64,000 nt of DNA from an uncultured Pelagibacteraceae bacterium (GTDB taxonomy: Bacteria; Pseudomonadota; Alphaproteobacteria; Pelagibacterales; Pelagibacteraceae), in NCBI GenBank assembly GCA_902592985.1, contig CACJGR010000002.1, positions 1 to 64,000 on the forward strand. Reading direction: 5' to 3'. Under the pieces are notes generated by a model. That model saw nothing but the letters and a program-made list of their open reading frames with translations, made no database searches and was not told the DNA's origin. Of the stretch, positions 1 through 64,000 are shown in pieces. The position numbers and the translations under genes were made by a program. The stretch's first letter is position 1; each line of letters starts with the position of its first letter.

Positions 1-203
1 AAATTGATATTTTTTTTTTTCAAAGGCGTTTTACCATGACCTAGTATGTCATAGGAAAGGGCAGTATAATCTTTGAAATAATCTATCTGTGGTTTCCAAA
101 TTTCGTGAGTTAAACCTACACCATGTACAAACACTAATGGTATTTTTTGATCTTTTTTATTTAATAAGTAAAAAGTTCCTGATGGATCTATATTATTGAT
201 CAT
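1..203 (-). CDS. alpha/beta hydrolase, N-terminal part (runs off the window edge)
   Basis: Manual minus-strand translation from ATG at 203: MINNIDPSGTFYLLNKKDQKIPLVFVHGVGLTHEIWKPQ..YDILGHGKTP; HG and GHGxT motifs of the alpha/beta hydrolase fold. Confidence 0.75.
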   Translation of the reverse strand, partial: MINNIDPSGTFYLLNKKDQKIPLVFVHGVGLTHEIWKPQIDYFKDYTALSYDILGHGKTPLKKKNIN

Positions 204-209
204 CAAGTT

Positions 210-797
210 TTATTTTGGCTCTATGCCCATTTCTTTCATGTCTTGATATCTGTCACCAGTTCTTGCATGAGCTCTTCCACTAGAAGCACCACCAATTGCT
301 ATTACAATTTCATCATCGAAAGGTGCATCATGAATGGTGAATTCATGTGTTAAATAATAAGGTCTTAATCCCGAATCTGTTTTATGCATCATAGGTATTG
401 AAATTTTTGATCCTGCTGGTCCTCTTGTGTTAGTAAAACTTAAATATGAAGTGCCACCAACAGCATCTCTAAATTTATTACCAAATCTTAATGTATGAAT
501 AAAAGCAGAAGCGTGTTCAATTTCACCATTTAAACCAACTGTTCCTGCCTTACCATAAGCTAAAATTTTTTCAGGAGATCCAATTTCTTTTATTAATTCT
601 GGAACAAGAATATCACCTAATTTTGGAGCTAAATCTAAAATAACTGGTTTTAAGTCTTCCACAAAACCTTTTCCACTCCATGGATTTTTAAATACAGCTG
701 CAACAGAAACTAACAAAACTGGTTCTTTTGCTTCCTTGCCTCCTTCAATAAAAGTTTTATCTACAAATTTTGTAAATTTTCTTAGTTCTAATTTCAT
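210..797 (-). CDS. Amino acid synthesis family protein (DUF1185-like)
   Basis: 195-aa ORF; resembles the DUF1185 family (AIGGASSGRAHARTGDRYQDMKEMG C-terminus). Confidence 0.65.
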   Translation of the reverse strand: MKLELRKFTKFVDKTFIEGGKEAKEPVLLVSVAAVFKNPWSGKGFVEDLKPVILDLAPKLGDILVPELIKEIGSPEKILAYGKAGTVGLNGEIEHASAFIHTLRFGNKFRDAVGGTSYLSFTNTRGPAGSKISIPMMHKTDSGLRPYYLTHEFTIHDAPFDDEIVIAIGGASSGRAHARTGDRYQDMKEMGIEPK

Positions 798-2408
798 TAT
801 TTTATTTTATGTTTAAAACTGTCTCTTCTAAAACTGTATAGCGCTTTTGGATCTACATCAACATCTATGACTGAAGGTTTATTACATTTTAATGCAGCTT
901 TTATAGCTTCATTTACCTCTGAAATTTTATTTACTTTAAATCCTTTGGCGCCATAAAGTTCAGCAACTTTGTCAAATTGAGGACTGCTTATGTCAGTTCC
1001 GAGATATCTTTTTCCAAAAAAATCTTTTTGATAAGCTTTTTCTGCACCCCAACTTTTATTATTCATAACAATAGTAATGGTATTTATTCCATAATCTACT
1101 GCAGTACTAAGTTCAGAAATTGTCATTCCAAACCCTCCATCTCCCATAAGACTAACTACAGTTTTTTTGGGTTTTGCAATTTTAACTCCTAAACCACAAG
1201 CAAAAGAGAAACCGACTAAACCAAAATCTAATGGAGTAAATAAAGATGGTGGATTGTAATATTCAAGAGCATCTGTTGCTTGCAGGCACAATGTTCCAGC
1301 ATCTAAAGTTATTGCAGAATTTTTAGGAATTACACTTCTTAATTGTTTAAATAATCCTTGCGGTTGAATTGGAAATTTTTTTAATAAATTAACTTTATCT
1401 CGATCATTTAAGAATTTAATTCTTTCTTTTAAATATTTGTTTGTCCAATTTTTTACATCTAAAATATTTCTTTGTTTTTTTATTTCATTATAAATTTGGT
1501 TTGTGACGGTTACAGCATCAGCATGAATTCCAACAGAAATTGGAAAATATCTTCCAAGCATTTTCTTTTCTAATTCAACTTGGATAATTTTAGCTTTTTT
1601 ATTTATATTATCGTATGAATAAAAAGTTGAATTAAATCCAAGCCTAGTTCCTAAAGCAATGATAACATCAGCTTCTTTAACAAGTTTAGACGCAATTGGA
1701 TTGCCTCGAGGGCCCATTTGCCCAGCATTTAGCTTATGATTAAATGGTATGGCATCGCCGTGACCTGCCGATGTCACTATTGGTATATTTAATAATTTTT
1801 ACTGCTTTTTTTATATAATTTTTTTTACCTTTAATTGAACTTTGATCTTCATAAGATTTTTTATTTTGATTTATATTAAATTTTGATGAAGTGGCTAAAA
1901 TATTTCTTGGTAGATTTATACATACTGGACCTCTTCTAGGCGACATAGCAATTTTAAAAGCATTACTGAAAGTACTTGGTATTTTTTTAACATTAGTAAC
2001 TGTCCAAGTTTTTTTAGTAATAGGTTTAAATAAAGATTGTTGATCAAGACCTTGAAATGCATCCTCCATTTTATCTTTTGTAGAATACGATCCTGCTATT
2101 GAAACGACAGGTGAAAATGCAGCTTTAGCTTGAGCTATTCCTGTGACTAAATTTGTTGCGCCAGGTCCGTTTTGTCCTGCAAGAATTACACCAGGTTTAT
2201 TAGATGCTCTAGCATAACCATCAGCCATGTGAGTTCCAGTTCTTTCATCTCTAACACCAATAAATTTTATTGTTTTTTCATGGTAAAGAGCGTCAAACAT
2301 TTCCATGGTCGCAGAACCAATTAGTCCAAACACATGTTTAACTTTTTCTTTTTTTAATGATTTTATAGCTGCTTGACCACCAGTTAGGCTTTTTTTAGAT
2401 TTGTTCAC
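797..2408 (-). pseudogene. Thiamine-pyrophosphate-dependent enzyme (acetolactate synthase/benzoylformate decarboxylase-like), split by a frameshift near 1740-1777
   Basis: ORF 1740..2408 carries the N-terminal TPP domain (GLIGSATMEMFDAL, AGQNGPGATNLVTG); ORF 797..1777 carries the central and C-terminal domains (MGDGGFGMTISEL); frames differ by 1 nt and together form one full-length enzyme. Confidence 0.75.
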
Positions 2409-3574
2409 GAAACTTTTTTGACTTCAGTATCCATATCATTTTTAAAGTGCGGCATTACTTTTTCTGTAAACATTTTAAGGCTTTTCATGCAGTCTTGGTG
2501 TTTAACTCCTGGAAAATTCGACCAAACTTGTAAGTTTTGTAAATTTAATTCTGATTTAAGCTCTTTTATTTTATCAATTACATATTTTGGAGTACCAAAG
2601 AGCATGTTACGTTTATGAAGAAAATCGTAACTTAATAAATCTAATTTACCTTTAGTTACCGGCAGTTCTTCTCCTGGATCCATATGATTTCCCAAACCTC
2701 TCCAATGGCACACCCATTTCATATAATTTACCATATGTTGACCAGCCTTTTCTTTAGCTTCTTCCATAGTATCGGCTACAAACATATCTCTTACTAAAGA
2801 AATACCTTCTCCCATCGGTACATTTCTTTTTTCAAATTCTGACCTTGCATTTTTATAGGCTTCAAACTTAATTTTTAATGCTTTAACAGTAGGTATCCAC
2901 ATTATAGTATTTATTCCTTGTTTACCTGCCCATTCTATTGATCTAATTCCATCAACAACTTGATGAATAGGTGGATAAGGTGTTTGATAAGGTTTTGGAA
3001 CAACACTAATTTTTTCCATAACATTTGTTTCCATATTTAAAAATTCTTTACTTGGCGGACTCATATCGTGTTGCCAAACATAATTAGGTGTTGGATAAGT
3101 ATAAAATTCACCTTTATGATTAAAAAATTTTTCTTTCCAAGCTTTTTTTAGTATTGTTAGAGTTTCTTCAAATAGTCTAAAATTTTTTGCTTGGTCTTTC
3201 ATGTCAGCTTCAATATTTAAATTTATAGCTTCTCTCCCATAAATTCCTCTGCCAATGCCAATTTCAACTCTTCCTTTAGATAACTGATCCAATAAAGCAA
3301 TATCTTCAGCCATCTTAATAGGATTATGAAAAGTAATAACATTACACGCTTGTCCAATTCTAATATTTTTAGTTCTTGCAGCAGCGTCTGCACCCATCAT
3401 TAAAGGATTAGTACAAGCTTCCATTCCTTCATGATTAAAATGATGTTCAGTATACCAAATAGAGTTCCAATTATTTTGATCGCAATAAGTTGTTATATCT
3501 CTAGCCTCATCAAGTAGCTTGTCATAGGGTTTATGGTTCCAATTTGTAGTATTACAAAAATATCCAAATTTCAT
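2405..3574 (-). CDS. LLM-class (luciferase-like) flavin-dependent monooxygenase
   Basis: 389 aa; luciferase-like motifs (WYTEHHF, DQLSKGRVEIGIGRG); overlaps the next gene by 4 nt. Confidence 0.85.
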   Translation of the reverse strand: MKFGYFCNTTNWNHKPYDKLLDEARDITTYCDQNNWNSIWYTEHHFNHEGMEACTNPLMMGADAAARTKNIRIGQACNVITFHNPIKMAEDIALLDQLSKGRVEIGIGRGIYGREAINLNIEADMKDQAKNFRLFEETLTILKKAWKEKFFNHKGEFYTYPTPNYVWQHDMSPPSKEFLNMETNVMEKISVVPKPYQTPYPPIHQVVDGIRSIEWAGKQGINTIMWIPTVKALKIKFEAYKNARSEFEKRNVPMGEGISLVRDMFVADTMEEAKEKAGQHMVNYMKWVCHWRGLGNHMDPGEELPVTKGKLDLLSYDFLHKRNMLFGTPKYVIDKIKELKSELNLQNLQVWSNFPGVKHQDCMKSLKMFTEKVMPHFKNDMDTEVKKVS

Positions 3575-3599
3575 TCATCCTCCTTAAACATTAAAACTT

Positions 3600-3653
3600 A
3601 AAGGACCGATCCCACTTTCGTATTGGAAATAACGACGAGTTATGTATCGCTTT
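3600..3653 (-). ncRNA. Candidate structured leader (three-way-junction fold) upstream of the LLM monooxygenase operon
   Basis: Complementary segments: AAAG 3600-3603/CTTT 3650-3653; CGAT 3607-3610/ATCG 3646-3649; ATAAC 3629-3633/GTTAT 3639-3643; hairpin 3611-3626 whose loop is GAAA on the minus strand; followed by AAGGAGG and ATG at 3574. Confidence 0.4.
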
Positions 3654-3704
3654 ATAAAATAATCATATTATTTTTATCTTAATTTTTCAACATTTTTTAA
3701 GATA

Positions 3705-4715
3705 TTAACTTAGCAATTCTTTAATATTTTTATCTAACTGTCTCTCAAAATTTTTGTCATTTCCAGGATTTGCTGCGCAATGCCCGTAAGGCGAGTTTAT
3801 GGGTCTTAAAGAAGAACGAGGTATAAACTTATTTTCATATTTATTATCCTCGGTTCTAAAATATAAATCTTGATTACATGGCATTAAAATTGTCTTTGCC
3901 CTTATTGATTTAAGAGCTTTAATATAATTATTTTTATACACTGGACTTTTACTTATATCGTTTAATTGCCATGTTTGTAATTTTGATAATAGATTATTCG
4001 CATCCCAATTTTTTGCATGATCATTTGCCCAATCCTTAAGTAATTCTTCTGCATCCTTAAAACCAAATTTTTTATAAAGTTTCTCCCTATAAAAATCTTG
4101 AGAGAAAGCCCAACCTGCATAAACTCGTCCAAAAGCTTTTAAACCTTCAACTGGTTGTTTTTTATAATTTCCTTTATTCCATTTTTTGTCAGCTACAAGA
4201 GCTGCTTTAACTCCTTCTAAGAAAACATGATTGTGTATAGAAGTTTTTGATGATGCACAAAAAGGAAGTATTGCTTTTACCATTTTAGGATATTGAGCAG
4301 CCCATTGATATGATTGGCAGCCTGCCATTGACCACCCAGCAACTAGGGCAATTTTTTTTATTTTTAGTTTTTCAGTAATAAGTTTGTGTTGACAATAAAT
4401 ATTATCCCATAATGTTATAGTTGGAAATTTTGAACCTTTTTGAATTTTAACAGCATTAGTTGGCGAGGAAGACAGACCATTGCCAAACATGTTAATTGAT
4501 ACGATAAAATATTTATTTGGATTAATAGCTCTATTTTTCCCTATAAATCCTTCGTTTCTAATATGACTTCCAGTATAAAATGTAGGAAGAATTATTACAT
4601 TTGAGCGATCTTTATTTAATTTTCCGTATGTTTTGTAAATTAACTGTGCTGAATTTAAAATTTTACCAGATAAAAGTTTAATATTACCTAAGTTAAACTT
4701 TTCATATTTTTTCAT
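3705..4715 (-). CDS. Alpha/beta hydrolase, homoserine O-acetyltransferase (MetX)-like family
   Basis: YKTYGKLNKDRSNVIILPTFYTGSH, AGWSMAGCQSYQWA nucleophile elbow, SPYGHCAANPG catalytic His. Confidence 0.75.
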   Translation of the reverse strand: MKKYEKFNLGNIKLLSGKILNSAQLIYKTYGKLNKDRSNVIILPTFYTGSHIRNEGFIGKNRAINPNKYFIVSINMFGNGLSSSPTNAVKIQKGSKFPTITLWDNIYCQHKLITEKLKIKKIALVAGWSMAGCQSYQWAAQYPKMVKAILPFCASSKTSIHNHVFLEGVKAALVADKKWNKGNYKKQPVEGLKAFGRVYAGWAFSQDFYREKLYKKFGFKDAEELLKDWANDHAKNWDANNLLSKLQTWQLNDISKSPVYKNNYIKALKSIRAKTILMPCNQDLYFRTEDNKYENKFIPRSSLRPINSPYGHCAANPGNDKNFERQLDKNIKELLS

Positions 4716-4718
4716 TAA

Positions 4719-6140
4719 TTAGTAAAGTCTAAGATATTCTTTTACTTCCCAATCAGTAACCGCTTGATGATATCGTTCCCACTCATCATTTTTGTAAGAT
4801 AAAAAAGATTTTTTCATTACAGGTCCCATAACTTCATCTGATAATTTATTAGCTTTTAATGCTTCTATTGCTTGCATTAAATTTTTTGGCAACCTTTTAA
4901 TTCCTAATTTTTTAAATTCTGCATCAGTCATTTGATATAAATCTTGATCGGTTGGTTTTCCAGGATCAATTTTATTTTTAATCCCATCCATTGCTGAAGA
5001 TACGGTCATTGCCAATGCTAAGTAAACATTCATAGTCATATCTGCAGCTCTATTTTCAATACAATATCTATTTTGTGGTAAACGAAATTGAGCCGATCTG
5101 TTATTATGACCATAAGTAATATTAGTTGGTGCCCAAGTTACAGTTCCACCTTCAAAACCTCCAACTCTTGGAACTAGTCCATTATATGAATTAACCGTTG
5201 AACATGTAATTGCTGTTAGTGCTTCAGAGTTTTTCATAAGTCCACCAACAGCATATTTGGAATGTTTAGACCAACCTTTTCCATCAGTAAAAATATTTTT
5301 TTCAGGTTTATTAACATCTTCCATAGAAAAATTTATATGAGCTCCAGATCTCCAATCACCTATTGTAGGTTTTGGCATAAATGTAATGAACATATTATTT
5401 TTTTTTGCAACTTCTTTTAAAAGAACTTTTAAAAAAACTAATCTATCTGCCATTTCTAATAAATTTGTATAATGAAAATCTAATTCAAATTGTGAATAAG
5501 CTCCTTCAGCAACTACATCATGCAAATTCCATCCTAATTCTTCAAGAATATCAATTAATTCTTTTAAAAAATGCATAGAGTCTAATGAGTATTCAACATC
5601 ATACCCAAATGCTTGTCTTCTAGGTCTTATTCCATTAATTGGGTCGCTATCTATAGCTTTAACTGGTTTACCATCTTCTCCATATTTCATTGCAATAAAT
5701 TCAGGCTCAATACCACACATTCCTTTGTAACCTGAATCTTGAGCTTTCTGCATTGCACGTTTTAATGCTTGTCTTGGACAAACATTGTATGGTTTATCTT
5801 CCCAATATAGATCTGCAAAAATAATTGCCATTGTTTTATCCCAAGGACAAACATAAACACTGTCTAAATCAGGCAACATTATTTGATCAGAGTCTGCTGG
5901 AGTTAACTCTGGTACAAAAGATATAGAATGTACGGCAAACTGAGGACCTTTGCCTAAACACAAAGGTTCAAAATCACTCATGGGCACCGGCTTTGTTTTT
6001 GGAATACCGTGTAAATCTATCCAGCTTGACATTACATACTGAACACCTGCAGCTTTAAGTTTTTTATGAACTGCAGGAATTTTTTTTCTGTTTCTTTCTA
6101 TAGCGTCTTTAAAACTTTCGTAATATATTTTATTTTTCAT
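4719..6140 (-). CDS. Glutamine synthetase-like ligase (GlnT/gamma-glutamyl-amide synthetase type)
   Basis: GIEPEFIAM, AEGAYSQFELDF, SGAHINFSM, ENRAADMTMNVYLALA; GS catalytic fold. Confidence 0.85.
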   Translation of the reverse strand: MKNKIYYESFKDAIERNRKKIPAVHKKLKAAGVQYVMSSWIDLHGIPKTKPVPMSDFEPLCLGKGPQFAVHSISFVPELTPADSDQIMLPDLDSVYVCPWDKTMAIIFADLYWEDKPYNVCPRQALKRAMQKAQDSGYKGMCGIEPEFIAMKYGEDGKPVKAIDSDPINGIRPRRQAFGYDVEYSLDSMHFLKELIDILEELGWNLHDVVAEGAYSQFELDFHYTNLLEMADRLVFLKVLLKEVAKKNNMFITFMPKPTIGDWRSGAHINFSMEDVNKPEKNIFTDGKGWSKHSKYAVGGLMKNSEALTAITCSTVNSYNGLVPRVGGFEGGTVTWAPTNITYGHNNRSAQFRLPQNRYCIENRAADMTMNVYLALAMTVSSAMDGIKNKIDPGKPTDQDLYQMTDAEFKKLGIKRLPKNLMQAIEALKANKLSDEVMGPVMKKSFLSYKNDEWERYHQAVTDWEVKEYLRLY

Positions 6141-6148
6141 TAGATAAA

Positions 6149-6544
6149 TTATTTTGGCATATCCTCTGGATCAATTCCAGGAACAAATGTAATGCCAGCT
6201 TTTTGTTTCCAATCGTGAGGATAAGCAGCATAGAATATCACACATTTTTCATCACATTCATAAGCTATATGATTATCCTTTGGGATATAAAGTACATCCC
6301 CTGGGTTACATATATAAGATTTACCATCACATGTTAGTCGAAAAGTTCCTTCCATACAGTAAATAATTTCATCACATGTTAAGTCCCAAGGAACAGAAAC
6401 TTTATTTAAAAAATTTAATCCACCACACATAGTGTTACTTACTTTACTTGTTACAAATGGTTTTATGTAAGACTTTCCAGGTTCTAATGTGTGAAGTCTA
6501 TTTTCAATATCTTTAAATTTATATAATTGTGGTTCTTTAGACAT
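6149..6544 (-). CDS. Cupin-domain protein
   Basis: CMEGTFRLTCDGKSYICNPGDVLYIPKDNHI cupin motif. Confidence 0.8.
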   Translation of the reverse strand: MSKEPQLYKFKDIENRLHTLEPGKSYIKPFVTSKVSNTMCGGLNFLNKVSVPWDLTCDEIIYCMEGTFRLTCDGKSYICNPGDVLYIPKDNHIAYECDEKCVIFYAAYPHDWKQKAGITFVPGIDPEDMPK

Positions 6545-6561
6545 TAATATTCCTTTCAGTT

Positions 6562-6978
6562 TTATATTTTTATTGGTTCGTTAAGTTCTACTTTATATCC
6601 GTCTGGATCTTCACAAAAAGCTATTACTCTGGTTCCGTGTTTCATTGGACCCGGTTTTCGGGTAATATTAACTCCTAGCTTTGTAAGATCTTCACAAGCT
6701 TTATAAACATCTGGAGTTTCTATACAAATATGTCCCCAACCGTTTCCTTTATCATAATCTTCTTTTTGATCCCAATTATGAGTTAATTCAAGACATGGAG
6801 ATTCATTTTCAAGTCCATACCCAATGAACGCATTAGTAAATTTTCCATCAGGATAATCAGTTTTTCTCAAAACTTTCATTCCTAAAGTTTTGCAATAAAA
6901 GTTAAAAGAAGTTTCTAAATCTTTTACTCTTATCATTGTATGGGCCAATCTGTATCCATCATTTACATTTTTAGACAT
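6562..6978 (-). CDS. Glyoxalase I / VOC family (lactoylglutathione lyase-like)
   Basis: AHTMIRVKDLETSFNFYCKTLGMKVLRKTDYPDGKFTNAFIGYG ... FCEDPDGYKVELNE. Confidence 0.9.
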   Translation of the reverse strand: MSKNVNDGYRLAHTMIRVKDLETSFNFYCKTLGMKVLRKTDYPDGKFTNAFIGYGLENESPCLELTHNWDQKEDYDKGNGWGHICIETPDVYKACEDLTKLGVNITRKPGPMKHGTRVIAFCEDPDGYKVELNEPIKI

Positions 6979-8107
6979 TTTTTCTTCCTTTCTTTAATTT
7001 AGAATTTTTCATAGTTGCATTTATTATAAGTTTTTGAAATGCCTGAACTCCTTTTTCCCAATGAGGAGAAAGCAAACCTCCTTGTTCAGATGCTGGTGAC
7101 GATCTTCCTTCTTGCAATCTTTCACACATTTTATGGTCTTCTTTATGAACGCTCCACCAGATTTTTTTTGCAGTGTTACTTTCCTCTTCAGTCATACTTT
7201 TTCCATCCGAAGTATAAATTATTCTTTTTTGAATAGTTTCTCCAGGACTTATTGGTATATTCAAATACACTCCAATTTGATTGGGAAAATAATTTGCAAT
7301 TATAAAATTTGGAAAAAGTGACAAGTAACGTGATGTAACTGATAAAGCATTACTATTTTTTTCATCTTCTTCCTTTACATTAATGCCACTTCCATAACAA
7401 ATTCCATCTACAATTGTGTAATGGTCTTTAAGCGGTTGATTTGTTGTTGATTTATGAACAAATTGAACATGGTAAGGTTCTATAAAATTCTCAATTAGAA
7501 ATTTCCAATTAGAGTTTATTTTTCCAAAGTCTAAAGTTGCAGCATATTTTAATTTTTTAAAATCTATGTCTTCAAATTTTTTTATAAGTGGTTTTGCATA
7601 ATCCGAAAATTTTTTAGCTTTTCCATTTAAATTTACAAAAATCCAATCATGCCAAATATGGATACGTATTGGTTTAAGTCCGTGATCTAAAAAATTAAAA
7701 CCTTTAGGTTTATGCCGATTGGTTCCACCAATATGTGGGGCAGCTTTTAATTTTCCTTCAAGATCATATGTCCAAGAATGGTAAGGACAGCGAATAGCTT
7801 TTCCAACATTTTTTTTTTCATCAACTAGTTTAAGGCAACGATGACTGCACACATTATGAAATGCATTAATTTCGTTACTGCTATTTTTTACAATTAATAT
7901 AGGTTTGTTAGCTATAAATACTGGTATTACATCACCAGCTTTTAAAAGTTCGTGAACAAAACCCACAAAAAGCCATCCATTAGATAAAACTGTATTACAT
8001 TCTTTTTTCCAGAATTCATGATCTGTGTAAGTTTTTGCAGGAAGACCAAATATAGTATTAATATTTTTGGGTTTTTTAATTTTAATTAAATTTTTATTTT
8101 TCGACAT
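6971..8107 (-). CDS. Rieske-type ring-hydroxylating oxygenase alpha subunit
   Basis: Rieske CSHRC..CPYHSWTYDLEGKLKAAPH; mononuclear iron region NFIEPYHVQFVH. Confidence 0.88.
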   Translation of the reverse strand: MSKNKNLIKIKKPKNINTIFGLPAKTYTDHEFWKKECNTVLSNGWLFVGFVHELLKAGDVIPVFIANKPILIVKNSSNEINAFHNVCSHRCLKLVDEKKNVGKAIRCPYHSWTYDLEGKLKAAPHIGGTNRHKPKGFNFLDHGLKPIRIHIWHDWIFVNLNGKAKKFSDYAKPLIKKFEDIDFKKLKYAATLDFGKINSNWKFLIENFIEPYHVQFVHKSTTNQPLKDHYTIVDGICYGSGINVKEEDEKNSNALSVTSRYLSLFPNFIIANYFPNQIGVYLNIPISPGETIQKRIIYTSDGKSMTEEESNTAKKIWWSVHKEDHKMCERLQEGRSSPASEQGGLLSPHWEKGVQAFQKLIINATMKNSKLKKGRKNV

Positions 8108-8200
8108 GCCTAGATTTTGTTTTTTATATTGAAAACCCTATTTTAGAACATTAAGATTTACAATAAAATATTTTTAATCAATAAGATCGTTAAGTTTAAA

Positions 8201-9553
8201 ATGAATAAAGATGATTTAATAACAAAAGATTTTAGAGGATATAAACAAGCAAGATTACCAAGTATTGATGAAATTATATCTCGTGTTGAACCTGAAACAC
8301 CTTGTGGAGAATATCTTAGACGTTATTGGCATCCAGTAGCTTTAAGTTCTGAGATTAGTCAAGTGCCAAAGGAAATCCGTATTCTTGGTGAAGATTTAGT
8401 TATTTTCAAAACAAAAGAAAATAAAATTGGATTAGTTCATAAAAACTGTCCTCACAGAAGAGCATCTTTAGTTTATGGAAAGATCGAAAAAAACGGCATT
8501 AGATGTTGCTACCATGGTTGGTTATTTTCTCCTAATGGCGAAATACTTGAAACACCTGGTGAGGATCCAGATTCAAAGTCAGCGGCTAAATTAAGAAAAA
8601 CATTTAAGCTTGGAGCATATCCAGTAAAAGAATTTAATGGTTTAGTTTTTTCATACATGGGTCCAATGAAAAAAATACCCGAGTTTCCCCACTATGATGC
8701 ATTTGATATTCCTGAAATTACAAGAAGACCTTATCGTATAGATTATAAGTGTAACTGGATTCAGGTACTAGATGCCATTATGGATCCTGTTCATACTTCA
8801 TTTTTACATGGACAAAGTTCAGGAATACAATTTTCTAAAGGTTTTGCAGAAATAGGTGAATTAGAGTTTTTTGAAAGAGGAATTCAGTATCTTGGATGCA
8901 ATACTCGACGTGTAGATGATTATGTTTGGGTTAGAGTTAATGAATTAATATTACCTAATTTTACTCAAGCTGGTTCAGCTTTTGCTGCCGATGGAACCAA
9001 GACTCGTTATTTTGGTCGTAGTTCATTTACTAGATGGGTTGTTCCAGTCGATGATAATAATAGTATTGCATTAGCATGGGGTAATTTTGGCGAAAGAGGC
9101 GACCCGATAGAGTTTAACACCAAAGAAGGATGTGAAAGAATTGAAGCTGGTGAAATCATGGACAGAACTTGGGAAGAAAAACAAGAAACACCAGGGGACG
9201 CAGAAGCTGTTGAAGGAATGGGTTCTATAAGCGCTCATAAAGGAGAACATTTAATGCCAACTGATTATGGAGTTATGGTTTACAGACGTCGTATTAGAAA
9301 ATTAGTCAAAAGTTTAGGAGAAGGTAAAGAACCACCACAACCTCAACAAAAAAAAGGAGACATAGTAAGGACTAATGGACAAGATACAGTATTAAGAGCA
9401 CCTAAAAGAAATATTGACGATCGTAAGTTTATAAAATCAATCGGATCAGCAGTTATGAAAATGCAATTTGAAGCAGAAAAAATGCCAATTAAAGACCGAG
9501 ACAACCATATTATAAATAAATTATCCAACATGGAAAAGAACGGAGCATTTTGA
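8201..9553 (+). CDS. Rieske oxygenase, phthalate dioxygenase/O-demethylase-like
   Basis: CPHRRASLVYG..CCYHGWLFSPNGEILETP Rieske motif; DAIMDPVHTSFLHG iron site. Confidence 0.88.
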   Translation: MNKDDLITKDFRGYKQARLPSIDEIISRVEPETPCGEYLRRYWHPVALSSEISQVPKEIRILGEDLVIFKTKENKIGLVHKNCPHRRASLVYGKIEKNGIRCCYHGWLFSPNGEILETPGEDPDSKSAAKLRKTFKLGAYPVKEFNGLVFSYMGPMKKIPEFPHYDAFDIPEITRRPYRIDYKCNWIQVLDAIMDPVHTSFLHGQSSGIQFSKGFAEIGELEFFERGIQYLGCNTRRVDDYVWVRVNELILPNFTQAGSAFAADGTKTRYFGRSSFTRWVVPVDDNNSIALAWGNFGERGDPIEFNTKEGCERIEAGEIMDRTWEEKQETPGDAEAVEGMGSISAHKGEHLMPTDYGVMVYRRRIRKLVKSLGEGKEPPQPQQKKGDIVRTNGQDTVLRAPKRNIDDRKFIKSIGSAVMKMQFEAEKMPIKDRDNHIINKLSNMEKNGAF

Positions 9554-10578
9554 AAAATATTAAAAAAATTAAAATACATGTTAAAAACAACCATTGGGCA
9601 CCTGGATCTTTTCCAACTGACGAGGAGGGAGAAAAAAATTTTACAATAACAAAAGATGATTTTGATAAAGCACTTGAAAAATTTCCTGAAGTTAAAGAAA
9701 AAATAGAAATTTTTATTGACTGGGATGAAGAAAATTTTAATTCATCAATGGCAAATTCAGATATTTTACTTACTTGGAATTTTCCGACTTCTAATATTAA
9801 AAAAATTGCTCCAAACTTAAAATGGATTCATTGTGTTTCAGCTGGGGTTGAGCATTTACTTCCTTTAGACTGGATGTTTGATGGTTTAGTATTAACCAAT
9901 AGTAGTGGAGTACATTCAAAAAAAGCAGGGGAATATGGTTTAATGAGCGTTTTAATGCTTCAAAACCACATGACAAAAATTATTACAAATCAAAAAAATA
10001 AAAAATTTTTATCTTTATTCAGCAATCCAATAGCTGGAAAAACAATTGTTGTAGTTGGCACAGGTTCTCTTGGATCATCAATGATAAAACTTGTTGCTTC
10101 ACTTGGAGCAAATATTATTGGTGTAAATAGAAAAGGAGGGATGGTTGAGGCTTGTTCGAAGGTTGTCACAACAGACAAAATTGATAGTGTTTTGCCTGAG
10201 GCAGATATTTTGTACCTTGCTCTTCCTGAGACCTCAGAAACTAAAAATCTAATTAATCGTAAGCGATTAGATTTACTTAAACCTTCTTGTGGAATTGTTA
10301 ATATTGGTCGTCAATCAGCAATGGACTATGAAACATTATGTGAAAAACTAAATAAAGGTGAATTAGCTGGAGCAATACTTGATGTCTTTACACATGAACC
10401 AATAGAAAGCAATTCAAAACTTTGGAATACGCCAAATCTCGTAATTACTCCCCATGTGTCTTCTGATGATCATGGAAGTTATGTAAAAATGACACTTGAT
10501 TTATTTGTCAAAAATTTAAAGCTTTTTATTTCAAATAAAGAACTTGTTAATAAAATTGATAAAAATTTAGGTTATTAA
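9550..10578 (+). CDS. D-2-hydroxyacid dehydrogenase
   Basis: VVVGTGSLGSSMIKLVASLGANIIGVNR Rossmann fold; NIGRQSAMD, DVFTHEPI, TPHVSS. Confidence 0.88.
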   Translation: MKNIKKIKIHVKNNHWAPGSFPTDEEGEKNFTITKDDFDKALEKFPEVKEKIEIFIDWDEENFNSSMANSDILLTWNFPTSNIKKIAPNLKWIHCVSAGVEHLLPLDWMFDGLVLTNSSGVHSKKAGEYGLMSVLMLQNHMTKIITNQKNKKFLSLFSNPIAGKTIVVVGTGSLGSSMIKLVASLGANIIGVNRKGGMVEACSKVVTTDKIDSVLPEADILYLALPETSETKNLINRKRLDLLKPSCGIVNIGRQSAMDYETLCEKLNKGELAGAILDVFTHEPIESNSKLWNTPNLVITPHVSSDDHGSYVKMTLDLFVKNLKLFISNKELVNKIDKNLGY

Positions 10579-10583
10579 ACTTT

Positions 10584-11555
10584 TTAACGTTTGTATTCAA
10601 CAAATTTTTTTAAAGAGTTGTTTAAAAATTTTTCATAAATAACACTCTTATTTTTAAATTTGAGGTGTTTATTTAAAAAAGACTGGTTCATTTTAAAATC
10701 GTAAGAAGGTTCAAAGAAAAAAGGAATAGACATTCTTTTTGTTCTATTCCAAAGAACTCTATGATTAGTTGCTTTAAATTTATTTCTACTTAAAAATTGA
10801 AGAGCCAAACCTGTATTTACTATTAATGCATTTTTATTAAAAGGTATGTCATACCATTTTTTATTTTTTCTATTTTGAACTTGTAAACCACCTTTTTTAT
10901 CTTGGTATAAAATAGTGAAAATCCCACTATCAACATGGGTTTCACATCCTAAAGCGACACCATCTTGTTTAGATATTTCTACAGGTTTTGATTGGTTAGG
11001 ATAATAATTAAACCTTAAAGTACTTAATGTTTTAATTCTAGAAAAAGCTAGTTTGGAATTATTTATATCTTTGTCATAAAGTTTAATAATACTTTTAAAC
11101 AAATTTTCTCCCAAGGTAAAAATTTCATCAAAATATTTTGATAATATTTTAATTGATTTTTTATCAAAAGATTTGTTTAGATTTAAATATTCAATGTATT
11201 GTTTTTTTTTAGTAGTGGCATATTTTTTTGTTATTTTTAAATCACCAATATCCAAACCTTCTTTTCCATTAACATCATTTGGAAAATAGCCTCTGTAAAT
11301 ATTTTTATTTTTGTTGTTCCACTTTTTAGGAGATAATTTTTTTTTATTTCTTTCTGACGAATTAAAAAATTTGTTACCTACATTACAAATATTTTGTATT
11401 TTATTCCGGCTTATACCGTGACCAGTAACTTGAAAAAAACCTATATCAATACAAGCTTTTTTAATTTTATTTATAACAGTAATTGAGTTTGGGTTTTCAA
11501 AACCATTTTTTACTATTGAAGAAATATTTATTGTAGGAATTATATTTTTTTTCAT
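10584..11555 (-). CDS. 2-oxoglutarate/Fe(II)-dependent oxygenase, isopenicillin-N-synthase-like
   Basis: GFFQVTGHGI; GCETHVDSGIFTILYQD; NHRVL. Confidence 0.85.
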   Translation of the reverse strand: MKKNIIPTINISSIVKNGFENPNSITVINKIKKACIDIGFFQVTGHGISRNKIQNICNVGNKFFNSSERNKKKLSPKKWNNKNKNIYRGYFPNDVNGKEGLDIGDLKITKKYATTKKKQYIEYLNLNKSFDKKSIKILSKYFDEIFTLGENLFKSIIKLYDKDINNSKLAFSRIKTLSTLRFNYYPNQSKPVEISKQDGVALGCETHVDSGIFTILYQDKKGGLQVQNRKNKKWYDIPFNKNALIVNTGLALQFLSRNKFKATNHRVLWNRTKRMSIPFFFEPSYDFKMNQSFLNKHLKFKNKSVIYEKFLNNSLKKFVEYKR

Positions 11556-12506
11556 TTATCTTAATGGCTTTTCAATAGCAATTGATTGATCCTGAGTTTT
11601 TTCTCTCATAAAAATATAAATTCCACTAGATACAATTATTAATATTCCAATAACTGTATTTAAGCGTGGTATTTCATCAAAATATATCCACCCTATTAAG
11701 AGCGACCATAATAATATTGAATATTCAAAAGGTGATACCACAGCAGGAGATGCTACTCTATAAGCTGTAAACAAAAGAAGAAAAGCAACAGAAGCTGTCA
11801 ATCCAGTTGCAACCATAAATAAAATACTAGATTCTAAATCTACAAACCACTCTCTAAAGATAAATTGGGAAGCAGGATGGTCTGTGGTATTATATTGGCC
11901 ATCTCCAATTATAAAATAAAAAATAGTACTAAAAATTATTGCTCCAAAATAAAAAGTAAATGTTTGAGTATAAACACTATCTTTGTCAGAGGTTTTTTTA
12001 ATAATTATCATTGATAAGGAATAACAGAACGCACAAAAAATAGGCAACAAACTTAAATAGTTAAAATTACTAAAATCAGGGTCTAATGTTATATATACTC
12101 CAACAAAGCCGACAACTACTGCAGACCATCTTCTTAACCCTATTTCTTCTTTTAGAAAGAAATGTGCAAACATTGTAATTAAAAAAGGAGTAACAAAGAA
12201 TAAAGCTGTAGCAAATCCTAAAGGCAATACAGTTAATGAAATATAAAAAGAGCTAAATCCAAAAAAGAAAAGAATTACGCGACAAAAAGTTAAGAGCGGA
12301 TATTGAGTTTTAAATACTATGAGTTTTTTTGTAAGTTTTAAAAATATTAAAATAAGTAAAAAACTTACTACAGTTCTTATTAAATAAACTTCATAAAGTG
12401 ACACAAAACTAAAGATGTGTTTCATAATTCCGTCCTGCACCGAAAAAATCATCATTGCCAGCAATATAAGAATTATTCCTTTAGGATTATTATTTTTTCT
12501 AGACAT
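11556..12506 (-). CDS. EamA/DMT family transporter
   Basis: Ten hydrophobic helices; EamA-like organisation. Confidence 0.85.
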   Translation of the reverse strand: MSRKNNNPKGIILILLAMMIFSVQDGIMKHIFSFVSLYEVYLIRTVVSFLLILIFLKLTKKLIVFKTQYPLLTFCRVILFFFGFSSFYISLTVLPLGFATALFFVTPFLITMFAHFFLKEEIGLRRWSAVVVGFVGVYITLDPDFSNFNYLSLLPIFCAFCYSLSMIIIKKTSDKDSVYTQTFTFYFGAIIFSTIFYFIIGDGQYNTTDHPASQFIFREWFVDLESSILFMVATGLTASVAFLLLFTAYRVASPAVVSPFEYSILLWSLLIGWIYFDEIPRLNTVIGILIIVSSGIYIFMREKTQDQSIAIEKPLR

Positions 12507-12550
12507 TCGCCCCTATATCATAGAATTTTTCTTCTTTATATTTTTATTAA

Positions 12551-13552
12551 TTGTGCAATATTAAATTCATGCTTTCAGATGAAGATAAAATAATGATGGA
12601 AACTCTATATTGGTGGGGAATCCCAACTTTATTTAGATGCAAGAATGATCCTGATCCAAAAAATTGTGATATTGCTCTAGTCGGTGTTCCTCATAGCACT
12701 GGTAATGGGACAACAGAAAGAGACCAGCATTTAGGTCCGAGAGCTGTAAGAAATATCTCTGCAATGTTAAGAAGATCTCATCTTGAGTTTGGTATTGACC
12801 CATGGAAGAAGAGTAAAATTCATGATCTGGGAGATGTTCCTTTTCCAGAAGCAAATGACAATGAAAAATGTATTGAAAGAATTTCAAGTTTTTACGACCT
12901 CATTGAAAAAGCCGAAAAACCAGTTGTGTCAATTGGTGGAGATCATTCGATAACGGGAGGGATAGTACAAAGTTTAGCCAAAAAAAATTCAAAATTAACC
13001 AAAGGAAAAAAAATAACTCTTGTACACTTTGATGCACATACTGATTGTTATGAAAAGTTAGATCATTTTTTAGGTGCAAAAAAATCAGCTGCACATTGGG
13101 CGTCATACTTGGTTAAGCAAGGAAATGTTGATCCAAAAACTAGTACTCAAATTGGAATAAGAGGAAATCCTAGAACTCTGGATTGGTTGCAGGCAAGTTA
13201 TGACATTGGTTATCAAGTTATAACTATGGAAGAATATAAAGAATTTGGTCATGAAAAATGTTCTAAAATGATTTTAGATAGACTAGGAGACAATCCAATT
13301 TACATTACTTTTGATTTAGATTGTTTAGATGCAACAGTTGCTCCAGGCGTAGCAAATATAGAGTCGGCTTTTAGAGGATTTAATATGGACGAAGCAAGAA
13401 AGCTTATACAAAGTCTTAAAGGCAAAAATATAATAGGTGGAGATGTTGCTTGTTTAATGCCTACAAAAGACAATCCAAATCAAATTACATCAATGGTTGC
13501 AGCATCTATAATGTTTGAAATAATTTGTTTAATTAGTCTTAATTTAAAATAA
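12551..13552 (+). CDS. Agmatinase/arginase-family ureohydrolase (true start may be an internal ATG)
   Basis: GGDHSITGG, HFDAHTDCYE, FDLDCLDATVAPG metal-binding motifs. Confidence 0.88.
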   Translation: MCNIKFMLSDEDKIMMETLYWWGIPTLFRCKNDPDPKNCDIALVGVPHSTGNGTTERDQHLGPRAVRNISAMLRRSHLEFGIDPWKKSKIHDLGDVPFPEANDNEKCIERISSFYDLIEKAEKPVVSIGGDHSITGGIVQSLAKKNSKLTKGKKITLVHFDAHTDCYEKLDHFLGAKKSAAHWASYLVKQGNVDPKTSTQIGIRGNPRTLDWLQASYDIGYQVITMEEYKEFGHEKCSKMILDRLGDNPIYITFDLDCLDATVAPGVANIESAFRGFNMDEARKLIQSLKGKNIIGGDVACLMPTKDNPNQITSMVAASIMFEIICLISLNLK

Positions 13553-15119
13553 GGTCAGAAGCTTTTTCAGCAATCATAAGAGTAGGGGCATTTAAATTTG
13601 CACTAGGAATTTCAGGCATGATTGATGCATCCACTACTCTTAAATTTTGAATTCCTTTAACTTTTAAATTTTCATCAACTACAGCCATGTCATCTACTCC
13701 CATTTTACAAGTTCCACATGGGTGATAAGCAGTTTCTGCATTGGATTTAATATATTCATTTAATTCATCATCGTTTTGTTTATCAGATCCTGGACCAACT
13801 TCTTTTCCAGCATATTTTGCTAAAGAAGGTTGTGATAAAATTTTTCTTGCTACATAAATGCATTCTCTGGTTTGTTTTAAATCATCTTCATCTTCTAAGT
13901 AATTAAATAATATTTTAGGGTAATCATATGGGTTTGAGGAATTTAGAGTAATATGCCCTCTACTTTTTGGATGATTTGGACTAGCATGCAATTGGTAACC
14001 ATGTGAGCTTGGATTAACTAAGCCATGATTAATTACAAATGATGGAAAAAAATGAAATTGTATATTTGGCATCTTTCTTTCAGGAGAAGATTTAGCAAAA
14101 CCACCAGCCTCTAAATACGATTGAGAACAAGGACCAGATTTAGACAAAAACCATTGGATACCAGCTAATACTTTTGGAATTAACTTTGTGTATGTATAAA
14201 GAGTGTCTGAAGTTTTACATTCTTGCATAATATAAGTTTCCAAATGATCTTGAAGATTTTTTCCAACACCTTTTAAATCATTAATCACATTAATTCCTTT
14301 TTCTTTTAAATGATTTGCATTTCCGATTCCTGAAAGCATCAATAATTGTGGAGAGTTAATTGAGCCTCCACTTAATATCAATTCTTTTTCGGCATAAAAT
14401 TTTTGAATTTTATTTTTAATTTTTACTTCAATACCAATGGCTTTCTTTCCATCAAAAATAATTTTTTCAACAAATGAATTAGTGAAAATGTTTAAATTTT
14501 TTCTACTTTTTGCAGGATTTAAATAATATTTGGATACACTTGATCTTTCGCCATTATGAATTGTGGTATCAAACATTCCAAAACCTTCTTGATATTCACC
14601 ATTCATATCTGGGTTAATTTTGTGATTTGCTTCCGACGCGGCCTCTAAAAAAGCTTTGAACAAAGGATTATCATTTTTTGATTGATCAACAGGCAGCAAA
14701 CCTAAAGAACCTCGATATTGATTTTCTCCACCCGACCAAGTTTCTATTTTTTTAAAATAAGGAAGAATTTTTTCATAGGACCAAGATTTTAATCCAAAAT
14801 TTTCCCATCTTTCATAATCATTTCTATTTCCTCGTACAAAAACCATTCCATTATGCGCTGAACATCCACCAATCATTTTTCCTCTTGGACAAAATAATCT
14901 TCTTTTGTTTAGATAAGGCTCTGGTTCAGAATAATATTTCCAATTATATTTTGGGTCATGCATTGTGTAAAGTAACGCAAGTGGCATTTTAACCTTCCAG
15001 ATATCACTTGAGCTACCAGCTTCAAATACTGCAACTTTATTATTTTGATCTTCTGATAATCTATTTGCAAGTACACAGCCAGCGGAGCCAGCTCCAATAA
15101 TTATAAAATCAAACTTCAT
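13539..15119 (-). CDS. GMC-family oxidoreductase (choline dehydrogenase-like)
   Basis: IIGAGSAGCVLANRLSED FAD motif; YHPCGTCKMG; VVDASIMPEIPSANLNAPTLMIAEKASD. Confidence 0.92.
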   Translation of the reverse strand: MKFDFIIIGAGSAGCVLANRLSEDQNNKVAVFEAGSSSDIWKVKMPLALLYTMHDPKYNWKYYSEPEPYLNKRRLFCPRGKMIGGCSAHNGMVFVRGNRNDYERWENFGLKSWSYEKILPYFKKIETWSGGENQYRGSLGLLPVDQSKNDNPLFKAFLEAASEANHKINPDMNGEYQEGFGMFDTTIHNGERSSVSKYYLNPAKSRKNLNIFTNSFVEKIIFDGKKAIGIEVKIKNKIQKFYAEKELILSGGSINSPQLLMLSGIGNANHLKEKGINVINDLKGVGKNLQDHLETYIMQECKTSDTLYTYTKLIPKVLAGIQWFLSKSGPCSQSYLEAGGFAKSSPERKMPNIQFHFFPSFVINHGLVNPSSHGYQLHASPNHPKSRGHITLNSSNPYDYPKILFNYLEDEDDLKQTRECIYVARKILSQPSLAKYAGKEVGPGSDKQNDDELNEYIKSNAETAYHPCGTCKMGVDDMAVVDENLKVKGIQNLRVVDASIMPEIPSANLNAPTLMIAEKASDLILN

Positions 15120-15652
15120 AATAATTGAGAACTTAGCAAATCTTTGTATTCGGTAATTGATTTTATTTTGATATCAGTTCTTTTTGCAACTTCATCAAAT
15201 TTTCTAAGTTTTATTGAGTTTTTAAAAAAATCTTTTTTTTCAAACTCTTTACTTTCTTTTTTATTAAGTACTCCACCTTGTAACTTTAAACTTATCTTTG
15301 ATGCTTCAGACAGTGAATTAAAATATTTTTTCTCTCTAGCAAGGTATCTTTTAGCCAAGACATGATATTTTATTGGCTCAACTACTTCTTTTTTAAAAAA
15401 TTTTTTTAAATATTCATATCCAATATCTTCATGTTTTCCATCAATTTTTTTTCTTACTAACTTATCTGGATCTTCCAAAATAAAATGTCCATAATCATGA
15501 AGCAAACATGAACATATTAAGTTGCTAGGAGATTTGGCATTTTCAGCAATCATTGCGGATTGTATCATATGTTCTGAAATTGTTACTTTTTCACCAATAT
15601 ATAAAGATTTATTGTTTATAAAATTAGAAATAATTTTATCAATTATTTTCAT
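15116..15652 (-). CDS. HD-domain protein resembling PhnZ/TmpB diiron oxygenases
   Basis: SEHMIQSAMIAE..CLLHDYGHFI..HEDIGYEYLKKFF..PIKYHVLAKRYL..KYFNSLSEASKISLKLQGG matches remembered PhnZ signature order. Confidence 0.75.
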   Translation of the reverse strand: MKIIDKIISNFINNKSLYIGEKVTISEHMIQSAMIAENAKSPSNLICSCLLHDYGHFILEDPDKLVRKKIDGKHEDIGYEYLKKFFKKEVVEPIKYHVLAKRYLAREKKYFNSLSEASKISLKLQGGVLNKKESKEFEKKDFFKNSIKLRKFDEVAKRTDIKIKSITEYKDLLSSQLL

Positions 15653-15657
15653 TAAAA

Positions 15658-16491
15658 TTAATGTGGCTGATCACCTTCAATTGCAATCCTATCCATTACT
15701 CTTTCGTATCCCAACCCTCTTCCAGGATAAAAATCACCTATTGCAAAATGAATAACACTTCTATTATCCCATATGCATACTGTATTTTCTGTCCAAGTAA
15801 ATCTACAACTTAATTCAAGTTTAGCCTGGTGCTCAAATATTTTATTTAGAATTGCATCACTTTCTTCTTTATCTAAACCAATAATTTTTTTGGTATATGT
15901 CCAATTTACAAATAATATTTTTTTTCCCGTTTCCGGGTGAGTTCGAACTATTGGATGTTCATTAGAATATTCATCATAGTTTTTTTTTCCATTACCTTCC
16001 ATTTTTTTATAACTATCTATAAAAAATTCAGCTCCCAGAGAACTATGAATAGCTTTTTTATCTTTTATTTTTTCTTTAATTTTTTCATCCAAAGTTTCCC
16101 ATGCAAGTTCCATATTTGAAAAACATGTGTCACCGCCAACAGGTGGAATTTTAATTGATTTTATTATTACAGCTTTTGTTGGTTTAACATTATAACTTAC
16201 ATCACTATGCCAATTTTCTCCCCATTGATTTTTTTCGTCTTCGGCTTTAATAATTCTTACAATTTCTGGAAATTTATCTAATCCTTTCACATAAGCATGA
16301 GTTTCTAAAGGACCAAACTTCTCAGCCAAAGCTACATGTTGTTCTTCTGTAATTTTTTGATCTCTAAAAAAAATAACCTTATGTTCTAAAAGCAAATCAT
16401 TGATTTTTGTGAAATTTTGACCAGATGTATCTTTAAGATCTATGCCTTTAATTTCAGCACCAAGTGCTCCAGATAAAAGTTTTACTTCCAT
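15658..16491 (-). CDS. TauD/TfdA-family 2-oxoglutarate dioxygenase
   Basis: FFRDQKITEEQHVALAEKFG; WHSDVSY; WDNRSVIHFA. Confidence 0.9.
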   Translation of the reverse strand: MEVKLLSGALGAEIKGIDLKDTSGQNFTKINDLLLEHKVIFFRDQKITEEQHVALAEKFGPLETHAYVKGLDKFPEIVRIIKAEDEKNQWGENWHSDVSYNVKPTKAVIIKSIKIPPVGGDTCFSNMELAWETLDEKIKEKIKDKKAIHSSLGAEFFIDSYKKMEGNGKKNYDEYSNEHPIVRTHPETGKKILFVNWTYTKKIIGLDKEESDAILNKIFEHQAKLELSCRFTWTENTVCIWDNRSVIHFAIGDFYPGRGLGYERVMDRIAIEGDQPH

Positions 16492-16543
16492 GGTAATAAT
16501 TTATATCTAGAAATTAAATTTGTCACTATATATAAGGGTATAA

Positions 16544-16885
16544 ATGAATCTTACGCACGCATATATATTTTTGGTTTTAGCTATTATGTTCGAATTAGTT
16601 AGTACTAGCTTTTTAAAGGACACTTATGGCTTTACCAAGCTTTATCCTTCATTTATAGTTATAACGGCTTTGTGCGTCTGTCTTTATCTTATGTCACATG
16701 CAATGAAGTTTATTCCAGTAGGAATAGTTTATGCTAGTTGGGCAGGACTAGGCATTGTAGGTATAACAATTATTGCGGTTATAAAATATAAACAAATTCC
16801 TAATATACCAACTATTATAGGACTTTCTTTTATAGTTGTTGGTGTAATTATTGTTCACTTAATGAATGATATTAAAGTTGATTAA
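16544..16885 (+). CDS. Small multidrug resistance (SMR/EmrE-like) transporter
   Basis: 113 aa, four TM helices, VGIVYASWAGLGIVGITI. Confidence 0.88.
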   Translation: MNLTHAYIFLVLAIMFELVSTSFLKDTYGFTKLYPSFIVITALCVCLYLMSHAMKFIPVGIVYASWAGLGIVGITIIAVIKYKQIPNIPTIIGLSFIVVGVIIVHLMNDIKVD

Positions 16886-16890
16886 TTAGC

Positions 16891-19659
16891 TTAAACGACC
16901 TGAGCTTGATCTTTTTCTGCTACAACTTCTGTTTTAAATTTATTTGAAATTTTTTGTACTTCAACTGAAGAAACTTTATATTCAGCACACATAGTTTCTT
17001 CATCTTTACCATGTCCGGTAACCATATTAACCATATGTTCTGGAAAATGGAATGTAGTAAACACGATACCTTCTTTTACTCTATCTGTTACTTCAACCTT
17101 TAAAGAAACTTCTCCTCTTCCAGAATAAAGTCTTGCAACATCACCTGTATTTAGTTCTCTATATTTTGCATCTTTTGGATGAATTTCCAGAATGTCTTCA
17201 TCTACAATTGCAAGATTATTAGTTCTTCTTGTCATAGTTGCTGCATTGTAGTGTTGTAAAACTCTACTTGTAGTTAAGATTAGTGGAAAATCTTTTTTAT
17301 TTTTTTCTATTTCATTACTTTCTTTCCAGTCAAAATACTTAATTCTACCTTTGCCTAATTTAAATTCTTTTTCATGTAAAATTTTTGTATCTGTTCCATC
17401 TTCTTTTACTGGCCATTGTAACCCTAATTTTCCAAGTCTTTCTCGAGTTATGCCCTTGAAGAAAGGAACCACATCTGCAATTTCAGCCAACACTTCGTCT
17501 GCATCATATGATTTTTGATCATAACCAAGCTTTTGCATCATTTCGGTAACAATTAATCCATCTGGTTTTGTTCCTGGAAGAGGTTCCGCAGCTTTATTAA
17601 CTCTTTGAACTCTTCGTTCCGTATTTGTGAAGGTACCATCTTTTTCCAAAAATGTAGTTCCAGGCAAAACAACATCTGCATGTTTCGCAGTTTCACTCAT
17701 GAATATTTCTTGAACTACTAATAAGTCTAAAGCATTCATTGCTTTTGCTACGTGAGCACTATTAGGATCTGTTTGAACAACATCTTCACCAATAATCCAT
17801 AGTGCTTTAACTTCTCTGTTTATTGCTGCATCAAAGATTTGTGGGATTTTTAAACCAGCCTTAGTTGGATGAACAACACCATATTTTTCAGTATAAAAAT
17901 CTTGAATTTTCTTATCAGCAACTGGAAAATATCCGGCACCTTGATGTGGTTGACAACCCATGTCTGCTGCACCTTGAACATTATTTTGGCCTCTTAATGG
18001 ATTAACTCCAACACCTTTTCTTCCAATATTTCCTGTTATCATTGCAAGATCAGCAATTAACATTACAGTTTTTGATCCTTGTTCCTGTTCAGTAACTCCC
18101 AGACCATGAAACTCCATTGAATTTTTTGCAGTTGCATAAGCAATAGCAGCTTCTTTTACTTGTTGTTTGTCAACTCCTGCAACTTTAGCTAATTGATCAA
18201 CATCTAGTTTTTCAATTTTTTTTATGAAGTTTTCAAAACCTTCTGTTCTACTTAAAATAAAATCTTCTTTGTATAATTTAGATTTTACTATGAAATATAA
18301 CATCATATTTAGAACTGCTACATTAGTTCCTGGTCTTAATCTAATATGATAATCTGCTAATTTAGCTACTTCAGTTGTTATTGGATCTAATACGATTAGT
18401 TTTTTACCTTTCATTACTTGTTGTTTAATTTTGGCTCCTGTTACTGGGTGTGCATTAGTAGGATTTGCGCCAATAACCAAGAAAAGGTCAGCATGATATA
18501 TATCTTCCGTAGAATTAGTTGCTGCACCTGTTCCAAATGTTTGTTGCATACCCCAAGCTGTTGGTGAATGACAAATTCTTGCGCAACAGTCAATGTTATT
18601 TGTTCCAATTGTTGCTCTTATCATTTTTTGGAAAACATAATTTTCTTCATTAGTGCATCTAGCCGAAGAAATACCTGCAACTGCATCAGGTCCATTTTCT
18701 TTTGTAATTTTTTCTAATTTATTTTTTATATAATCGTAAGCTTCATCCCATGATGCTTTTTCAAATTTTCCATTTCTTTTAATTAATGGAGATCTTAACC
18801 TGTCTTTATGATCATAAAACCCAAATGCATATCTGCCTTTTAAACAAGTGTGTCCTGCATTAACCTCAGTCTCTTTAGGAGTATCAATCGAAACTACTTT
18901 ACCATTTTTTACTGAAGCTTCTAAATTGCAACCAACACCACAGTAAGAACACGTTGTTCTAACTTTTTTATCATAGTCCGCTGATTTTGATGCAAATACA
19001 TCAGAAATAGCATCTGTTGGACAAGTGTGAGCACATGCACCACACGATACACAAGAAGAGTCTCCAAACAACATGTCGTTATCAGTAGTAATTTTTGATT
19101 CAAATCCTCTTCCACTCATGGTCAATACAAATGAACCTTGGATCTCATCACAAGCTCTAACGCAACGTCCACAATTTATACAATTGTCTAAATTCATTCT
19201 CATATAGGCATGAGATGTATCTTTAGGAATTCCCTTATGTTGTTTAGGATTATTATATCTATGTTCAGATATTCCTAAATCGTTTGCAACATCTTGAAGT
19301 TCACAATTTTTATCAACTTCACATGTACTACAATTCATTGGGTGATCAGTTAAAACCAATTCAACTATATTCTTTCTAAGCGAATGTAAATCTTCATTAT
19401 TAGTAAAAATATACTGGTTCTCTCCAACTGGAGTATGACAAGAAGCAACTACCTTTGTTGGACCATCTTTTTTTAAAGCAACTTCAACCGAACAAACTCT
19501 ACATGCACCGTAAGGGTCTAGATTAGGATCATCACACAAAGTTGGAATTTTTTTTTCCCCAACATAACTTCTTACAAATTTTAATATTGATGTATGATTA
19601 GAGCCAATTTCATATGGCTTCCCATCTATATATGCAATTTTTCTTTTTTCAGAACTCAT
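16891..19659 (-). CDS. fdhA: NAD-dependent formate dehydrogenase alpha subunit (Mo/W, FdsA/FdhA-like)
   Basis: N-terminal Fe-S region (CRVCSVE, CINCGRCVRACDE, CVSCGACAHTCPT); TTCSYCGVGCNLE; bis-MGD domain with NNIDCCARICHSPT (Cys ligand). Confidence 0.92.
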   Translation of the reverse strand: MSSEKRKIAYIDGKPYEIGSNHTSILKFVRSYVGEKKIPTLCDDPNLDPYGACRVCSVEVALKKDGPTKVVASCHTPVGENQYIFTNNEDLHSLRKNIVELVLTDHPMNCSTCEVDKNCELQDVANDLGISEHRYNNPKQHKGIPKDTSHAYMRMNLDNCINCGRCVRACDEIQGSFVLTMSGRGFESKITTDNDMLFGDSSCVSCGACAHTCPTDAISDVFASKSADYDKKVRTTCSYCGVGCNLEASVKNGKVVSIDTPKETEVNAGHTCLKGRYAFGFYDHKDRLRSPLIKRNGKFEKASWDEAYDYIKNKLEKITKENGPDAVAGISSARCTNEENYVFQKMIRATIGTNNIDCCARICHSPTAWGMQQTFGTGAATNSTEDIYHADLFLVIGANPTNAHPVTGAKIKQQVMKGKKLIVLDPITTEVAKLADYHIRLRPGTNVAVLNMMLYFIVKSKLYKEDFILSRTEGFENFIKKIEKLDVDQLAKVAGVDKQQVKEAAIAYATAKNSMEFHGLGVTEQEQGSKTVMLIADLAMITGNIGRKGVGVNPLRGQNNVQGAADMGCQPHQGAGYFPVADKKIQDFYTEKYGVVHPTKAGLKIPQIFDAAINREVKALWIIGEDVVQTDPNSAHVAKAMNALDLLVVQEIFMSETAKHADVVLPGTTFLEKDGTFTNTERRVQRVNKAAEPLPGTKPDGLIVTEMMQKLGYDQKSYDADEVLAEIADVVPFFKGITRERLGKLGLQWPVKEDGTDTKILHEKEFKLGKGRIKYFDWKESNEIEKNKKDFPLILTTSRVLQHYNAATMTRRTNNLAIVDEDILEIHPKDAKYRELNTGDVARLYSGRGEVSLKVEVTDRVKEGIVFTTFHFPEHMVNMVTGHGKDEETMCAEYKVSSVEVQKISNKFKTEVVAEKDQAQVV

Positions 19660-21317
19660 TAATTTTCCTGGACTATATCACTTTTCATTTCATCACTAAA
19701 ATACTTTAAAATATTCATTATTGGAACAGGTATTGCGCCACATAGCGCGCATAAAGACCCTTTTTTCATTGTAACAAGTAATTCATTAAGTAATTTCAGA
19801 GGAATTTTTTTGGATTTATTTATTACCTGATCAAACATTTCTTTTCCTCTATATGAGCCAAGTCTTCCTGGGAAGCATTTTCCACATGATTCTTCTGCTG
19901 AAAATTCAAACAAATGATGAATATACTCAATCATACTAAAATCTTTTGGAATACTTACTATACTTGCGTGACCCAACATAAATCCAGCAACAGTAAATTC
20001 TTGGAAATCTAAGTTTAACTTTTCTACTTCTTTAATAGGAACAACCCCACCTAGTGGACCACCAATTTGTAATGCTTTTATAGGTTCTTTAAATCCTCCA
20101 CCAATTTCATTTATAACTTTTTTCATTGGTGTGCACATATCAACTTCATAAACACCTGGATTATTAAAAAAACTGTCACAACATACTAATTTTGTTCCTG
20201 CAGACTTTTTATTACCTATAGAAGAAAATTTTTCAGATCCATTTATAAGTATGCCCGTAGCAGCTGCTAAAGTTTCGACATTGTTTACTACTGTCGGTTT
20301 TTTATATAAACCTTCAGTTACAGGAAACGGAGGTCTCACATCTACCTCTGCTCTCCTTCCTTCAATCGAGGCAATTAGTGCTGTTTCTTCTCCACAAATG
20401 TACGCACCTTGCCCAATACAAATATTTAAATCAAATGAAAAATTTGTTCCTAAAATATTTTCACCTAAAAGTTTTGAAGATTTTAATGCGTTTATGGATC
20501 CATTTATAGCTTCAATTGATTTTGGATATTCTCCTCTAATATATAAAACACCTTCATTACTTCCGATTACATAACCACAAATAATCATCCCAAATAAAAC
20601 TTTTAAAGGTTGGTCTTCTAACAAGTATCTATCAGAAAAAGCTCCAGAGTCTCCTTCATCAGCATTACAAATTACATATTTCTTTTTTGATTTTTCTTTA
20701 CTGCAAAAATCCCACTTTAATCCAGTAGGAAATCCAGCTCCACCTCTGCCAGAAAGATTAGAATCTAAAAGAGATTTAATTATTTCTTTTTTATCCAGAT
20801 TAATGGATTTTTTTAATAAACTTTTAAATTGGTCTAAATTTAATAGCTTATCATCCATTAAAAAACTTGTTGAAGCAAAACTTTTTGAAAAAAACTTTTC
20901 TTGTTTAATATCTTCGCCTTTAATTATTTGATCAATATTATTAATATCATTTCCAGCATAATTTTCTCCATTGTAGTGAAAAGCATGGTTTTCATAACAA
21001 TGTCCTAAGCAAAACATTTCACCAACTTTATCATCACCTAGTTTTTCTTTTAATTTTTTCTTTAATGAGTCTTGGGTGCCAGCACACATGCAAGCGCTAC
21101 CATTACAAACAAAAGCTTTTTTTTCTCTATGTGATGGTCTTAAGAATTCATAAAAACTTTCTGCTCCATGGATGGTTGAAACACCCATATTATATTCATT
21201 AGCAATCTCTTTAATACCTTCATCACTATCAGAGTTTAGTGATCGGTCAGAAATTTTTTGAAATAAATTATTTTTTAATCCAATTCTTCCAGATAAGTTA
21301 CTAATATTTTTTGACAC
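19659..21317 (-). CDS. fdsB: Formate dehydrogenase beta subunit, NuoF-like with fused NuoE/FdsG-like N-terminus
   Basis: VCNGSACMCAGT and CLGHCYEN (2Fe-2S), GRGGAGFPTGLKW, NADEGDSGAFSDR, ESCGKCFPGRLG. Confidence 0.9.
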   Translation of the reverse strand: MSKNISNLSGRIGLKNNLFQKISDRSLNSDSDEGIKEIANEYNMGVSTIHGAESFYEFLRPSHREKKAFVCNGSACMCAGTQDSLKKKLKEKLGDDKVGEMFCLGHCYENHAFHYNGENYAGNDINNIDQIIKGEDIKQEKFFSKSFASTSFLMDDKLLNLDQFKSLLKKSINLDKKEIIKSLLDSNLSGRGGAGFPTGLKWDFCSKEKSKKKYVICNADEGDSGAFSDRYLLEDQPLKVLFGMIICGYVIGSNEGVLYIRGEYPKSIEAINGSINALKSSKLLGENILGTNFSFDLNICIGQGAYICGEETALIASIEGRRAEVDVRPPFPVTEGLYKKPTVVNNVETLAAATGILINGSEKFSSIGNKKSAGTKLVCCDSFFNNPGVYEVDMCTPMKKVINEIGGGFKEPIKALQIGGPLGGVVPIKEVEKLNLDFQEFTVAGFMLGHASIVSIPKDFSMIEYIHHLFEFSAEESCGKCFPGRLGSYRGKEMFDQVINKSKKIPLKLLNELLVTMKKGSLCALCGAIPVPIMNILKYFSDEMKSDIVQEN

Positions 21318-21337
21318 AATTTACCCTTTTTAAATTT

Positions 21338-22180
21338 TTAGCTTTTTATTATAATTCTTTCTTTATTACTATAAATATTAAAACTATCTTGTTTAACAAA
21401 ACCAACTAACGTCATATCAAATTTATTAGCTAAATCTATAGCGAGACTTGTTGGCGCACCTACACCAATTAAAACTCCTATATTTGACATTAACGCTTTT
21501 TGTACTAATTCAAAATTTAGTCTTCCTGAGCATGTTAAAAATTGATTGGAAGAATTTAGCAATTTTTTTTTAAGAACATAGCCAATTAATTTATCCAGTG
21601 CATTATGCCTTCCAACATCTTCCTTTATTGCGACAACATCTCCTTTATCTGAAAATAGTCCACTAGCATGAATACCTCCTGTTTTAGAAAATTCTGATTG
21701 ATTTTCACGAAGTGTAGTAGGGGATTTCATTATTATTTTATGGTCTATTTTAGGGAGAGATTTTGTAATTTTATCCTTTTTAATAATCTCTAAAGAATCT
21801 AAGGAAGTTTTACCACAAACACCACAAGAAGAGTTTGTTAAAAAATTTCTTTTTATTTTATCTATATCAACATTTTCTGAATTGTTAATTGTAGCAATAA
21901 TTTTATTTTTTAAATTATATTGACCAACATTTTCCCCAACGCTTTCAATTTTATCTATATATTCAATTTTTTCGATAATTCTTTCATTGAAAAGAAATCC
22001 TCTGACTAAATCTTCATCATTTCCAGGAGTTCTCATTGTAATAGAAATAGTATTTTCAGTCCAAGTTTCTTTATTTTTAAATTTAATTGTAATTTCAAGA
22101 GGTTCTTCAATTGAGATTGAATCATCTATCTCACTTGTATTATTGGATCTATATTTCAAAACTTTATAACTAGAATTCAT
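21338..22180 (-). CDS. fdhD: Formate dehydrogenase accessory sulfurtransferase FdhD
   Basis: TNSSCGVCGK, GGIHASGLFSDKGDVVAIKEDVGRHNALDKLIG, CSGRLNFELVQKA. Confidence 0.93.
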   Translation of the reverse strand: MNSSYKVLKYRSNNTSEIDDSISIEEPLEITIKFKNKETWTENTISITMRTPGNDEDLVRGFLFNERIIEKIEYIDKIESVGENVGQYNLKNKIIATINNSENVDIDKIKRNFLTNSSCGVCGKTSLDSLEIIKKDKITKSLPKIDHKIIMKSPTTLRENQSEFSKTGGIHASGLFSDKGDVVAIKEDVGRHNALDKLIGYVLKKKLLNSSNQFLTCSGRLNFELVQKALMSNIGVLIGVGAPTSLAIDLANKFDMTLVGFVKQDSFNIYSNKERIIIKS

Positions 22181-22189
22181 AAAAACATT

Positions 22190-22666
22190 TTACTTTAAAG
22201 GATAATTTTTTTTTAAAATAAATTTATTTAATACTATCCCAAAAAATAAAACTATTAGAGACCCAAAAATTATTGGATTTATTAGATATTCATAGGAAAC
22301 ACCACCAATTATCACAATGATTGGATTTGCACCAGCTGGAGGATGTACAATATTAAAAATCATCATAAAAAAAATTCCAACTCCTACTGCTAGAGCTACA
22401 TTAATAAAAAGTGGCAAAGGAATATAATTTAAAAATAATACCCCAATAAATGCAGTTAACAGGTGTCCAAAAAAAATATTTTTAGGTTGAGCAAAAGGAT
22501 TTTCTGGAAATCCATATAATAATACCATTGATGAGCCAAAAGAGGTCATAAGAAATAAACCCAAAGATGTTTTGTAAGTTAATAAAGTAAGAACACCAAT
22601 GGTAATACATGAAAAAAGTCCAGCTAAAAATGCTTTAAAAATGTTATCCTTGTTAAGGTTGGTCAT
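22190..22666 (-). CDS. HPP-family membrane protein
   Basis: SFGSSMVLLYGFPENPFAQPKNIFFGH; HPPAGANPII. Confidence 0.88.
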   Translation of the reverse strand: MTNLNKDNIFKAFLAGLFSCITIGVLTLLTYKTSLGLFLMTSFGSSMVLLYGFPENPFAQPKNIFFGHLLTAFIGVLFLNYIPLPLFINVALAVGVGIFFMMIFNIVHPPAGANPIIVIIGGVSYEYLINPIIFGSLIVLFFGIVLNKFILKKNYPLK

Positions 22667-23067
22667 AATTTAAACTTTAAAGCTTTTGAAATAGTTCTAA
22701 AAGGCAAAAGTAAACATTCTTTTCTTGATATATTTTTTTTATTGAGAATTTTTTTAAAATCTTGCCATTCTTTATTAACTTTTATTTCTGAATTATCAAA
22801 AAAACTTTCAACATAAGAGAATAAATGTTTAATTTGATCTATCTTTTTATTTTTAATTTTACTTGAAAGCATGCTTACAGAAGCTTGACAATATACGCAT
22901 GATTTACACTGATATCCTATATCTTCAATTACATCATTTTTGACCAACAAGCTAATTTCCATTTCATCTCCACATATAGGGTTTTTATTTTTTGATAAAT
23001 GAGTATGATTTTTAACCACTTTATGGTTTTTTGTATTTGATGCAATTTCTAAAATTTTTAAATCCAT
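22663..23067 (-). CDS. IscU/SufU-like iron-sulfur scaffold protein
   Basis: NPICGDEMEISLLVKNDVIEDIGYQCKSCVYCQASVSML. Confidence 0.75.
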   Translation of the reverse strand: MDLKILEIASNTKNHKVVKNHTHLSKNKNPICGDEMEISLLVKNDVIEDIGYQCKSCVYCQASVSMLSSKIKNKKIDQIKHLFSYVESFFDNSEIKVNKEWQDFKKILNKKNISRKECLLLPFRTISKALKFKL

Positions 23068-23110
23068 TATAATTCTTTAATTAAGAGATTAATGTTTTAT
23101 ATTTTGTTTT

Positions 23111-23734
23111 ATGAATGATAACAATATTTTAGCTGTTGTGCTAGCAGGGGGTCAATCCAAGAGATTTGGAGAAGATAAAAATCAAGCAAAACTTGGCAAC
23201 CTAACTTTGCTTGAGCATGTTTTGGAAAAAGTTACTAAAAAATTTGAAAAGACATTAATTATTTCAAATCAAAATTTAAACATAAAAGATTTAAAATCAA
23301 TCACTATAGTTCCAGATTGTATTCAAGGAAATCTTGGACCATTAGTTGGCGTATTGACCGCAATGAAATGGATAAGAAAAAACAATAAGCAATATCAATG
23401 GATTGCAACTTTTCCGTCTGACACCCCTTTTTTTGAAACATCAATAATAGAAAAATATAAAAACAGAATAAATTTAAATGAAAGTTTATTATATTTTGTT
23501 AGGTCAAACCAAAAAAGGCATAATATATTTGGATTATGGTCTGTAAAATTAATGGATACTCTTGAAAACGATTTGACAAATAATAATTTTAGAAAAGTAG
23601 AAGAATGGGCAGACAAAATTGGAGTAGAAACGATTAATGTTAAAATTGATAAATTTGATCCTTTTTTTAATATAAATACCAAAACAGATCTTGAAGAAGC
23701 AAAAAAAATATTAAAAGAATATAAAAATGATTAA
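23111..23734 (+). CDS. mobA: Molybdenum cofactor guanylyltransferase MobA
   Basis: AVVLAGGQSKRFGEDK; GPLVGVLTAMKW; TFPSDTPF. Confidence 0.9.
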   Translation: MNDNNILAVVLAGGQSKRFGEDKNQAKLGNLTLLEHVLEKVTKKFEKTLIISNQNLNIKDLKSITIVPDCIQGNLGPLVGVLTAMKWIRKNNKQYQWIATFPSDTPFFETSIIEKYKNRINLNESLLYFVRSNQKRHNIFGLWSVKLMDTLENDLTNNNFRKVEEWADKIGVETINVKIDKFDPFFNINTKTDLEEAKKILKEYKND

Positions 23735-24983
23735 TTATAAAGTAGCAAAAAAAATATTGATGAAATCAAGTATTAAAATTAAAAATGAAACTATTAATTC
23801 TTTAAAATCTCTAAACAGAGTTTGTGCTAAAGATGTTTATTCACCTGTTAATTATCCAGCAGGAAATAATACAGCATTCGACGGATATGCAATTAGTTCA
23901 AAAGATACAAATAATCTAAATAAAAAAAATATGAAAAAATTTAAAATTTTAAAAACAATAGCAGCTGGAGACAATCCTAAAATTAAAAATGTAAAAAAAT
24001 TTCAGACTGCAGAAGTAATGACTGGAGCTTTAATATCCAAGCCTTTTGATACAATCATTCCTATAGAACAAATCAGATTTTATCCAAACCTTAAAAATAA
24101 GAAATACATTTTAGTAAACAAAAAGATTAAAAAAAATGAGTATATTAGATATTTTGGCTCTGATTATAAAAAAAAAGAATTAGTTATTAAAAGAGGAGCT
24201 TTAATTCAGCCATCACATATTTTAGCTTTTAAAAGCCTTGGGATTGAAAAAATTGATGTCAAAATAAAACCAAACATATTGTTTTTTTCAACAGGTAATG
24301 AAATTTCAGATAAGAAAAGAATTGCTAATTGGCAAGTTAGAAATTCCAATAGTTATTATATTAAATCTTTATCTAATAGTTTTTTATTTAATTTTATAGA
24401 TGGAGGTATTTTAAGAGATAAAGATGAAAACCTTTTTAAAAAATTGATAAATAAAAATATTAGATCTAAAGCAGATATAATAATTACATCTGGTGCGGTT
24501 TCAGCCGGAAAATTCGATTTTGTACCTCAAATTATAAAAAAATTTAAACTATCTAGTTTCTTTAATAACGTTGCTATTAGACCAGGCAAACCGATTTTAT
24601 TTGCAAAATTTAAAAATAAAGAAAAAGTTTTTTTTGGTCTTCCAGGTAATCCTATTTCTTCAGCAGCATGTTTTAGATTTTTTGTATACCCTTATCTTTC
24701 AGCTATTCTTAATATAGATAGAGAAAAACCATTTACAGCTAGATTAAAAAATAAATTTATAAAGAAAAAAAATTTCACACGTTTTTTAAAGGGCAAACTC
24801 ACTTCAACCAATAATGGAAATTTACAAGTTGAAATTTTAAAAGGTCAAGAGTCTTTCAGGATAAAATCCTTTGTTAAGTCAAATGTATGGGGAGTTTTTA
24901 AATCAGGTCAATCAATATTTAAAAAAGGCCAGCTGATTGAATGTCATTCGCCAATTCTACCTAACAAAAATATATTTTATTAG
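23727..24983 (+). CDS. moeA: Molybdopterin molybdenumtransferase MoeA
   Basis: FDGYAI, TAEVMTGALI, STGNEI, TSGAVSAGKFDF, GLPGNPISS. Confidence 0.92.
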   Translation: MINYKVAKKILMKSSIKIKNETINSLKSLNRVCAKDVYSPVNYPAGNNTAFDGYAISSKDTNNLNKKNMKKFKILKTIAAGDNPKIKNVKKFQTAEVMTGALISKPFDTIIPIEQIRFYPNLKNKKYILVNKKIKKNEYIRYFGSDYKKKELVIKRGALIQPSHILAFKSLGIEKIDVKIKPNILFFSTGNEISDKKRIANWQVRNSNSYYIKSLSNSFLFNFIDGGILRDKDENLFKKLINKNIRSKADIIITSGAVSAGKFDFVPQIIKKFKLSSFFNNVAIRPGKPILFAKFKNKEKVFFGLPGNPISSAACFRFFVYPYLSAILNIDREKPFTARLKNKFIKKKNFTRFLKGKLTSTNNGNLQVEILKGQESFRIKSFVKSNVWGVFKSGQSIFKKGQLIECHSPILPNKNIFY

Positions 24984-25031
24984 ATATTATTTTTATTGTA
25001 GTAGTTACTAATAGGCATTAAATATTTTAAA

Positions 25032-25937
25032 ATGTTAGAATTAAGAAATGAAAAAATCGCTATTCCAGTAGTATTGTTGGCTGGATTGTTATGGTCTTTT
25101 GGACCTCTGGTGGTTCGCTATATGAATGAACCTAATTTAGTACCTTGGCAATATCTATGTACTAGAGGATTAACAATTTTTTGTATCTTAAATATTTATC
25201 TATTTTTTGAAGAAGGAAAAAATTTTTATAAAAATTATTTAAACATTGGTCTTTCAGGTTTTATAGGTGGTATTGGACTGGGTATTGCAATGATTACTTT
25301 TATTTGGTCAATTACAAACACTAGTGCGGCTATAACATTGCTGTGCCTAGCAGCTATGCCGTTTATTACAGCTTTATTAGGTTTTTTATTTTTAAGAGAA
25401 AAAGTTTCATTGAATGTTTGGATTTCAATTTTGATTGCAGCAATTGGCATAATTATTATGGCTACAGGCAAAACAGGTGAACGATCTTTATTTGGTCTAC
25501 TATTTGGCTTAATTTCTGCAACTGGTTTTTCAGTTTTTTCAGTTTCATTGAGATGGAGAAAAGAAACACCAAAATTTACTACAGTTGCTATTGCTGGTGT
25601 ATTTTGTGCCCTGGTATCAGCAATAGTTATTTTGAATAATGATGGTAATTTTTTATCTTCAAGCCATAATCAAGGATTATTTGCTACCCATGGAACTTTG
25701 GTTTGTTTAGGTTTAATTTTATATTCAATAGGATCTAAAGCTATACCAGCTGCAGAATTAACTTTATTGTCTTTAACTGAAGTCATAGGTGGTATTTTCT
25801 GGGTTTGGTTGCCAATACTAGGAATTAATGAAGTGCCAACAAACAGCACCATTATTGGCGGTTTCTTAATTTTTATGTCAATTACTTATTATAGTTTAAT
25901 AATTAAAACTAATCGAAGATTTATTGCATTAAATTAA
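25032..25937 (+). CDS. EamA/DMT family transporter
   Basis: Ten TM segments, EamA-like. Confidence 0.85.
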   Translation: MLELRNEKIAIPVVLLAGLLWSFGPLVVRYMNEPNLVPWQYLCTRGLTIFCILNIYLFFEEGKNFYKNYLNIGLSGFIGGIGLGIAMITFIWSITNTSAAITLLCLAAMPFITALLGFLFLREKVSLNVWISILIAAIGIIIMATGKTGERSLFGLLFGLISATGFSVFSVSLRWRKETPKFTTVAIAGVFCALVSAIVILNNDGNFLSSSHNQGLFATHGTLVCLGLILYSIGSKAIPAAELTLLSLTEVIGGIFWVWLPILGINEVPTNSTIIGGFLIFMSITYYSLIIKTNRRFIALN

Positions 25938-25941
25938 ATTT

Positions 25942-27057
25942 ATGAAAGATAATAAGGTTGTTGTTAATAGCTGGAATGAGTGGGATCCATTAAAACATGT
26001 GATTGTTGGAAAAGCAGATGGTTGTTGTATACCTCCACCAGAACCAGCTTTAGATGCAAAAGTACCAGAAGACTCTGATATGAAAGGAAAATATGGCCCT
26101 CGTACAAAAGATACTATAGATAAAGCAAATCAATTATTGGAGGATTTTGTTAACCTTTTGAAAAAAAGAGGAGTTAAAGTTGATAGACCAATTCCATTAA
26201 ACTTCAATCAGGAGATCTCGACACCTGACTGGAAAGCTGAAAGCATGTTTGGTTGTATGCCAGCACGAGACGTTATTTTAACTGTTGGAAATGAAATGTT
26301 AGAAGCAACAATGAGCTATAGATGTAGATGGTTTGAATATCTAAATTATAGACCACTTATTAAAAAATATTATGAACAAGATCCAAATATGAGGCACGAG
26401 TCTGCCCCTAAACCTAGACTAACAGATCTTGATTATAGAAAAGATTATTTATCTGATAAGATTGGAATTCAAAAGCGTTTAGAATGGACAGAAAAAAAAT
26501 ATTTTGTAACAACCGAAGAAGAACCTCTTTTTGATGCAGCTGATGTTTTAAGATTTGGAAAAGATTTAATAGTTCAGCATGGTTTTACCACAAATTTAAA
26601 AGGCATTGATTGGTTAAATCGACATTATAAAGATCATAGAGTTCATGCAGTTAATTTTCCTGGAGATCCATATCCAATACACATTGATGCATCTTTTACA
26701 CCAATTAAACCAGGTTTAATTATTAACAATCCCCAAAGAAAACTTCCGAAGGAACAAAGAAAACTTTTTGAAGATAATGATTGGAAAATAGTTGATTCAG
26801 CACAACCAGCTCACAATTCACCACCTCCATTATGTTATTCATCAGTTTGGTTATCTATGAATGTATTAGTCCTAGATCCAAAAACTGTTTGTGTAGAAAA
26901 AAGTGAAGTTTATCAAGCTGAACAATTAGATAAACTTGGAATGGAAGTAGTGCCAGTTGATTTAAGAGATGCTTATGCTTTTGGAGGAGGACTTCATTGT
27001 TGTACTGCGGATGTTTATAGGGAAGGGAAGTTGGAAGATTACTTTCCAAAACAATAA
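25942..27057 (+). CDS. Amidinotransferase (glycine/inosamine amidinotransferase-like)
   Basis: NSWNEWDPLKHVIVGKADGCCIPPPEP; AYAFGGGLHCCTADVYREG catalytic Cys region. Confidence 0.88.
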   Translation: MKDNKVVVNSWNEWDPLKHVIVGKADGCCIPPPEPALDAKVPEDSDMKGKYGPRTKDTIDKANQLLEDFVNLLKKRGVKVDRPIPLNFNQEISTPDWKAESMFGCMPARDVILTVGNEMLEATMSYRCRWFEYLNYRPLIKKYYEQDPNMRHESAPKPRLTDLDYRKDYLSDKIGIQKRLEWTEKKYFVTTEEEPLFDAADVLRFGKDLIVQHGFTTNLKGIDWLNRHYKDHRVHAVNFPGDPYPIHIDASFTPIKPGLIINNPQRKLPKEQRKLFEDNDWKIVDSAQPAHNSPPPLCYSSVWLSMNVLVLDPKTVCVEKSEVYQAEQLDKLGMEVVPVDLRDAYAFGGGLHCCTADVYREGKLEDYFPKQ

Positions 27058-27074
27058 TAAATAAAATTTATATT

Positions 27075-28097
27075 ATGGCTTTATTTACCTCGGATAATGT
27101 CACTGGTGCTTGTCCCGAAGTAATGGATGCTCTAATTAAAGCAAATTCAGGTGTTGCATCATCGTATGGTAATGATAAATGGTCATCAAATTTACAAAAG
27201 AAATTTTCAGAAATTTTTGAAACCAATGTCATTATATTTCCTGCTACATCCGGCACAGCCTCAAATTCTCTAGCTTTATCAGTATTAAGCCCAGTTTTTG
27301 GAAAAATTTACTGCCACGAGCTTTCTCACATCAACACTGATGAATGTGGTGCACCTGAGTTTTTTACAGGTGGAGCAAAATTAATTCCTATGCGTGGACC
27401 AGACGGAAAAATTACTGCAAAAGAATTTTCAGAAAGTATACGTGGAACTGGAAATGTTCATCTTACTCAGCCTGCAGTTATTAGCATAACTCAGTCTTGT
27501 GAAACAGGTACTGTTTATCAACTTGAAGAAATCTCGGCTATTTCTGAAATAGCTCATGCTCAAGGTTTAAAAGTTCATATGGATGGCGCACGTTTTGCTA
27601 ATGCTGTTGCTTCACTTAATGTTAGTCCTGCAGAAATGACATGGAAGTCTGGCATTGATGTACTTTCTTTTGGTGGAACAAAAAATGGATGTCTTGCTGC
27701 TGAAGCTATTGTATTTTTTAAACCAGAATTAGTAGGAAATTTTCCTTACTTGCATAAAAGATCAGGCCATTTAATTTCTAAAATGCGTTTTGTGTCAGCC
27801 CAGCTTAAAGCGTATTTGTCTAACGATGTTTGGCTACGCAACGCACGACACGCAAACACTATGGCTTCTTTACTTAGCAAAGGACTAGCTGCTGTTCCTG
27901 ATATTAAATTAGTACATCCTACACAAGCTAACGAAATTTTTGTAAGTCTGCCTAATCCCATAGTAAAACATCTTAATGATAAAGGTTATGAAGTAAATCA
28001 TGATGAGCTAGATGGAAAGGCTGCTAGGTTTGTAGCTGCGTGGAATACTGAAGAAAAAGATATTGATAAGTTGTTAAAAACTATAGCTAAAAAATAA
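27075..28097 (+). CDS. Low-specificity threonine aldolase / beta-eliminating lyase (PLP)
   Basis: DNVTGACPEVMDAL; HMDGARFANAVAS; LSFGGTKNGCLAAEA (PLP Lys). Confidence 0.88.
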   Translation: MALFTSDNVTGACPEVMDALIKANSGVASSYGNDKWSSNLQKKFSEIFETNVIIFPATSGTASNSLALSVLSPVFGKIYCHELSHINTDECGAPEFFTGGAKLIPMRGPDGKITAKEFSESIRGTGNVHLTQPAVISITQSCETGTVYQLEEISAISEIAHAQGLKVHMDGARFANAVASLNVSPAEMTWKSGIDVLSFGGTKNGCLAAEAIVFFKPELVGNFPYLHKRSGHLISKMRFVSAQLKAYLSNDVWLRNARHANTMASLLSKGLAAVPDIKLVHPTQANEIFVSLPNPIVKHLNDKGYEVNHDELDGKAARFVAAWNTEEKDIDKLLKTIAKK

Positions 28098-28334
28098 CTA
28101 GCTTGGATTTTTTTTTAAAAATTCAATATATTGAACGACTTCATTAAATTTACTATCATCAATATCTTTGTAGCTCATTTGAAATTTATCTTTGACACAT
28201 ATTGCTACATGGGCATAAGGGTTTCGTCCTTTTGGATGATTTGGATGATCAGGTAGTTGACCCCTTAAATAATCACCAGCTTCCTGAATAATTTTCCACA
28301 GTTTACTTGCATTTTCTTTGTTCATACTACTCAA
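28098..28334 (-). CDS. Hypothetical 78-aa protein
   Basis: Complete ORF; its 5' end recurs as a fragment at 36220-36281. Confidence 0.6.
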   Translation of the reverse strand: MSSMNKENASKLWKIIQEAGDYLRGQLPDHPNHPKGRNPYAHVAICVKDKFQMSYKDIDDSKFNEVVQYIEFLKKNPS

Positions 28335-28342
28335 AACCTTGT

Positions 28343-28375
28343 TTTATCTCAAAATGTTCTAGTTCGGGGACTAGT
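28343..28375. repeat. 33-bp direct repeat, left copy (flanks the R-M island)
   Basis: TTTATCTCAAAATGTTCTAGTTCGGGGACTAGT, identical to 36073-36105; contains hairpin CTAGT-tcgggg-ACTAG. Confidence 0.95.
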
Positions 28376-28479
28376 ATCTATAAAATCCTAATTATATAAT
28401 ACTTAATTATAAACATAAATGGATCCTTTTAAATTCATAAAAGATAAACTGTTGTTGTCAGCACCTGTAAAATAAATAT

Positions 28480-30876
28480 ATGGCTATAAAAAAATCACAA
28501 ATTTACTCTTCACTTTGGTCTGCATGTGACGATCTTAGGGGAGGAATAGAGCCAGCATCCTACAAAGATTATGTTTTGGTATTATTATTTGTTAAATATA
28601 TAAGTGATAAGTATGTAGATCAATCTTATGCACCTATTAAAGTACCAAAAGGATCTACATTTCAAGATTTAATAAAATTAAAAGGAAAAATAGATATAGG
28701 AGTAAAAATAAATAAAAAAATTCTTTCTCCAATAGCAGAAGAAAATAATTTTAATACATTTCCAGATTTTAATGACAGTCAAAAACTTGGTTCTGGAAAA
28801 GAAATGGTAGATCGTTTAACAAATTTAATTGCAGTATTTGAGAATAAAAATTTAGATTTTACCAAAAACCGAGCGGATGGCGATGATATTTTGGGTGATG
28901 CTTACGAATACTTAATGAGAAACTTTGCATCAGAAAGTGGGAAAAAAAAAGGAGCATTCTATACACCTTCCGAAGTAAGTCGTATAATATCTCTCGTTAT
29001 TGGAATTTCAGATGATGATACTTCTAGTAGTACAACTGTTTATGATCCAACTTGTGGTTCAGGATCATTGTTATTAAAAGTAAATGATGCTGCCAAATCT
29101 AATATATCAATCTATGGGCAAGAATTAGATATTTCTACAGCAGTATTATCTCAAATGAATATGATTTTGCATGACAATCCTACCGCACGAATTGTTCAAG
29201 GTAACGCTTTGTCAGATCCTAAATTTTTACATCAAGGTAATCTAAAAAAGTTTGACTATATTGTTGCTAATCCTCCTTTTAGTGACAAGAGATGGTCTAC
29301 CGGAATAAATCCAGAAACAGACAAACATAATAGATTTAAAATTGGTATTCCTCCAATAAAACAGGGTGATTACGCATATATGCTGCATGTTATAGAGTCA
29401 TTAAAGTCAAATGGAAAAGCAGCGATTATTATGCCTCACGGAGTGCTATTTAGAGGTAATACTGAAGAAGATATTAGAAAAAAAATTTTAGAAAAAAAAT
29501 ATATAAAAGGAATTATAGGTTTACCTTCAAACTTGTTTTACGGAACTGGAATTCCAGCTTGCATAATTATTATCGATAAAAGTCAAAATAGTGAAAGCAA
29601 AGGAATTTTTATGATTAATGCTAGTGATGGCTTTAAAAAAGATGGACCAAAAAATCGTTTAAGAGAAATGGATGTTCGCAAAATAGTTGAAATTTTTAAG
29701 ACTAAAAAAAATATTAAAGATTTTTCGCGTTTTATAAAATATGAGGAAATAGAAAAAAATAATTTTAATCTAAATTTATCAAGATATGTAGCTAATGATA
29801 AATCAGAAGATGTTCAAGATATTAGCGCACATATAAATGGAGGTATACCTGATGATGATATAAATAATTTAGAAGATTATTGGTTATCTTTCCCAAAATT
29901 AAAGTCTGATTTATTCGAAGATAATCGCAAAGGTTATAAAAATATAAAAATTCATTCGGACAAACTTTATACTCAAATATCTAACCACAATGATTTTATA
30001 ACTTTTAATAACAAAGCTTCCACGTACTTTAAAAAATTCTTTAAAAAAATTCTTCCAAAATTAGAACAATTAAAAAAAAGCTTTAAACCAAAAGAAAAAA
30101 TAGAAGAAATATCAGAAATTTTGTTAAATCATTACTATCAATATCCAATAATAAATCACTATAGAGTTTACCAAGAGTTAATGGAATATTGGAACGAATC
30201 CTTATCAGACGATTTTTATCAAATTTCATCAATTGGATGGAAAGTTGAAATAGAAAAAATTATTGCAATTAATAAAAAAGGTCATCAAATTGATAAAGGA
30301 TGGAAATGTGATCTTATACCAAAATCTTTATTGATATCAAAATTTTTTTTTAATGAAAAAAAAAAAATAGATGAATTAATTTTTAAACTTGAAGAATTGG
30401 AAGATATTCAAAAAAACATAGAGGAAGAAAATTCCACTGAAGAAGGAATTTTTACAGATTTTGATGTGATAAATAAAAAAAATATCAATGATCGAATTGC
30501 TGAGATTGAAGATCATAAAAATTTTAAAGAAGAAATTAATATTTTGAAACAATGGATTGAAAATTCAAAAAAAATTCAGAAATTTAAGAAAGAATTAAAA
30601 GAAAAATACGTTGCATTAGATAAAATAACTTTAATTAAATATTCAAAATTAAAACAAGATGAAATTAAAAACATTTTAATATACGAAAAATGGATGCCAA
30701 TTTTAGAAAAGAAGATTCTTGATATGACTAAAGAAACAACACAATATCTAATAAGGCGCTTGAGAGAACTCATTGATAGATATGAGATAACTTTACCTGA
30801 ACTTCAAAAAAAAACGGATAGTTTAGAAGACAAAATTAAGAAAAATATAAAGGAGATGGGATATTCATGGGATTAG
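28480..30876 (+). CDS. hsdM: Type I restriction-modification methyltransferase subunit HsdM with long C-terminal extension
   Basis: VYDPTCGSGSLLLK, YIVANPPFS (NPPF), GAFYTPSEVSRI. Confidence 0.93.
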   Translation: MAIKKSQIYSSLWSACDDLRGGIEPASYKDYVLVLLFVKYISDKYVDQSYAPIKVPKGSTFQDLIKLKGKIDIGVKINKKILSPIAEENNFNTFPDFNDSQKLGSGKEMVDRLTNLIAVFENKNLDFTKNRADGDDILGDAYEYLMRNFASESGKKKGAFYTPSEVSRIISLVIGISDDDTSSSTTVYDPTCGSGSLLLKVNDAAKSNISIYGQELDISTAVLSQMNMILHDNPTARIVQGNALSDPKFLHQGNLKKFDYIVANPPFSDKRWSTGINPETDKHNRFKIGIPPIKQGDYAYMLHVIESLKSNGKAAIIMPHGVLFRGNTEEDIRKKILEKKYIKGIIGLPSNLFYGTGIPACIIIIDKSQNSESKGIFMINASDGFKKDGPKNRLREMDVRKIVEIFKTKKNIKDFSRFIKYEEIEKNNFNLNLSRYVANDKSEDVQDISAHINGGIPDDDINNLEDYWLSFPKLKSDLFEDNRKGYKNIKIHSDKLYTQISNHNDFITFNNKASTYFKKFFKKILPKLEQLKKSFKPKEKIEEISEILLNHYYQYPIINHYRVYQELMEYWNESLSDDFYQISSIGWKVEIEKIIAINKKGHQIDKGWKCDLIPKSLLISKFFFNEKKKIDELIFKLEELEDIQKNIEEENSTEEGIFTDFDVINKKNINDRIAEIEDHKNFKEEINILKQWIENSKKIQKFKKELKEKYVALDKITLIKYSKLKQDEIKNILIYEKWMPILEKKILDMTKETTQYLIRRLRELIDRYEITLPELQKKTDSLEDKIKKNIKEMGYSWD

Positions 30877-32048
30877 ATTTTTTTCAAAAATTAACTGAAA
30901 GAAAAATACCCGAAGGTTGGGAAATAAAACACCTTTCAGAATTATCAAAAATTTCCAGTGGTAAAAGATTACCAAAAGGAGAAATGCTTATATCAAACCA
31001 AAATTCAAATGCATATATTCGAGTTGCAGATATGAAATCTTATGGCGTAGAACTATCCAAATTAAAATATGTTCCAGAACATTTAGTTGAAAAAATTAAA
31101 AATTATAGAATTTATAAAAATGATTTATATATTTCTGTTGCGGGAACACTTGGCCTAGTAGGAATAATTGACGAATCATTAGATGGTGCAAACCTAACAG
31201 AAAATGCAAATAGGGTATTTGATTTAAAAATTGATAAAAAATATTTATTTTATTTTCTTCAATCAAATTATATTAAAAAAATTATTGAAAGCATAAGTAC
31301 AACAGGTGCTCAACCAAAATTAGCATTAACAAGGATAAGAAATTTTATTATTTTGTATCCAAAAAATTCTAGAGAACAAAAAAATATTGCAAATAAACTT
31401 TGTGATATAGACGAATTGTTAATTTTTTGTAGTAAGTTAATTAAAAAAAAGAAAGAAATAAACAGAAGCTTAATAAAATTACTTGTCTTAGGAAAAAAAA
31501 GACTAACTGGATTTGATAAAAAATGGGAGGAATCAACTTTAGGAGATCTTTTGAGTTATGAGCAACCGACAAAATATATATCCAAAGAAAAAGAATATAA
31601 TATTGCTGGCAGCACACCTATTTTGACTGCGAATAAATCCTTTGTCCTTGGTTATACAGATGAAACCGATTGTATTTTTAACAATCTGCCAGTTATAATT
31701 TTTGATGATTTTACAACTGATAAAAAATTTGTTCCTTTTAAATTTAAAGTAAGATCATCAGCTCTTAAAATACTAAAACCTAAAAGTTCAAATATTGACA
31801 TGTATTTTATTTTTAATTTAATGAACTATATCAATTTTTCTACAATAGAGCATAAAAGATACTGGATAGCTGAATTTCAATATTTAAAAGTTTTAATTCC
31901 TAGTTTTGAAGAACAAAAAAAAATTTCTTCTATCATTATTACAGCTCAAAAACAGGTAGATTATATTAATAAAAAAATGCTTAAACTAAAAAAAATAAAA
32001 TCTTCAATAATTGAAGAACTGTTAACAGCAAAAACTAAATTGTCATGA
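30867..32048 (+). CDS. hsdS: Type I restriction-modification specificity subunit HsdS
   Basis: Two target-recognition-domain halves (IPEGWEIKHLSEL.., KKWEESTLGDLL..), coiled-coil spacers, EEQKKISSII; between hsdM and hsdR. Confidence 0.9.
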   Translation: MGLDFFQKLTERKIPEGWEIKHLSELSKISSGKRLPKGEMLISNQNSNAYIRVADMKSYGVELSKLKYVPEHLVEKIKNYRIYKNDLYISVAGTLGLVGIIDESLDGANLTENANRVFDLKIDKKYLFYFLQSNYIKKIIESISTTGAQPKLALTRIRNFIILYPKNSREQKNIANKLCDIDELLIFCSKLIKKKKEINRSLIKLLVLGKKRLTGFDKKWEESTLGDLLSYEQPTKYISKEKEYNIAGSTPILTANKSFVLGYTDETDCIFNNLPVIIFDDFTTDKKFVPFKFKVRSSALKILKPKSSNIDMYFIFNLMNYINFSTIEHKRYWIAEFQYLKVLIPSFEEQKKISSIIITAQKQVDYINKKMLKLKKIKSSIIEELLTAKTKLS

Positions 32049-35000
32049 ATCGTTTAGCAGAACAAGAAATTTTAACCCAAAAAAGATTAATTGAATTATT
32101 TCAAAAAGAACTTGGATATAATTACAAAGGTGATTGGAAAGAACGTGAAAACAATAACAATATTGAAGAAGATTTACTTTATAAAAATCTTAAAAATCGA
32201 GGCTATGATAAAAACCAGATCACAAAAGCTATAGATCATTTAAAACGCCAAGCAAATAATTCTAGCAATAATTTATATCAACGCAATAAAGATGTTTATG
32301 AATTAATGAGATATGGAGTGCCTGTTAAAATTGATGCGTCAAAACCTACCGAAACTGTTCATCTAATTGATTGGACAAACCCAACATTGAATGATTTTAT
32401 TATTGTGGAAGAAGTGACATTAAAAGGAAATTATGAGCGGCGACCCGACCTAGTTCTTTACATTAATGGATTGGCTTTTTGTGTTATTGAACTAAAACGA
32501 AGCACAGTATCTATTAACGAAGGTATTCGACAAAGTATTTCTAATCAACAAAACCGTTTTAACGAGTGGTTTTATTCAACTGTTCAATTTGTAATAGCTG
32601 GAAATGATTCTGAAGGGTTACGATATGGAACCGTCCAAACGCCTGAAACTTTTTTTTTAAACTGGAAAGAGGATGAGAATAACAACGAAGGTTATAAATT
32701 GGATAAATATATTTTGAAAATGTTCTCAAAATCTCGTCTGCTTGATTTAATGTTTAATTTTATCTTATTTGATGGAGGTGTTAAAAAAGTACCACGTGTA
32801 AACCAATACTTTGCAGTTAAATCTGCTCAAGAATATGTAAACCGCCATGAAGGAGGAATTATTTGGCATACTCAAGGCAGTGGAAAATCTATTATAATGC
32901 TTTTATTAACTAAATGGATTTTAGAAAATAACTCACAATCGCGGGTAGTAATAATAACAGATAGAAATGAACTTGATAAACAAATTAAAAATGTCTTTTC
33001 TGATAGTGGTGAAAATATAGAACGAGCAAAGAATGGAAAAGATTTAATCAATAAATTAAAAAATCCAACACCAAGACTTTTATGTTCATTAATTCATAAA
33101 TTTAGAAAAAAAGAAATTGATGATTTTGATGCTTATATAAAAAGTTTAGAAAACGATGCTTTAAAAACTCAAGGAGATATTTTTGTTTTAATTGATGAAT
33201 GTCACAGAACTCAGTCAGGTAAATTGCATAAAATTATGAAATCTTATCTGCCTAATGCTACATTTTTTGGCTTTACTGGCACACCATTGCTCAAAAAAGA
33301 TAAGGAAACTACTAATGAGACTTTTGGAGGATATATACATCGGTATCTTCTTGACGAAGCTGTGAAAGATAAAGTTATACTAGATATACTTTATGAAGCT
33401 CGTGACGTTAACCAATTTCTTGGATCAAAAAATAAAATAGATGCATGGTTTGATGCGAAAACTAAAGGGCTTAATCAATGGCAAAAAATTGCACTAAAAA
33501 AAAGATGGACTTCTTTGCAAACTGTACTTAGTTCGGAATCGCGCATAGAAAGAATAGTTGATGATATAATTTTTGATTTTTCTATTAAACCAAGACTTAG
33601 CAGTGATAAAGGAACTGCAATGTTAGTGGCTAACTCTATTTACGAAGCTTGTAAATATTTTGAAATATTTAACAAAACAGAAATGCGGGGTAAATGTGCT
33701 TTAATTACATCTCATAATCCTCATGCTAGCGACGTTACTTTGGAAGACACAGGTGCAAATACTGATACTGATAATGAATATATTTTTAAAATCTATGAAG
33801 ATATTTTAAAAAACATTAAACCAAAGCCTGGAAAAACTAAAGCGGAGACGTACGAAGATATATATAAAAACAAATTTATAAAAGAACCTCATAATACAAA
33901 ACTATTAATAGTTGTTGATAAACTATTAACGGGCTTTGATGCACCTAGTTGCTCATATTTATATATTGATAAATCAATGCAAGATCACGGTCTATTTCAA
34001 GCTATATGTAGAACTAACAGACTTGATGGCGAAGACAAAGATTATGGTTATATAGTAGACTACAAAGATCTTTTTATAAAAGTTGAGAATGCAATCGCCG
34101 TATATTCCTCAGAGTTAGACCAAGAAAATTTAGGTAAAAAAGAAGAAATTAAAATATACGATAGACTTAAAGTTTGTAGAGAGAAATTAGATTCAATATT
34201 AGATTCTCTTGAAAAACTATGCCAACCTATGCCTCAACCAAGAAAAACTATAAATTATATTAATTATTTTTGTGGAAATTCAGAAAATCCTAACGACCTT
34301 AAAGGCAATAAACTTAAAAGAGAATCTCTTTACAAACTTACAGCATCAATGATTAGAACTTATGCAAATTTAGCAAATGATATGTTGTCAGCAGGTTATT
34401 CAGAAACAGAAAGTAAGCACGTTAAAAATCTAATTCAAAATTATAAGGATTTAAGAGATATTATTAAAAATGCTAGTGGAGAGTATCTTGATTTAAAAGC
34501 ATATGAGGCTGATATGCGACATTTAATAGATACCTATATAGAGTCAGATGAAGCAAAAAAAATATCTAATTTTGAAAATCTATCTCTTGTTGAATTGATA
34601 GTAAAAAGTGGAATTGCCGAAATAATTCAAAATAAATTAAATAATTTTACAAATGATAAAAATGAAATTTCCGAAACTATTGAAAATAATTTTAGAAGTA
34701 GTTTGGAAAAAAATAAACTTGATGACCCTGCGTTTTTTGAACAAATCTCATTATTGTTAGATAATATTATTTCTGAGAGAAAAAACAAAGCTATCGAATA
34801 CGAAAATTATTTACAAAAAATGGAAGTGCTTGCAAAAAAAATTACTCAAAATAATGATGAAAATTTTCCTCCTCTAATTAACAAGCCTGAACTACGTATG
34901 CTTTATAATAATTTATTTAATAATGAGGAATTAGCATTAAAATTAGATAATAAACTTAAAGACAGAGCACCAAATGATTGGAGAAATGTATTGCCTAAAG

Positions 35001-35095
35001 AACAAATTGTAAAACAAACAATATACGAAGTCATACCTAATTATAGTGAAGTTGAAAGATTATTTGAAATTATCAAACAACAAAAAAATTACTAA
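32045..35095 (+). CDS. hsdR: Type I restriction endonuclease subunit HsdR
   Basis: NGLAFCVIELKRS nuclease motif, HTQGSGKSIIM Walker A, DECHRTQ, FTGTPL, VDKLLTGFDAP, CRTNR. Confidence 0.93.
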   Translation: MNRLAEQEILTQKRLIELFQKELGYNYKGDWKERENNNNIEEDLLYKNLKNRGYDKNQITKAIDHLKRQANNSSNNLYQRNKDVYELMRYGVPVKIDASKPTETVHLIDWTNPTLNDFIIVEEVTLKGNYERRPDLVLYINGLAFCVIELKRSTVSINEGIRQSISNQQNRFNEWFYSTVQFVIAGNDSEGLRYGTVQTPETFFLNWKEDENNNEGYKLDKYILKMFSKSRLLDLMFNFILFDGGVKKVPRVNQYFAVKSAQEYVNRHEGGIIWHTQGSGKSIIMLLLTKWILENNSQSRVVIITDRNELDKQIKNVFSDSGENIERAKNGKDLINKLKNPTPRLLCSLIHKFRKKEIDDFDAYIKSLENDALKTQGDIFVLIDECHRTQSGKLHKIMKSYLPNATFFGFTGTPLLKKDKETTNETFGGYIHRYLLDEAVKDKVILDILYEARDVNQFLGSKNKIDAWFDAKTKGLNQWQKIALKKRWTSLQTVLSSESRIERIVDDIIFDFSIKPRLSSDKGTAMLVANSIYEACKYFEIFNKTEMRGKCALITSHNPHASDVTLEDTGANTDTDNEYIFKIYEDILKNIKPKPGKTKAETYEDIYKNKFIKEPHNTKLLIVVDKLLTGFDAPSCSYLYIDKSMQDHGLFQAICRTNRLDGEDKDYGYIVDYKDLFIKVENAIAVYSSELDQENLGKKEEIKIYDRLKVCREKLDSILDSLEKLCQPMPQPRKTINYINYFCGNSENPNDLKGNKLKRESLYKLTASMIRTYANLANDMLSAGYSETESKHVKNLIQNYKDLRDIIKNASGEYLDLKAYEADMRHLIDTYIESDEAKKISNFENLSLVELIVKSGIAEIIQNKLNNFTNDKNEISETIENNFRSSLEKNKLDDPAFFEQISLLLDNIISERKNKAIEYENYLQKMEVLAKKITQNNDENFPPLINKPELRMLYNNLFNNEELALKLDNKLKDRAPNDWRNVLPKEQIVKQTIYEVIPNYSEVERLFEIIKQQKNY

Positions 35096-35154
35096 TTTTT
35101 ACTATACCATCATGGGCTTGGGGCGCCTGGCAACAGAAAGTCTCTCTTTTATCA

Positions 35155-35343
35155 TTAGTTTAGTTTTTCTTTTAGATATTTATTAGTTAATTCTATAAAT
35201 CGAAACCAGTCGTGGATATAATCTTTTTTTCTTTTTTTTCTTTCTTTTTCGATTTGTTCAGCAGCCTTACGTTGGGCATTTACTACTATTAAATCCGATC
35301 TATCTATATGATTATTTTCTTGCATTGAATAGTTATTCACCAT
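35155..35343 (-). CDS. Hypothetical 62-aa basic protein
   Basis: Only non-trivial ORF in an intergenic space; highly charged; no family recognised. Confidence 0.35.
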   Translation of the reverse strand: MVNNYSMQENNHIDRSDLIVVNAQRKAAEQIEKERKKRKKDYIHDWFRFIELTNKYLKEKLN

Positions 35344-35438
35344 TACAAAACAATATTGTCGATATTATGTTTTAAAATATTCCATAATTCATTATTGAGT
35401 CAGACTCTTGAATCAATTGAGCTCATTATAAATATTTA

Positions 35439-35981
35439 TTAAGATATTGATTTTTCTTTTGGTTCGCTAAGTTCTATACAGTTGCTTTTAATTCTTTGAA
35501 AAGCATTACCCACATCATATAATTCCCAATTATTGAAGGTGATATCAAAATATTTTTTGGCTTTAAAGCCATGACCATCAACTATTTTGATTTCATATCT
35601 ATCAAGCTCTTTGAGGGCACTTGCTAATGTATCTACTGGCCAACTTCCAAGACTAAACCAGACTTGATAACCCATTAAAAATGGACGAACCATAAACACT
35701 TTAATTTCATAACCAGAAACATCATTAATTTGAATTGGAATTTTTTGACCATTAAGTTGAGATATGTCAGCGGGCTTTTGGTAGGTATAAAACGTGACTA
35801 CATGTTGAACAGTATCGCAATGATCTTTTCTCATGATAAATCTTAATTTATCACCATACGTGACTTCACCAGCAAGCGCACCATAACTAAAACCCCCGTC
35901 AAGTTTATCAAAATCCCACTTGTCATCTGCTAGAACGTTGATAGGAACTAAAATTAAAATTAAAATATAGAAGATTCGCAT
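35439..35981 (-). CDS. Hypothetical exported protein
   Basis: 180 aa with N-terminal signal peptide MRIFYILILILVPINVLADD. Confidence 0.6.
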   Translation of the reverse strand: MRIFYILILILVPINVLADDKWDFDKLDGGFSYGALAGEVTYGDKLRFIMRKDHCDTVQHVVTFYTYQKPADISQLNGQKIPIQINDVSGYEIKVFMVRPFLMGYQVWFSLGSWPVDTLASALKELDRYEIKIVDGHGFKAKKYFDITFNNWELYDVGNAFQRIKSNCIELSEPKEKSIS

Positions 35982-36072
35982 TAAGCTTTTTTAGAAGAGC
36001 CAAATGGTTTTATTAGGACGTTAATTTGTTCTAAAAAAGACTTACCAAAAAGCTCTAGAATAGACCATTTGA

Positions 36073-36105
36073 TTTATCTCAAAATGTTCTAGTTCGGGGA
36101 CTAGT
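36073..36105. repeat. 33-bp direct repeat, right copy
   Basis: Identical to 28343-28375. Confidence 0.95.
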
Positions 36106-36219
36106 TTTTTATGAAAATTGATGAATCTTTATGCGATTAATTTTTTATGAATTTTAAATTGTCCGCATAACTAGTGTAGAGTAGTGTAGGTGAGTGTGGG
36201 TTAATGTGTTCCTCTAGTG

Positions 36220-36281
36220 CCTTAAATAATCGCCAGCTTCCTGAATAATTTTCCAGAGTTTACTTGCGTTTTCTTTGTTCA
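36220..36281 (-). pseudogene. Truncated 5' fragment of the 28098..28334 78-aa gene
   Basis: 62-bp match to 28263-28324 with 3 mismatches; ATG start replaced. Confidence 0.8.
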
Positions 36282-36284
36282 AAT

Positions 36285-37304
36285 TTAATTAAGTAAATTT
36301 TTTTTAAAAAATTTTAAGAACGGGCCCTTGAATTGTTCCCAACTTTTTCCGCCACCTTTCCTTGTTCCACCTATGTGATAGCCATATGTAATACATGAAG
36401 CATCTATCTTGACGTCCTTGTTCGGCATTCCGTCATCTTCTGTATAGTAAGCGGGACATTCAAGCCATTTTTCTTGGTTTGCCTCATATTCAGCTTCGTA
36501 ATTAGCCTCGAATCCATGACCCCATCTTGCTTTAGTAGTTACTTTTATATCTGCTCCATTTGCTTTCATTTTTTCTCCATATTCTTCACATAAGTGTGCA
36601 TGTGAAGCATCATCAATTTTACCATTGACCATCCAGATTTTGGTTTCTGGTATCGGTTGAGGATTTCTAAAATATCCTGACTGATGACATTCATTAGATC
36701 TAGGTAGTGAAGCAGCAAAATACAAATCTTTACTGATAAGTGCATCTCTTATTCTTCTTTCAGCGATTGCAAGTGAATTCATTCCACCTCTTGACCAACC
36801 AGTAATTCCAACTTTTTTAATATTAATCTTTGGATTTTTTGACAAATATTCAAGTGTCATAAATGCATCAATATAAAATGAATAAGTTGATACTTGTGCT
36901 TGATCAGCTCCTGCACTTATTACATGTCTTCCACTAAAATTATCTACGAACATTACTGCAATTCCTTTTTTCAGCAATATCTTTGCCATTAGTCTGTTAA
37001 ATTTAAACCATTCATTGCTAAATAGAGCAGATCCACCACTTGCATGATTGAATACTAAAACAGGGAATGGACCTTCACCCTTTTTAGGATATGCAATTAA
37101 TGCATCTATTTTGACTGGTGAATTTTTATATGACCCATCTTTTAAACTCATAAATTCATTCGGAAAAGGTCCCGAATTATATGAAAGGATTTTTACCATC
37201 TTAGCATCTTTAAAATATGGCCATAAAGTAAATAATGGTGAAGTTCCAGCAAATAAAGAGCTAGTTAGTAAAAAGTAAATTAGGATTATTAATATTTTTT
37301 TCAT
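36285..37304 (-). CDS. Secreted dienelactone-hydrolase-like alpha/beta hydrolase, copy 1
   Basis: Signal peptide; FPVLVFNHASGG, GITGWSRGGMNSLA, GHGFEANY; near-identical to the adjacent gene. Confidence 0.8.
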   Translation of the reverse strand: MKKILIILIYFLLTSSLFAGTSPLFTLWPYFKDAKMVKILSYNSGPFPNEFMSLKDGSYKNSPVKIDALIAYPKKGEGPFPVLVFNHASGGSALFSNEWFKFNRLMAKILLKKGIAVMFVDNFSGRHVISAGADQAQVSTYSFYIDAFMTLEYLSKNPKINIKKVGITGWSRGGMNSLAIAERRIRDALISKDLYFAASLPRSNECHQSGYFRNPQPIPETKIWMVNGKIDDASHAHLCEEYGEKMKANGADIKVTTKARWGHGFEANYEAEYEANQEKWLECPAYYTEDDGMPNKDVKIDASCITYGYHIGGTRKGGGKSWEQFKGPFLKFFKKNLLN

Positions 37305-37306
37305 AT

Positions 37307-38326
37307 TTAATTAAGTAAATTTTTTTTAAAAAATTTTAAGAACGGGCCCTTGAATTGTTCCCAACTTTTTCCGCCACCTTTCCTTGTTCCACCTACATGG
37401 TAACCATAAGTAATACATGAAGCATCTATCTTGACGTCCTTGTTCGGCATTCCGTCATCTTCTGTATAGTAATCGGGACATTCATGCCAGGCTTCTAGGT
37501 TTGCTTCATATTCAGCTGAATAATTAGCCTCGAACATATGACCCCATCCACTTTTAGTAGTTACTTTTATATCTGCTCCATTTGCTTTCATTTTTTCTCC
37601 ATATTCTTCACATATGTGTGCATGTGAAGCATCATCAATTTTACCATTGACCATCCAGATTTTGGTTTCTGGTATCGGTTGAGGATTTCTAAAAAATCCT
37701 GACTGGCGACATTCTACAGATCTAGGTTGTGAAGCAGCAAAATATAAATCTTTACTGATAAGTGCATCTCTTATTCTTCTTTCAGCGATTGCAAGTGAAG
37801 TCATTCCACCTCTTGAGCCACCAGTAATTCCAACTTTTTTTATATTAACCCTTGGATCTTTTGACAAATATTCAAGCGTCATAAATGCATCAATATAAAA
37901 TGAATAAGTTGATACTTGTGCTTGATCTTCCGCTGCACTTACTACATTTCTTCCATTAAAATTATCGACGAACATTACTGCAATTCCTTTTTTCAGCAAT
38001 ATCTTTGCCGTTAGTCTGTTAAATTTATTCCATTTACCGCTAAATGACCTAGCTCCACCGCTTGAATGATTGTATACCAAAACAGGGAATGGTCCTTCAC
38101 CTTTCTTAGGAAATACCATTAGTGCATCTATAGTGACTGGTGATTTTTTATACGACCCATCTTTTAAAGTAATAAATTCATTTGGAAAAGGTCCCGAATT
38201 ATATGAAGGGATTTGTACCATCTTACCCTCTTTAAAATATTTCCATAAAGTAAATAATTGTGATGTTCCAGCAAACGAAGAACTTGTAATAAATACACAA
38301 AACAGAATTATAAATATTTTTTTCAT
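37307..38326 (-). CDS. Secreted dienelactone-hydrolase-like alpha/beta hydrolase, copy 2
   Basis: Signal peptide; GITGGSRGGMTSLA; tandem paralogue. Confidence 0.8.
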   Translation of the reverse strand: MKKIFIILFCVFITSSSFAGTSQLFTLWKYFKEGKMVQIPSYNSGPFPNEFITLKDGSYKKSPVTIDALMVFPKKGEGPFPVLVYNHSSGGARSFSGKWNKFNRLTAKILLKKGIAVMFVDNFNGRNVVSAAEDQAQVSTYSFYIDAFMTLEYLSKDPRVNIKKVGITGGSRGGMTSLAIAERRIRDALISKDLYFAASQPRSVECRQSGFFRNPQPIPETKIWMVNGKIDDASHAHICEEYGEKMKANGADIKVTTKSGWGHMFEANYSAEYEANLEAWHECPDYYTEDDGMPNKDVKIDASCITYGYHVGGTRKGGGKSWEQFKGPFLKFFKKNLLN

Positions 38327-38350
38327 AGATTAAATCCTATACAAAATTTT

Positions 38351-39550
38351 TTATTTTTTTAATTTTACAGCTACTTGTTTTTCAAAAAGTGAAACTGCAA
38401 GTACTTCATAGCCAATTCCCAGATTATTACAAAATTCGTTTAGCGCTTTATATTCGTCTTTTTCCCAGTTCTTATTCATTATAAATTCATCGAAAACTAA
38501 AATTGTTGTTTCGTCAACTACTTTTTTTGAATAATTTAAAGCACACAATGTCGATGAATATAAATCTGCATCAAAATTTATTAGTGATGCCAGAGGTCTT
38601 TTTTTAGAAAAAAATTTTGGAAGTGTATCTTCAAATTTCCCTACAATAAATTCTCCACCTAAAATTTTAGGCACTGAACCAAAACTAGAATAAGTACCTT
38701 TCGGTAAATTAGCCCAAGACTCAGGAAGTCCAGTAAAGGTGTCAAACCCAAAACCTTTTTTAAAGCTATTGATGAGGTATTGAAATGCTTGACCATTCCA
38801 GACTCCAAATTCATAAAAAGGTCTTGATTTGTCAGTTAATGCAACAACGCCATCAAAAAAATTCCAGCGATTAAAAAAAATCTTTGGTAGTTTAGGCAGT
38901 GAAAAAATCCACTTGATAGATCTCATATATGGATGGATAGAATCAGATGATTTGTTCAAAGATTCAAATTCACTAAAGTTTCCTTTAAAACCCTGTAATG
39001 CACTTATCATAATCTTTGCTTTGATGTATTTATGATCAATTTGATATAATTTTTTCAGTATAGTTAAAGCTTCATCAGTGTCTGAGGCTAACCCGTGTAA
39101 ATTCCAGTATGCATTTGAATAAGTAGGTTTAATTTTGATTGCTTTTTCAAAACAACTTTTTGCTTTTTGAAGATCTCCAGATTGTAAGAATACAATTCCA
39201 AGGTTGTTATGGGCTTTTTCATGATTGGAATTAAGTTCGATTACTTTTTCAAAACAACTTTTCGCTTTTTGAAGATCACCCAATTCTTTTAATGCTAGTC
39301 CAAGATTATTATGTGCACCAACACGATTAGGATCAATTTCAATTGCTTTTTCAAAACAACTTTTCGCTTTTTGAAGATCTCCAGATTGTAGGAATATAAC
39401 TCCAAGAGAGTTATGTGCATCAAAATGATTAGGATTTGTTTTTAAGGTTTCTTTGTAAAGATTCTCAGCAACTTGAAAATTCTTTTTTTGATGATTTTGG
39501 GTGGCTAGTGCAAAAGCTTCTTCTGTAGTTAGATTTTTTTTTTCGTTCAT
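38351..39550 (-). CDS. TPR-repeat protein with C-terminal TylF/MycF-like methyltransferase domain
   Basis: 34-aa repeats (NxLGxxxxxxGDLQKAKSCFEKAIEI); C-terminal FYEFGVWNGQAFQYL..FGFDTFTGLPE..INFDADLYSST. Confidence 0.8.
   Translation of the reverse strand: MNEKKNLTTEEAFALATQNHQKKNFQVAENLYKETLKTNPNHFDAHNSLGVIFLQSGDLQKAKSCFEKAIEIDPNRVGAHNNLGLALKELGDLQKAKSCFEKVIELNSNHEKAHNNLGIVFLQSGDLQKAKSCFEKAIKIKPTYSNAYWNLHGLASDTDEALTILKKLYQIDHKYIKAKIMISALQGFKGNFSEFESLNKSSDSIHPYMRSIKWIFSLPKLPKIFFNRWNFFDGVVALTDKSRPFYEFGVWNGQAFQYLINSFKKGFGFDTFTGLPESWANLPKGTYSSFGSVPKILGGEFIVGKFEDTLPKFFSKKRPLASLINFDADLYSSTLCALNYSKKVVDETTILVFDEFIMNKNWEKDEYKALNEFCNNLGIGYEVLAVSLFEKQVAVKLKK
39137..39420. repeat. Three near-identical ~102-bp tandem TPR-coding repeats
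   Basis: CTTTTTCAAAACAACTTTT(C/T)GCTTTTTGAAGATC recurs at 102-bp spacing. Confidence 0.85.
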
Positions 39551-39561
39551 TTTATTCTTTA

Positions 39562-41637
39562 TTAAAATTTATTTGAAATTTCTAGTCTTGCACCATAATC
39601 AGGTATTGCACTCATCAAAGAATAGTTTGATCCAAATGTAATATCGAAACCATTTATATTTCTTTTATAATCTAAAAAAGCTTTGTTGCTGTCTAAGGAC
39701 ATAGCGTATTCTGTATTTCTTCGTGATATATAGTTGGCGCCAAAATATAAAGCATCACTATAACCACCTCCTTTACTTTGAGTTCGTTGATAACTAGAAG
39801 TAAAATCCCAGCCTGCATCTGTTATGTAGTCAAAACCAAGTTTACTTTTAAAATTGTGAGTTGAGCTATTTATATTAGACAATGTATAAGTTGAGCCTGC
39901 GCCAGATGTGTATGATATTTTTTGTCTAGATGACGGACTAATATCTAGAAAATAATCATATTCAAGATATGGTTTAAAGATACCACTTTCCAAGTTAGTA
40001 CTATTATCTACTGCTCCACCTATAGAAGTTATTATTGTTCCTATATTTTGTCTATCAAACTTTAAATTTGTCGATCCACTTTCGCTATAATCTGAGAGAG
40101 ATGTAAATCCAAGATCAAGTTTTATTTTTGGTGTAAAATTTAATTTATTTTGTTTAAATGTTTCTCGGATTTTAAATGAACTAAATATCTGATTGCCATT
40201 TCTTGAACCTTCTGTTGAGGTTGATCCAACTGCATTTACAATGTCTGTTTTAAATGTACCTATTCCTATTAAACTATCTATAAATTTACCTTCTCCGTGT
40301 GGACGAGTTTCATATAGTGTTAAGCTAACAGCATCCATAGCCAAAGAATTTTTTACATTGCCAAAATCAATATCATCATTTCCAAATCTTAAGGCTACAC
40401 CAGACATCCTGCCATTATCAGTACTTTTGTCTGCACCAATTGTAATTGCAGTAGTGTTTATATTTTTTGCAGAAGAGCCAAGAGTGTCTCCAATTTTTCC
40501 AATACTGACAGTTCCTTCGCTCCACAATGACCAGTTGTTGGCTTTTAATTCTGAGGTTGTATTTTCATTATTTAAATAAATAGGAATTAAATAATTAGAC
40601 AAGGATGCTAAAATTGGATTTGAAAACTGAAATTTAATATTTTGATTAGTTAAATTACTATTGTTATTATTTCTTCTTAACCATTCCATACGATTTAATA
40701 CTGGATATGTGGTGTGTTGTATAAGTTGTTTTGCAGATTCAGCCTGTGATTCAATCGAAGCTACATCATCTTTATCAGTTGTTGGGTCCGTACAATTAAT
40801 AACGCCATAATAACAAGATAGTTTGTATTCAATAATATCGTTACCAATGTCACCCACAACAAACATCTTGGATCCATCCGAACTAAACGCTAAAGCTGCT
40901 GGGTCATCATCTTGATCACTTACACTAAAACTGCCTACAAAAGAGGCAGTGGACACATCAAAGGCTGTGGTTAAAGTATATTCATGTATGTCATTATCTT
41001 CCCAGCCTACAACATACATCTTAGTTCCATCTGAATTAAAATCTAAATCCATTGGGTATATATCTTGACTAACCAAAAATCTCTCACCATCCCCTGCATA
41101 AGATGCTGTTGAAAGATCAAAACCTGTACTTAATGTATATTCATTAACGTAATCAGTTTGTGAACCCAAAACAAACATTTTAGTTCCATCTAAATTAAAT
41201 GCTAAACCATTTGAAGCTGTCTCTTCAGAAGCTATGCTAAAATTATTAACAGAAGAGGCAGTTGAGACATCAAAGCCTGTGGTTAATGAGAATGCATAAA
41301 CTTTCTCTTTATCTCTACCCAAAACAAACATTTTAGTTCCATCTGAGTTAAACTCTACATCCCTTGCATCATTATCTGCACTACTTTTACGGTCTACAAA
41401 AGTAGCTGTAGAAACATTCCAAGCTGTACTTAATGTATATTCATTAACATCATCACCCTCCCAGCCAATAACAAACATCTTGGTACCATCATTATTAAAT
41501 GTTAACCCTCTTGGTTCGTCCTCTTGAGAGCTTATTACGTCATGATTATTAACAAATGTAGGTGCGGCATAAGCTTTAGAAAACAATAAAGCCAAAATAA
41601 AAAACACAATATAGAAAATTTTAATAAATTTATTCAT
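39562..41637 (-). CDS. Repeat beta-propeller surface protein with C-terminal autotransporter-like barrel
   Basis: Signal peptide; five ~50-aa repeats (LxFNxDGTKMFVxGxxxDxVNEYTLSTxFDVSTASFV); C-terminal beta-rich domain ending in ISNKF. Confidence 0.75.
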   Translation of the reverse strand: MNKFIKIFYIVFFILALLFSKAYAAPTFVNNHDVISSQEDEPRGLTFNNDGTKMFVIGWEGDDVNEYTLSTAWNVSTATFVDRKSSADNDARDVEFNSDGTKMFVLGRDKEKVYAFSLTTGFDVSTASSVNNFSIASEETASNGLAFNLDGTKMFVLGSQTDYVNEYTLSTGFDLSTASYAGDGERFLVSQDIYPMDLDFNSDGTKMYVVGWEDNDIHEYTLTTAFDVSTASFVGSFSVSDQDDDPAALAFSSDGSKMFVVGDIGNDIIEYKLSCYYGVINCTDPTTDKDDVASIESQAESAKQLIQHTTYPVLNRMEWLRRNNNNSNLTNQNIKFQFSNPILASLSNYLIPIYLNNENTTSELKANNWSLWSEGTVSIGKIGDTLGSSAKNINTTAITIGADKSTDNGRMSGVALRFGNDDIDFGNVKNSLAMDAVSLTLYETRPHGEGKFIDSLIGIGTFKTDIVNAVGSTSTEGSRNGNQIFSSFKIRETFKQNKLNFTPKIKLDLGFTSLSDYSESGSTNLKFDRQNIGTIITSIGGAVDNSTNLESGIFKPYLEYDYFLDISPSSRQKISYTSGAGSTYTLSNINSSTHNFKSKLGFDYITDAGWDFTSSYQRTQSKGGGYSDALYFGANYISRRNTEYAMSLDSNKAFLDYKRNINGFDITFGSNYSLMSAIPDYGARLEISNKF

Positions 41638-41808
41638 TAATACACAACAAACCCAAAACCATAATTCTTACAAGTTTTTCATTATCAAATGTTATCAAAA
41701 GGATCTAAATTTTACTATTTGATTTATCTTTTTTGTATATTAAATAAACTTATATAAAGCTTTTATAAAGCTTTTAGGGATCGTTGTTCTATGTTATTTT
41801 ATAATTAA

Positions 41809-42675
41809 ATGAAAATAACAAAGGAACAAAATGAGTTCTTTGATAAAGAAGGATACCTTTTTTTTCCCAGTATTTTTTCAAAAAAAGAAGTTCAAAATTT
41901 ATTATATGCAGTTCCTGAACTTTATGAAATAAGAGAAGAATACAATTTTCGTGAAAAAGGAAGTGACGTAGTTCGTACAAATTTTGCAGCTCATCTATAT
42001 AGCTTACCTTTTGCAAAACTTGCTCGACATCCTCGAATGATTCAACCAGTTGAAGACTTGCTTCAAGAAAAATTGTACATGCATCAATTTAAAATTAATG
42101 GAAAAATGGCGTTTGAAGGTGATGTGTGGCAATGGCATCAGGACTACGGAACGTGGTTTAATGATGATTTAATGCCAAGTGCTCGTGCTATGAATGTTGC
42201 AATTTTTCTTGATGAAGTTAATGAGTTTAATGGTCCTCTTTTATTTATTCCAGGTAGCCATAAAAAAGGAGTTATAAAAGCTAAACATGATTTAACTACA
42301 ACTAGCTATCCACTTTGGACAATAGATAACGATTTAATAAGACAACTGGTTGATAGAGCTGGTGGGCGCAAAGGAGGTATTGTAAGTCCAAAAGGTCCAG
42401 CAGGATCAATGATTATATTCCACAGCTGTTTAGTTCATGCTTCTAGCAATAATCTATCACCCTTTAATAGGATAAGCGTTTACTTAAGCTTATGTGCGGT
42501 GAGCAATCATATTCGAAGATTCAAACGTAAGGAATATATAGCTCATCGTGATTTTACTCCTATTGAATGTTTACCAGATGATTGTTTAACAAAAGATTAT
42601 GAAGTTAACTTGCCTTGGCAGAAAGGTGTTCCAGAAAGTGCTTATCAAACTTCACTTGAAGAAATACCTGAATAA
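41809..42675 (+). CDS. Phytanoyl-CoA dioxygenase (PhyH)-family protein
   Basis: WQWHQDYGTWF; GPLLFIPGSHKKG; HSCLVHASSNN. Confidence 0.85.
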   Translation: MKITKEQNEFFDKEGYLFFPSIFSKKEVQNLLYAVPELYEIREEYNFREKGSDVVRTNFAAHLYSLPFAKLARHPRMIQPVEDLLQEKLYMHQFKINGKMAFEGDVWQWHQDYGTWFNDDLMPSARAMNVAIFLDEVNEFNGPLLFIPGSHKKGVIKAKHDLTTTSYPLWTIDNDLIRQLVDRAGGRKGGIVSPKGPAGSMIIFHSCLVHASSNNLSPFNRISVYLSLCAVSNHIRRFKRKEYIAHRDFTPIECLPDDCLTKDYEVNLPWQKGVPESAYQTSLEEIPE

Positions 42676-42699
42676 TAAAAAAATTAACTAACTTAAATT

Positions 42700-43992
42700 A
42701 TGTATTTAAACACAAAACTAGAAAAATTTGATGGAAGTATTAATGTGGCTTTTATTGGATGCGGAAAATTTATTTCCATGTTTTTGTCACAATATAATCA
42801 TCTTAAAAAAATAAGAATAGATTCAATAGTTGACCTTAAAATAGAACAAGCAAAAAAAAATTGTTTAAATAGTGGACTATCTAAAGACACTGTAAACAAA
42901 ATTAACTTTGTAAATTCCATAGATGAAGTACTTGATAGAGACATAGAAATTTTTATAGAAGCTACAGGTAATCCAATAATTGGTACGGTTCATGCTTCAA
43001 AAATTATAAAAAAAAAGAAACACGTTATTTTGGTTAATGTAGAAGCAGATGTTACTTGTGGTAAATATTTATCAGATCTTGCAAGAGAAAATAAAGTTAT
43101 TTGTTCAATGGCTTATGGCGATCAACCATCACTAATAATAGAACAAATTGAATGGGCAAGATTAAACGGTTTTTTTGTTGTTTGTGCTGGGAAAGGAACA
43201 AAATATCACCCAACATTTGAATATTCTACTCCAGATACGGTATGGGGACATTATGGTTTAAACAAAGAAAGAGCTGAAGTTGAGTCAGGAATGAATCCAA
43301 AGATGTTTAACAGTTTTGTGTGTGGAGACAAATCTGCTATAGAGATGTGTGCTGTAAGCAATGCAGCAAATTTAAAATGTCCAAGTAATGGTTTAACTTT
43401 TCCACCTGTTGGAGTTTATGATATTGCAAAAAATTTAATTCCAAAATCAGAGGGAGGTCTAATAGAATACGAAGGACAAGTTGAAGTTATCTCAAGCATT
43501 GATTTGGATAAAAAAGATATACTGAATGATCTTAGATGGGGTGTTTACATTGTGATTAAAGCCCAAAATCAATACGTAAAAAACTGTTTCAAAGATTATG
43601 GGATGGTTACTGACTCTTCTGGAAACTACTCAGCTATATGGAGACCTTATCATTACATTGGATTAGAACTTGCTCAATCAATATATTCTATTGCTTTAGA
43701 TAATAAAGCTACTGGGTTTACAAAAAAATACAATGCAGATGTTGCAACTTATGCAAAAAAAGATTTAAAAATTGGTGAAAAATTAGATGGGGAAGGTGGT
43801 TTTTGCTCTAGAGGAAAATTAATAACATCAAAAAAATCAAAAGAGGAAAAAATTTTACCACTTGGCCTAACTGAGGGAGCTGAAGTCATTAAAAATATTA
43901 AAAAAGATGAAGTTATCAAGATAAACGATGTTAAGCTTAATCTTCCTAAAGAAGTTACTAAAGCTAGAGAATATCAATATAATTTAATTTAA
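42700..43992 (+). CDS. Homoserine-dehydrogenase-like NAD(P)-binding oxidoreductase with SAF domain
   Basis: NVAFIGCGKFISMFLSQ Rossmann motif; C-terminal SAF-like region (KKDLKIGEKLDGEGGFCSRG). Confidence 0.75.
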   Translation: MYLNTKLEKFDGSINVAFIGCGKFISMFLSQYNHLKKIRIDSIVDLKIEQAKKNCLNSGLSKDTVNKINFVNSIDEVLDRDIEIFIEATGNPIIGTVHASKIIKKKKHVILVNVEADVTCGKYLSDLARENKVICSMAYGDQPSLIIEQIEWARLNGFFVVCAGKGTKYHPTFEYSTPDTVWGHYGLNKERAEVESGMNPKMFNSFVCGDKSAIEMCAVSNAANLKCPSNGLTFPPVGVYDIAKNLIPKSEGGLIEYEGQVEVISSIDLDKKDILNDLRWGVYIVIKAQNQYVKNCFKDYGMVTDSSGNYSAIWRPYHYIGLELAQSIYSIALDNKATGFTKKYNADVATYAKKDLKIGEKLDGEGGFCSRGKLITSKKSKEEKILPLGLTEGAEVIKNIKKDEVIKINDVKLNLPKEVTKAREYQYNLI

Positions 43993-44056
43993 TAAAAGCT
44001 AGAGATATACAGATATTAATCAAATGGTGTACTCCAGAGCTTTTATGTTTATATGT

Positions 44057-45229
44057 TTATACCAATTTATCAAAAGGACCTGTAACTTCATAAGTGATAC
44101 CGTTAAAGCCATTTTTGCCTCTTTGTGAACTAAAATATAATCTAGTTCCAGAAGGATCAAAAGCTGGTCCGGTAATTTCTGATTTTTTATGTCCTACAAC
44201 TCTTACAATTGGAAATGCTTTATTTTTTTTATTCGAAATTCCACAAATTTCCATATTATCCCCATCTTCAGCAGCCATTACCAAGCCAGTGTTCGAGACG
44301 GTAACATTATCAGGATATTTTAATTTACCTTTGCCTTTGTATAAAACTTCACAAGTCTCATTTGCAATATCGTATGTCCAAATTTGATGAGTGTCTGTAG
44401 TTGCAAAATGAACTTTACCATCATGATACCAGGCACCTTCGCCCCTTTTAAATTTTTTATATTTTATTTTTTTGTTTGGTTCTCTTTTCATAAGATCCTT
44501 AAATCCTGATGCTGCAGGATCATTAACATCATTCCATTTAACTTTACCGCCACTTTTAATTTCCATAACTTGAAACTTACCTTTGGTTTTAGCAAGTTCG
44601 CCTATAGCATTGATCTTTTTTTCAGGAACAAATCTATAGAAGCCACTTCTCTCTGTATCTTCTGTTTGATAAATAGTTGATGTTATTGGATCTACAGCAG
44701 CTGCTTCATGGGTGAACGATCCTAATGAACCAATTAGTTCCGCAGGTTTTTTTCCATATGGATCACACTCCCAGGTATAACCATTTCCGAATTCTTCACA
44801 CGTAAGCCAAGTATTCCAGGGTGTTCGACCTCCTGCGCAGTTAGTGCTTGTACCACGACAAATAGAATAGCTTTTCACAATTTCAGCTTTACTATTAAAT
44901 CTTATTGCCCCAACTCCTCCCATTTCAGACTCGGAATTTGATACATAAATCCAGCCACCATCTTCTGTTGGAAAAGTAGCACCACCATCTGGGTTTGGGT
45001 GCCATCTGTAACTCAACGTTTTTTTCATACTTGTTGCTATAACCCTCGATGTAAAACCTTTCATTAGCTTGAGCCCGTTATGGTCTGGTTTTAATAATTT
45101 ATATGATAAGCCTGAAGTCGCTGCAGTTGCAGAAGTATTAATTGCCCAAACAGGAAGATTAGCTCCGGCAAGAAAAACTCCAACTGAACCTATTGATTTT
45201 AAAAATTTCCTTTTTGATTTATTCTTCAT
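44057..45229 (-). CDS. PhoX-like (DUF839) protein with Tat-like signal
   Basis: KRKFLKSIGSVGVFLAGA leader; TWLTCEEFGNGY; HEAAAVDPITSTIYQTEDTERSGFYRFVP. Confidence 0.8.
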   Translation of the reverse strand: MKNKSKRKFLKSIGSVGVFLAGANLPVWAINTSATAATSGLSYKLLKPDHNGLKLMKGFTSRVIATSMKKTLSYRWHPNPDGGATFPTEDGGWIYVSNSESEMGGVGAIRFNSKAEIVKSYSICRGTSTNCAGGRTPWNTWLTCEEFGNGYTWECDPYGKKPAELIGSLGSFTHEAAAVDPITSTIYQTEDTERSGFYRFVPEKKINAIGELAKTKGKFQVMEIKSGGKVKWNDVNDPAASGFKDLMKREPNKKIKYKKFKRGEGAWYHDGKVHFATTDTHQIWTYDIANETCEVLYKGKGKLKYPDNVTVSNTGLVMAAEDGDNMEICGISNKKNKAFPIVRVVGHKKSEITGPAFDPSGTRLYFSSQRGKNGFNGITYEVTGPFDKLV

Positions 45230-46564
45230 TTAAACTTTTTTCGCAACTTTTTTTCCAACTCTTACACCACTCCAATTTGCTCCATAAACTGTAGCATGAG
45301 CATCAGCGCAGGCTTCTCCTGCAAAAAATATTTTACCGACAGATTTCCTTAAAGATTTTCTTAGATGAGCTTTACCAGGTATGGCTCCTGAATATGAACC
45401 TACTGTAAAAGGATTTTTTTTCCATGCTGTTGCATGTGATTTGATCACATTTTTACCAACTTTTGAACCATAAGATGTTTTAAGAACGTTAAGGGCCCAA
45501 TCTATTTGAGCTTTACTACCTTCGGCTTCTAATTCTTCAGCAAATTTTCCTACCGTATCAAGATAACAAAGTCCACTTCCAGTAATGTTAAACAGACCAG
45601 AGGCACCTTTTGGTGAAGCTGCACCATTACTTTGAATTTTATGGAAAAAGTATGTATCAGGATATTTTATTCCTAATTCAAAAAGAAACTTTTTATCAAA
45701 GAGAAATGTAATGTGATTGTAAGTGCCCATAGTAATCCCAGCAAATGCTTCGTATTTATAATCTGGAAGGTCAGGAGCAAACTTAATTGTTCTAGCATTC
45801 AAAACTCCTGTTGAAACTGTAACTATGCAAGCTTTTGCAGATATTGTTCCATCATTTGTTACAACTTTAACTCCTTTTTTATCCCATATTATTTTTTTAG
45901 CCGCTGTTTTAAGTTTAACTGGTACCTCTTTTCTATAATCAGCAACCAGTGCACCGTAACCTTGCTTACAAAATTCTTTTCCACCAGGTCCTTTCCAATA
46001 GTAATCGTCTTTACATGAATGATCTTCTAAATCTTTTGCTGTGCTTGTTGAAAAAACGTGATGAGCAGTGTCAAACCAGCTTTTAGCTTTTAACTTTTTG
46101 CCAACTTGACTCCATCCAGAAACATCTTTTTTTTGATTATATATATTATTTTTTATTTTTTCATATATGTCCCAAAGATCTCCAGAACTTTGGCTTATGC
46201 CGTCAAAGACATGTGTGTTTGAGTAACTATTTGGATATATATTAAATCTTCCTTTATTCTTCCTCATATATTTTGAGAAAGGACTGTTATCAGAACCTTC
46301 CACCCAGTGGCCTCCTAGATCATAAGGAACTCCAAAAATAGAAGTATTAGTATGACATCTTCCACCAGTACGGCTCATCGCTTCAATACAAACAACAGAT
46401 TTCCCTTTTTTCATTAGTTCAGCGGTTGCCGCTAAACCAGCTGTACCTGCACCAATTACAACAACGTCGGGATTAGACTGTGAAAAAGAAATTGTTGGTA
46501 AGGTTGCTAGTGCTAAACCTGATAGAGAAGTTTTTAAGAACTGTCTTCTTTGTATTTTATTCAT
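45230..46564 (-). CDS. Flavin amine oxidase with Tat signal
   Basis: RRQFLKTSLSGLALATLP; VVIGAGTAGLAATAELMKKGKSVVCIEA; FFAGEACADAHATVYGANWSGVRVG. Confidence 0.88.
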   Translation of the reverse strand: MNKIQRRQFLKTSLSGLALATLPTISFSQSNPDVVVIGAGTAGLAATAELMKKGKSVVCIEAMSRTGGRCHTNTSIFGVPYDLGGHWVEGSDNSPFSKYMRKNKGRFNIYPNSYSNTHVFDGISQSSGDLWDIYEKIKNNIYNQKKDVSGWSQVGKKLKAKSWFDTAHHVFSTSTAKDLEDHSCKDDYYWKGPGGKEFCKQGYGALVADYRKEVPVKLKTAAKKIIWDKKGVKVVTNDGTISAKACIVTVSTGVLNARTIKFAPDLPDYKYEAFAGITMGTYNHITFLFDKKFLFELGIKYPDTYFFHKIQSNGAASPKGASGLFNITGSGLCYLDTVGKFAEELEAEGSKAQIDWALNVLKTSYGSKVGKNVIKSHATAWKKNPFTVGSYSGAIPGKAHLRKSLRKSVGKIFFAGEACADAHATVYGANWSGVRVGKKVAKKV

Positions 46565-46593
46565 GATTAAATGTTATCAAAAGGGGTAAATAT

Positions 46594-46633
46594 CTACTAG
46601 TGTCAACTTAACATGTTAAATAATCACCAGTAG
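46594..46633. promoter_or_regulatory. Nested inverted repeat in a divergent intergenic region
   Basis: ctactagtg 46594-46602 / caccagtag 46625-46633 (8 of 9) around palindrome TTAACATGTTAA 46608-46619. Confidence 0.4.
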
Positions 46634-46717
46634 GTTGAAAACCAATATAGACACTTTTAATGATCATTATCTTGTATCTTAAATTAAATTTTGCTTAAAA
46701 TATTGTTTTAAAAAAAC

Positions 46718-47446
46718 ATGGTAAAGAAAAGAAATAAAACAAAAAGAAAAAAAAATGATGAGGTAATTACTTTAGAAAAATTACCCTACACGATTAGCAA
46801 GTTTTATAAGAAATATAAAAAGCAAAAAGAAATTGATGATTTAAGAAAGATTAAGTTTCAAGAAAGAGAAGAAGCTAAATATATTATTCAAGAAAAGAAA
46901 CAACTAACATTAAGAACAGACAAAATTCAAAAGGAAGAAGAAAGATTAAAATTAAAAGAAGAAGAACTAAAGCAAAAAGAAAATGAGATAAAATTAAAAG
47001 AAGAAGAGCTAAGAAAAAGAGATGAAGACCTAAGGTTAAAAGATTCAGATTTAAGACGTAAAGACCTTGATCAAATTAAAAAAGATAAACAGTTAAAATT
47101 AAAAACAGAAGAACAGAAACGAAAAGACGTAGATTTATCTGTAAGAGAAGAAGAGCAAAAACTAAAAGAAAAAAAAGAAAATAAGAAAAAATATAAGGAA
47201 TTTAAACTTAAACAAGAAGATGAACAAAGACAAAAAGAGAAAGAAGAAATTAGAATAAAAGAATGGGAAAGAAAATTTGAAGAAGAACAAAGGGAAAAAG
47301 AGCGAGCAGAAGATTTAAAAGCTGAAAGAGTAGCTAGAAAACTACAAGAAAGACAAGAGTTAAAAGAGGGAAAACAAGAGAATTTAGAAGAAGAATTAAT
47401 CTCTAGACTGGAGAGCTTTGAGATAAAAGAGACTAAAAAAAATTAA
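46718..47446 (+). CDS. Highly charged heptad-repeat coiled-coil/single-alpha-helix protein
   Basis: Residues 77-153 are eleven in-phase 7-residue units such as LKLKEEE LKQKENE IKLKEEE LRKRDED LRLKDSD LRRKDLD. Confidence 0.7.
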   Translation: MVKKRNKTKRKKNDEVITLEKLPYTISKFYKKYKKQKEIDDLRKIKFQEREEAKYIIQEKKQLTLRTDKIQKEEERLKLKEEELKQKENEIKLKEEELRKRDEDLRLKDSDLRRKDLDQIKKDKQLKLKTEEQKRKDVDLSVREEEQKLKEKKENKKKYKEFKLKQEDEQRQKEKEEIRIKEWERKFEEEQREKERAEDLKAERVARKLQERQELKEGKQENLEEELISRLESFEIKETKKN

Positions 47447-48822
47447 CTTTTAGTATTATTAGTGTTTGAAAGATCTACGCCAGTTTCCGGATCAAGTTCT
47501 ATTCCAGCGGGAGTGATGTCTCTTGGAAGAGGAGTAAATGTATTATCTGGGTTTTCAGCAACTTTTCTTATTGCCATTCTATATACGCCAAACGAACCAA
47601 TAAATATGTGAAAAATAAGCAAATATACAAAATATCCATTTGGCCCTAATCTATCCATCACAATAGAGCAAGCCAAAGGTCCTCCCATTGCTCCTAATCC
47701 AAAAACAAATTGTAAACCTCCTCCTGCAGCAACAAACTTTTCTTTTGGAACAAAATCGTTTGTATGAGCAAGGTTTAATGAAAAAATACAAAGTGTTATG
47801 CCCGCATAAATTGTTACAATAATAAAGAAGTATAGTTTACTTGGTCCAGCATAAGTCATTAAGTTAAAACTTTGAACTATATTTATATTTAAAAGCATAT
47901 GTAAGGCATTTAAATTAGAAAGTTCATCTCCCCCAGATATAAAAATTAACACTATACAAAAAGCGGCACTAAATACGTTACATACGATAATTACAATTCT
48001 TCTATTGTATTTATCTGAAATGTATCCAACAGGAGCTTGAAAGAAAGCCCCAGCTATAGTTGTTAAAAAAAGTAATATTGAAATTTCAAAAAGGGAAAAA
48101 TTAATTTTTGTAGCATATACAGCAAACATAGCAAACAATGCAGAATAAATTGCACCTGTGCAAAATGAACTTACTGTGCCTAATGGAGAAATTTTATAAA
48201 GCTCTAATAAATTTAAAGTACCAATTTTTTTAAACTTAGGAGCAGGACGTTTTGTTAGTAGTATTGGAACCAAAGCTATAGATAATAAAATAGAAACTAA
48301 AATAAAAGGTTTATAACTTTGAGGATCATCAAAATTTAATAAAAGAGCTCCACATGCTAAAGCTAAGTAGTTTATGATCATGTATATAGAAAGTAATTTT
48401 CCTCTAGTTCTATTATTAGCTCTATCATTAAGCCAACTTTCAGCCACGACATAACAACTTACCAAACTTAATCCCGTCAAGAATCTTCCTAAAGTCCAAA
48501 CAACAGGGTTTACATATGTTGCAATTATCAAAATACTTAATGATGCTGTTGAGGCAAAAGCAGCAAAAACTCTAATGTGACCCACTCTTGAAACCATATT
48601 AGGAGTAAAATTAGAACCAACAAAATATCCTATAAAATATCCTGACATTATAATTCCAGTGGATAGAGCGCTAAAGTTTTCTATTACTGATCTTACGCCC
48701 ATCAGATTGCCTTGAAGTCCATTAGCGAGTAGAATTATTCCTATTCCAGTAAATAAAGCCCAGGTATTTTTTAAAATTCTTCCCATTTTTTGAGTGAGTA
48801 TGCCTTTTATATTAAAAAGCAA
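47443..48822 (-). CDS. MFS transporter (YcaD-like)
   Basis: About 12 TM helices; GRFLTGLSLVSCYVVAESWLNDRANNRTRGKLLSIYMI; PVGYISDKYNRR. Confidence 0.85.
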   Translation of the reverse strand: MLFNIKGILTQKMGRILKNTWALFTGIGIILLANGLQGNLMGVRSVIENFSALSTGIIMSGYFIGYFVGSNFTPNMVSRVGHIRVFAAFASTASLSILIIATYVNPVVWTLGRFLTGLSLVSCYVVAESWLNDRANNRTRGKLLSIYMIINYLALACGALLLNFDDPQSYKPFILVSILLSIALVPILLTKRPAPKFKKIGTLNLLELYKISPLGTVSSFCTGAIYSALFAMFAVYATKINFSLFEISILLFLTTIAGAFFQAPVGYISDKYNRRIVIIVCNVFSAAFCIVLIFISGGDELSNLNALHMLLNINIVQSFNLMTYAGPSKLYFFIIVTIYAGITLCIFSLNLAHTNDFVPKEKFVAAGGGLQFVFGLGAMGGPLACSIVMDRLGPNGYFVYLLIFHIFIGSFGVYRMAIRKVAENPDNTFTPLPRDITPAGIELDPETGVDLSNTNNTKS

Positions 48823-48832
48823 GTAGTTAATT

Positions 48833-49696
48833 TTAATTTGTGTTTTTTTTAAGGCTCATGTAGGAGTGAATAGCTATCGACATAATTATAACTAAGCCTC
48901 CTTGAATTGTTTCCAAACTAGGTTGTTCTTTGATGACTAACCATACCCAAATAGGACCAAAGATAGTTTCCAAAAGAAAAAAAAGATTAACTTCTGCTGC
49001 AGTAATAAATCTAGGTGCAATTGTTACTAGCACAAAGGGTATAGCCACACATAAAATACACATTAATGGTACTATATAGATGTCTGTTTCAACTAACTCA
49101 AAGTTTTCAACAAAAAATAACGCAAATATTGCAACTAAAAGCTTACCAATTGCTGCTGAAGGAACAAGATTTCTATCTTTAGCGGACCTTATAATTACAG
49201 CTCCTACTGCTAAACCTATTGCAGTAATAAAGCCAAAGATATCACCAAAAAAATTACCTAATTGGATAGAATCATAAAAAATGTAAATGGCAGCCATAAA
49301 CGTTATAAAAATTGTTGTCCAGGTTTTTTTGTCTGGGTTTTCCTTTAAAAAAAGTGCTCCCAAAACAGCTGATAACATTGGAGCCATTGCTATCATTATC
49401 AATGTATTAGCAACGTTGGTATTTTGAATAGAAATTATAAAAGTGATATTAGTAACCGCGAAGGTTATCATGTAAAAAACTCCAGGATAACCCATAGCAA
49501 AAAAGAGTTTAAAAAAAGTCGTTCTATAAACCATTAACAAACCAAAAAAAACAGCTACAAATGGTATGGCTCCTCTATAAAAAAGTAGGCCCCAAGTATC
49601 GATATGTGAAAGTCTTATAAATAGAGAGTCTGGCGTAATAAACATTACAGCAGTGAAAGCTAATAAAGACCCTTTTTGTTGATTTGTAAGCTTCAT
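48833..49696 (-). CDS. EamA/DMT family transporter
   Basis: Ten TM helices, EamA repeats. Confidence 0.85.
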   Translation of the reverse strand: MKLTNQQKGSLLAFTAVMFITPDSLFIRLSHIDTWGLLFYRGAIPFVAVFFGLLMVYRTTFFKLFFAMGYPGVFYMITFAVTNITFIISIQNTNVANTLIMIAMAPMLSAVLGALFLKENPDKKTWTTIFITFMAAIYIFYDSIQLGNFFGDIFGFITAIGLAVGAVIIRSAKDRNLVPSAAIGKLLVAIFALFFVENFELVETDIYIVPLMCILCVAIPFVLVTIAPRFITAAEVNLFFLLETIFGPIWVWLVIKEQPSLETIQGGLVIIMSIAIHSYMSLKKNTN

Positions 49697-49769
49697 TTAA
49701 GATTTTTTGTTAAATAATATATATATTTTTTATCATTGTTTTATTAATTTACTTATAATATGTTTAATG

Positions 49770-49824
49770 CAGCGCCGATTTAAGTCGAATTGCGGGGCGC
49801 TATATAAAATCCTGCTAAAAAGAT
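49770..49824 (+). ncRNA. SAM-II riboswitch aptamer
   Basis: agcgcc GATTTAAGTCGAATTGCG gggcgct ATATAAAATCCTGCTAAAAAG: P1 49771-49776/49796-49801 plus conserved GAUUUAA, UUGC and GCUAAAAAG. Confidence 0.88.
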
Positions 49825-49835
49825 GTTTCTACATG

Positions 49836-49865
49836 AACCACCTCTTTAGCAGGTGGTTTTTTTTT
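49836..49865 (+). terminator. Intrinsic terminator of the SAM-II expression platform
   Basis: AACCACCT 49836-49843 / AGGTGGTT 49851-49858 then T-run; competing antiterminator CCTGCTAAA 49811-49819 / TTTAGCAGG 49845-49853. Confidence 0.88.
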
Positions 49866-49883
49866 GAATCATTTCTCATTTAA

Positions 49884-49940
49884 AGGCCGGGTATTTGAAC
49901 CGTATTGTGCACCTAGCAAAGCTAAAGCACTAAAAAGGAG
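49884..49940 (+). ncRNA. SAM-V riboswitch aptamer
   Basis: GGCCGGGTATTTGAACCGTATTGTGCACCTAGCAAAGCTAAAGCACTAAAAAGGAG; GGT/ACC stem, GTGC 49907-49910/GCAC 49927-49930 pseudoknot, CUAAAAAGGAG 3' end. Confidence 0.85.
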
Positions 49941-50004
49941 AAAAGAAGAGCTCTATTTATTTCCCTATGACCCACGAGCTCCTTTTCTCCATTAGTTTGG
50001 AGAA
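49937..50004 (+). promoter_or_regulatory. Candidate translational expression platform between the SAM-V aptamer and bhmT
   Basis: GGAGAAAAG 49937-49945/CTTTTCTCC 49982-49990 plus GAGCTC 49948-49953/GAGCTC 49976-49981; competing hairpin TTCTCC 49985-49990/GGAGAA 49999-50004 covers the SD. Confidence 0.65.
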
Positions 50005-50006
50005 AA

Positions 50007-51065
50007 ATGAAAAAAAAAAACTTAATTGAGAGACTAGATAAAGGTCCAGTGATATGTGCTGAAGGTTTCCTTTTTGAAATAGAAAAAAGAGGATATATGT
50101 CTTCAGGAGAGTTCGTTCCAATGGTTTCTTTGGAAAATCCAGGAGCATTGGAAAATTTGCACAGAGATTTTCAATATTCGGGTTCTGATATTGTCCAGGC
50201 ATTTACTTATAATGGACATAGAGAAAAAATGAGAGTTATCGGTAAGGAAGAACTATTAGAACCTCTTAATAGAGCAGCTTTAAAAATTGCAAAAAAAGTG
50301 GCAACTAGCCCATTAGGAAAAGAACAAAATTTAATGGCAGGAAACATTTCAAATTCAAATATTTGGAAACAAGGTGATAATAAAGCCCAATTAGAAGTTG
50401 AAAAAATGTTTCGTGAAATGGTGGGGTGGGCTGTTGATGAAGGTGCAGATATTTTAATTGGTGAAACTTTTTATTATGCAGAGGAAGCTTATACAGCTTT
50501 AAAAATAATGAAAGAAACAGGACTTCCATCTGTTATTACAATTGCTCCTTATGGTCAAAATATTATGAGAGATCAAGTTTCTATTCTCGATACTTGTAAA
50601 GAATTAGAGCAACGAGGTGGTGATGTAGTAGGGATGAATTGTCATCGAGGACCTAATACAATGCTGCCTTATCTCAAAGAAATTAGAAAAGCACTAAAAT
50701 GTCATGTAGCCGGTCTACCCATTAATTATCGAACGACAGAGGATAACCCTACTTTTTTTAACTTACCAGATCGTAATGGCTGTACTTGCCATACACCACA
50801 TGAAACGACATTTCCTACAGCATTAGATCCAATGCAATGCAATAGATATGAAATTAGGCAATTTGCAAAGGAAGCATTTGATATAGGTATAAATTATCTT
50901 GGAGTTTGTTGTGGAGCAAATCCAATGTTGATAAGAGAAGTTGCTGAAGCAGTGGGATTAAAAGTTCCTTCTAGCAAATATAGAGAAAATATGGAAAATC
51001 ATTATATGTTTGGGAAAAATAAAAGAATTCCAAAACATATAAAAGATTATAGAAATAAAGCATAA
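50007..51065 (+). CDS. bhmT: Betaine-homocysteine S-methyltransferase-like protein
   Basis: GPVICAEGFLFEIEKRGYMSSGEFVP; GGDVVGMNCHRGPNTMLP; YLGVCCGANPMLIREVAEAVG (zinc CC); SAM riboswitch upstream. Confidence 0.88.
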   Translation: MKKKNLIERLDKGPVICAEGFLFEIEKRGYMSSGEFVPMVSLENPGALENLHRDFQYSGSDIVQAFTYNGHREKMRVIGKEELLEPLNRAALKIAKKVATSPLGKEQNLMAGNISNSNIWKQGDNKAQLEVEKMFREMVGWAVDEGADILIGETFYYAEEAYTALKIMKETGLPSVITIAPYGQNIMRDQVSILDTCKELEQRGGDVVGMNCHRGPNTMLPYLKEIRKALKCHVAGLPINYRTTEDNPTFFNLPDRNGCTCHTPHETTFPTALDPMQCNRYEIRQFAKEAFDIGINYLGVCCGANPMLIREVAEAVGLKVPSSKYRENMENHYMFGKNKRIPKHIKDYRNKA

Positions 51066-51093
51066 TTGTTCTATAATTAATCATCCATAAATT

Positions 51094-51471
51094 ATGATTA
51101 AACAAATACTAAGCGATAAGGTAGAAGAATACATAAAAAATAACCCTAAATCTGTATTACTTGATGTAAGAACTGAAGAAGAATGGAATGTTGATGGAAA
51201 ACCAGATGGTGAGAAAATTTCATTAAAAACCTATTTTTTAACAATACAATTTGCTGACAAAACTTTTAATCAAAATTTTATTGAAGATTTCAAAAAACTA
51301 AATATTCAAAAAGACTATAAAATATTAACCATGTGTATGGGTGGTGTTAGATCCCAAGCTGCTGCAGAACTTTTAATAAAAGAAGGTTTTAATTGTGTAA
51401 ATATTTCAGATGGTTTTTTGGGTAATTCTGAAAATCCAGGTTGGAAAAATTCAGGTTTATCGAGTAAATAA
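51094..51471 (+). CDS. Rhodanese-domain protein
   Basis: VLLDVRTEEEWNVDG; TMCMGGVRSQAAAELL active-site loop. Confidence 0.9.
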   Translation: MIKQILSDKVEEYIKNNPKSVLLDVRTEEEWNVDGKPDGEKISLKTYFLTIQFADKTFNQNFIEDFKKLNIQKDYKILTMCMGGVRSQAAAELLIKEGFNCVNISDGFLGNSENPGWKNSGLSSK

Positions 51472-51484
51472 AAAATAGCAAATT

Positions 51485-52039
51485 TTATTGCGAATAAGGT
51501 TTCCTAGAAAATATTTTTTTTACAAAAGGCTCAAATTCTTTTAAAGATAAGGATTTAAAATTTGGATCAAAAGATTTTTGATCCCAATTCCCACAGAAAT
51601 CTATAGTATCCTTATAGTATTTGTGTCCTTTATATTTATCTCTTTGATCTCTATTACCACCTAAGTGGTGGGCATAGTAATACATCTGAAATTCACCATG
51701 TTTCTCGATTATCCAGTGTGTTTTTTCACTCACATAAGGTTTAAGAACTGAACCAGCATATTCTGAATGATTTAATGGAGCTAGCTCGTCTCCAATGTCA
51801 TGAAATAGTGTAGCAACAATCATTTCATCGTCAGCTTTGTCATTTAATGCACGAGTTGCTGACTGTAAAGAATGTTCTAATCTAGTTATTTTATAACCTT
51901 CTAAAGTATTACTTAGTCCACTCATAAATTTCATTAGTCTATCAGCAGTACCTTCAATGAATTTTTTTTCATGTTTATCTAACAAAAGATAATCTTCTTT
52001 AGAGCCATTTTTCATCTCTGTAAAATTTACTGATTTCAT
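51485..52039 (-). CDS. HD-domain protein
   Basis: RLEHSLQSATRALNDKADDEMIVATLFHDIGDELAPLNHSEYAG. Confidence 0.8.
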   Translation of the reverse strand: MKSVNFTEMKNGSKEDYLLLDKHEKKFIEGTADRLMKFMSGLSNTLEGYKITRLEHSLQSATRALNDKADDEMIVATLFHDIGDELAPLNHSEYAGSVLKPYVSEKTHWIIEKHGEFQMYYYAHHLGGNRDQRDKYKGHKYYKDTIDFCGNWDQKSFDPNFKSLSLKEFEPFVKKIFSRKPYSQ

Positions 52040-52041
52040 AT

Positions 52042-53523
52042 TTAATTGTTAGAAGCTGTACTTAATAAAGATAACTGAGTTATTTTATCATCTCCTAGAT
52101 TGTCAATTGGTTTGACCGGGTACTCTCCAGTAAAATAGTGGTCTGTAAGTTGAGGATAAGTATCATTTCTTTTATCAAATCCCATTGCTCTATACATTCC
52201 ATCAATAGATAAAAATTTTAATGATTTTGCGTTAATATACTTACAAATTTCATCATTTGTTTTATTTGCAGCTAAAAGTTCTTTTTTTGTAGGCGTATCA
52301 ACTCCATAAAAATCAGGAAACTTTATTTCTGGAGAAGCAATTCTAACATGGACTTCTTTGGCACCAGCATCATAAAGCATTTTTACAATTTTGTGAGAAG
52401 TAGTTCCTCTTACGAGAGAATCATCAACTAAAATAATTTTCTTATTTTTAATTGATGATTTATTGGCATTTAATTTTAATTTAACTCCTAAACTTCTTAT
52501 TTTTTGAGCTGGTTCAATAAAAGTTCTTCCAACATAATGGTTTCTTATTATACCAAGTTCAAATTTTTTACCTACATGTTGACTATAGCCAATCGCAGCT
52601 GCATTTCCAGAATCTGGAACAGGCACTATCAAATCTCCTTCTACGTTTGCTTCTTTAGCAAGTTCATTACCAAAATTCTTTCTATATTCATAAGCACATT
52701 TTCCATTAAGAATACTGTCAGGTCTTGCAAAATAAATATATTCAAAAACACATGGTCTGGTTTTTTTAATTGGAAAAGGTTTAATACTTTTTAACTCATC
52801 ATTTTCGATATAAACAATTTCTCCATTTTCTACATCTCTAATAAATTTTGCTCCTATTATATCTAATGCACAAGTTTCTGATGCAAAAACATACGAATTC
52901 TTTAATTTCCCAACTACTAAAGGTCTTATTCCAAAAGGATCTCTTACTCCAATTAATGTGTATTGTGTAAGCATCACTAAGGCGTAGCCTCCTTGAATTT
53001 GAAATAGCGCATCGACTACTTTATCAATTGTCTTATTTCTTTTTGATTTTGCAATTAATTGGACGATTGTTTCTGTATCAGATGTTGTGTGAAAAATTGC
53101 GCCATCTTCAACTAACTTAGTTCTTAGAGTAATTGCATTTGTTAAATTACCATTATGCGCAACTCCAATTCCACCAGCATTAGTATCTGCAAAAAAAGGT
53201 TGTACATTTCTTATTGTTGTTCCACCAGTAGTGCTATATCGATTATGGCCTATAGCGTAATTACCAGGTAAATTTTTTAATACTTTTTCTTTATTGAAGT
53301 TATCACCAACCAACCCAAATCTTTTTTCTGAATGATATTTTTTACCATCAAAAGAAACTATACCACAGCCTTCCTGTCCTCTGTGTTGTAAAGCATGTAG
53401 GCCTAGAGCCACAAGAGTAGATGCATCAGAACTATTACTAATTCCAAAAACACCACATTCTTCTTTTATTTTTGGGTTATATCTCTTCAATCTTTTCTTT
53501 AGATTCTTTATATTTTTTTTCAT
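52042..53523 (-). CDS. purF: Amidophosphoribosyltransferase PurF
   Basis: ECGVFGI, HRGQEGCGIVSFDG, GHNRYSTTG, VDDSLVRGTTSHKIV. Confidence 0.96.
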   Translation of the reverse strand: MKKNIKNLKKRLKRYNPKIKEECGVFGISNSSDASTLVALGLHALQHRGQEGCGIVSFDGKKYHSEKRFGLVGDNFNKEKVLKNLPGNYAIGHNRYSTTGGTTIRNVQPFFADTNAGGIGVAHNGNLTNAITLRTKLVEDGAIFHTTSDTETIVQLIAKSKRNKTIDKVVDALFQIQGGYALVMLTQYTLIGVRDPFGIRPLVVGKLKNSYVFASETCALDIIGAKFIRDVENGEIVYIENDELKSIKPFPIKKTRPCVFEYIYFARPDSILNGKCAYEYRKNFGNELAKEANVEGDLIVPVPDSGNAAAIGYSQHVGKKFELGIIRNHYVGRTFIEPAQKIRSLGVKLKLNANKSSIKNKKIILVDDSLVRGTTSHKIVKMLYDAGAKEVHVRIASPEIKFPDFYGVDTPTKKELLAANKTNDEICKYINAKSLKFLSIDGMYRAMGFDKRNDTYPQLTDHYFTGEYPVKPIDNLGDDKITQLSLLSTASNN

Positions 53524-54022
53524 TTGGGAATTCTTTAACTAGATAATTACTACCTTTTTTAACATATGGAAAGCTCAATGATTTATTAATACTTAATGGC
53601 CAATTTTTATGATTATAGAATATATTTACAGTTGCAAATATACATACACAAATAATATAACTTCTTATAAATCCAAAAAAGAATCCGAAAATTGTATCAA
53701 CTTTCCCAAGGCCAGAATATTTAACAGCTTTATTTATTCCTTTGTTGATCATCAATATTACAAAAATGACTAAAACAAAAATTGAAACTCCTAAAACAAT
53801 ATCTAGCACATATTCATTATCAATTACGTCTTTTACATAAGGTTTTGTTCTAGGGAAAATCACAAGTGTTATAACATAAGCTAACAACCATTTAGAAGCA
53901 GCCAGTATACTTAATATAAAACCATTTCTAGAGCATTTAATTAGAGAAAGAACTGTAAAAAAAATATAAATTAAGTCAAATTCAGAAATTTCATTGTAAA
54001 AGTTTTTTAAAATTTCTAACAC
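53477..54022 (-). CDS. cvpA: CvpA-family membrane protein
   Basis: Four TM helices, upstream of purF, KVDTIFGFFFGFIRSYIICV. Confidence 0.88.
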   Translation of the reverse strand: MLEILKNFYNEISEFDLIYIFFTVLSLIKCSRNGFILSILAASKWLLAYVITLVIFPRTKPYVKDVIDNEYVLDIVLGVSIFVLVIFVILMINKGINKAVKYSGLGKVDTIFGFFFGFIRSYIICVCIFATVNIFYNHKNWPLSINKSLSFPYVKKGSNYLVKEFPNEKKYKESKEKIEEI

Positions 54023-56415
54023 TAATTAATTTTTGTATTAAATGGTTTAGTGATCAGTATTAGCGCAGGTAAAAGAGTTAAAACAGAAATCATTGCTAAC
54101 AACATAGCTATACCAGTAAACACTCCAAAATAAATAGTTGGAATAAAATTAGAAAAAACTAAAATTGAAAAACCAAAAACAATGGTAATAGAAGTGTTAA
54201 GTATTGCGATACCGACTGTTGAGTGACATAATTTTAAAGTATTTTCATAATCATACGTTTTGCCAAACTCTTCTTTAAATCTATAAATATAGTGAATACT
54301 ATTATCAACTGCTATACCAATAGTAATAGCAGCAATAGTTATGGTCATCATGTCAAGTGGTATTCCAAGCAATCCTATTATTCCTAAAATAAAGAATGCA
54401 GCAATAAAGTTTGGAACTACACCAATTAAAGATAATTTAATATTTTTGAACAATATTAAAAACATTAAAAAAATTCCTATCATAACAAAACCTAAAGTTA
54501 GTATTTGAGATTTAAATAAACTTTGCAAAAGGTTGTTAAATAAGATTAAAACTCCTGCCAATTTAAATTCTTCATTTTTAAAACCAAGTTTATTTTCTAG
54601 ATCGTATTGAATTTTATTTATTAAATCGTTTCTTCTTAAATTTTTTTCTGAATCTTTAATTCTTAAACTTATTCTCGCTTCATTATCTTCAATTGAGATA
54701 TAAGGGTCGACAATCTCTTTTTTTATATTGTCCGGAATCTTAGTGTAAAGAACTCCCATTTCTAAACTTCCAAGTGGTTCATTGTTGTTTAATTGAGTTG
54801 CTACCTGAATAATTGAAGAAAAAGATAAAACCTTTCCAATAAAAGGCAATTCTTCTAGATAATTATGAACTTTTTCGATTTTTTCAATTTTATCTTTTGT
54901 AAACCAGTATTTTCTATCATCTTGCTCCTCTTCATCACCCCAATCTTCGAACTCATCATCATTAGTTTCTGTTATATTTTTTTGTGTAGATGGAAATTTT
55001 AAAATTATCTCAAGTGGAGTAGTACCTCCTAATTTATCATCAATAAGCTTCATGCCTTTATAAATTTCAGTCTTTTTATTGAAATAATTAATAAAACTAT
55101 TTTCTACTTCTAATCTACTAATGCCCATTATACTTAAAACAACAACTAAACCTGTTACTGAAAAAATTGTTGTTTTATTTTTTATTGAAATTTTTCCAAA
55201 AAATTTAGTTATTTTTGAATTACTTTGTTCTTTGATAGTTGTTTTTTCTGAAGATAAAAAATTTAATATTGTTGGCAATAAAGTAAAAGTGATTATAAAT
55301 GATGTGATTAAACCTAAAGACATCATCCATCCAAAATCAATAATTGGTTTAATTTCACTAAAAATTAATGAAAGAAAAGCGCAAATTGTAGTTAAGACAG
55401 TGTAAATTATAGGCCAAAACATTTTTGAAGTTGTCATTAAAATTATTTTAGAGTTTTTTAAATCAGGATTGTTTTTTTTTAATTGCAAAAAACGTGTACT
55501 CATATGAATGTTCATTGCCATTGTTAAAATTAACATTAGAGCAATAAAGTTTGAGGATATTACTGTAACTTTCCAACCTAGCAGGCCAAGCAGACCTGTC
55601 ATAATTAAAACTGAAAAGAAGCAGCTACTTATTGGAACTATGATCCATACTATTTTTCTAAAAACAAACCAAAGTGTTGCAATGATAAATAATAAAACTC
55701 CTATACCAAAAACAATAATATCACTTTTAATAAATGTCATCATGTCGTCAGCAATCATAGGTATCCCGCCAAGATGAATTTTTCCTACTCCACTATAAGT
55801 TTTAATTATTTCTCTAATTTGAAGAATATTTTCGTGATTTTTTTTCTTTAAAGCATCTTTATAATTTTCAATTTCTTTTTTATTCTTTAATTTTTTTAAT
55901 TTTTCATCTTTTTTAAGATTAACAATAATTCCAGTAGTTTTTCCGTCTTCGCTTATTACAAAGTTTCTAAAAACTGGGCTGTTTAAAATTTCATTAAAAC
56001 CTCTTTCTTTATCAATACCTTCACTTTTTAAAGTGCTAAAATTTTTGAGTCGTTCGGTTAATGTTTCATCTGTACTATGTAATAACGGAATATCTAGTAG
56101 AGTTATAACACTGTGTACCCAGTCTAAGCTTTGAATTTTGTATTTTAAACTCAGAAGGTTATTCATTGAGCTTTCAGAAATCATGGCTTCTTTAGGAGTA
56201 TAAGTTAAAACTAAAAATTCTTTTGCTCCATATCTTTCTGTAACTTCACGCAAATATTTTAAATCTGGATCACCCTCAATTAAAAGAGTGTCAGAAGAAG
56301 CATCTAATCTAAAATTTTTAGAAAAATATCCAAATCCTAATAATGCAACAATTAAAAGTATAAAAATTGCTTTAGGTTTTTTAAGAACATTATTTTGATA
56401 TAAATGAGCAAACAT
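54022..56415 (-). CDS. RND/MMPL-superfamily transporter
   Basis: 797 aa, two TM blocks (IKLSLIGVVPNFIAAFFILGIIGLLGIPLDMMTITIAAITIGIAVDNSIHYIYRFKEEF). Confidence 0.88.
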   Translation of the reverse strand: MFAHLYQNNVLKKPKAIFILLIVALLGFGYFSKNFRLDASSDTLLIEGDPDLKYLREVTERYGAKEFLVLTYTPKEAMISESSMNNLLSLKYKIQSLDWVHSVITLLDIPLLHSTDETLTERLKNFSTLKSEGIDKERGFNEILNSPVFRNFVISEDGKTTGIIVNLKKDEKLKKLKNKKEIENYKDALKKKNHENILQIREIIKTYSGVGKIHLGGIPMIADDMMTFIKSDIIVFGIGVLLFIIATLWFVFRKIVWIIVPISSCFFSVLIMTGLLGLLGWKVTVISSNFIALMLILTMAMNIHMSTRFLQLKKNNPDLKNSKIILMTTSKMFWPIIYTVLTTICAFLSLIFSEIKPIIDFGWMMSLGLITSFIITFTLLPTILNFLSSEKTTIKEQSNSKITKFFGKISIKNKTTIFSVTGLVVVLSIMGISRLEVENSFINYFNKKTEIYKGMKLIDDKLGGTTPLEIILKFPSTQKNITETNDDEFEDWGDEEEQDDRKYWFTKDKIEKIEKVHNYLEELPFIGKVLSFSSIIQVATQLNNNEPLGSLEMGVLYTKIPDNIKKEIVDPYISIEDNEARISLRIKDSEKNLRRNDLINKIQYDLENKLGFKNEEFKLAGVLILFNNLLQSLFKSQILTLGFVMIGIFLMFLILFKNIKLSLIGVVPNFIAAFFILGIIGLLGIPLDMMTITIAAITIGIAVDNSIHYIYRFKEEFGKTYDYENTLKLCHSTVGIAILNTSITIVFGFSILVFSNFIPTIYFGVFTGIAMLLAMISVLTLLPALILITKPFNTKIN

Positions 56416-56438
56416 TTAGTACCATTATATATTTTATA

Positions 56439-57857
56439 TTAGCTATTTTGAGTATCTTTAAATTTGGTAAACATTGCTTCAAATTCTAGCATTATATTTC
56501 CTGTTGGCCCATGTCTTTGTTTTCCAATAATTATTTCAGCTAAGTTTGATACTTCGTTCATTTTTGCTTGCCATTCTGCGTGCTCTACAGTTGCTGGTCT
56601 TGGTTCTTTTCTTTCTAAATAATATGCCTCTCTGTAAACAAACATTACAACATCTGCATCTTGCTCAATAGAGCCCGATTCTCTTAAGTCAGATAATTGA
56701 GGTTTTTTATCATCTCTTTGCTCTACCGCTCTAGATAATTGTGATAGTGCTAATACAGGAACAGACAGTTCTTTTGCTATAGCTTTTAAACCTTGTGTGA
56801 TTTCAGAAATTTCTTGGACTCTTCCATCTTTGTTATTTAATGAAGCTCTCATTAATTGGATATAATCAACCACAACCATATCTAAACCAAATAATCTTTT
56901 AATTCTTCTAGCTCTATTGCTTAATGCGGCAATACTAATTGCTGGAGTTTCATCAATATATAAGGGTAGTTCAGAAATATTTTTTGAAGCTTCGATAAAT
57001 TTATCAAATTGTTCTTCAGAAATTCTTCCTCTTCTTATGTCATTTGATTTTATTTTAGATTGTTCAGCCAAAATTCTTGTTGACAATTGTTCAGACGACA
57101 TCTCTAAAGAAAAAAATGCAATAGTTGATTTTTTACCATTAAGTTGGAGTTTTTGTGCTGCATTGAATGCAATATTTGTAGCTAAAGCTGTTTTACCCAT
57201 AGAAGGACGTCCAGCAATAATTATTAAATCTGACTTATGAAGGCCGCCGAGTCTATCATCTAAATCTCTTAACCCTGTCGGAACTCCAACAATTCCTTCC
57301 TCATTTTTATATGCGTTTGAAGCCATTTCAATTGTGGATTTCATAGCTTCATCAAATTTCACCAAAGAAGAATTAAATGAACCCTTCTCTGCAAGATCAA
57401 ATAATAATCTCTCAGAATTTTCTATAATATTTTGACCACTAACGTTGAGATCATTAAGTTTAGCTGAATCAATTGTAGTTTCTGATATTTTAATTAATTC
57501 TCTTCTAACAAACATGTCGTAAATAATTTTAGAGTATTCAATTGCTTGTCTTGATGAAGTAGAAAACTTTGTAACTTTAACTAAATATTCAGGAATATTT
57601 AGATCATCTTTTTCATTTTCAAAGTAATTTTTTAAAGTAATAGGGTTAGCAAGCATGCCTTTATAAATAAGATTTTCAATAGCAGAAAAAATTTTTTGGT
57701 GCATAGGATCGTAAAAATTAACATTTGAAATAATTATATTAATTTCATCAAATATTTCGTTTGATACTAATATTGATCCTAGTACCGCTTGTTCCGCTTC
57801 TATATTGTTGGGTAATTCTTTAAAGATATCTTTAACTACACTTAAGTTATTATTCAT
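56439..57857 (-). CDS. dnaB: Replicative DNA helicase DnaB
   Basis: NIEAEQAVLGSIL; IIIAGRPSMGKTALATNIA; VVDYIQLM; DLRESGSIEQDADVV. Confidence 0.96.
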   Translation of the reverse strand: MNNNLSVVKDIFKELPNNIEAEQAVLGSILVSNEIFDEINIIISNVNFYDPMHQKIFSAIENLIYKGMLANPITLKNYFENEKDDLNIPEYLVKVTKFSTSSRQAIEYSKIIYDMFVRRELIKISETTIDSAKLNDLNVSGQNIIENSERLLFDLAEKGSFNSSLVKFDEAMKSTIEMASNAYKNEEGIVGVPTGLRDLDDRLGGLHKSDLIIIAGRPSMGKTALATNIAFNAAQKLQLNGKKSTIAFFSLEMSSEQLSTRILAEQSKIKSNDIRRGRISEEQFDKFIEASKNISELPLYIDETPAISIAALSNRARRIKRLFGLDMVVVDYIQLMRASLNNKDGRVQEISEITQGLKAIAKELSVPVLALSQLSRAVEQRDDKKPQLSDLRESGSIEQDADVVMFVYREAYYLERKEPRPATVEHAEWQAKMNEVSNLAEIIIGKQRHGPTGNIMLEFEAMFTKFKDTQNS

Positions 57858-57924
57858 ATTTAAATGTTATATGAAAAAAATTTAAATCAAATAATAAAAA
57901 TCTACTGGGGAAAAAATTGTATAA

Positions 57925-58383
57925 TTAATGAACAGCTTCAGCTTCAATTACTTTTATAGATATTTCAGCTTGAATTTCAGAATGTAAGTTTATTTTAACT
58001 TTAAATGTACCGAGCTCTTTAATTTCTTTTGTTGGTTGAATCAATAAAGGTTTTATATCTAGTTTTAATGCATCTAAAATTATTTTTGAAATCTCAGTTG
58101 GTTTTACAGATCCATATAATTCATTATTTTCAGTACTTAATTTTTTAACTGAAAATATTTTACCATTAATTTTTTCAAAAATTTGTTTTGCATCTTTTTT
58201 CTTTTCCAAGTCTTTTTTCCCCAGGTCTAATTTAATTTTTTCAACTTCTTTAATATTTTCTTTTGATGCATAAAGAGCTTTTTTTTTAGCTATTAAATAA
58301 TTTCTAGCAAAACCTCTTTTAACATTAATTACATCTCCAATTGATCCAATTTTTCTTAAGTTTTCTAATAAGATTATTTTCAT
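57925..58383 (-). CDS. rplI: 50S ribosomal protein L9
   Basis: MKIILLENLRKIGSIGDVINVKRGFARNYLI. Confidence 0.96.
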   Translation of the reverse strand: MKIILLENLRKIGSIGDVINVKRGFARNYLIAKKKALYASKENIKEVEKIKLDLGKKDLEKKKDAKQIFEKINGKIFSVKKLSTENNELYGSVKPTEISKIILDALKLDIKPLLIQPTKEIKELGTFKVKINLHSEIQAEISIKVIEAEAVH

Positions 58384-58659
58384 TTAAATTAATGCTAAAT
58401 TTCTTGCTCTTTTAATTGAAATTGATAGTTCTCTTTGTTTCTTTTGGCAAATGTTAGTAATTCTTGATGGTAATATTTTTCCATTCTCGGAAATATATTT
58501 TTTTAATAATTTTATATTTTTATAGTCAATTGTTGGTGCTCCTTTTACTGAAAGTGGACATGATTTTTTAAATTTGTATTTATTACTTTGAAATATACTT
58601 AGTTTTGCAAAATTGCTTTGTTTGTTTTTTTTATTTTGTGTTTTTTTTCTTTTTATCAT
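58384..58659 (-). CDS. rpsR: 30S ribosomal protein S18
   Basis: [47 protein letters not shown]. Confidence 0.95.
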
Positions 58660-58661
58660 AA

Positions 58662-59009
58662 TTAATTTTTACTTTTTTTTTCTTTTTCTTCATTTTTTAA
58701 AAAATAATTTGCTTCAAGATCAAATTTTTTAACTTTTACAGTCAAGTATCTCAGTAGGTTTTGATCAATACTTTCATTTTTTTCTAATTCTTTAATAATT
58801 TTTCCACTACCTTTAATCTTAAAATGTATGTAGTTAGCTTTTTTATTTTTTTTAATAATGTAAGATAAGTTAAGCAGCCCCCAATTTTCAGTTTGTACTA
58901 TATTTCCATCATTTTTTTCTACAATTTTTGAATATTTTTCAGTTAATTTCTTAATTTGACTAGGACTGGTGTCTTGCTTCACTACTATTGTATGTTCATA
59001 TAAATTCAT
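58662..59009 (-). CDS. rpsF: 30S ribosomal protein S6
   Basis: [34 protein letters not shown]; operon order. Confidence 0.95.
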
Positions 59010-59096
59010 ATTTGATCTTTTATAAAAAAAAAGGATATACTATTATAATTCTTTGATTACAACACTTAAAAGCATAATAAAATTTTAAATATTTAA

Positions 59097-60029
59097 ATGT
59101 TTTCAGTAATTTTTCCAGGACAGGGTTCTCAATTAGTCGGTATGAGCAAAGAACTTCACGCAAAGTTTGATACAGTTAAAAAACTTTTTAATGAAGCTGA
59201 CCAAATATTAGATTTTTCAATATCTAATTTAATTTTAGAAGGACCAAAGGATCAACTAGATTTAACTGAAAATACACAGCCTGCAATTTTTTTAGTTGGA
59301 TATTCAATATTTCAACTATTAAAAAAAGAGTTCAAATTAGATTTAAACAAAGCTAACTTTTTTGCTGGACATTCTTTAGGAGAATATACAGCTCTAGCTT
59401 CAGCTGAAGCATTGAGCTTCTCAGATACATTAAAAATTTTAAAAATTAGAGGAAATGCTATGCAAAGTGCAGTTCCAAAAGGTGAAGGTGGAATGGTAGC
59501 TGTTTTAGGATCTAATATAGAACAGATAGAAAAAATTATTGAAGAAAATAAAGATAAATATGAATGTTTTATAGCTAATGATAATTCTAACGGCCAACTG
59601 GTAGTTAGTGGAAATATTGACAATATAGATAAATTTATTTTGGATTTAAAATCTAGTAGTATTAAAAATATTAAACTGCCAGTGAGCGCACCTTTTCATT
59701 GTAAACTAATGAAAAAAGCCACAGATATAATGACTAAAGAAATTACAAAGTTAGAATTTAAAGATCCTAAGAATATCTTAATTTCAAATGTTACCGGCAA
59801 AGAAGTCACCAATGCATCCTTACTAAAAGATTTATTAATTAAACAAATTGAAAGTAGGGTACGTTGGAGAGAAAGTGTAATGTTAATGATAAATAGAGGC
59901 GTTAATGAATTTATAGAAATTGGACCAGGTAAAGTTTTGTCAGGATTGATTAAAAGAATTGACAAAAGTGTAAAAGTTAGTGCAATAAATATTGAAGAAG
60001 ATATAAGGTTAATAAATATTAATGATTAA
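59097..60029 (+). CDS. fabD: Malonyl-CoA:ACP transacylase FabD
   Basis: FPGQGSQLVGM; AGHSLGEYTALA; VSAPFHCKLM. Confidence 0.96.
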   Translation: MFSVIFPGQGSQLVGMSKELHAKFDTVKKLFNEADQILDFSISNLILEGPKDQLDLTENTQPAIFLVGYSIFQLLKKEFKLDLNKANFFAGHSLGEYTALASAEALSFSDTLKILKIRGNAMQSAVPKGEGGMVAVLGSNIEQIEKIIEENKDKYECFIANDNSNGQLVVSGNIDNIDKFILDLKSSSIKNIKLPVSAPFHCKLMKKATDIMTKEITKLEFKDPKNILISNVTGKEVTNASLLKDLLIKQIESRVRWRESVMLMINRGVNEFIEIGPGKVLSGLIKRIDKSVKVSAINIEEDIRLININD

Positions 60030-60756
60030 TTTTAAAGATAAAAAAATATTGATTACTGGAGCTACTGGAGGAATAGGAAAAGCGTTAGTAAAAAAATTTT
60101 TATCTTTAGATGGCAAAGTTCTTGCCACAGGTACTAAAATCGAAAAATTAGAAGCTTTAAAAAAAGAATTTCCAAAAGTTAATACTTTAAAATTTGATAT
60201 CTCAGATCATCCAAAGATAGAAGAATTTATAGAAAATGTTTCATCACAATTATCTGGTTTAGACATTTTAGTTAATAATGCAGGGATAAATATAGACAAC
60301 TTATCATTAAGAATGAAAGACGAAGAATGGAAAAAAGTAATTGATGTAAACTTAGGATCAACATTTTTTTTATGCAAATATGGAATAAAAAAAATGCTTA
60401 AAAATAAGTATGGAAGAGTGGTAAATATAACTTCTATAGTGGGTCATACAGGAAATTTAGGACAATCAAATTATTCTGCTTCTAAAGCGGGAATTATTGC
60501 TATGTCAAAAAGTTTGGCAATTGAATATGCAAAAAAAAATATCACAATTAATTGTGTTTCGCCTGGTTTTATTCAATCGAAAATGACAGACAATATTGTT
60601 GAAAGTATCAAAGCGGTATTAACATCGAGAATTCCTATGTCCAAGCTTGGAACTGGAGAAGATGTATCAAATACTGTTGCCTTTTTATCCTCTGATGCTG
60701 CTTCATATATTACAGGTGAAACAATACATGTTAATGGCGGCATGTATATGGCTTGA
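60022..60756 (+). CDS. fabG: 3-oxoacyl-ACP reductase FabG
   Basis: TGATGGIGKAL; LVNNAGINID; SNYSASKAGI; ITGETIHVNGGMYM. Confidence 0.96.
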   Translation: MINFKDKKILITGATGGIGKALVKKFLSLDGKVLATGTKIEKLEALKKEFPKVNTLKFDISDHPKIEEFIENVSSQLSGLDILVNNAGINIDNLSLRMKDEEWKKVIDVNLGSTFFLCKYGIKKMLKNKYGRVVNITSIVGHTGNLGQSNYSASKAGIIAMSKSLAIEYAKKNITINCVSPGFIQSKMTDNIVESIKAVLTSRIPMSKLGTGEDVSNTVAFLSSDAASYITGETIHVNGGMYMA

Positions 60757-60805
60757 CAAAACTACTTTTTAATCTAATAACAAAATATAACAAAAAGGAA
60801 TAATT

Positions 60806-61045
60806 ATGTCACAAGATGTTTCAAGCAAAGTTAAAAAAATTGTTGCAGATCATTTAGGCATTGATGAAGCTAAAGTAACCGAAGAATCTAGTTTTATAGA
60901 TGATCTTGGCGCTGATAGTTTAGATACAGTTGAATTGGTTATGGCCTTTGAAGAGGAATTTGGTTCGGAAATTTCTGATAGTGAAGCAGAAAAAATTTTA
61001 ACTGTAGGTGACGCAATTAAATTTATTGAGAGTAAAAGTAATTAG
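60806..61045 (+). CDS. acpP: Acyl carrier protein
   Basis: [22 protein letters not shown]. Confidence 0.97.
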
Positions 61046-61055
61046 CTAATATTAA

Positions 61056-61688
61056 ATGTCCTCAAAAAAAGATGGGATAATGTTAATATTATCTTCACCA
61101 TCTGGAGCAGGAAAAACAACGATTGTAAAACTATTGTCAAAAAATAGAGATTTTCATATTTCTATTTCTCATACAACACGAAAACCAAGAATAAACGAAA
61201 TTCAAGATAAAGATTATCATTTTGTTGATAATCATAAATTTAAAGATTTAATAAAAAAAGGTGAATTCCTAGAATATGCGAAAGTGTTTAATCACTTTTA
61301 TGGAACTACAAAAACATCTGTAATAAATAATCTTAAAAATGGAAAAAATGTTATTTTTGATATTGACTGGCAAGGAACAGAACAAATTAAAAATAAAAAA
61401 TTGGAATATAAACTAATAACTTTTTTTGTTTTACCTCCGAGCAAAAAAGTTTTATTTGACAGATTATCAAATAGAGACATGAAAGATAAATTAATTGTAG
61501 AAGAAAGAATGAAAGCATTTAGCAAAGATATACAACATTGGAAGAATTATGATTATGTCGTTATTAATGATAATTTACAAGATTGCTTTAATCAAGTTTG
61601 TGATCTAATTGATTCTGAAATTAATAATTCTGTTAATAATTATAATAAGAAATTAATTCAAAAACACGTTAATAAACTAACTTCCTAA
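61056..61688 (+). CDS. gmk: Guanylate kinase
   Basis: [33 protein letters not shown]. Confidence 0.95.
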
Positions 61689-62468
61689 ATTTTCATACTC
61701 TTTTGTAATCTTGTAATATGTATCTGGTGAAAGATTTTGTGGTCTTAAATTTAAATTAATATTAAGTTTTTTAGTTATTTGGCTTGAATTTTTAAATATT
61801 TGATTGAATGGTTTTTTAATCATTTTTCTCCTTTGATTAAAAAAAATTCTAGTAATCATTTCAAGGTTTTTAGGGTTTTTTATTTTATAAAAATTTTTTT
61901 TTGGTGAAAAAATTAATAAAGAGCTTTCAATCTTTGGTTTTGGAAAAAAACTATTTGGACTAATATTCATAATTTTTTTAATATCTAATTTCCAATTAGA
62001 TAGAATTGATAGTCTTCCATAATTAGATGTGTTCATTTTTGCAATAATTCGATCCGCTACTTCTTTTTGAAACATTAAAATAAGATTACTAAACCAATAA
62101 TTTTTATTTATAGATGTTATCCATTTTGATAAAATTTCAGTAGAAATATTGTAAGGCAAGTTTCCAAAAACAATTAACTTTTCTTTTGAAATTAAATTTT
62201 CAGAAATTTTTAATATATCGTCGTTAATAATATTTATTTTATTTTTAAATTTTTCATAGAGAAGCAACGATAAATTATTATCTTTTTCAACAACATAAAT
62301 TTTTTTTGGTTTTTTTTTAACAAGATAGTCTGTGAGATTTCCTGTTCCAGGCCCTATCTCTAAAATTTCGTTATTTTTATATATTGGAACAGTATTAACA
62401 ATTTTTTGTAATATATTTTTATCAACTAAAAAATTTTGGCCTAGACTTTTTTTGGGCTTAGTTAACAC
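61677..62468 (-). CDS. rsmA: 16S rRNA dimethyladenosine transferase RsmA/KsgA
   Basis: [41 protein letters not shown]. Confidence 0.95.
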
Positions 62469-63447
62469 GGATTTTGTTTACAAAGTTTAAAGCTTCTTGA
62501 AGACTTTTAGGATCAGATTTATTCAGACCTAGCATCTGATTATTTGGTCCATGATCTGGTGAAATTCTAATAAATGGAAGTCCGAGTGTAATATTTATTG
62601 CCTTAAATTCATAAAGAGTTTTTATAGGTGTTAATACTTGATCATGATACATTCCAATAATTACATCAAATTTTTTTACATTTTTCTTGATAAACAATGT
62701 ATCTGCAGCAAAGGGTCCAAAAATCTTAATTTTTTTTTTTGATAGGAATTTTATTGCTGGAGTTATTATTTTTTTTTCCTCATTTTTATCTTTTATTGAT
62801 TCACAATGAGGATTTAAGCCTGTAATAGCAATTTTTGGTTTTTTATTTAAGAATTTTTCGTAAAATTTATTTATAGTAATTACTTGTTTAATTATCTTTT
62901 TAATTGTTATTTTTTTAAAAATATTTTTTAATGGCAAATGAGTAGTGATCGGACTTACCGAAAGATTATTATTATAAATAAGCATAACTTCTTTGCCTGT
63001 ATGTCTAGTTTTAAAGGCAAGATATTCAGTAATACCAGGAAACTTTTTCTTTAAAAAATGTTTTTTGGAGATTGGTCCATTAATTAGTGCGCAACCTTTA
63101 TTTGCTCTCATAATTTTTAATCCTAAATTAAAACACTGATCGATATAATGGTTTGATTTTGATGAAATTTTATCAAATGTTTTATTACAATTAAAATTTA
63201 CGTTTATAAGATTAATATTTTTATTATTAAGTTTATATAAATTTAAAAATTTATCGTTAATTAAATTTATTTTAAAAGAATACTTCAATTTTTTCATTTG
63301 TTTTAAAATCAAATTATAAGAAGCAATTATTAAAATAGGAGTTTTATAATTTTTATTTTTTAAAGTTTTAAAAAAAATTTCTAGGAAAATACTATAAGGC
63401 TCTCCTGATACAATTATTATTGGTTTAATTTTCATGTGTTTCAACAT
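62458..63447 (-). CDS. pdxA: 4-hydroxythreonine-4-phosphate dehydrogenase PdxA
   Basis: INGPISKKHF; TGLNPHCES; GPFAADTLF; GMYHDQVLTPIKTL; SPDHG. Confidence 0.95.
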   Translation of the reverse strand: MLKHMKIKPIIIVSGEPYSIFLEIFFKTLKNKNYKTPILIIASYNLILKQMKKLKYSFKINLINDKFLNLYKLNNKNINLINVNFNCNKTFDKISSKSNHYIDQCFNLGLKIMRANKGCALINGPISKKHFLKKKFPGITEYLAFKTRHTGKEVMLIYNNNLSVSPITTHLPLKNIFKKITIKKIIKQVITINKFYEKFLNKKPKIAITGLNPHCESIKDKNEEKKIITPAIKFLSKKKIKIFGPFAADTLFIKKNVKKFDVIIGMYHDQVLTPIKTLYEFKAINITLGLPFIRISPDHGPNNQMLGLNKSDPKSLQEALNFVNKIRVN

Positions 63448-64000
63448 TTTTTTTAATTTTTTTATAATATATTGATGAAAATTGACTTAACTTTTTATTT
63501 TTTTCATATTGAATCATTTTTTTTAATTCAAGTTCGAAATTTGTTTCTAGTTTTTTTTCTTTTGCATCATCTACTTTTATTATAAGTATTCCACCTGGTA
63601 TATTGATTGGTTTTGTAATTTCACCGACATTTGTTTTTAATAATTCATCAATAACTAATTCGGACAATTGATTTTGTTGCACCCATCCTATTGAGCCTCC
63701 AAATTTTGCTGTATCTGAAATACTGTATATGTTTGCTGTATTTTTGAATCCTATTTTTTCTATACTTTCTAATATTTTTTTATATTTTTCATTTAATTTT
63801 TCTTTATTTTCTGCATTAAAAATTATTTCTGACAAAGAAAATAATTTTTGTTTCTTTGATTTAAATTCTTCCTTCTTTAATTTTTTTTTAATCTTTTTTA
63901 TATCAATTTCAACTTGGTTTTTATATTTATCAAATATTAACTGATTCCAGGTAATTTCAATTTCAAGTTTTTTTTTAACGATATCTATATTAAGATCATG
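63425..64000 (-). CDS. surA: SurA-like peptidyl-prolyl isomerase, C-terminal portion (runs off the window edge)
   Basis: Frame remains open to 64000 (..EITWNQLIFDKYKNQVEI..LSEIIFNAENKEK..) with a parvulin core (GGSIGWVQQNQLSELV); order surA-pdxA-rsmA. Confidence 0.8.
   Translation of the reverse strand, partial: HDLNIDIVKKKLEIEITWNQLIFDKYKNQVEIDIKKIKKKLKKEEFKSKKQKLFSLSEIIFNAENKEKLNEKYKKILESIEKIGFKNTANIYSISDTAKFGGSIGWVQQNQLSELVIDELLKTNVGEITKPINIPGGILIIKVDDAKEKKLETNFELELKKMIQYEKNKKLSQFSSIYYKKIKKNVETHEN

Follow-up and report, generated by a model that had tools for sequence, protein, structure and literature searches.

A tandem SAM-II/SAM-V leader of bhmT in Pelagibacteraceae and a candidate second kind of SAM-V expression platform built on a copied Shine-Dalgarno sequence

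The bhmT locus and its leader

The window (the whole 64,000-nt stretch of DNA analyzed here, from contig CACJGR010000002.1 of an uncultured Pelagibacteraceae bacterium) comes from a genome of 1.14 Mb in 44 contigs. Its forward strand carries a putative bhmT gene, whose 352-aa product has a predicted homocysteine S-methyltransferase domain (PF02574, 5e-32) nearest to that of betaine-homocysteine S-methyltransferase (BHMT); the best PDB matches, 1umy (1e-43) and 1lt7, are both BHMT structures. Orthologs of this product are 75 to 92% identical, and the named genome records nearest by bhmT belong to Pelagibacteraceae. Directly after bhmT, on the same strand, lies a rhodanese-like ORF (51094-51471) that is possibly cotranscribed with it.

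A sequence-only reading had proposed that a SAM-II aptamer, an intrinsic terminator, a SAM-V aptamer, and a bhmT-like ORF follow one another here. Rfam models, a terminator scan, and PF02574 bore out this order, which is that of a tandem leader preceding a methionine-cycle gene, along with the coordinates. The entire leader folded better than 199 of 200 shuffles. The features of the leader, including a second Shine-Dalgarno (SD) sequence and a strand complementary to both SD copies, are as follows:

49730-49759, + strand: promoter-like sequence (TTATCA, 18 nt, TATAAT; 10 of 12 matches)
49762-49839, + strand: SAM-II aptamer (span of the Rfam model RF00521)
49811-49819, + strand: CCTGCTAAA, SAM-II 3' strand and antiterminator strand
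49835-49865, + strand: intrinsic terminator with T tract, containing TTTAGCAGG (49845-49853)
49880-49943, + strand: SAM-V aptamer (RF01826)
49937-49945, + strand: SD copy 1 (GGAGAAAAG), tail of SAM-V, pairing with 49982-49990
49948-49953, + strand: inner arm GAGCTC, 5' side of the apo hairpin, from folding
49976-49981, + strand: inner arm GAGCTC, 3' side of the apo hairpin, from folding
49982-49990, + strand: anti-SD (CTTTTCTCC), complementary to SD copy 1 (9 nt) and SD 2 (8 nt)
49999-50006, + strand: SD 2 (GGAGAAAA), the bhmT Shine-Dalgarno sequence, directly before the ATG at 50007
50007-51065, + strand: bhmT, betaine-homocysteine S-methyltransferase

Promoter-like matches in this region are no more numerous than in shuffles, and the main argument for the one listed is its position just 5' of SAM-II. 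Weak Rfam matches of the leader to CyaR, PtaRNA1, and mir-3202 were far under gathering thresholds and were taken as chance.

SAM-II aptamer and transcription terminator

The two aptamers fared differently in the Rfam check that the sequence-only reading had called for. SAM-V scored 73.3 bits against RF01826 (gathering threshold, 41), while SAM-II, at 23.6 bits (E = 0.0024 in a 351-nt search), fell short of the gathering threshold of 36 for RF00521. This low score does not exclude membership in the SAM-II class, because the SAM-II of the bhmT leader of “Candidatus Pelagibacter ubique” HTCC1062, for which SAM binding has been reported (PMC5069961), escapes the same model, with no match listed at an E value of ≤0.5. 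All eight bases that contact the ligand in the HTCC1062 aptamer (U10, U11, A20, U21, U22, U46, A47, and A49; PMC11508383) are identical in the window, at positions 49779, 49780, 49789-49791, 49816, 49817, and 49819.

The 9-nt complementarity claimed between the SAM-II 3' strand and the terminator was confirmed, and covariation across 68 distinct leaders indicates that it is sound. In 60 of these, 8 or 9 of the 9 positions are paired; position 8 is C-G in 44 leaders and A-T in 23, and position 7 is G-C in 43 and T-A in 14. The terminator-like hairpin itself (49835-49859), with its T tract, was found once, where shuffles gave an expectation of 0.3. The transcriptional checkpoint proposed by the sequence-only reading thus gains from this covariation and from the terminator, and earlier work has already described it for leaders of this type (PMC9481103, PMC5069961). 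On the other hand, the SAM-II domain of HTCC1062 gave no response to SAM in SHAPE probing when the linker was part of the RNA (PMC11508383). This unresponsiveness in the longer RNA weakens the case for a transcriptional step, whose dependence on SAM is thus putative.

A second SD and an anti-SD downstream of SAM-V

SAM-V is typically no more than ten nt away from the start codon, with its GGAG serving as the SD (PMC2704228, PMC6061858). The window leader departs from this placement, in a way that concerns the expression platform and leaves the aptamer unaffected: the GGAG (49937) lies 70 nt from the bhmT ATG, and the real SD starts 62 nt downstream of the GGAG. This distance, and the anti-SD and second SD in between, had been overlooked in the sequence-only reading. 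Its translational checkpoint is plausible in the OFF direction, but direct masking by SAM-V does not fit a real SD so far downstream, with a relay of anti-SD and SD copy in between. Two observations ruled out the SAM-V GGAG as the bhmT SD: it lies too far away, and a stop codon interrupts the bhmT frame 39 nt upstream of the ATG. Such an upstream in-frame stop is found in 26 of 33 short leaders of this distal type (defined below).

A scan of both strands of the whole window for exact 8-mers followed by their complement and then by a repeat returned ten triples. Nine consist of A and T alone, and only the GGAGAAAA triple has any G or C. The second hairpin, between SAM-V and bhmT, was also considered as a terminator and rejected; it has no T tract and was not picked up by the terminator scan.

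The window's genome contains a further SAM-V (L002, G000:C39:2334-2397), of the direct type, upstream of a metY-like ORF.

Conservation and covariation of the triple

The bhmT orthologs of the genus, together with the named genome records, yielded 88 distinct leaders. By the pattern used, 33 are of the direct type (GGAG 7 to 14 nt before the ATG), 36 are of the distal type, and the rest are unclassed. The distal leaders comprise 33 short ones, with 68 to 80 nt from SD copy 1 to the ATG, and 3 long ones. In the long form (L107, L114, and L139), an ORF of about 44 codons runs from the SAM-V SD (GGAGAAAATGAGC) to the bhmT start.

The triple of SD copy, anti-SD, and SD (GGAGAAAAG, CTTTTCTCC, and GGAGAAAA in the window) is preserved across 33 distinct bhmT leaders, and SD copy 1 and the linker share about 11 to 14 paired bases in nearly all of the 33 short distal leaders. 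Pairs were counted in an alignment anchored at SD copy 1, the anti-SD, and SD 2, as a MAFFT alignment lost the register of these short strands. Over the 33 leaders, SD copy 1 and the anti-SD are paired in 97% of cells across 11 positions (67 to 78% in slid registers), and the anti-SD and SD 2 are paired in 95% of cells across 8 positions (56 to 85% in slid registers). The first four SD positions are nearly invariant and little informative. Position 7 shows a compensatory change through all three strands, as 20 leaders have A/T/A there and 7 have G/C/G, and position 11 of the first pairing occurs as A-T, G-C, T-A, and C-G in addition to wobbles.

When anti-SD strands were dealt at random among the 36 leaders, the observed pairing was reached in 0 of 2,000 trials for SD copy 1 and in 1 of 2,000 for SD 2. 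Permutation at the level of clades, set by eye, did as well in 93 of 40,320 arrangements for SD copy 1 and in 1,084 of 40,320 for SD 2, the latter a weak test. Shuffled linkers matched the SDs as well in 112 of 6,600 cases (SD copy 1) and 390 of 6,600 (SD 2), a control of only moderate strength because purine-rich SDs easily meet pyrimidine runs. The argument for pairing is therefore carried by the slide and deal-out tests and by the accessibility test described below. Comparison of the leaders thus establishes the elements, their conservation, and the covariation of both pairings. The pairing of SD copy 1 is strongly supported, and that of SD 2, taken alone, less strongly; the likeness of SD 2 to SD copy 1 could stem from its origin as a copy. 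As a conserved structure, the distal platform is well supported.

In many distal bhmT leaders, the loop of the hairpin between SD copy 1 and the anti-SD reads CCCTC or CCTCTT. In HTCC1062-like leaders this loop can pair with the tail of SD copy 1 (AAGAGG), perhaps forming a third competing helix.

The spacing of these leaders invites another explanation, in which SD copy 1 within SAM-V recruits the ribosome, initiation takes place at the bhmT ATG some 70 nt farther downstream, copy 1 is masked by SAM, and the hairpin does no more than bring the two sites together. The range of 68 to 80 nt in the 33 short leaders suits such a relay, and there is a precedent at a nearly equal distance in the Sinorhizobium meliloti metA SAM-II riboswitch, whose start lies 74 nt downstream (PMC9373788). 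That riboswitch resembles the window leader in the distance of about 70 nt from its SD to the true start codon downstream and in that SAM lowers translation; it differs in that recruitment at the riboswitch SD was proposed, with no anti-SD exchange, whereas the leader type of the window conserves a strand complementary to both SDs. The relay is unlikely, as a predicted helix of about 11 to 14 pairs with the anti-SD would lock copy 1 in the absence of SAM, exactly when loading would be needed. Moreover, bhmT is served by an SD directly before its ATG, the covariation of anti-SD and SD 2 is left unexplained, and in the metY leaders of a second genus, g4, the distance is mostly 54 to 58 nt.

Translational coupling to a short upstream ORF is quite unlikely as well. 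Here SAM-V would mask the SD (copy 1) of an ORF overlapping the bhmT start, and translation of this ORF would open the hairpin of anti-SD and SD 2, with bhmT following. HTCC1062 and some of its relatives do have an ATG 11 nt after the GGAG, in a frame that ends just past the bhmT ATG, and such a frame is also present in most g4 metY leaders (25 of the 33 leaders in the set that held them). However, 21 of the 33 bhmT leaders, that of the window included, offer SD copy 1 no start codon at a suitable spacing; the pairing is kept despite early stops in L182, L190, L197, and L198; and the strong helix of SD copy 1 and anti-SD would block the short ORF in the ON state. We rejected the upstream ORF as a conserved element of the platform, as it is missing in most bhmT leaders.

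A predicted structural switch

Folding of the window RNA from SD copy 1 onward placed SD copy 1 on the anti-SD and left SD 2 open (predicted, -21.9 kcal/mol). After deletion of the first four bases of SD copy 1, to mimic their capture by a SAM-bound SAM-V, the minimum-energy fold was predicted to place the anti-SD on SD 2 (-19.4 kcal/mol), and deletion of two bases alone led to an equal loss of access to SD 2. These folds represent neither the SAM-V pseudoknot nor SAM, binding being imitated by the two-base deletion. Modeled at 20°C, removal of two G's of SD copy 1 lowered the predicted access of SD 2 in the window from 0.89 to 0.006; the mean over the 33 leaders fell from 0.44 to 0.04. The drop exceeded 0.25 in 21 of the 33 leaders but in only 7% of shuffled linkers; the predicted change was small in the other 12, mostly because SD 2 was already closed without SAM. 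The model thus predicts a flip of the downstream structure when two G's are withdrawn.

These values also bear on a proposal that the hairpin of SD copy 1 and anti-SD is a stability or processing element and that SAM-V has a weak effect, or none, on bhmT in distal leaders. The hairpin is strong by itself (mean energy of the duplex of SD copy 1 and linker, -17.8 kcal/mol), and it is retained without bhmT in one relic leader. We nevertheless regard this proposal as very unlikely, since it predicts neither the conservation of the pairing of anti-SD with SD 2 nor the poised balance of two folds, and since the SAM-V core keeps its full score in distal leaders.

The 3' end of SAM-V, SD bases included, is required for SAM binding (PMC6061858), from which we infer that the bound aptamer uses the G's of its tail. 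We favor as probable a model in which the tandem leader shuts bhmT off at two checkpoints, one through SAM-II and one through SAM-V, with SAM-V acting via anti-SD exchange. With SAM scarce, CCTGCTAAA would pair with TTTAGCAGG within the terminator, and transcription would continue; SAM captured by SAM-II would take the CCTGCTAAA strand and allow the terminator to form. In a transcript that has escaped termination while SAM is scarce, the SAM-V tail GGAGAAAAG would sit on the anti-SD CTTTTCTCC and leave the real SD (49999-50006) open. Once SAM is bound, SAM-V would hold the GG of the tail, and the freed anti-SD would pair with the real SD and stop bhmT translation. SAM is presumably the trigger of this switch in the cell, and its direction is presumably OFF. 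Under sulfur limitation, bhmT is among the most induced transcripts (PMC5069961).

Reported KD values for the bhmT SAM-V are 120 µM (PMC5069961, quoting Poiata) and, for a 52-nt RNA, 0.5 µM (PMC6061858). We considered this gap as a sign of competition by the downstream strand and dropped the idea, as the comparison would require the construct ends behind the 120-µM value.

Distribution and evolution of the platform

Of 397 genomes of the family, 70, spread over three genera, carry the signature CTAAAAAGGAGA..TTCTY..GGAGA, and a reversed control pattern occurs in none. The signature lies mostly before metY in genus g4, with some genomes having it before bhmT, and before bhmT in genus g9. In the other genera the strands differ from those of the window while the pairing is kept, as in GGAGAAGATGAAC, GTTCATTCTTCTCC, and GGAGAAAA. 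In the window's own genus, SAM-V before metY belongs to the direct type and lacks the anti-SD. In the g4 metY leaders L168, L170, L182, and L189-L212, a conserved ORF of 15 codons (MNETIRETVRGKING) begins from the distal SD. The stop codon of this ORF overlaps the metY start, a hint of translational coupling.

Direct and distal leaders are interleaved on the BhmT tree, where well-supported branches force at least 8 changes per label, suggesting leader exchange by recombination or repeated gain and loss. One 94%-complete genome (leader L157, G236:C7:29000-30600) has SAM-II, SAM-V, and a 14-pair hairpin of SD copy 1 and anti-SD but neither a second SD nor bhmT. This orphan may be either a relic after the loss of bhmT or a free-standing SAM-sensing RNA; as a relic, it supports the view of the leader as a separable unit. 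A direct-masking riboswitch could become a relayed one by a simple evolutionary step, the gain of a copied SD and an anti-SD, and both forms are present within one genus.

Genomes labeled SAR86 or Gammaproteobacteria carry bhmT genes that are about 75% identical (L124, L125, L131, L132, L135-L138, L140, and L141). Their leaders are SAM-II-like only, with no recognizable SAM-V, which probably reflects gene transfer with a different leader.

Relation to known riboswitches and implications

The tandem leader of bhmT, a methionine-synthesis gene in SAR11, has been known since 2009, when Table 1 of Meyer et al. (PMC2704228) listed a “SAM-II/SAM-V riboswitch” before bhmT of HTCC1062. A review from 2022 puts the number of such tandems at 149 and assigns termination to SAM-II and control of the ribosome-binding site to SAM-V (PMC9481103). 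The window leader shares its order, gene, and logic of terminator and antiterminator with the HTCC1062 tandem (PMC2704228; Poiata 2009; PMC11508383), and the HTCC1062 leader also carries the triple of SD copy, anti-SD, and SD. In contrast, Meyer et al. 2009 and Feng et al. 2024 took the SAM-V GGAG as the regulated SD. Judged from primer positions, the 177-nt “full-length” construct of Feng et al. ends with ..GGAGAAAAGAGGCCTATG, an ATG 55 nt before the annotated bhmT start, and the anti-SD and SD 2 of HTCC1062 lie beyond its end. The annotated start agrees with the intergenic border in the 2009 table (PMC2704228). Compared with Meyer et al. 2009 and Feng et al. 2024, the distal platform may be new.

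Direct-type SAM-V, as before metY (PMC6061858), shares its aptamer and its conserved CUAAAAAGG(AG) tail with the window leader. There, however, the GGAG 7 to 14 nt before the ATG is the SD and no anti-SD follows, whereas in the window the tail would be a decoy copy.

In anti-anti-SD riboswitches, such as the Escherichia coli thiM TPP riboswitch, the ligand takes an alternative partner and the anti-SD is released. Release of the anti-SD in this manner would be alike in the window leader; the difference is that the alternative partner is an SD that ends a pseudoknot aptamer and matches the real SD exactly across 8 nt.

Overall, we consider it reasonably likely that SAM-V has a second kind of expression platform, in which the SD of the aptamer is a decoy competing with the real SD for one anti-SD, that the standard tandem example, the bhmT leader, belongs to this kind, and that at least the 2024 construct ended upstream of this platform. 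If so, constructs that stop at the upstream ATG would miss the part that decides translation, and the description of SAM-V as masking its own SD would need a second category.
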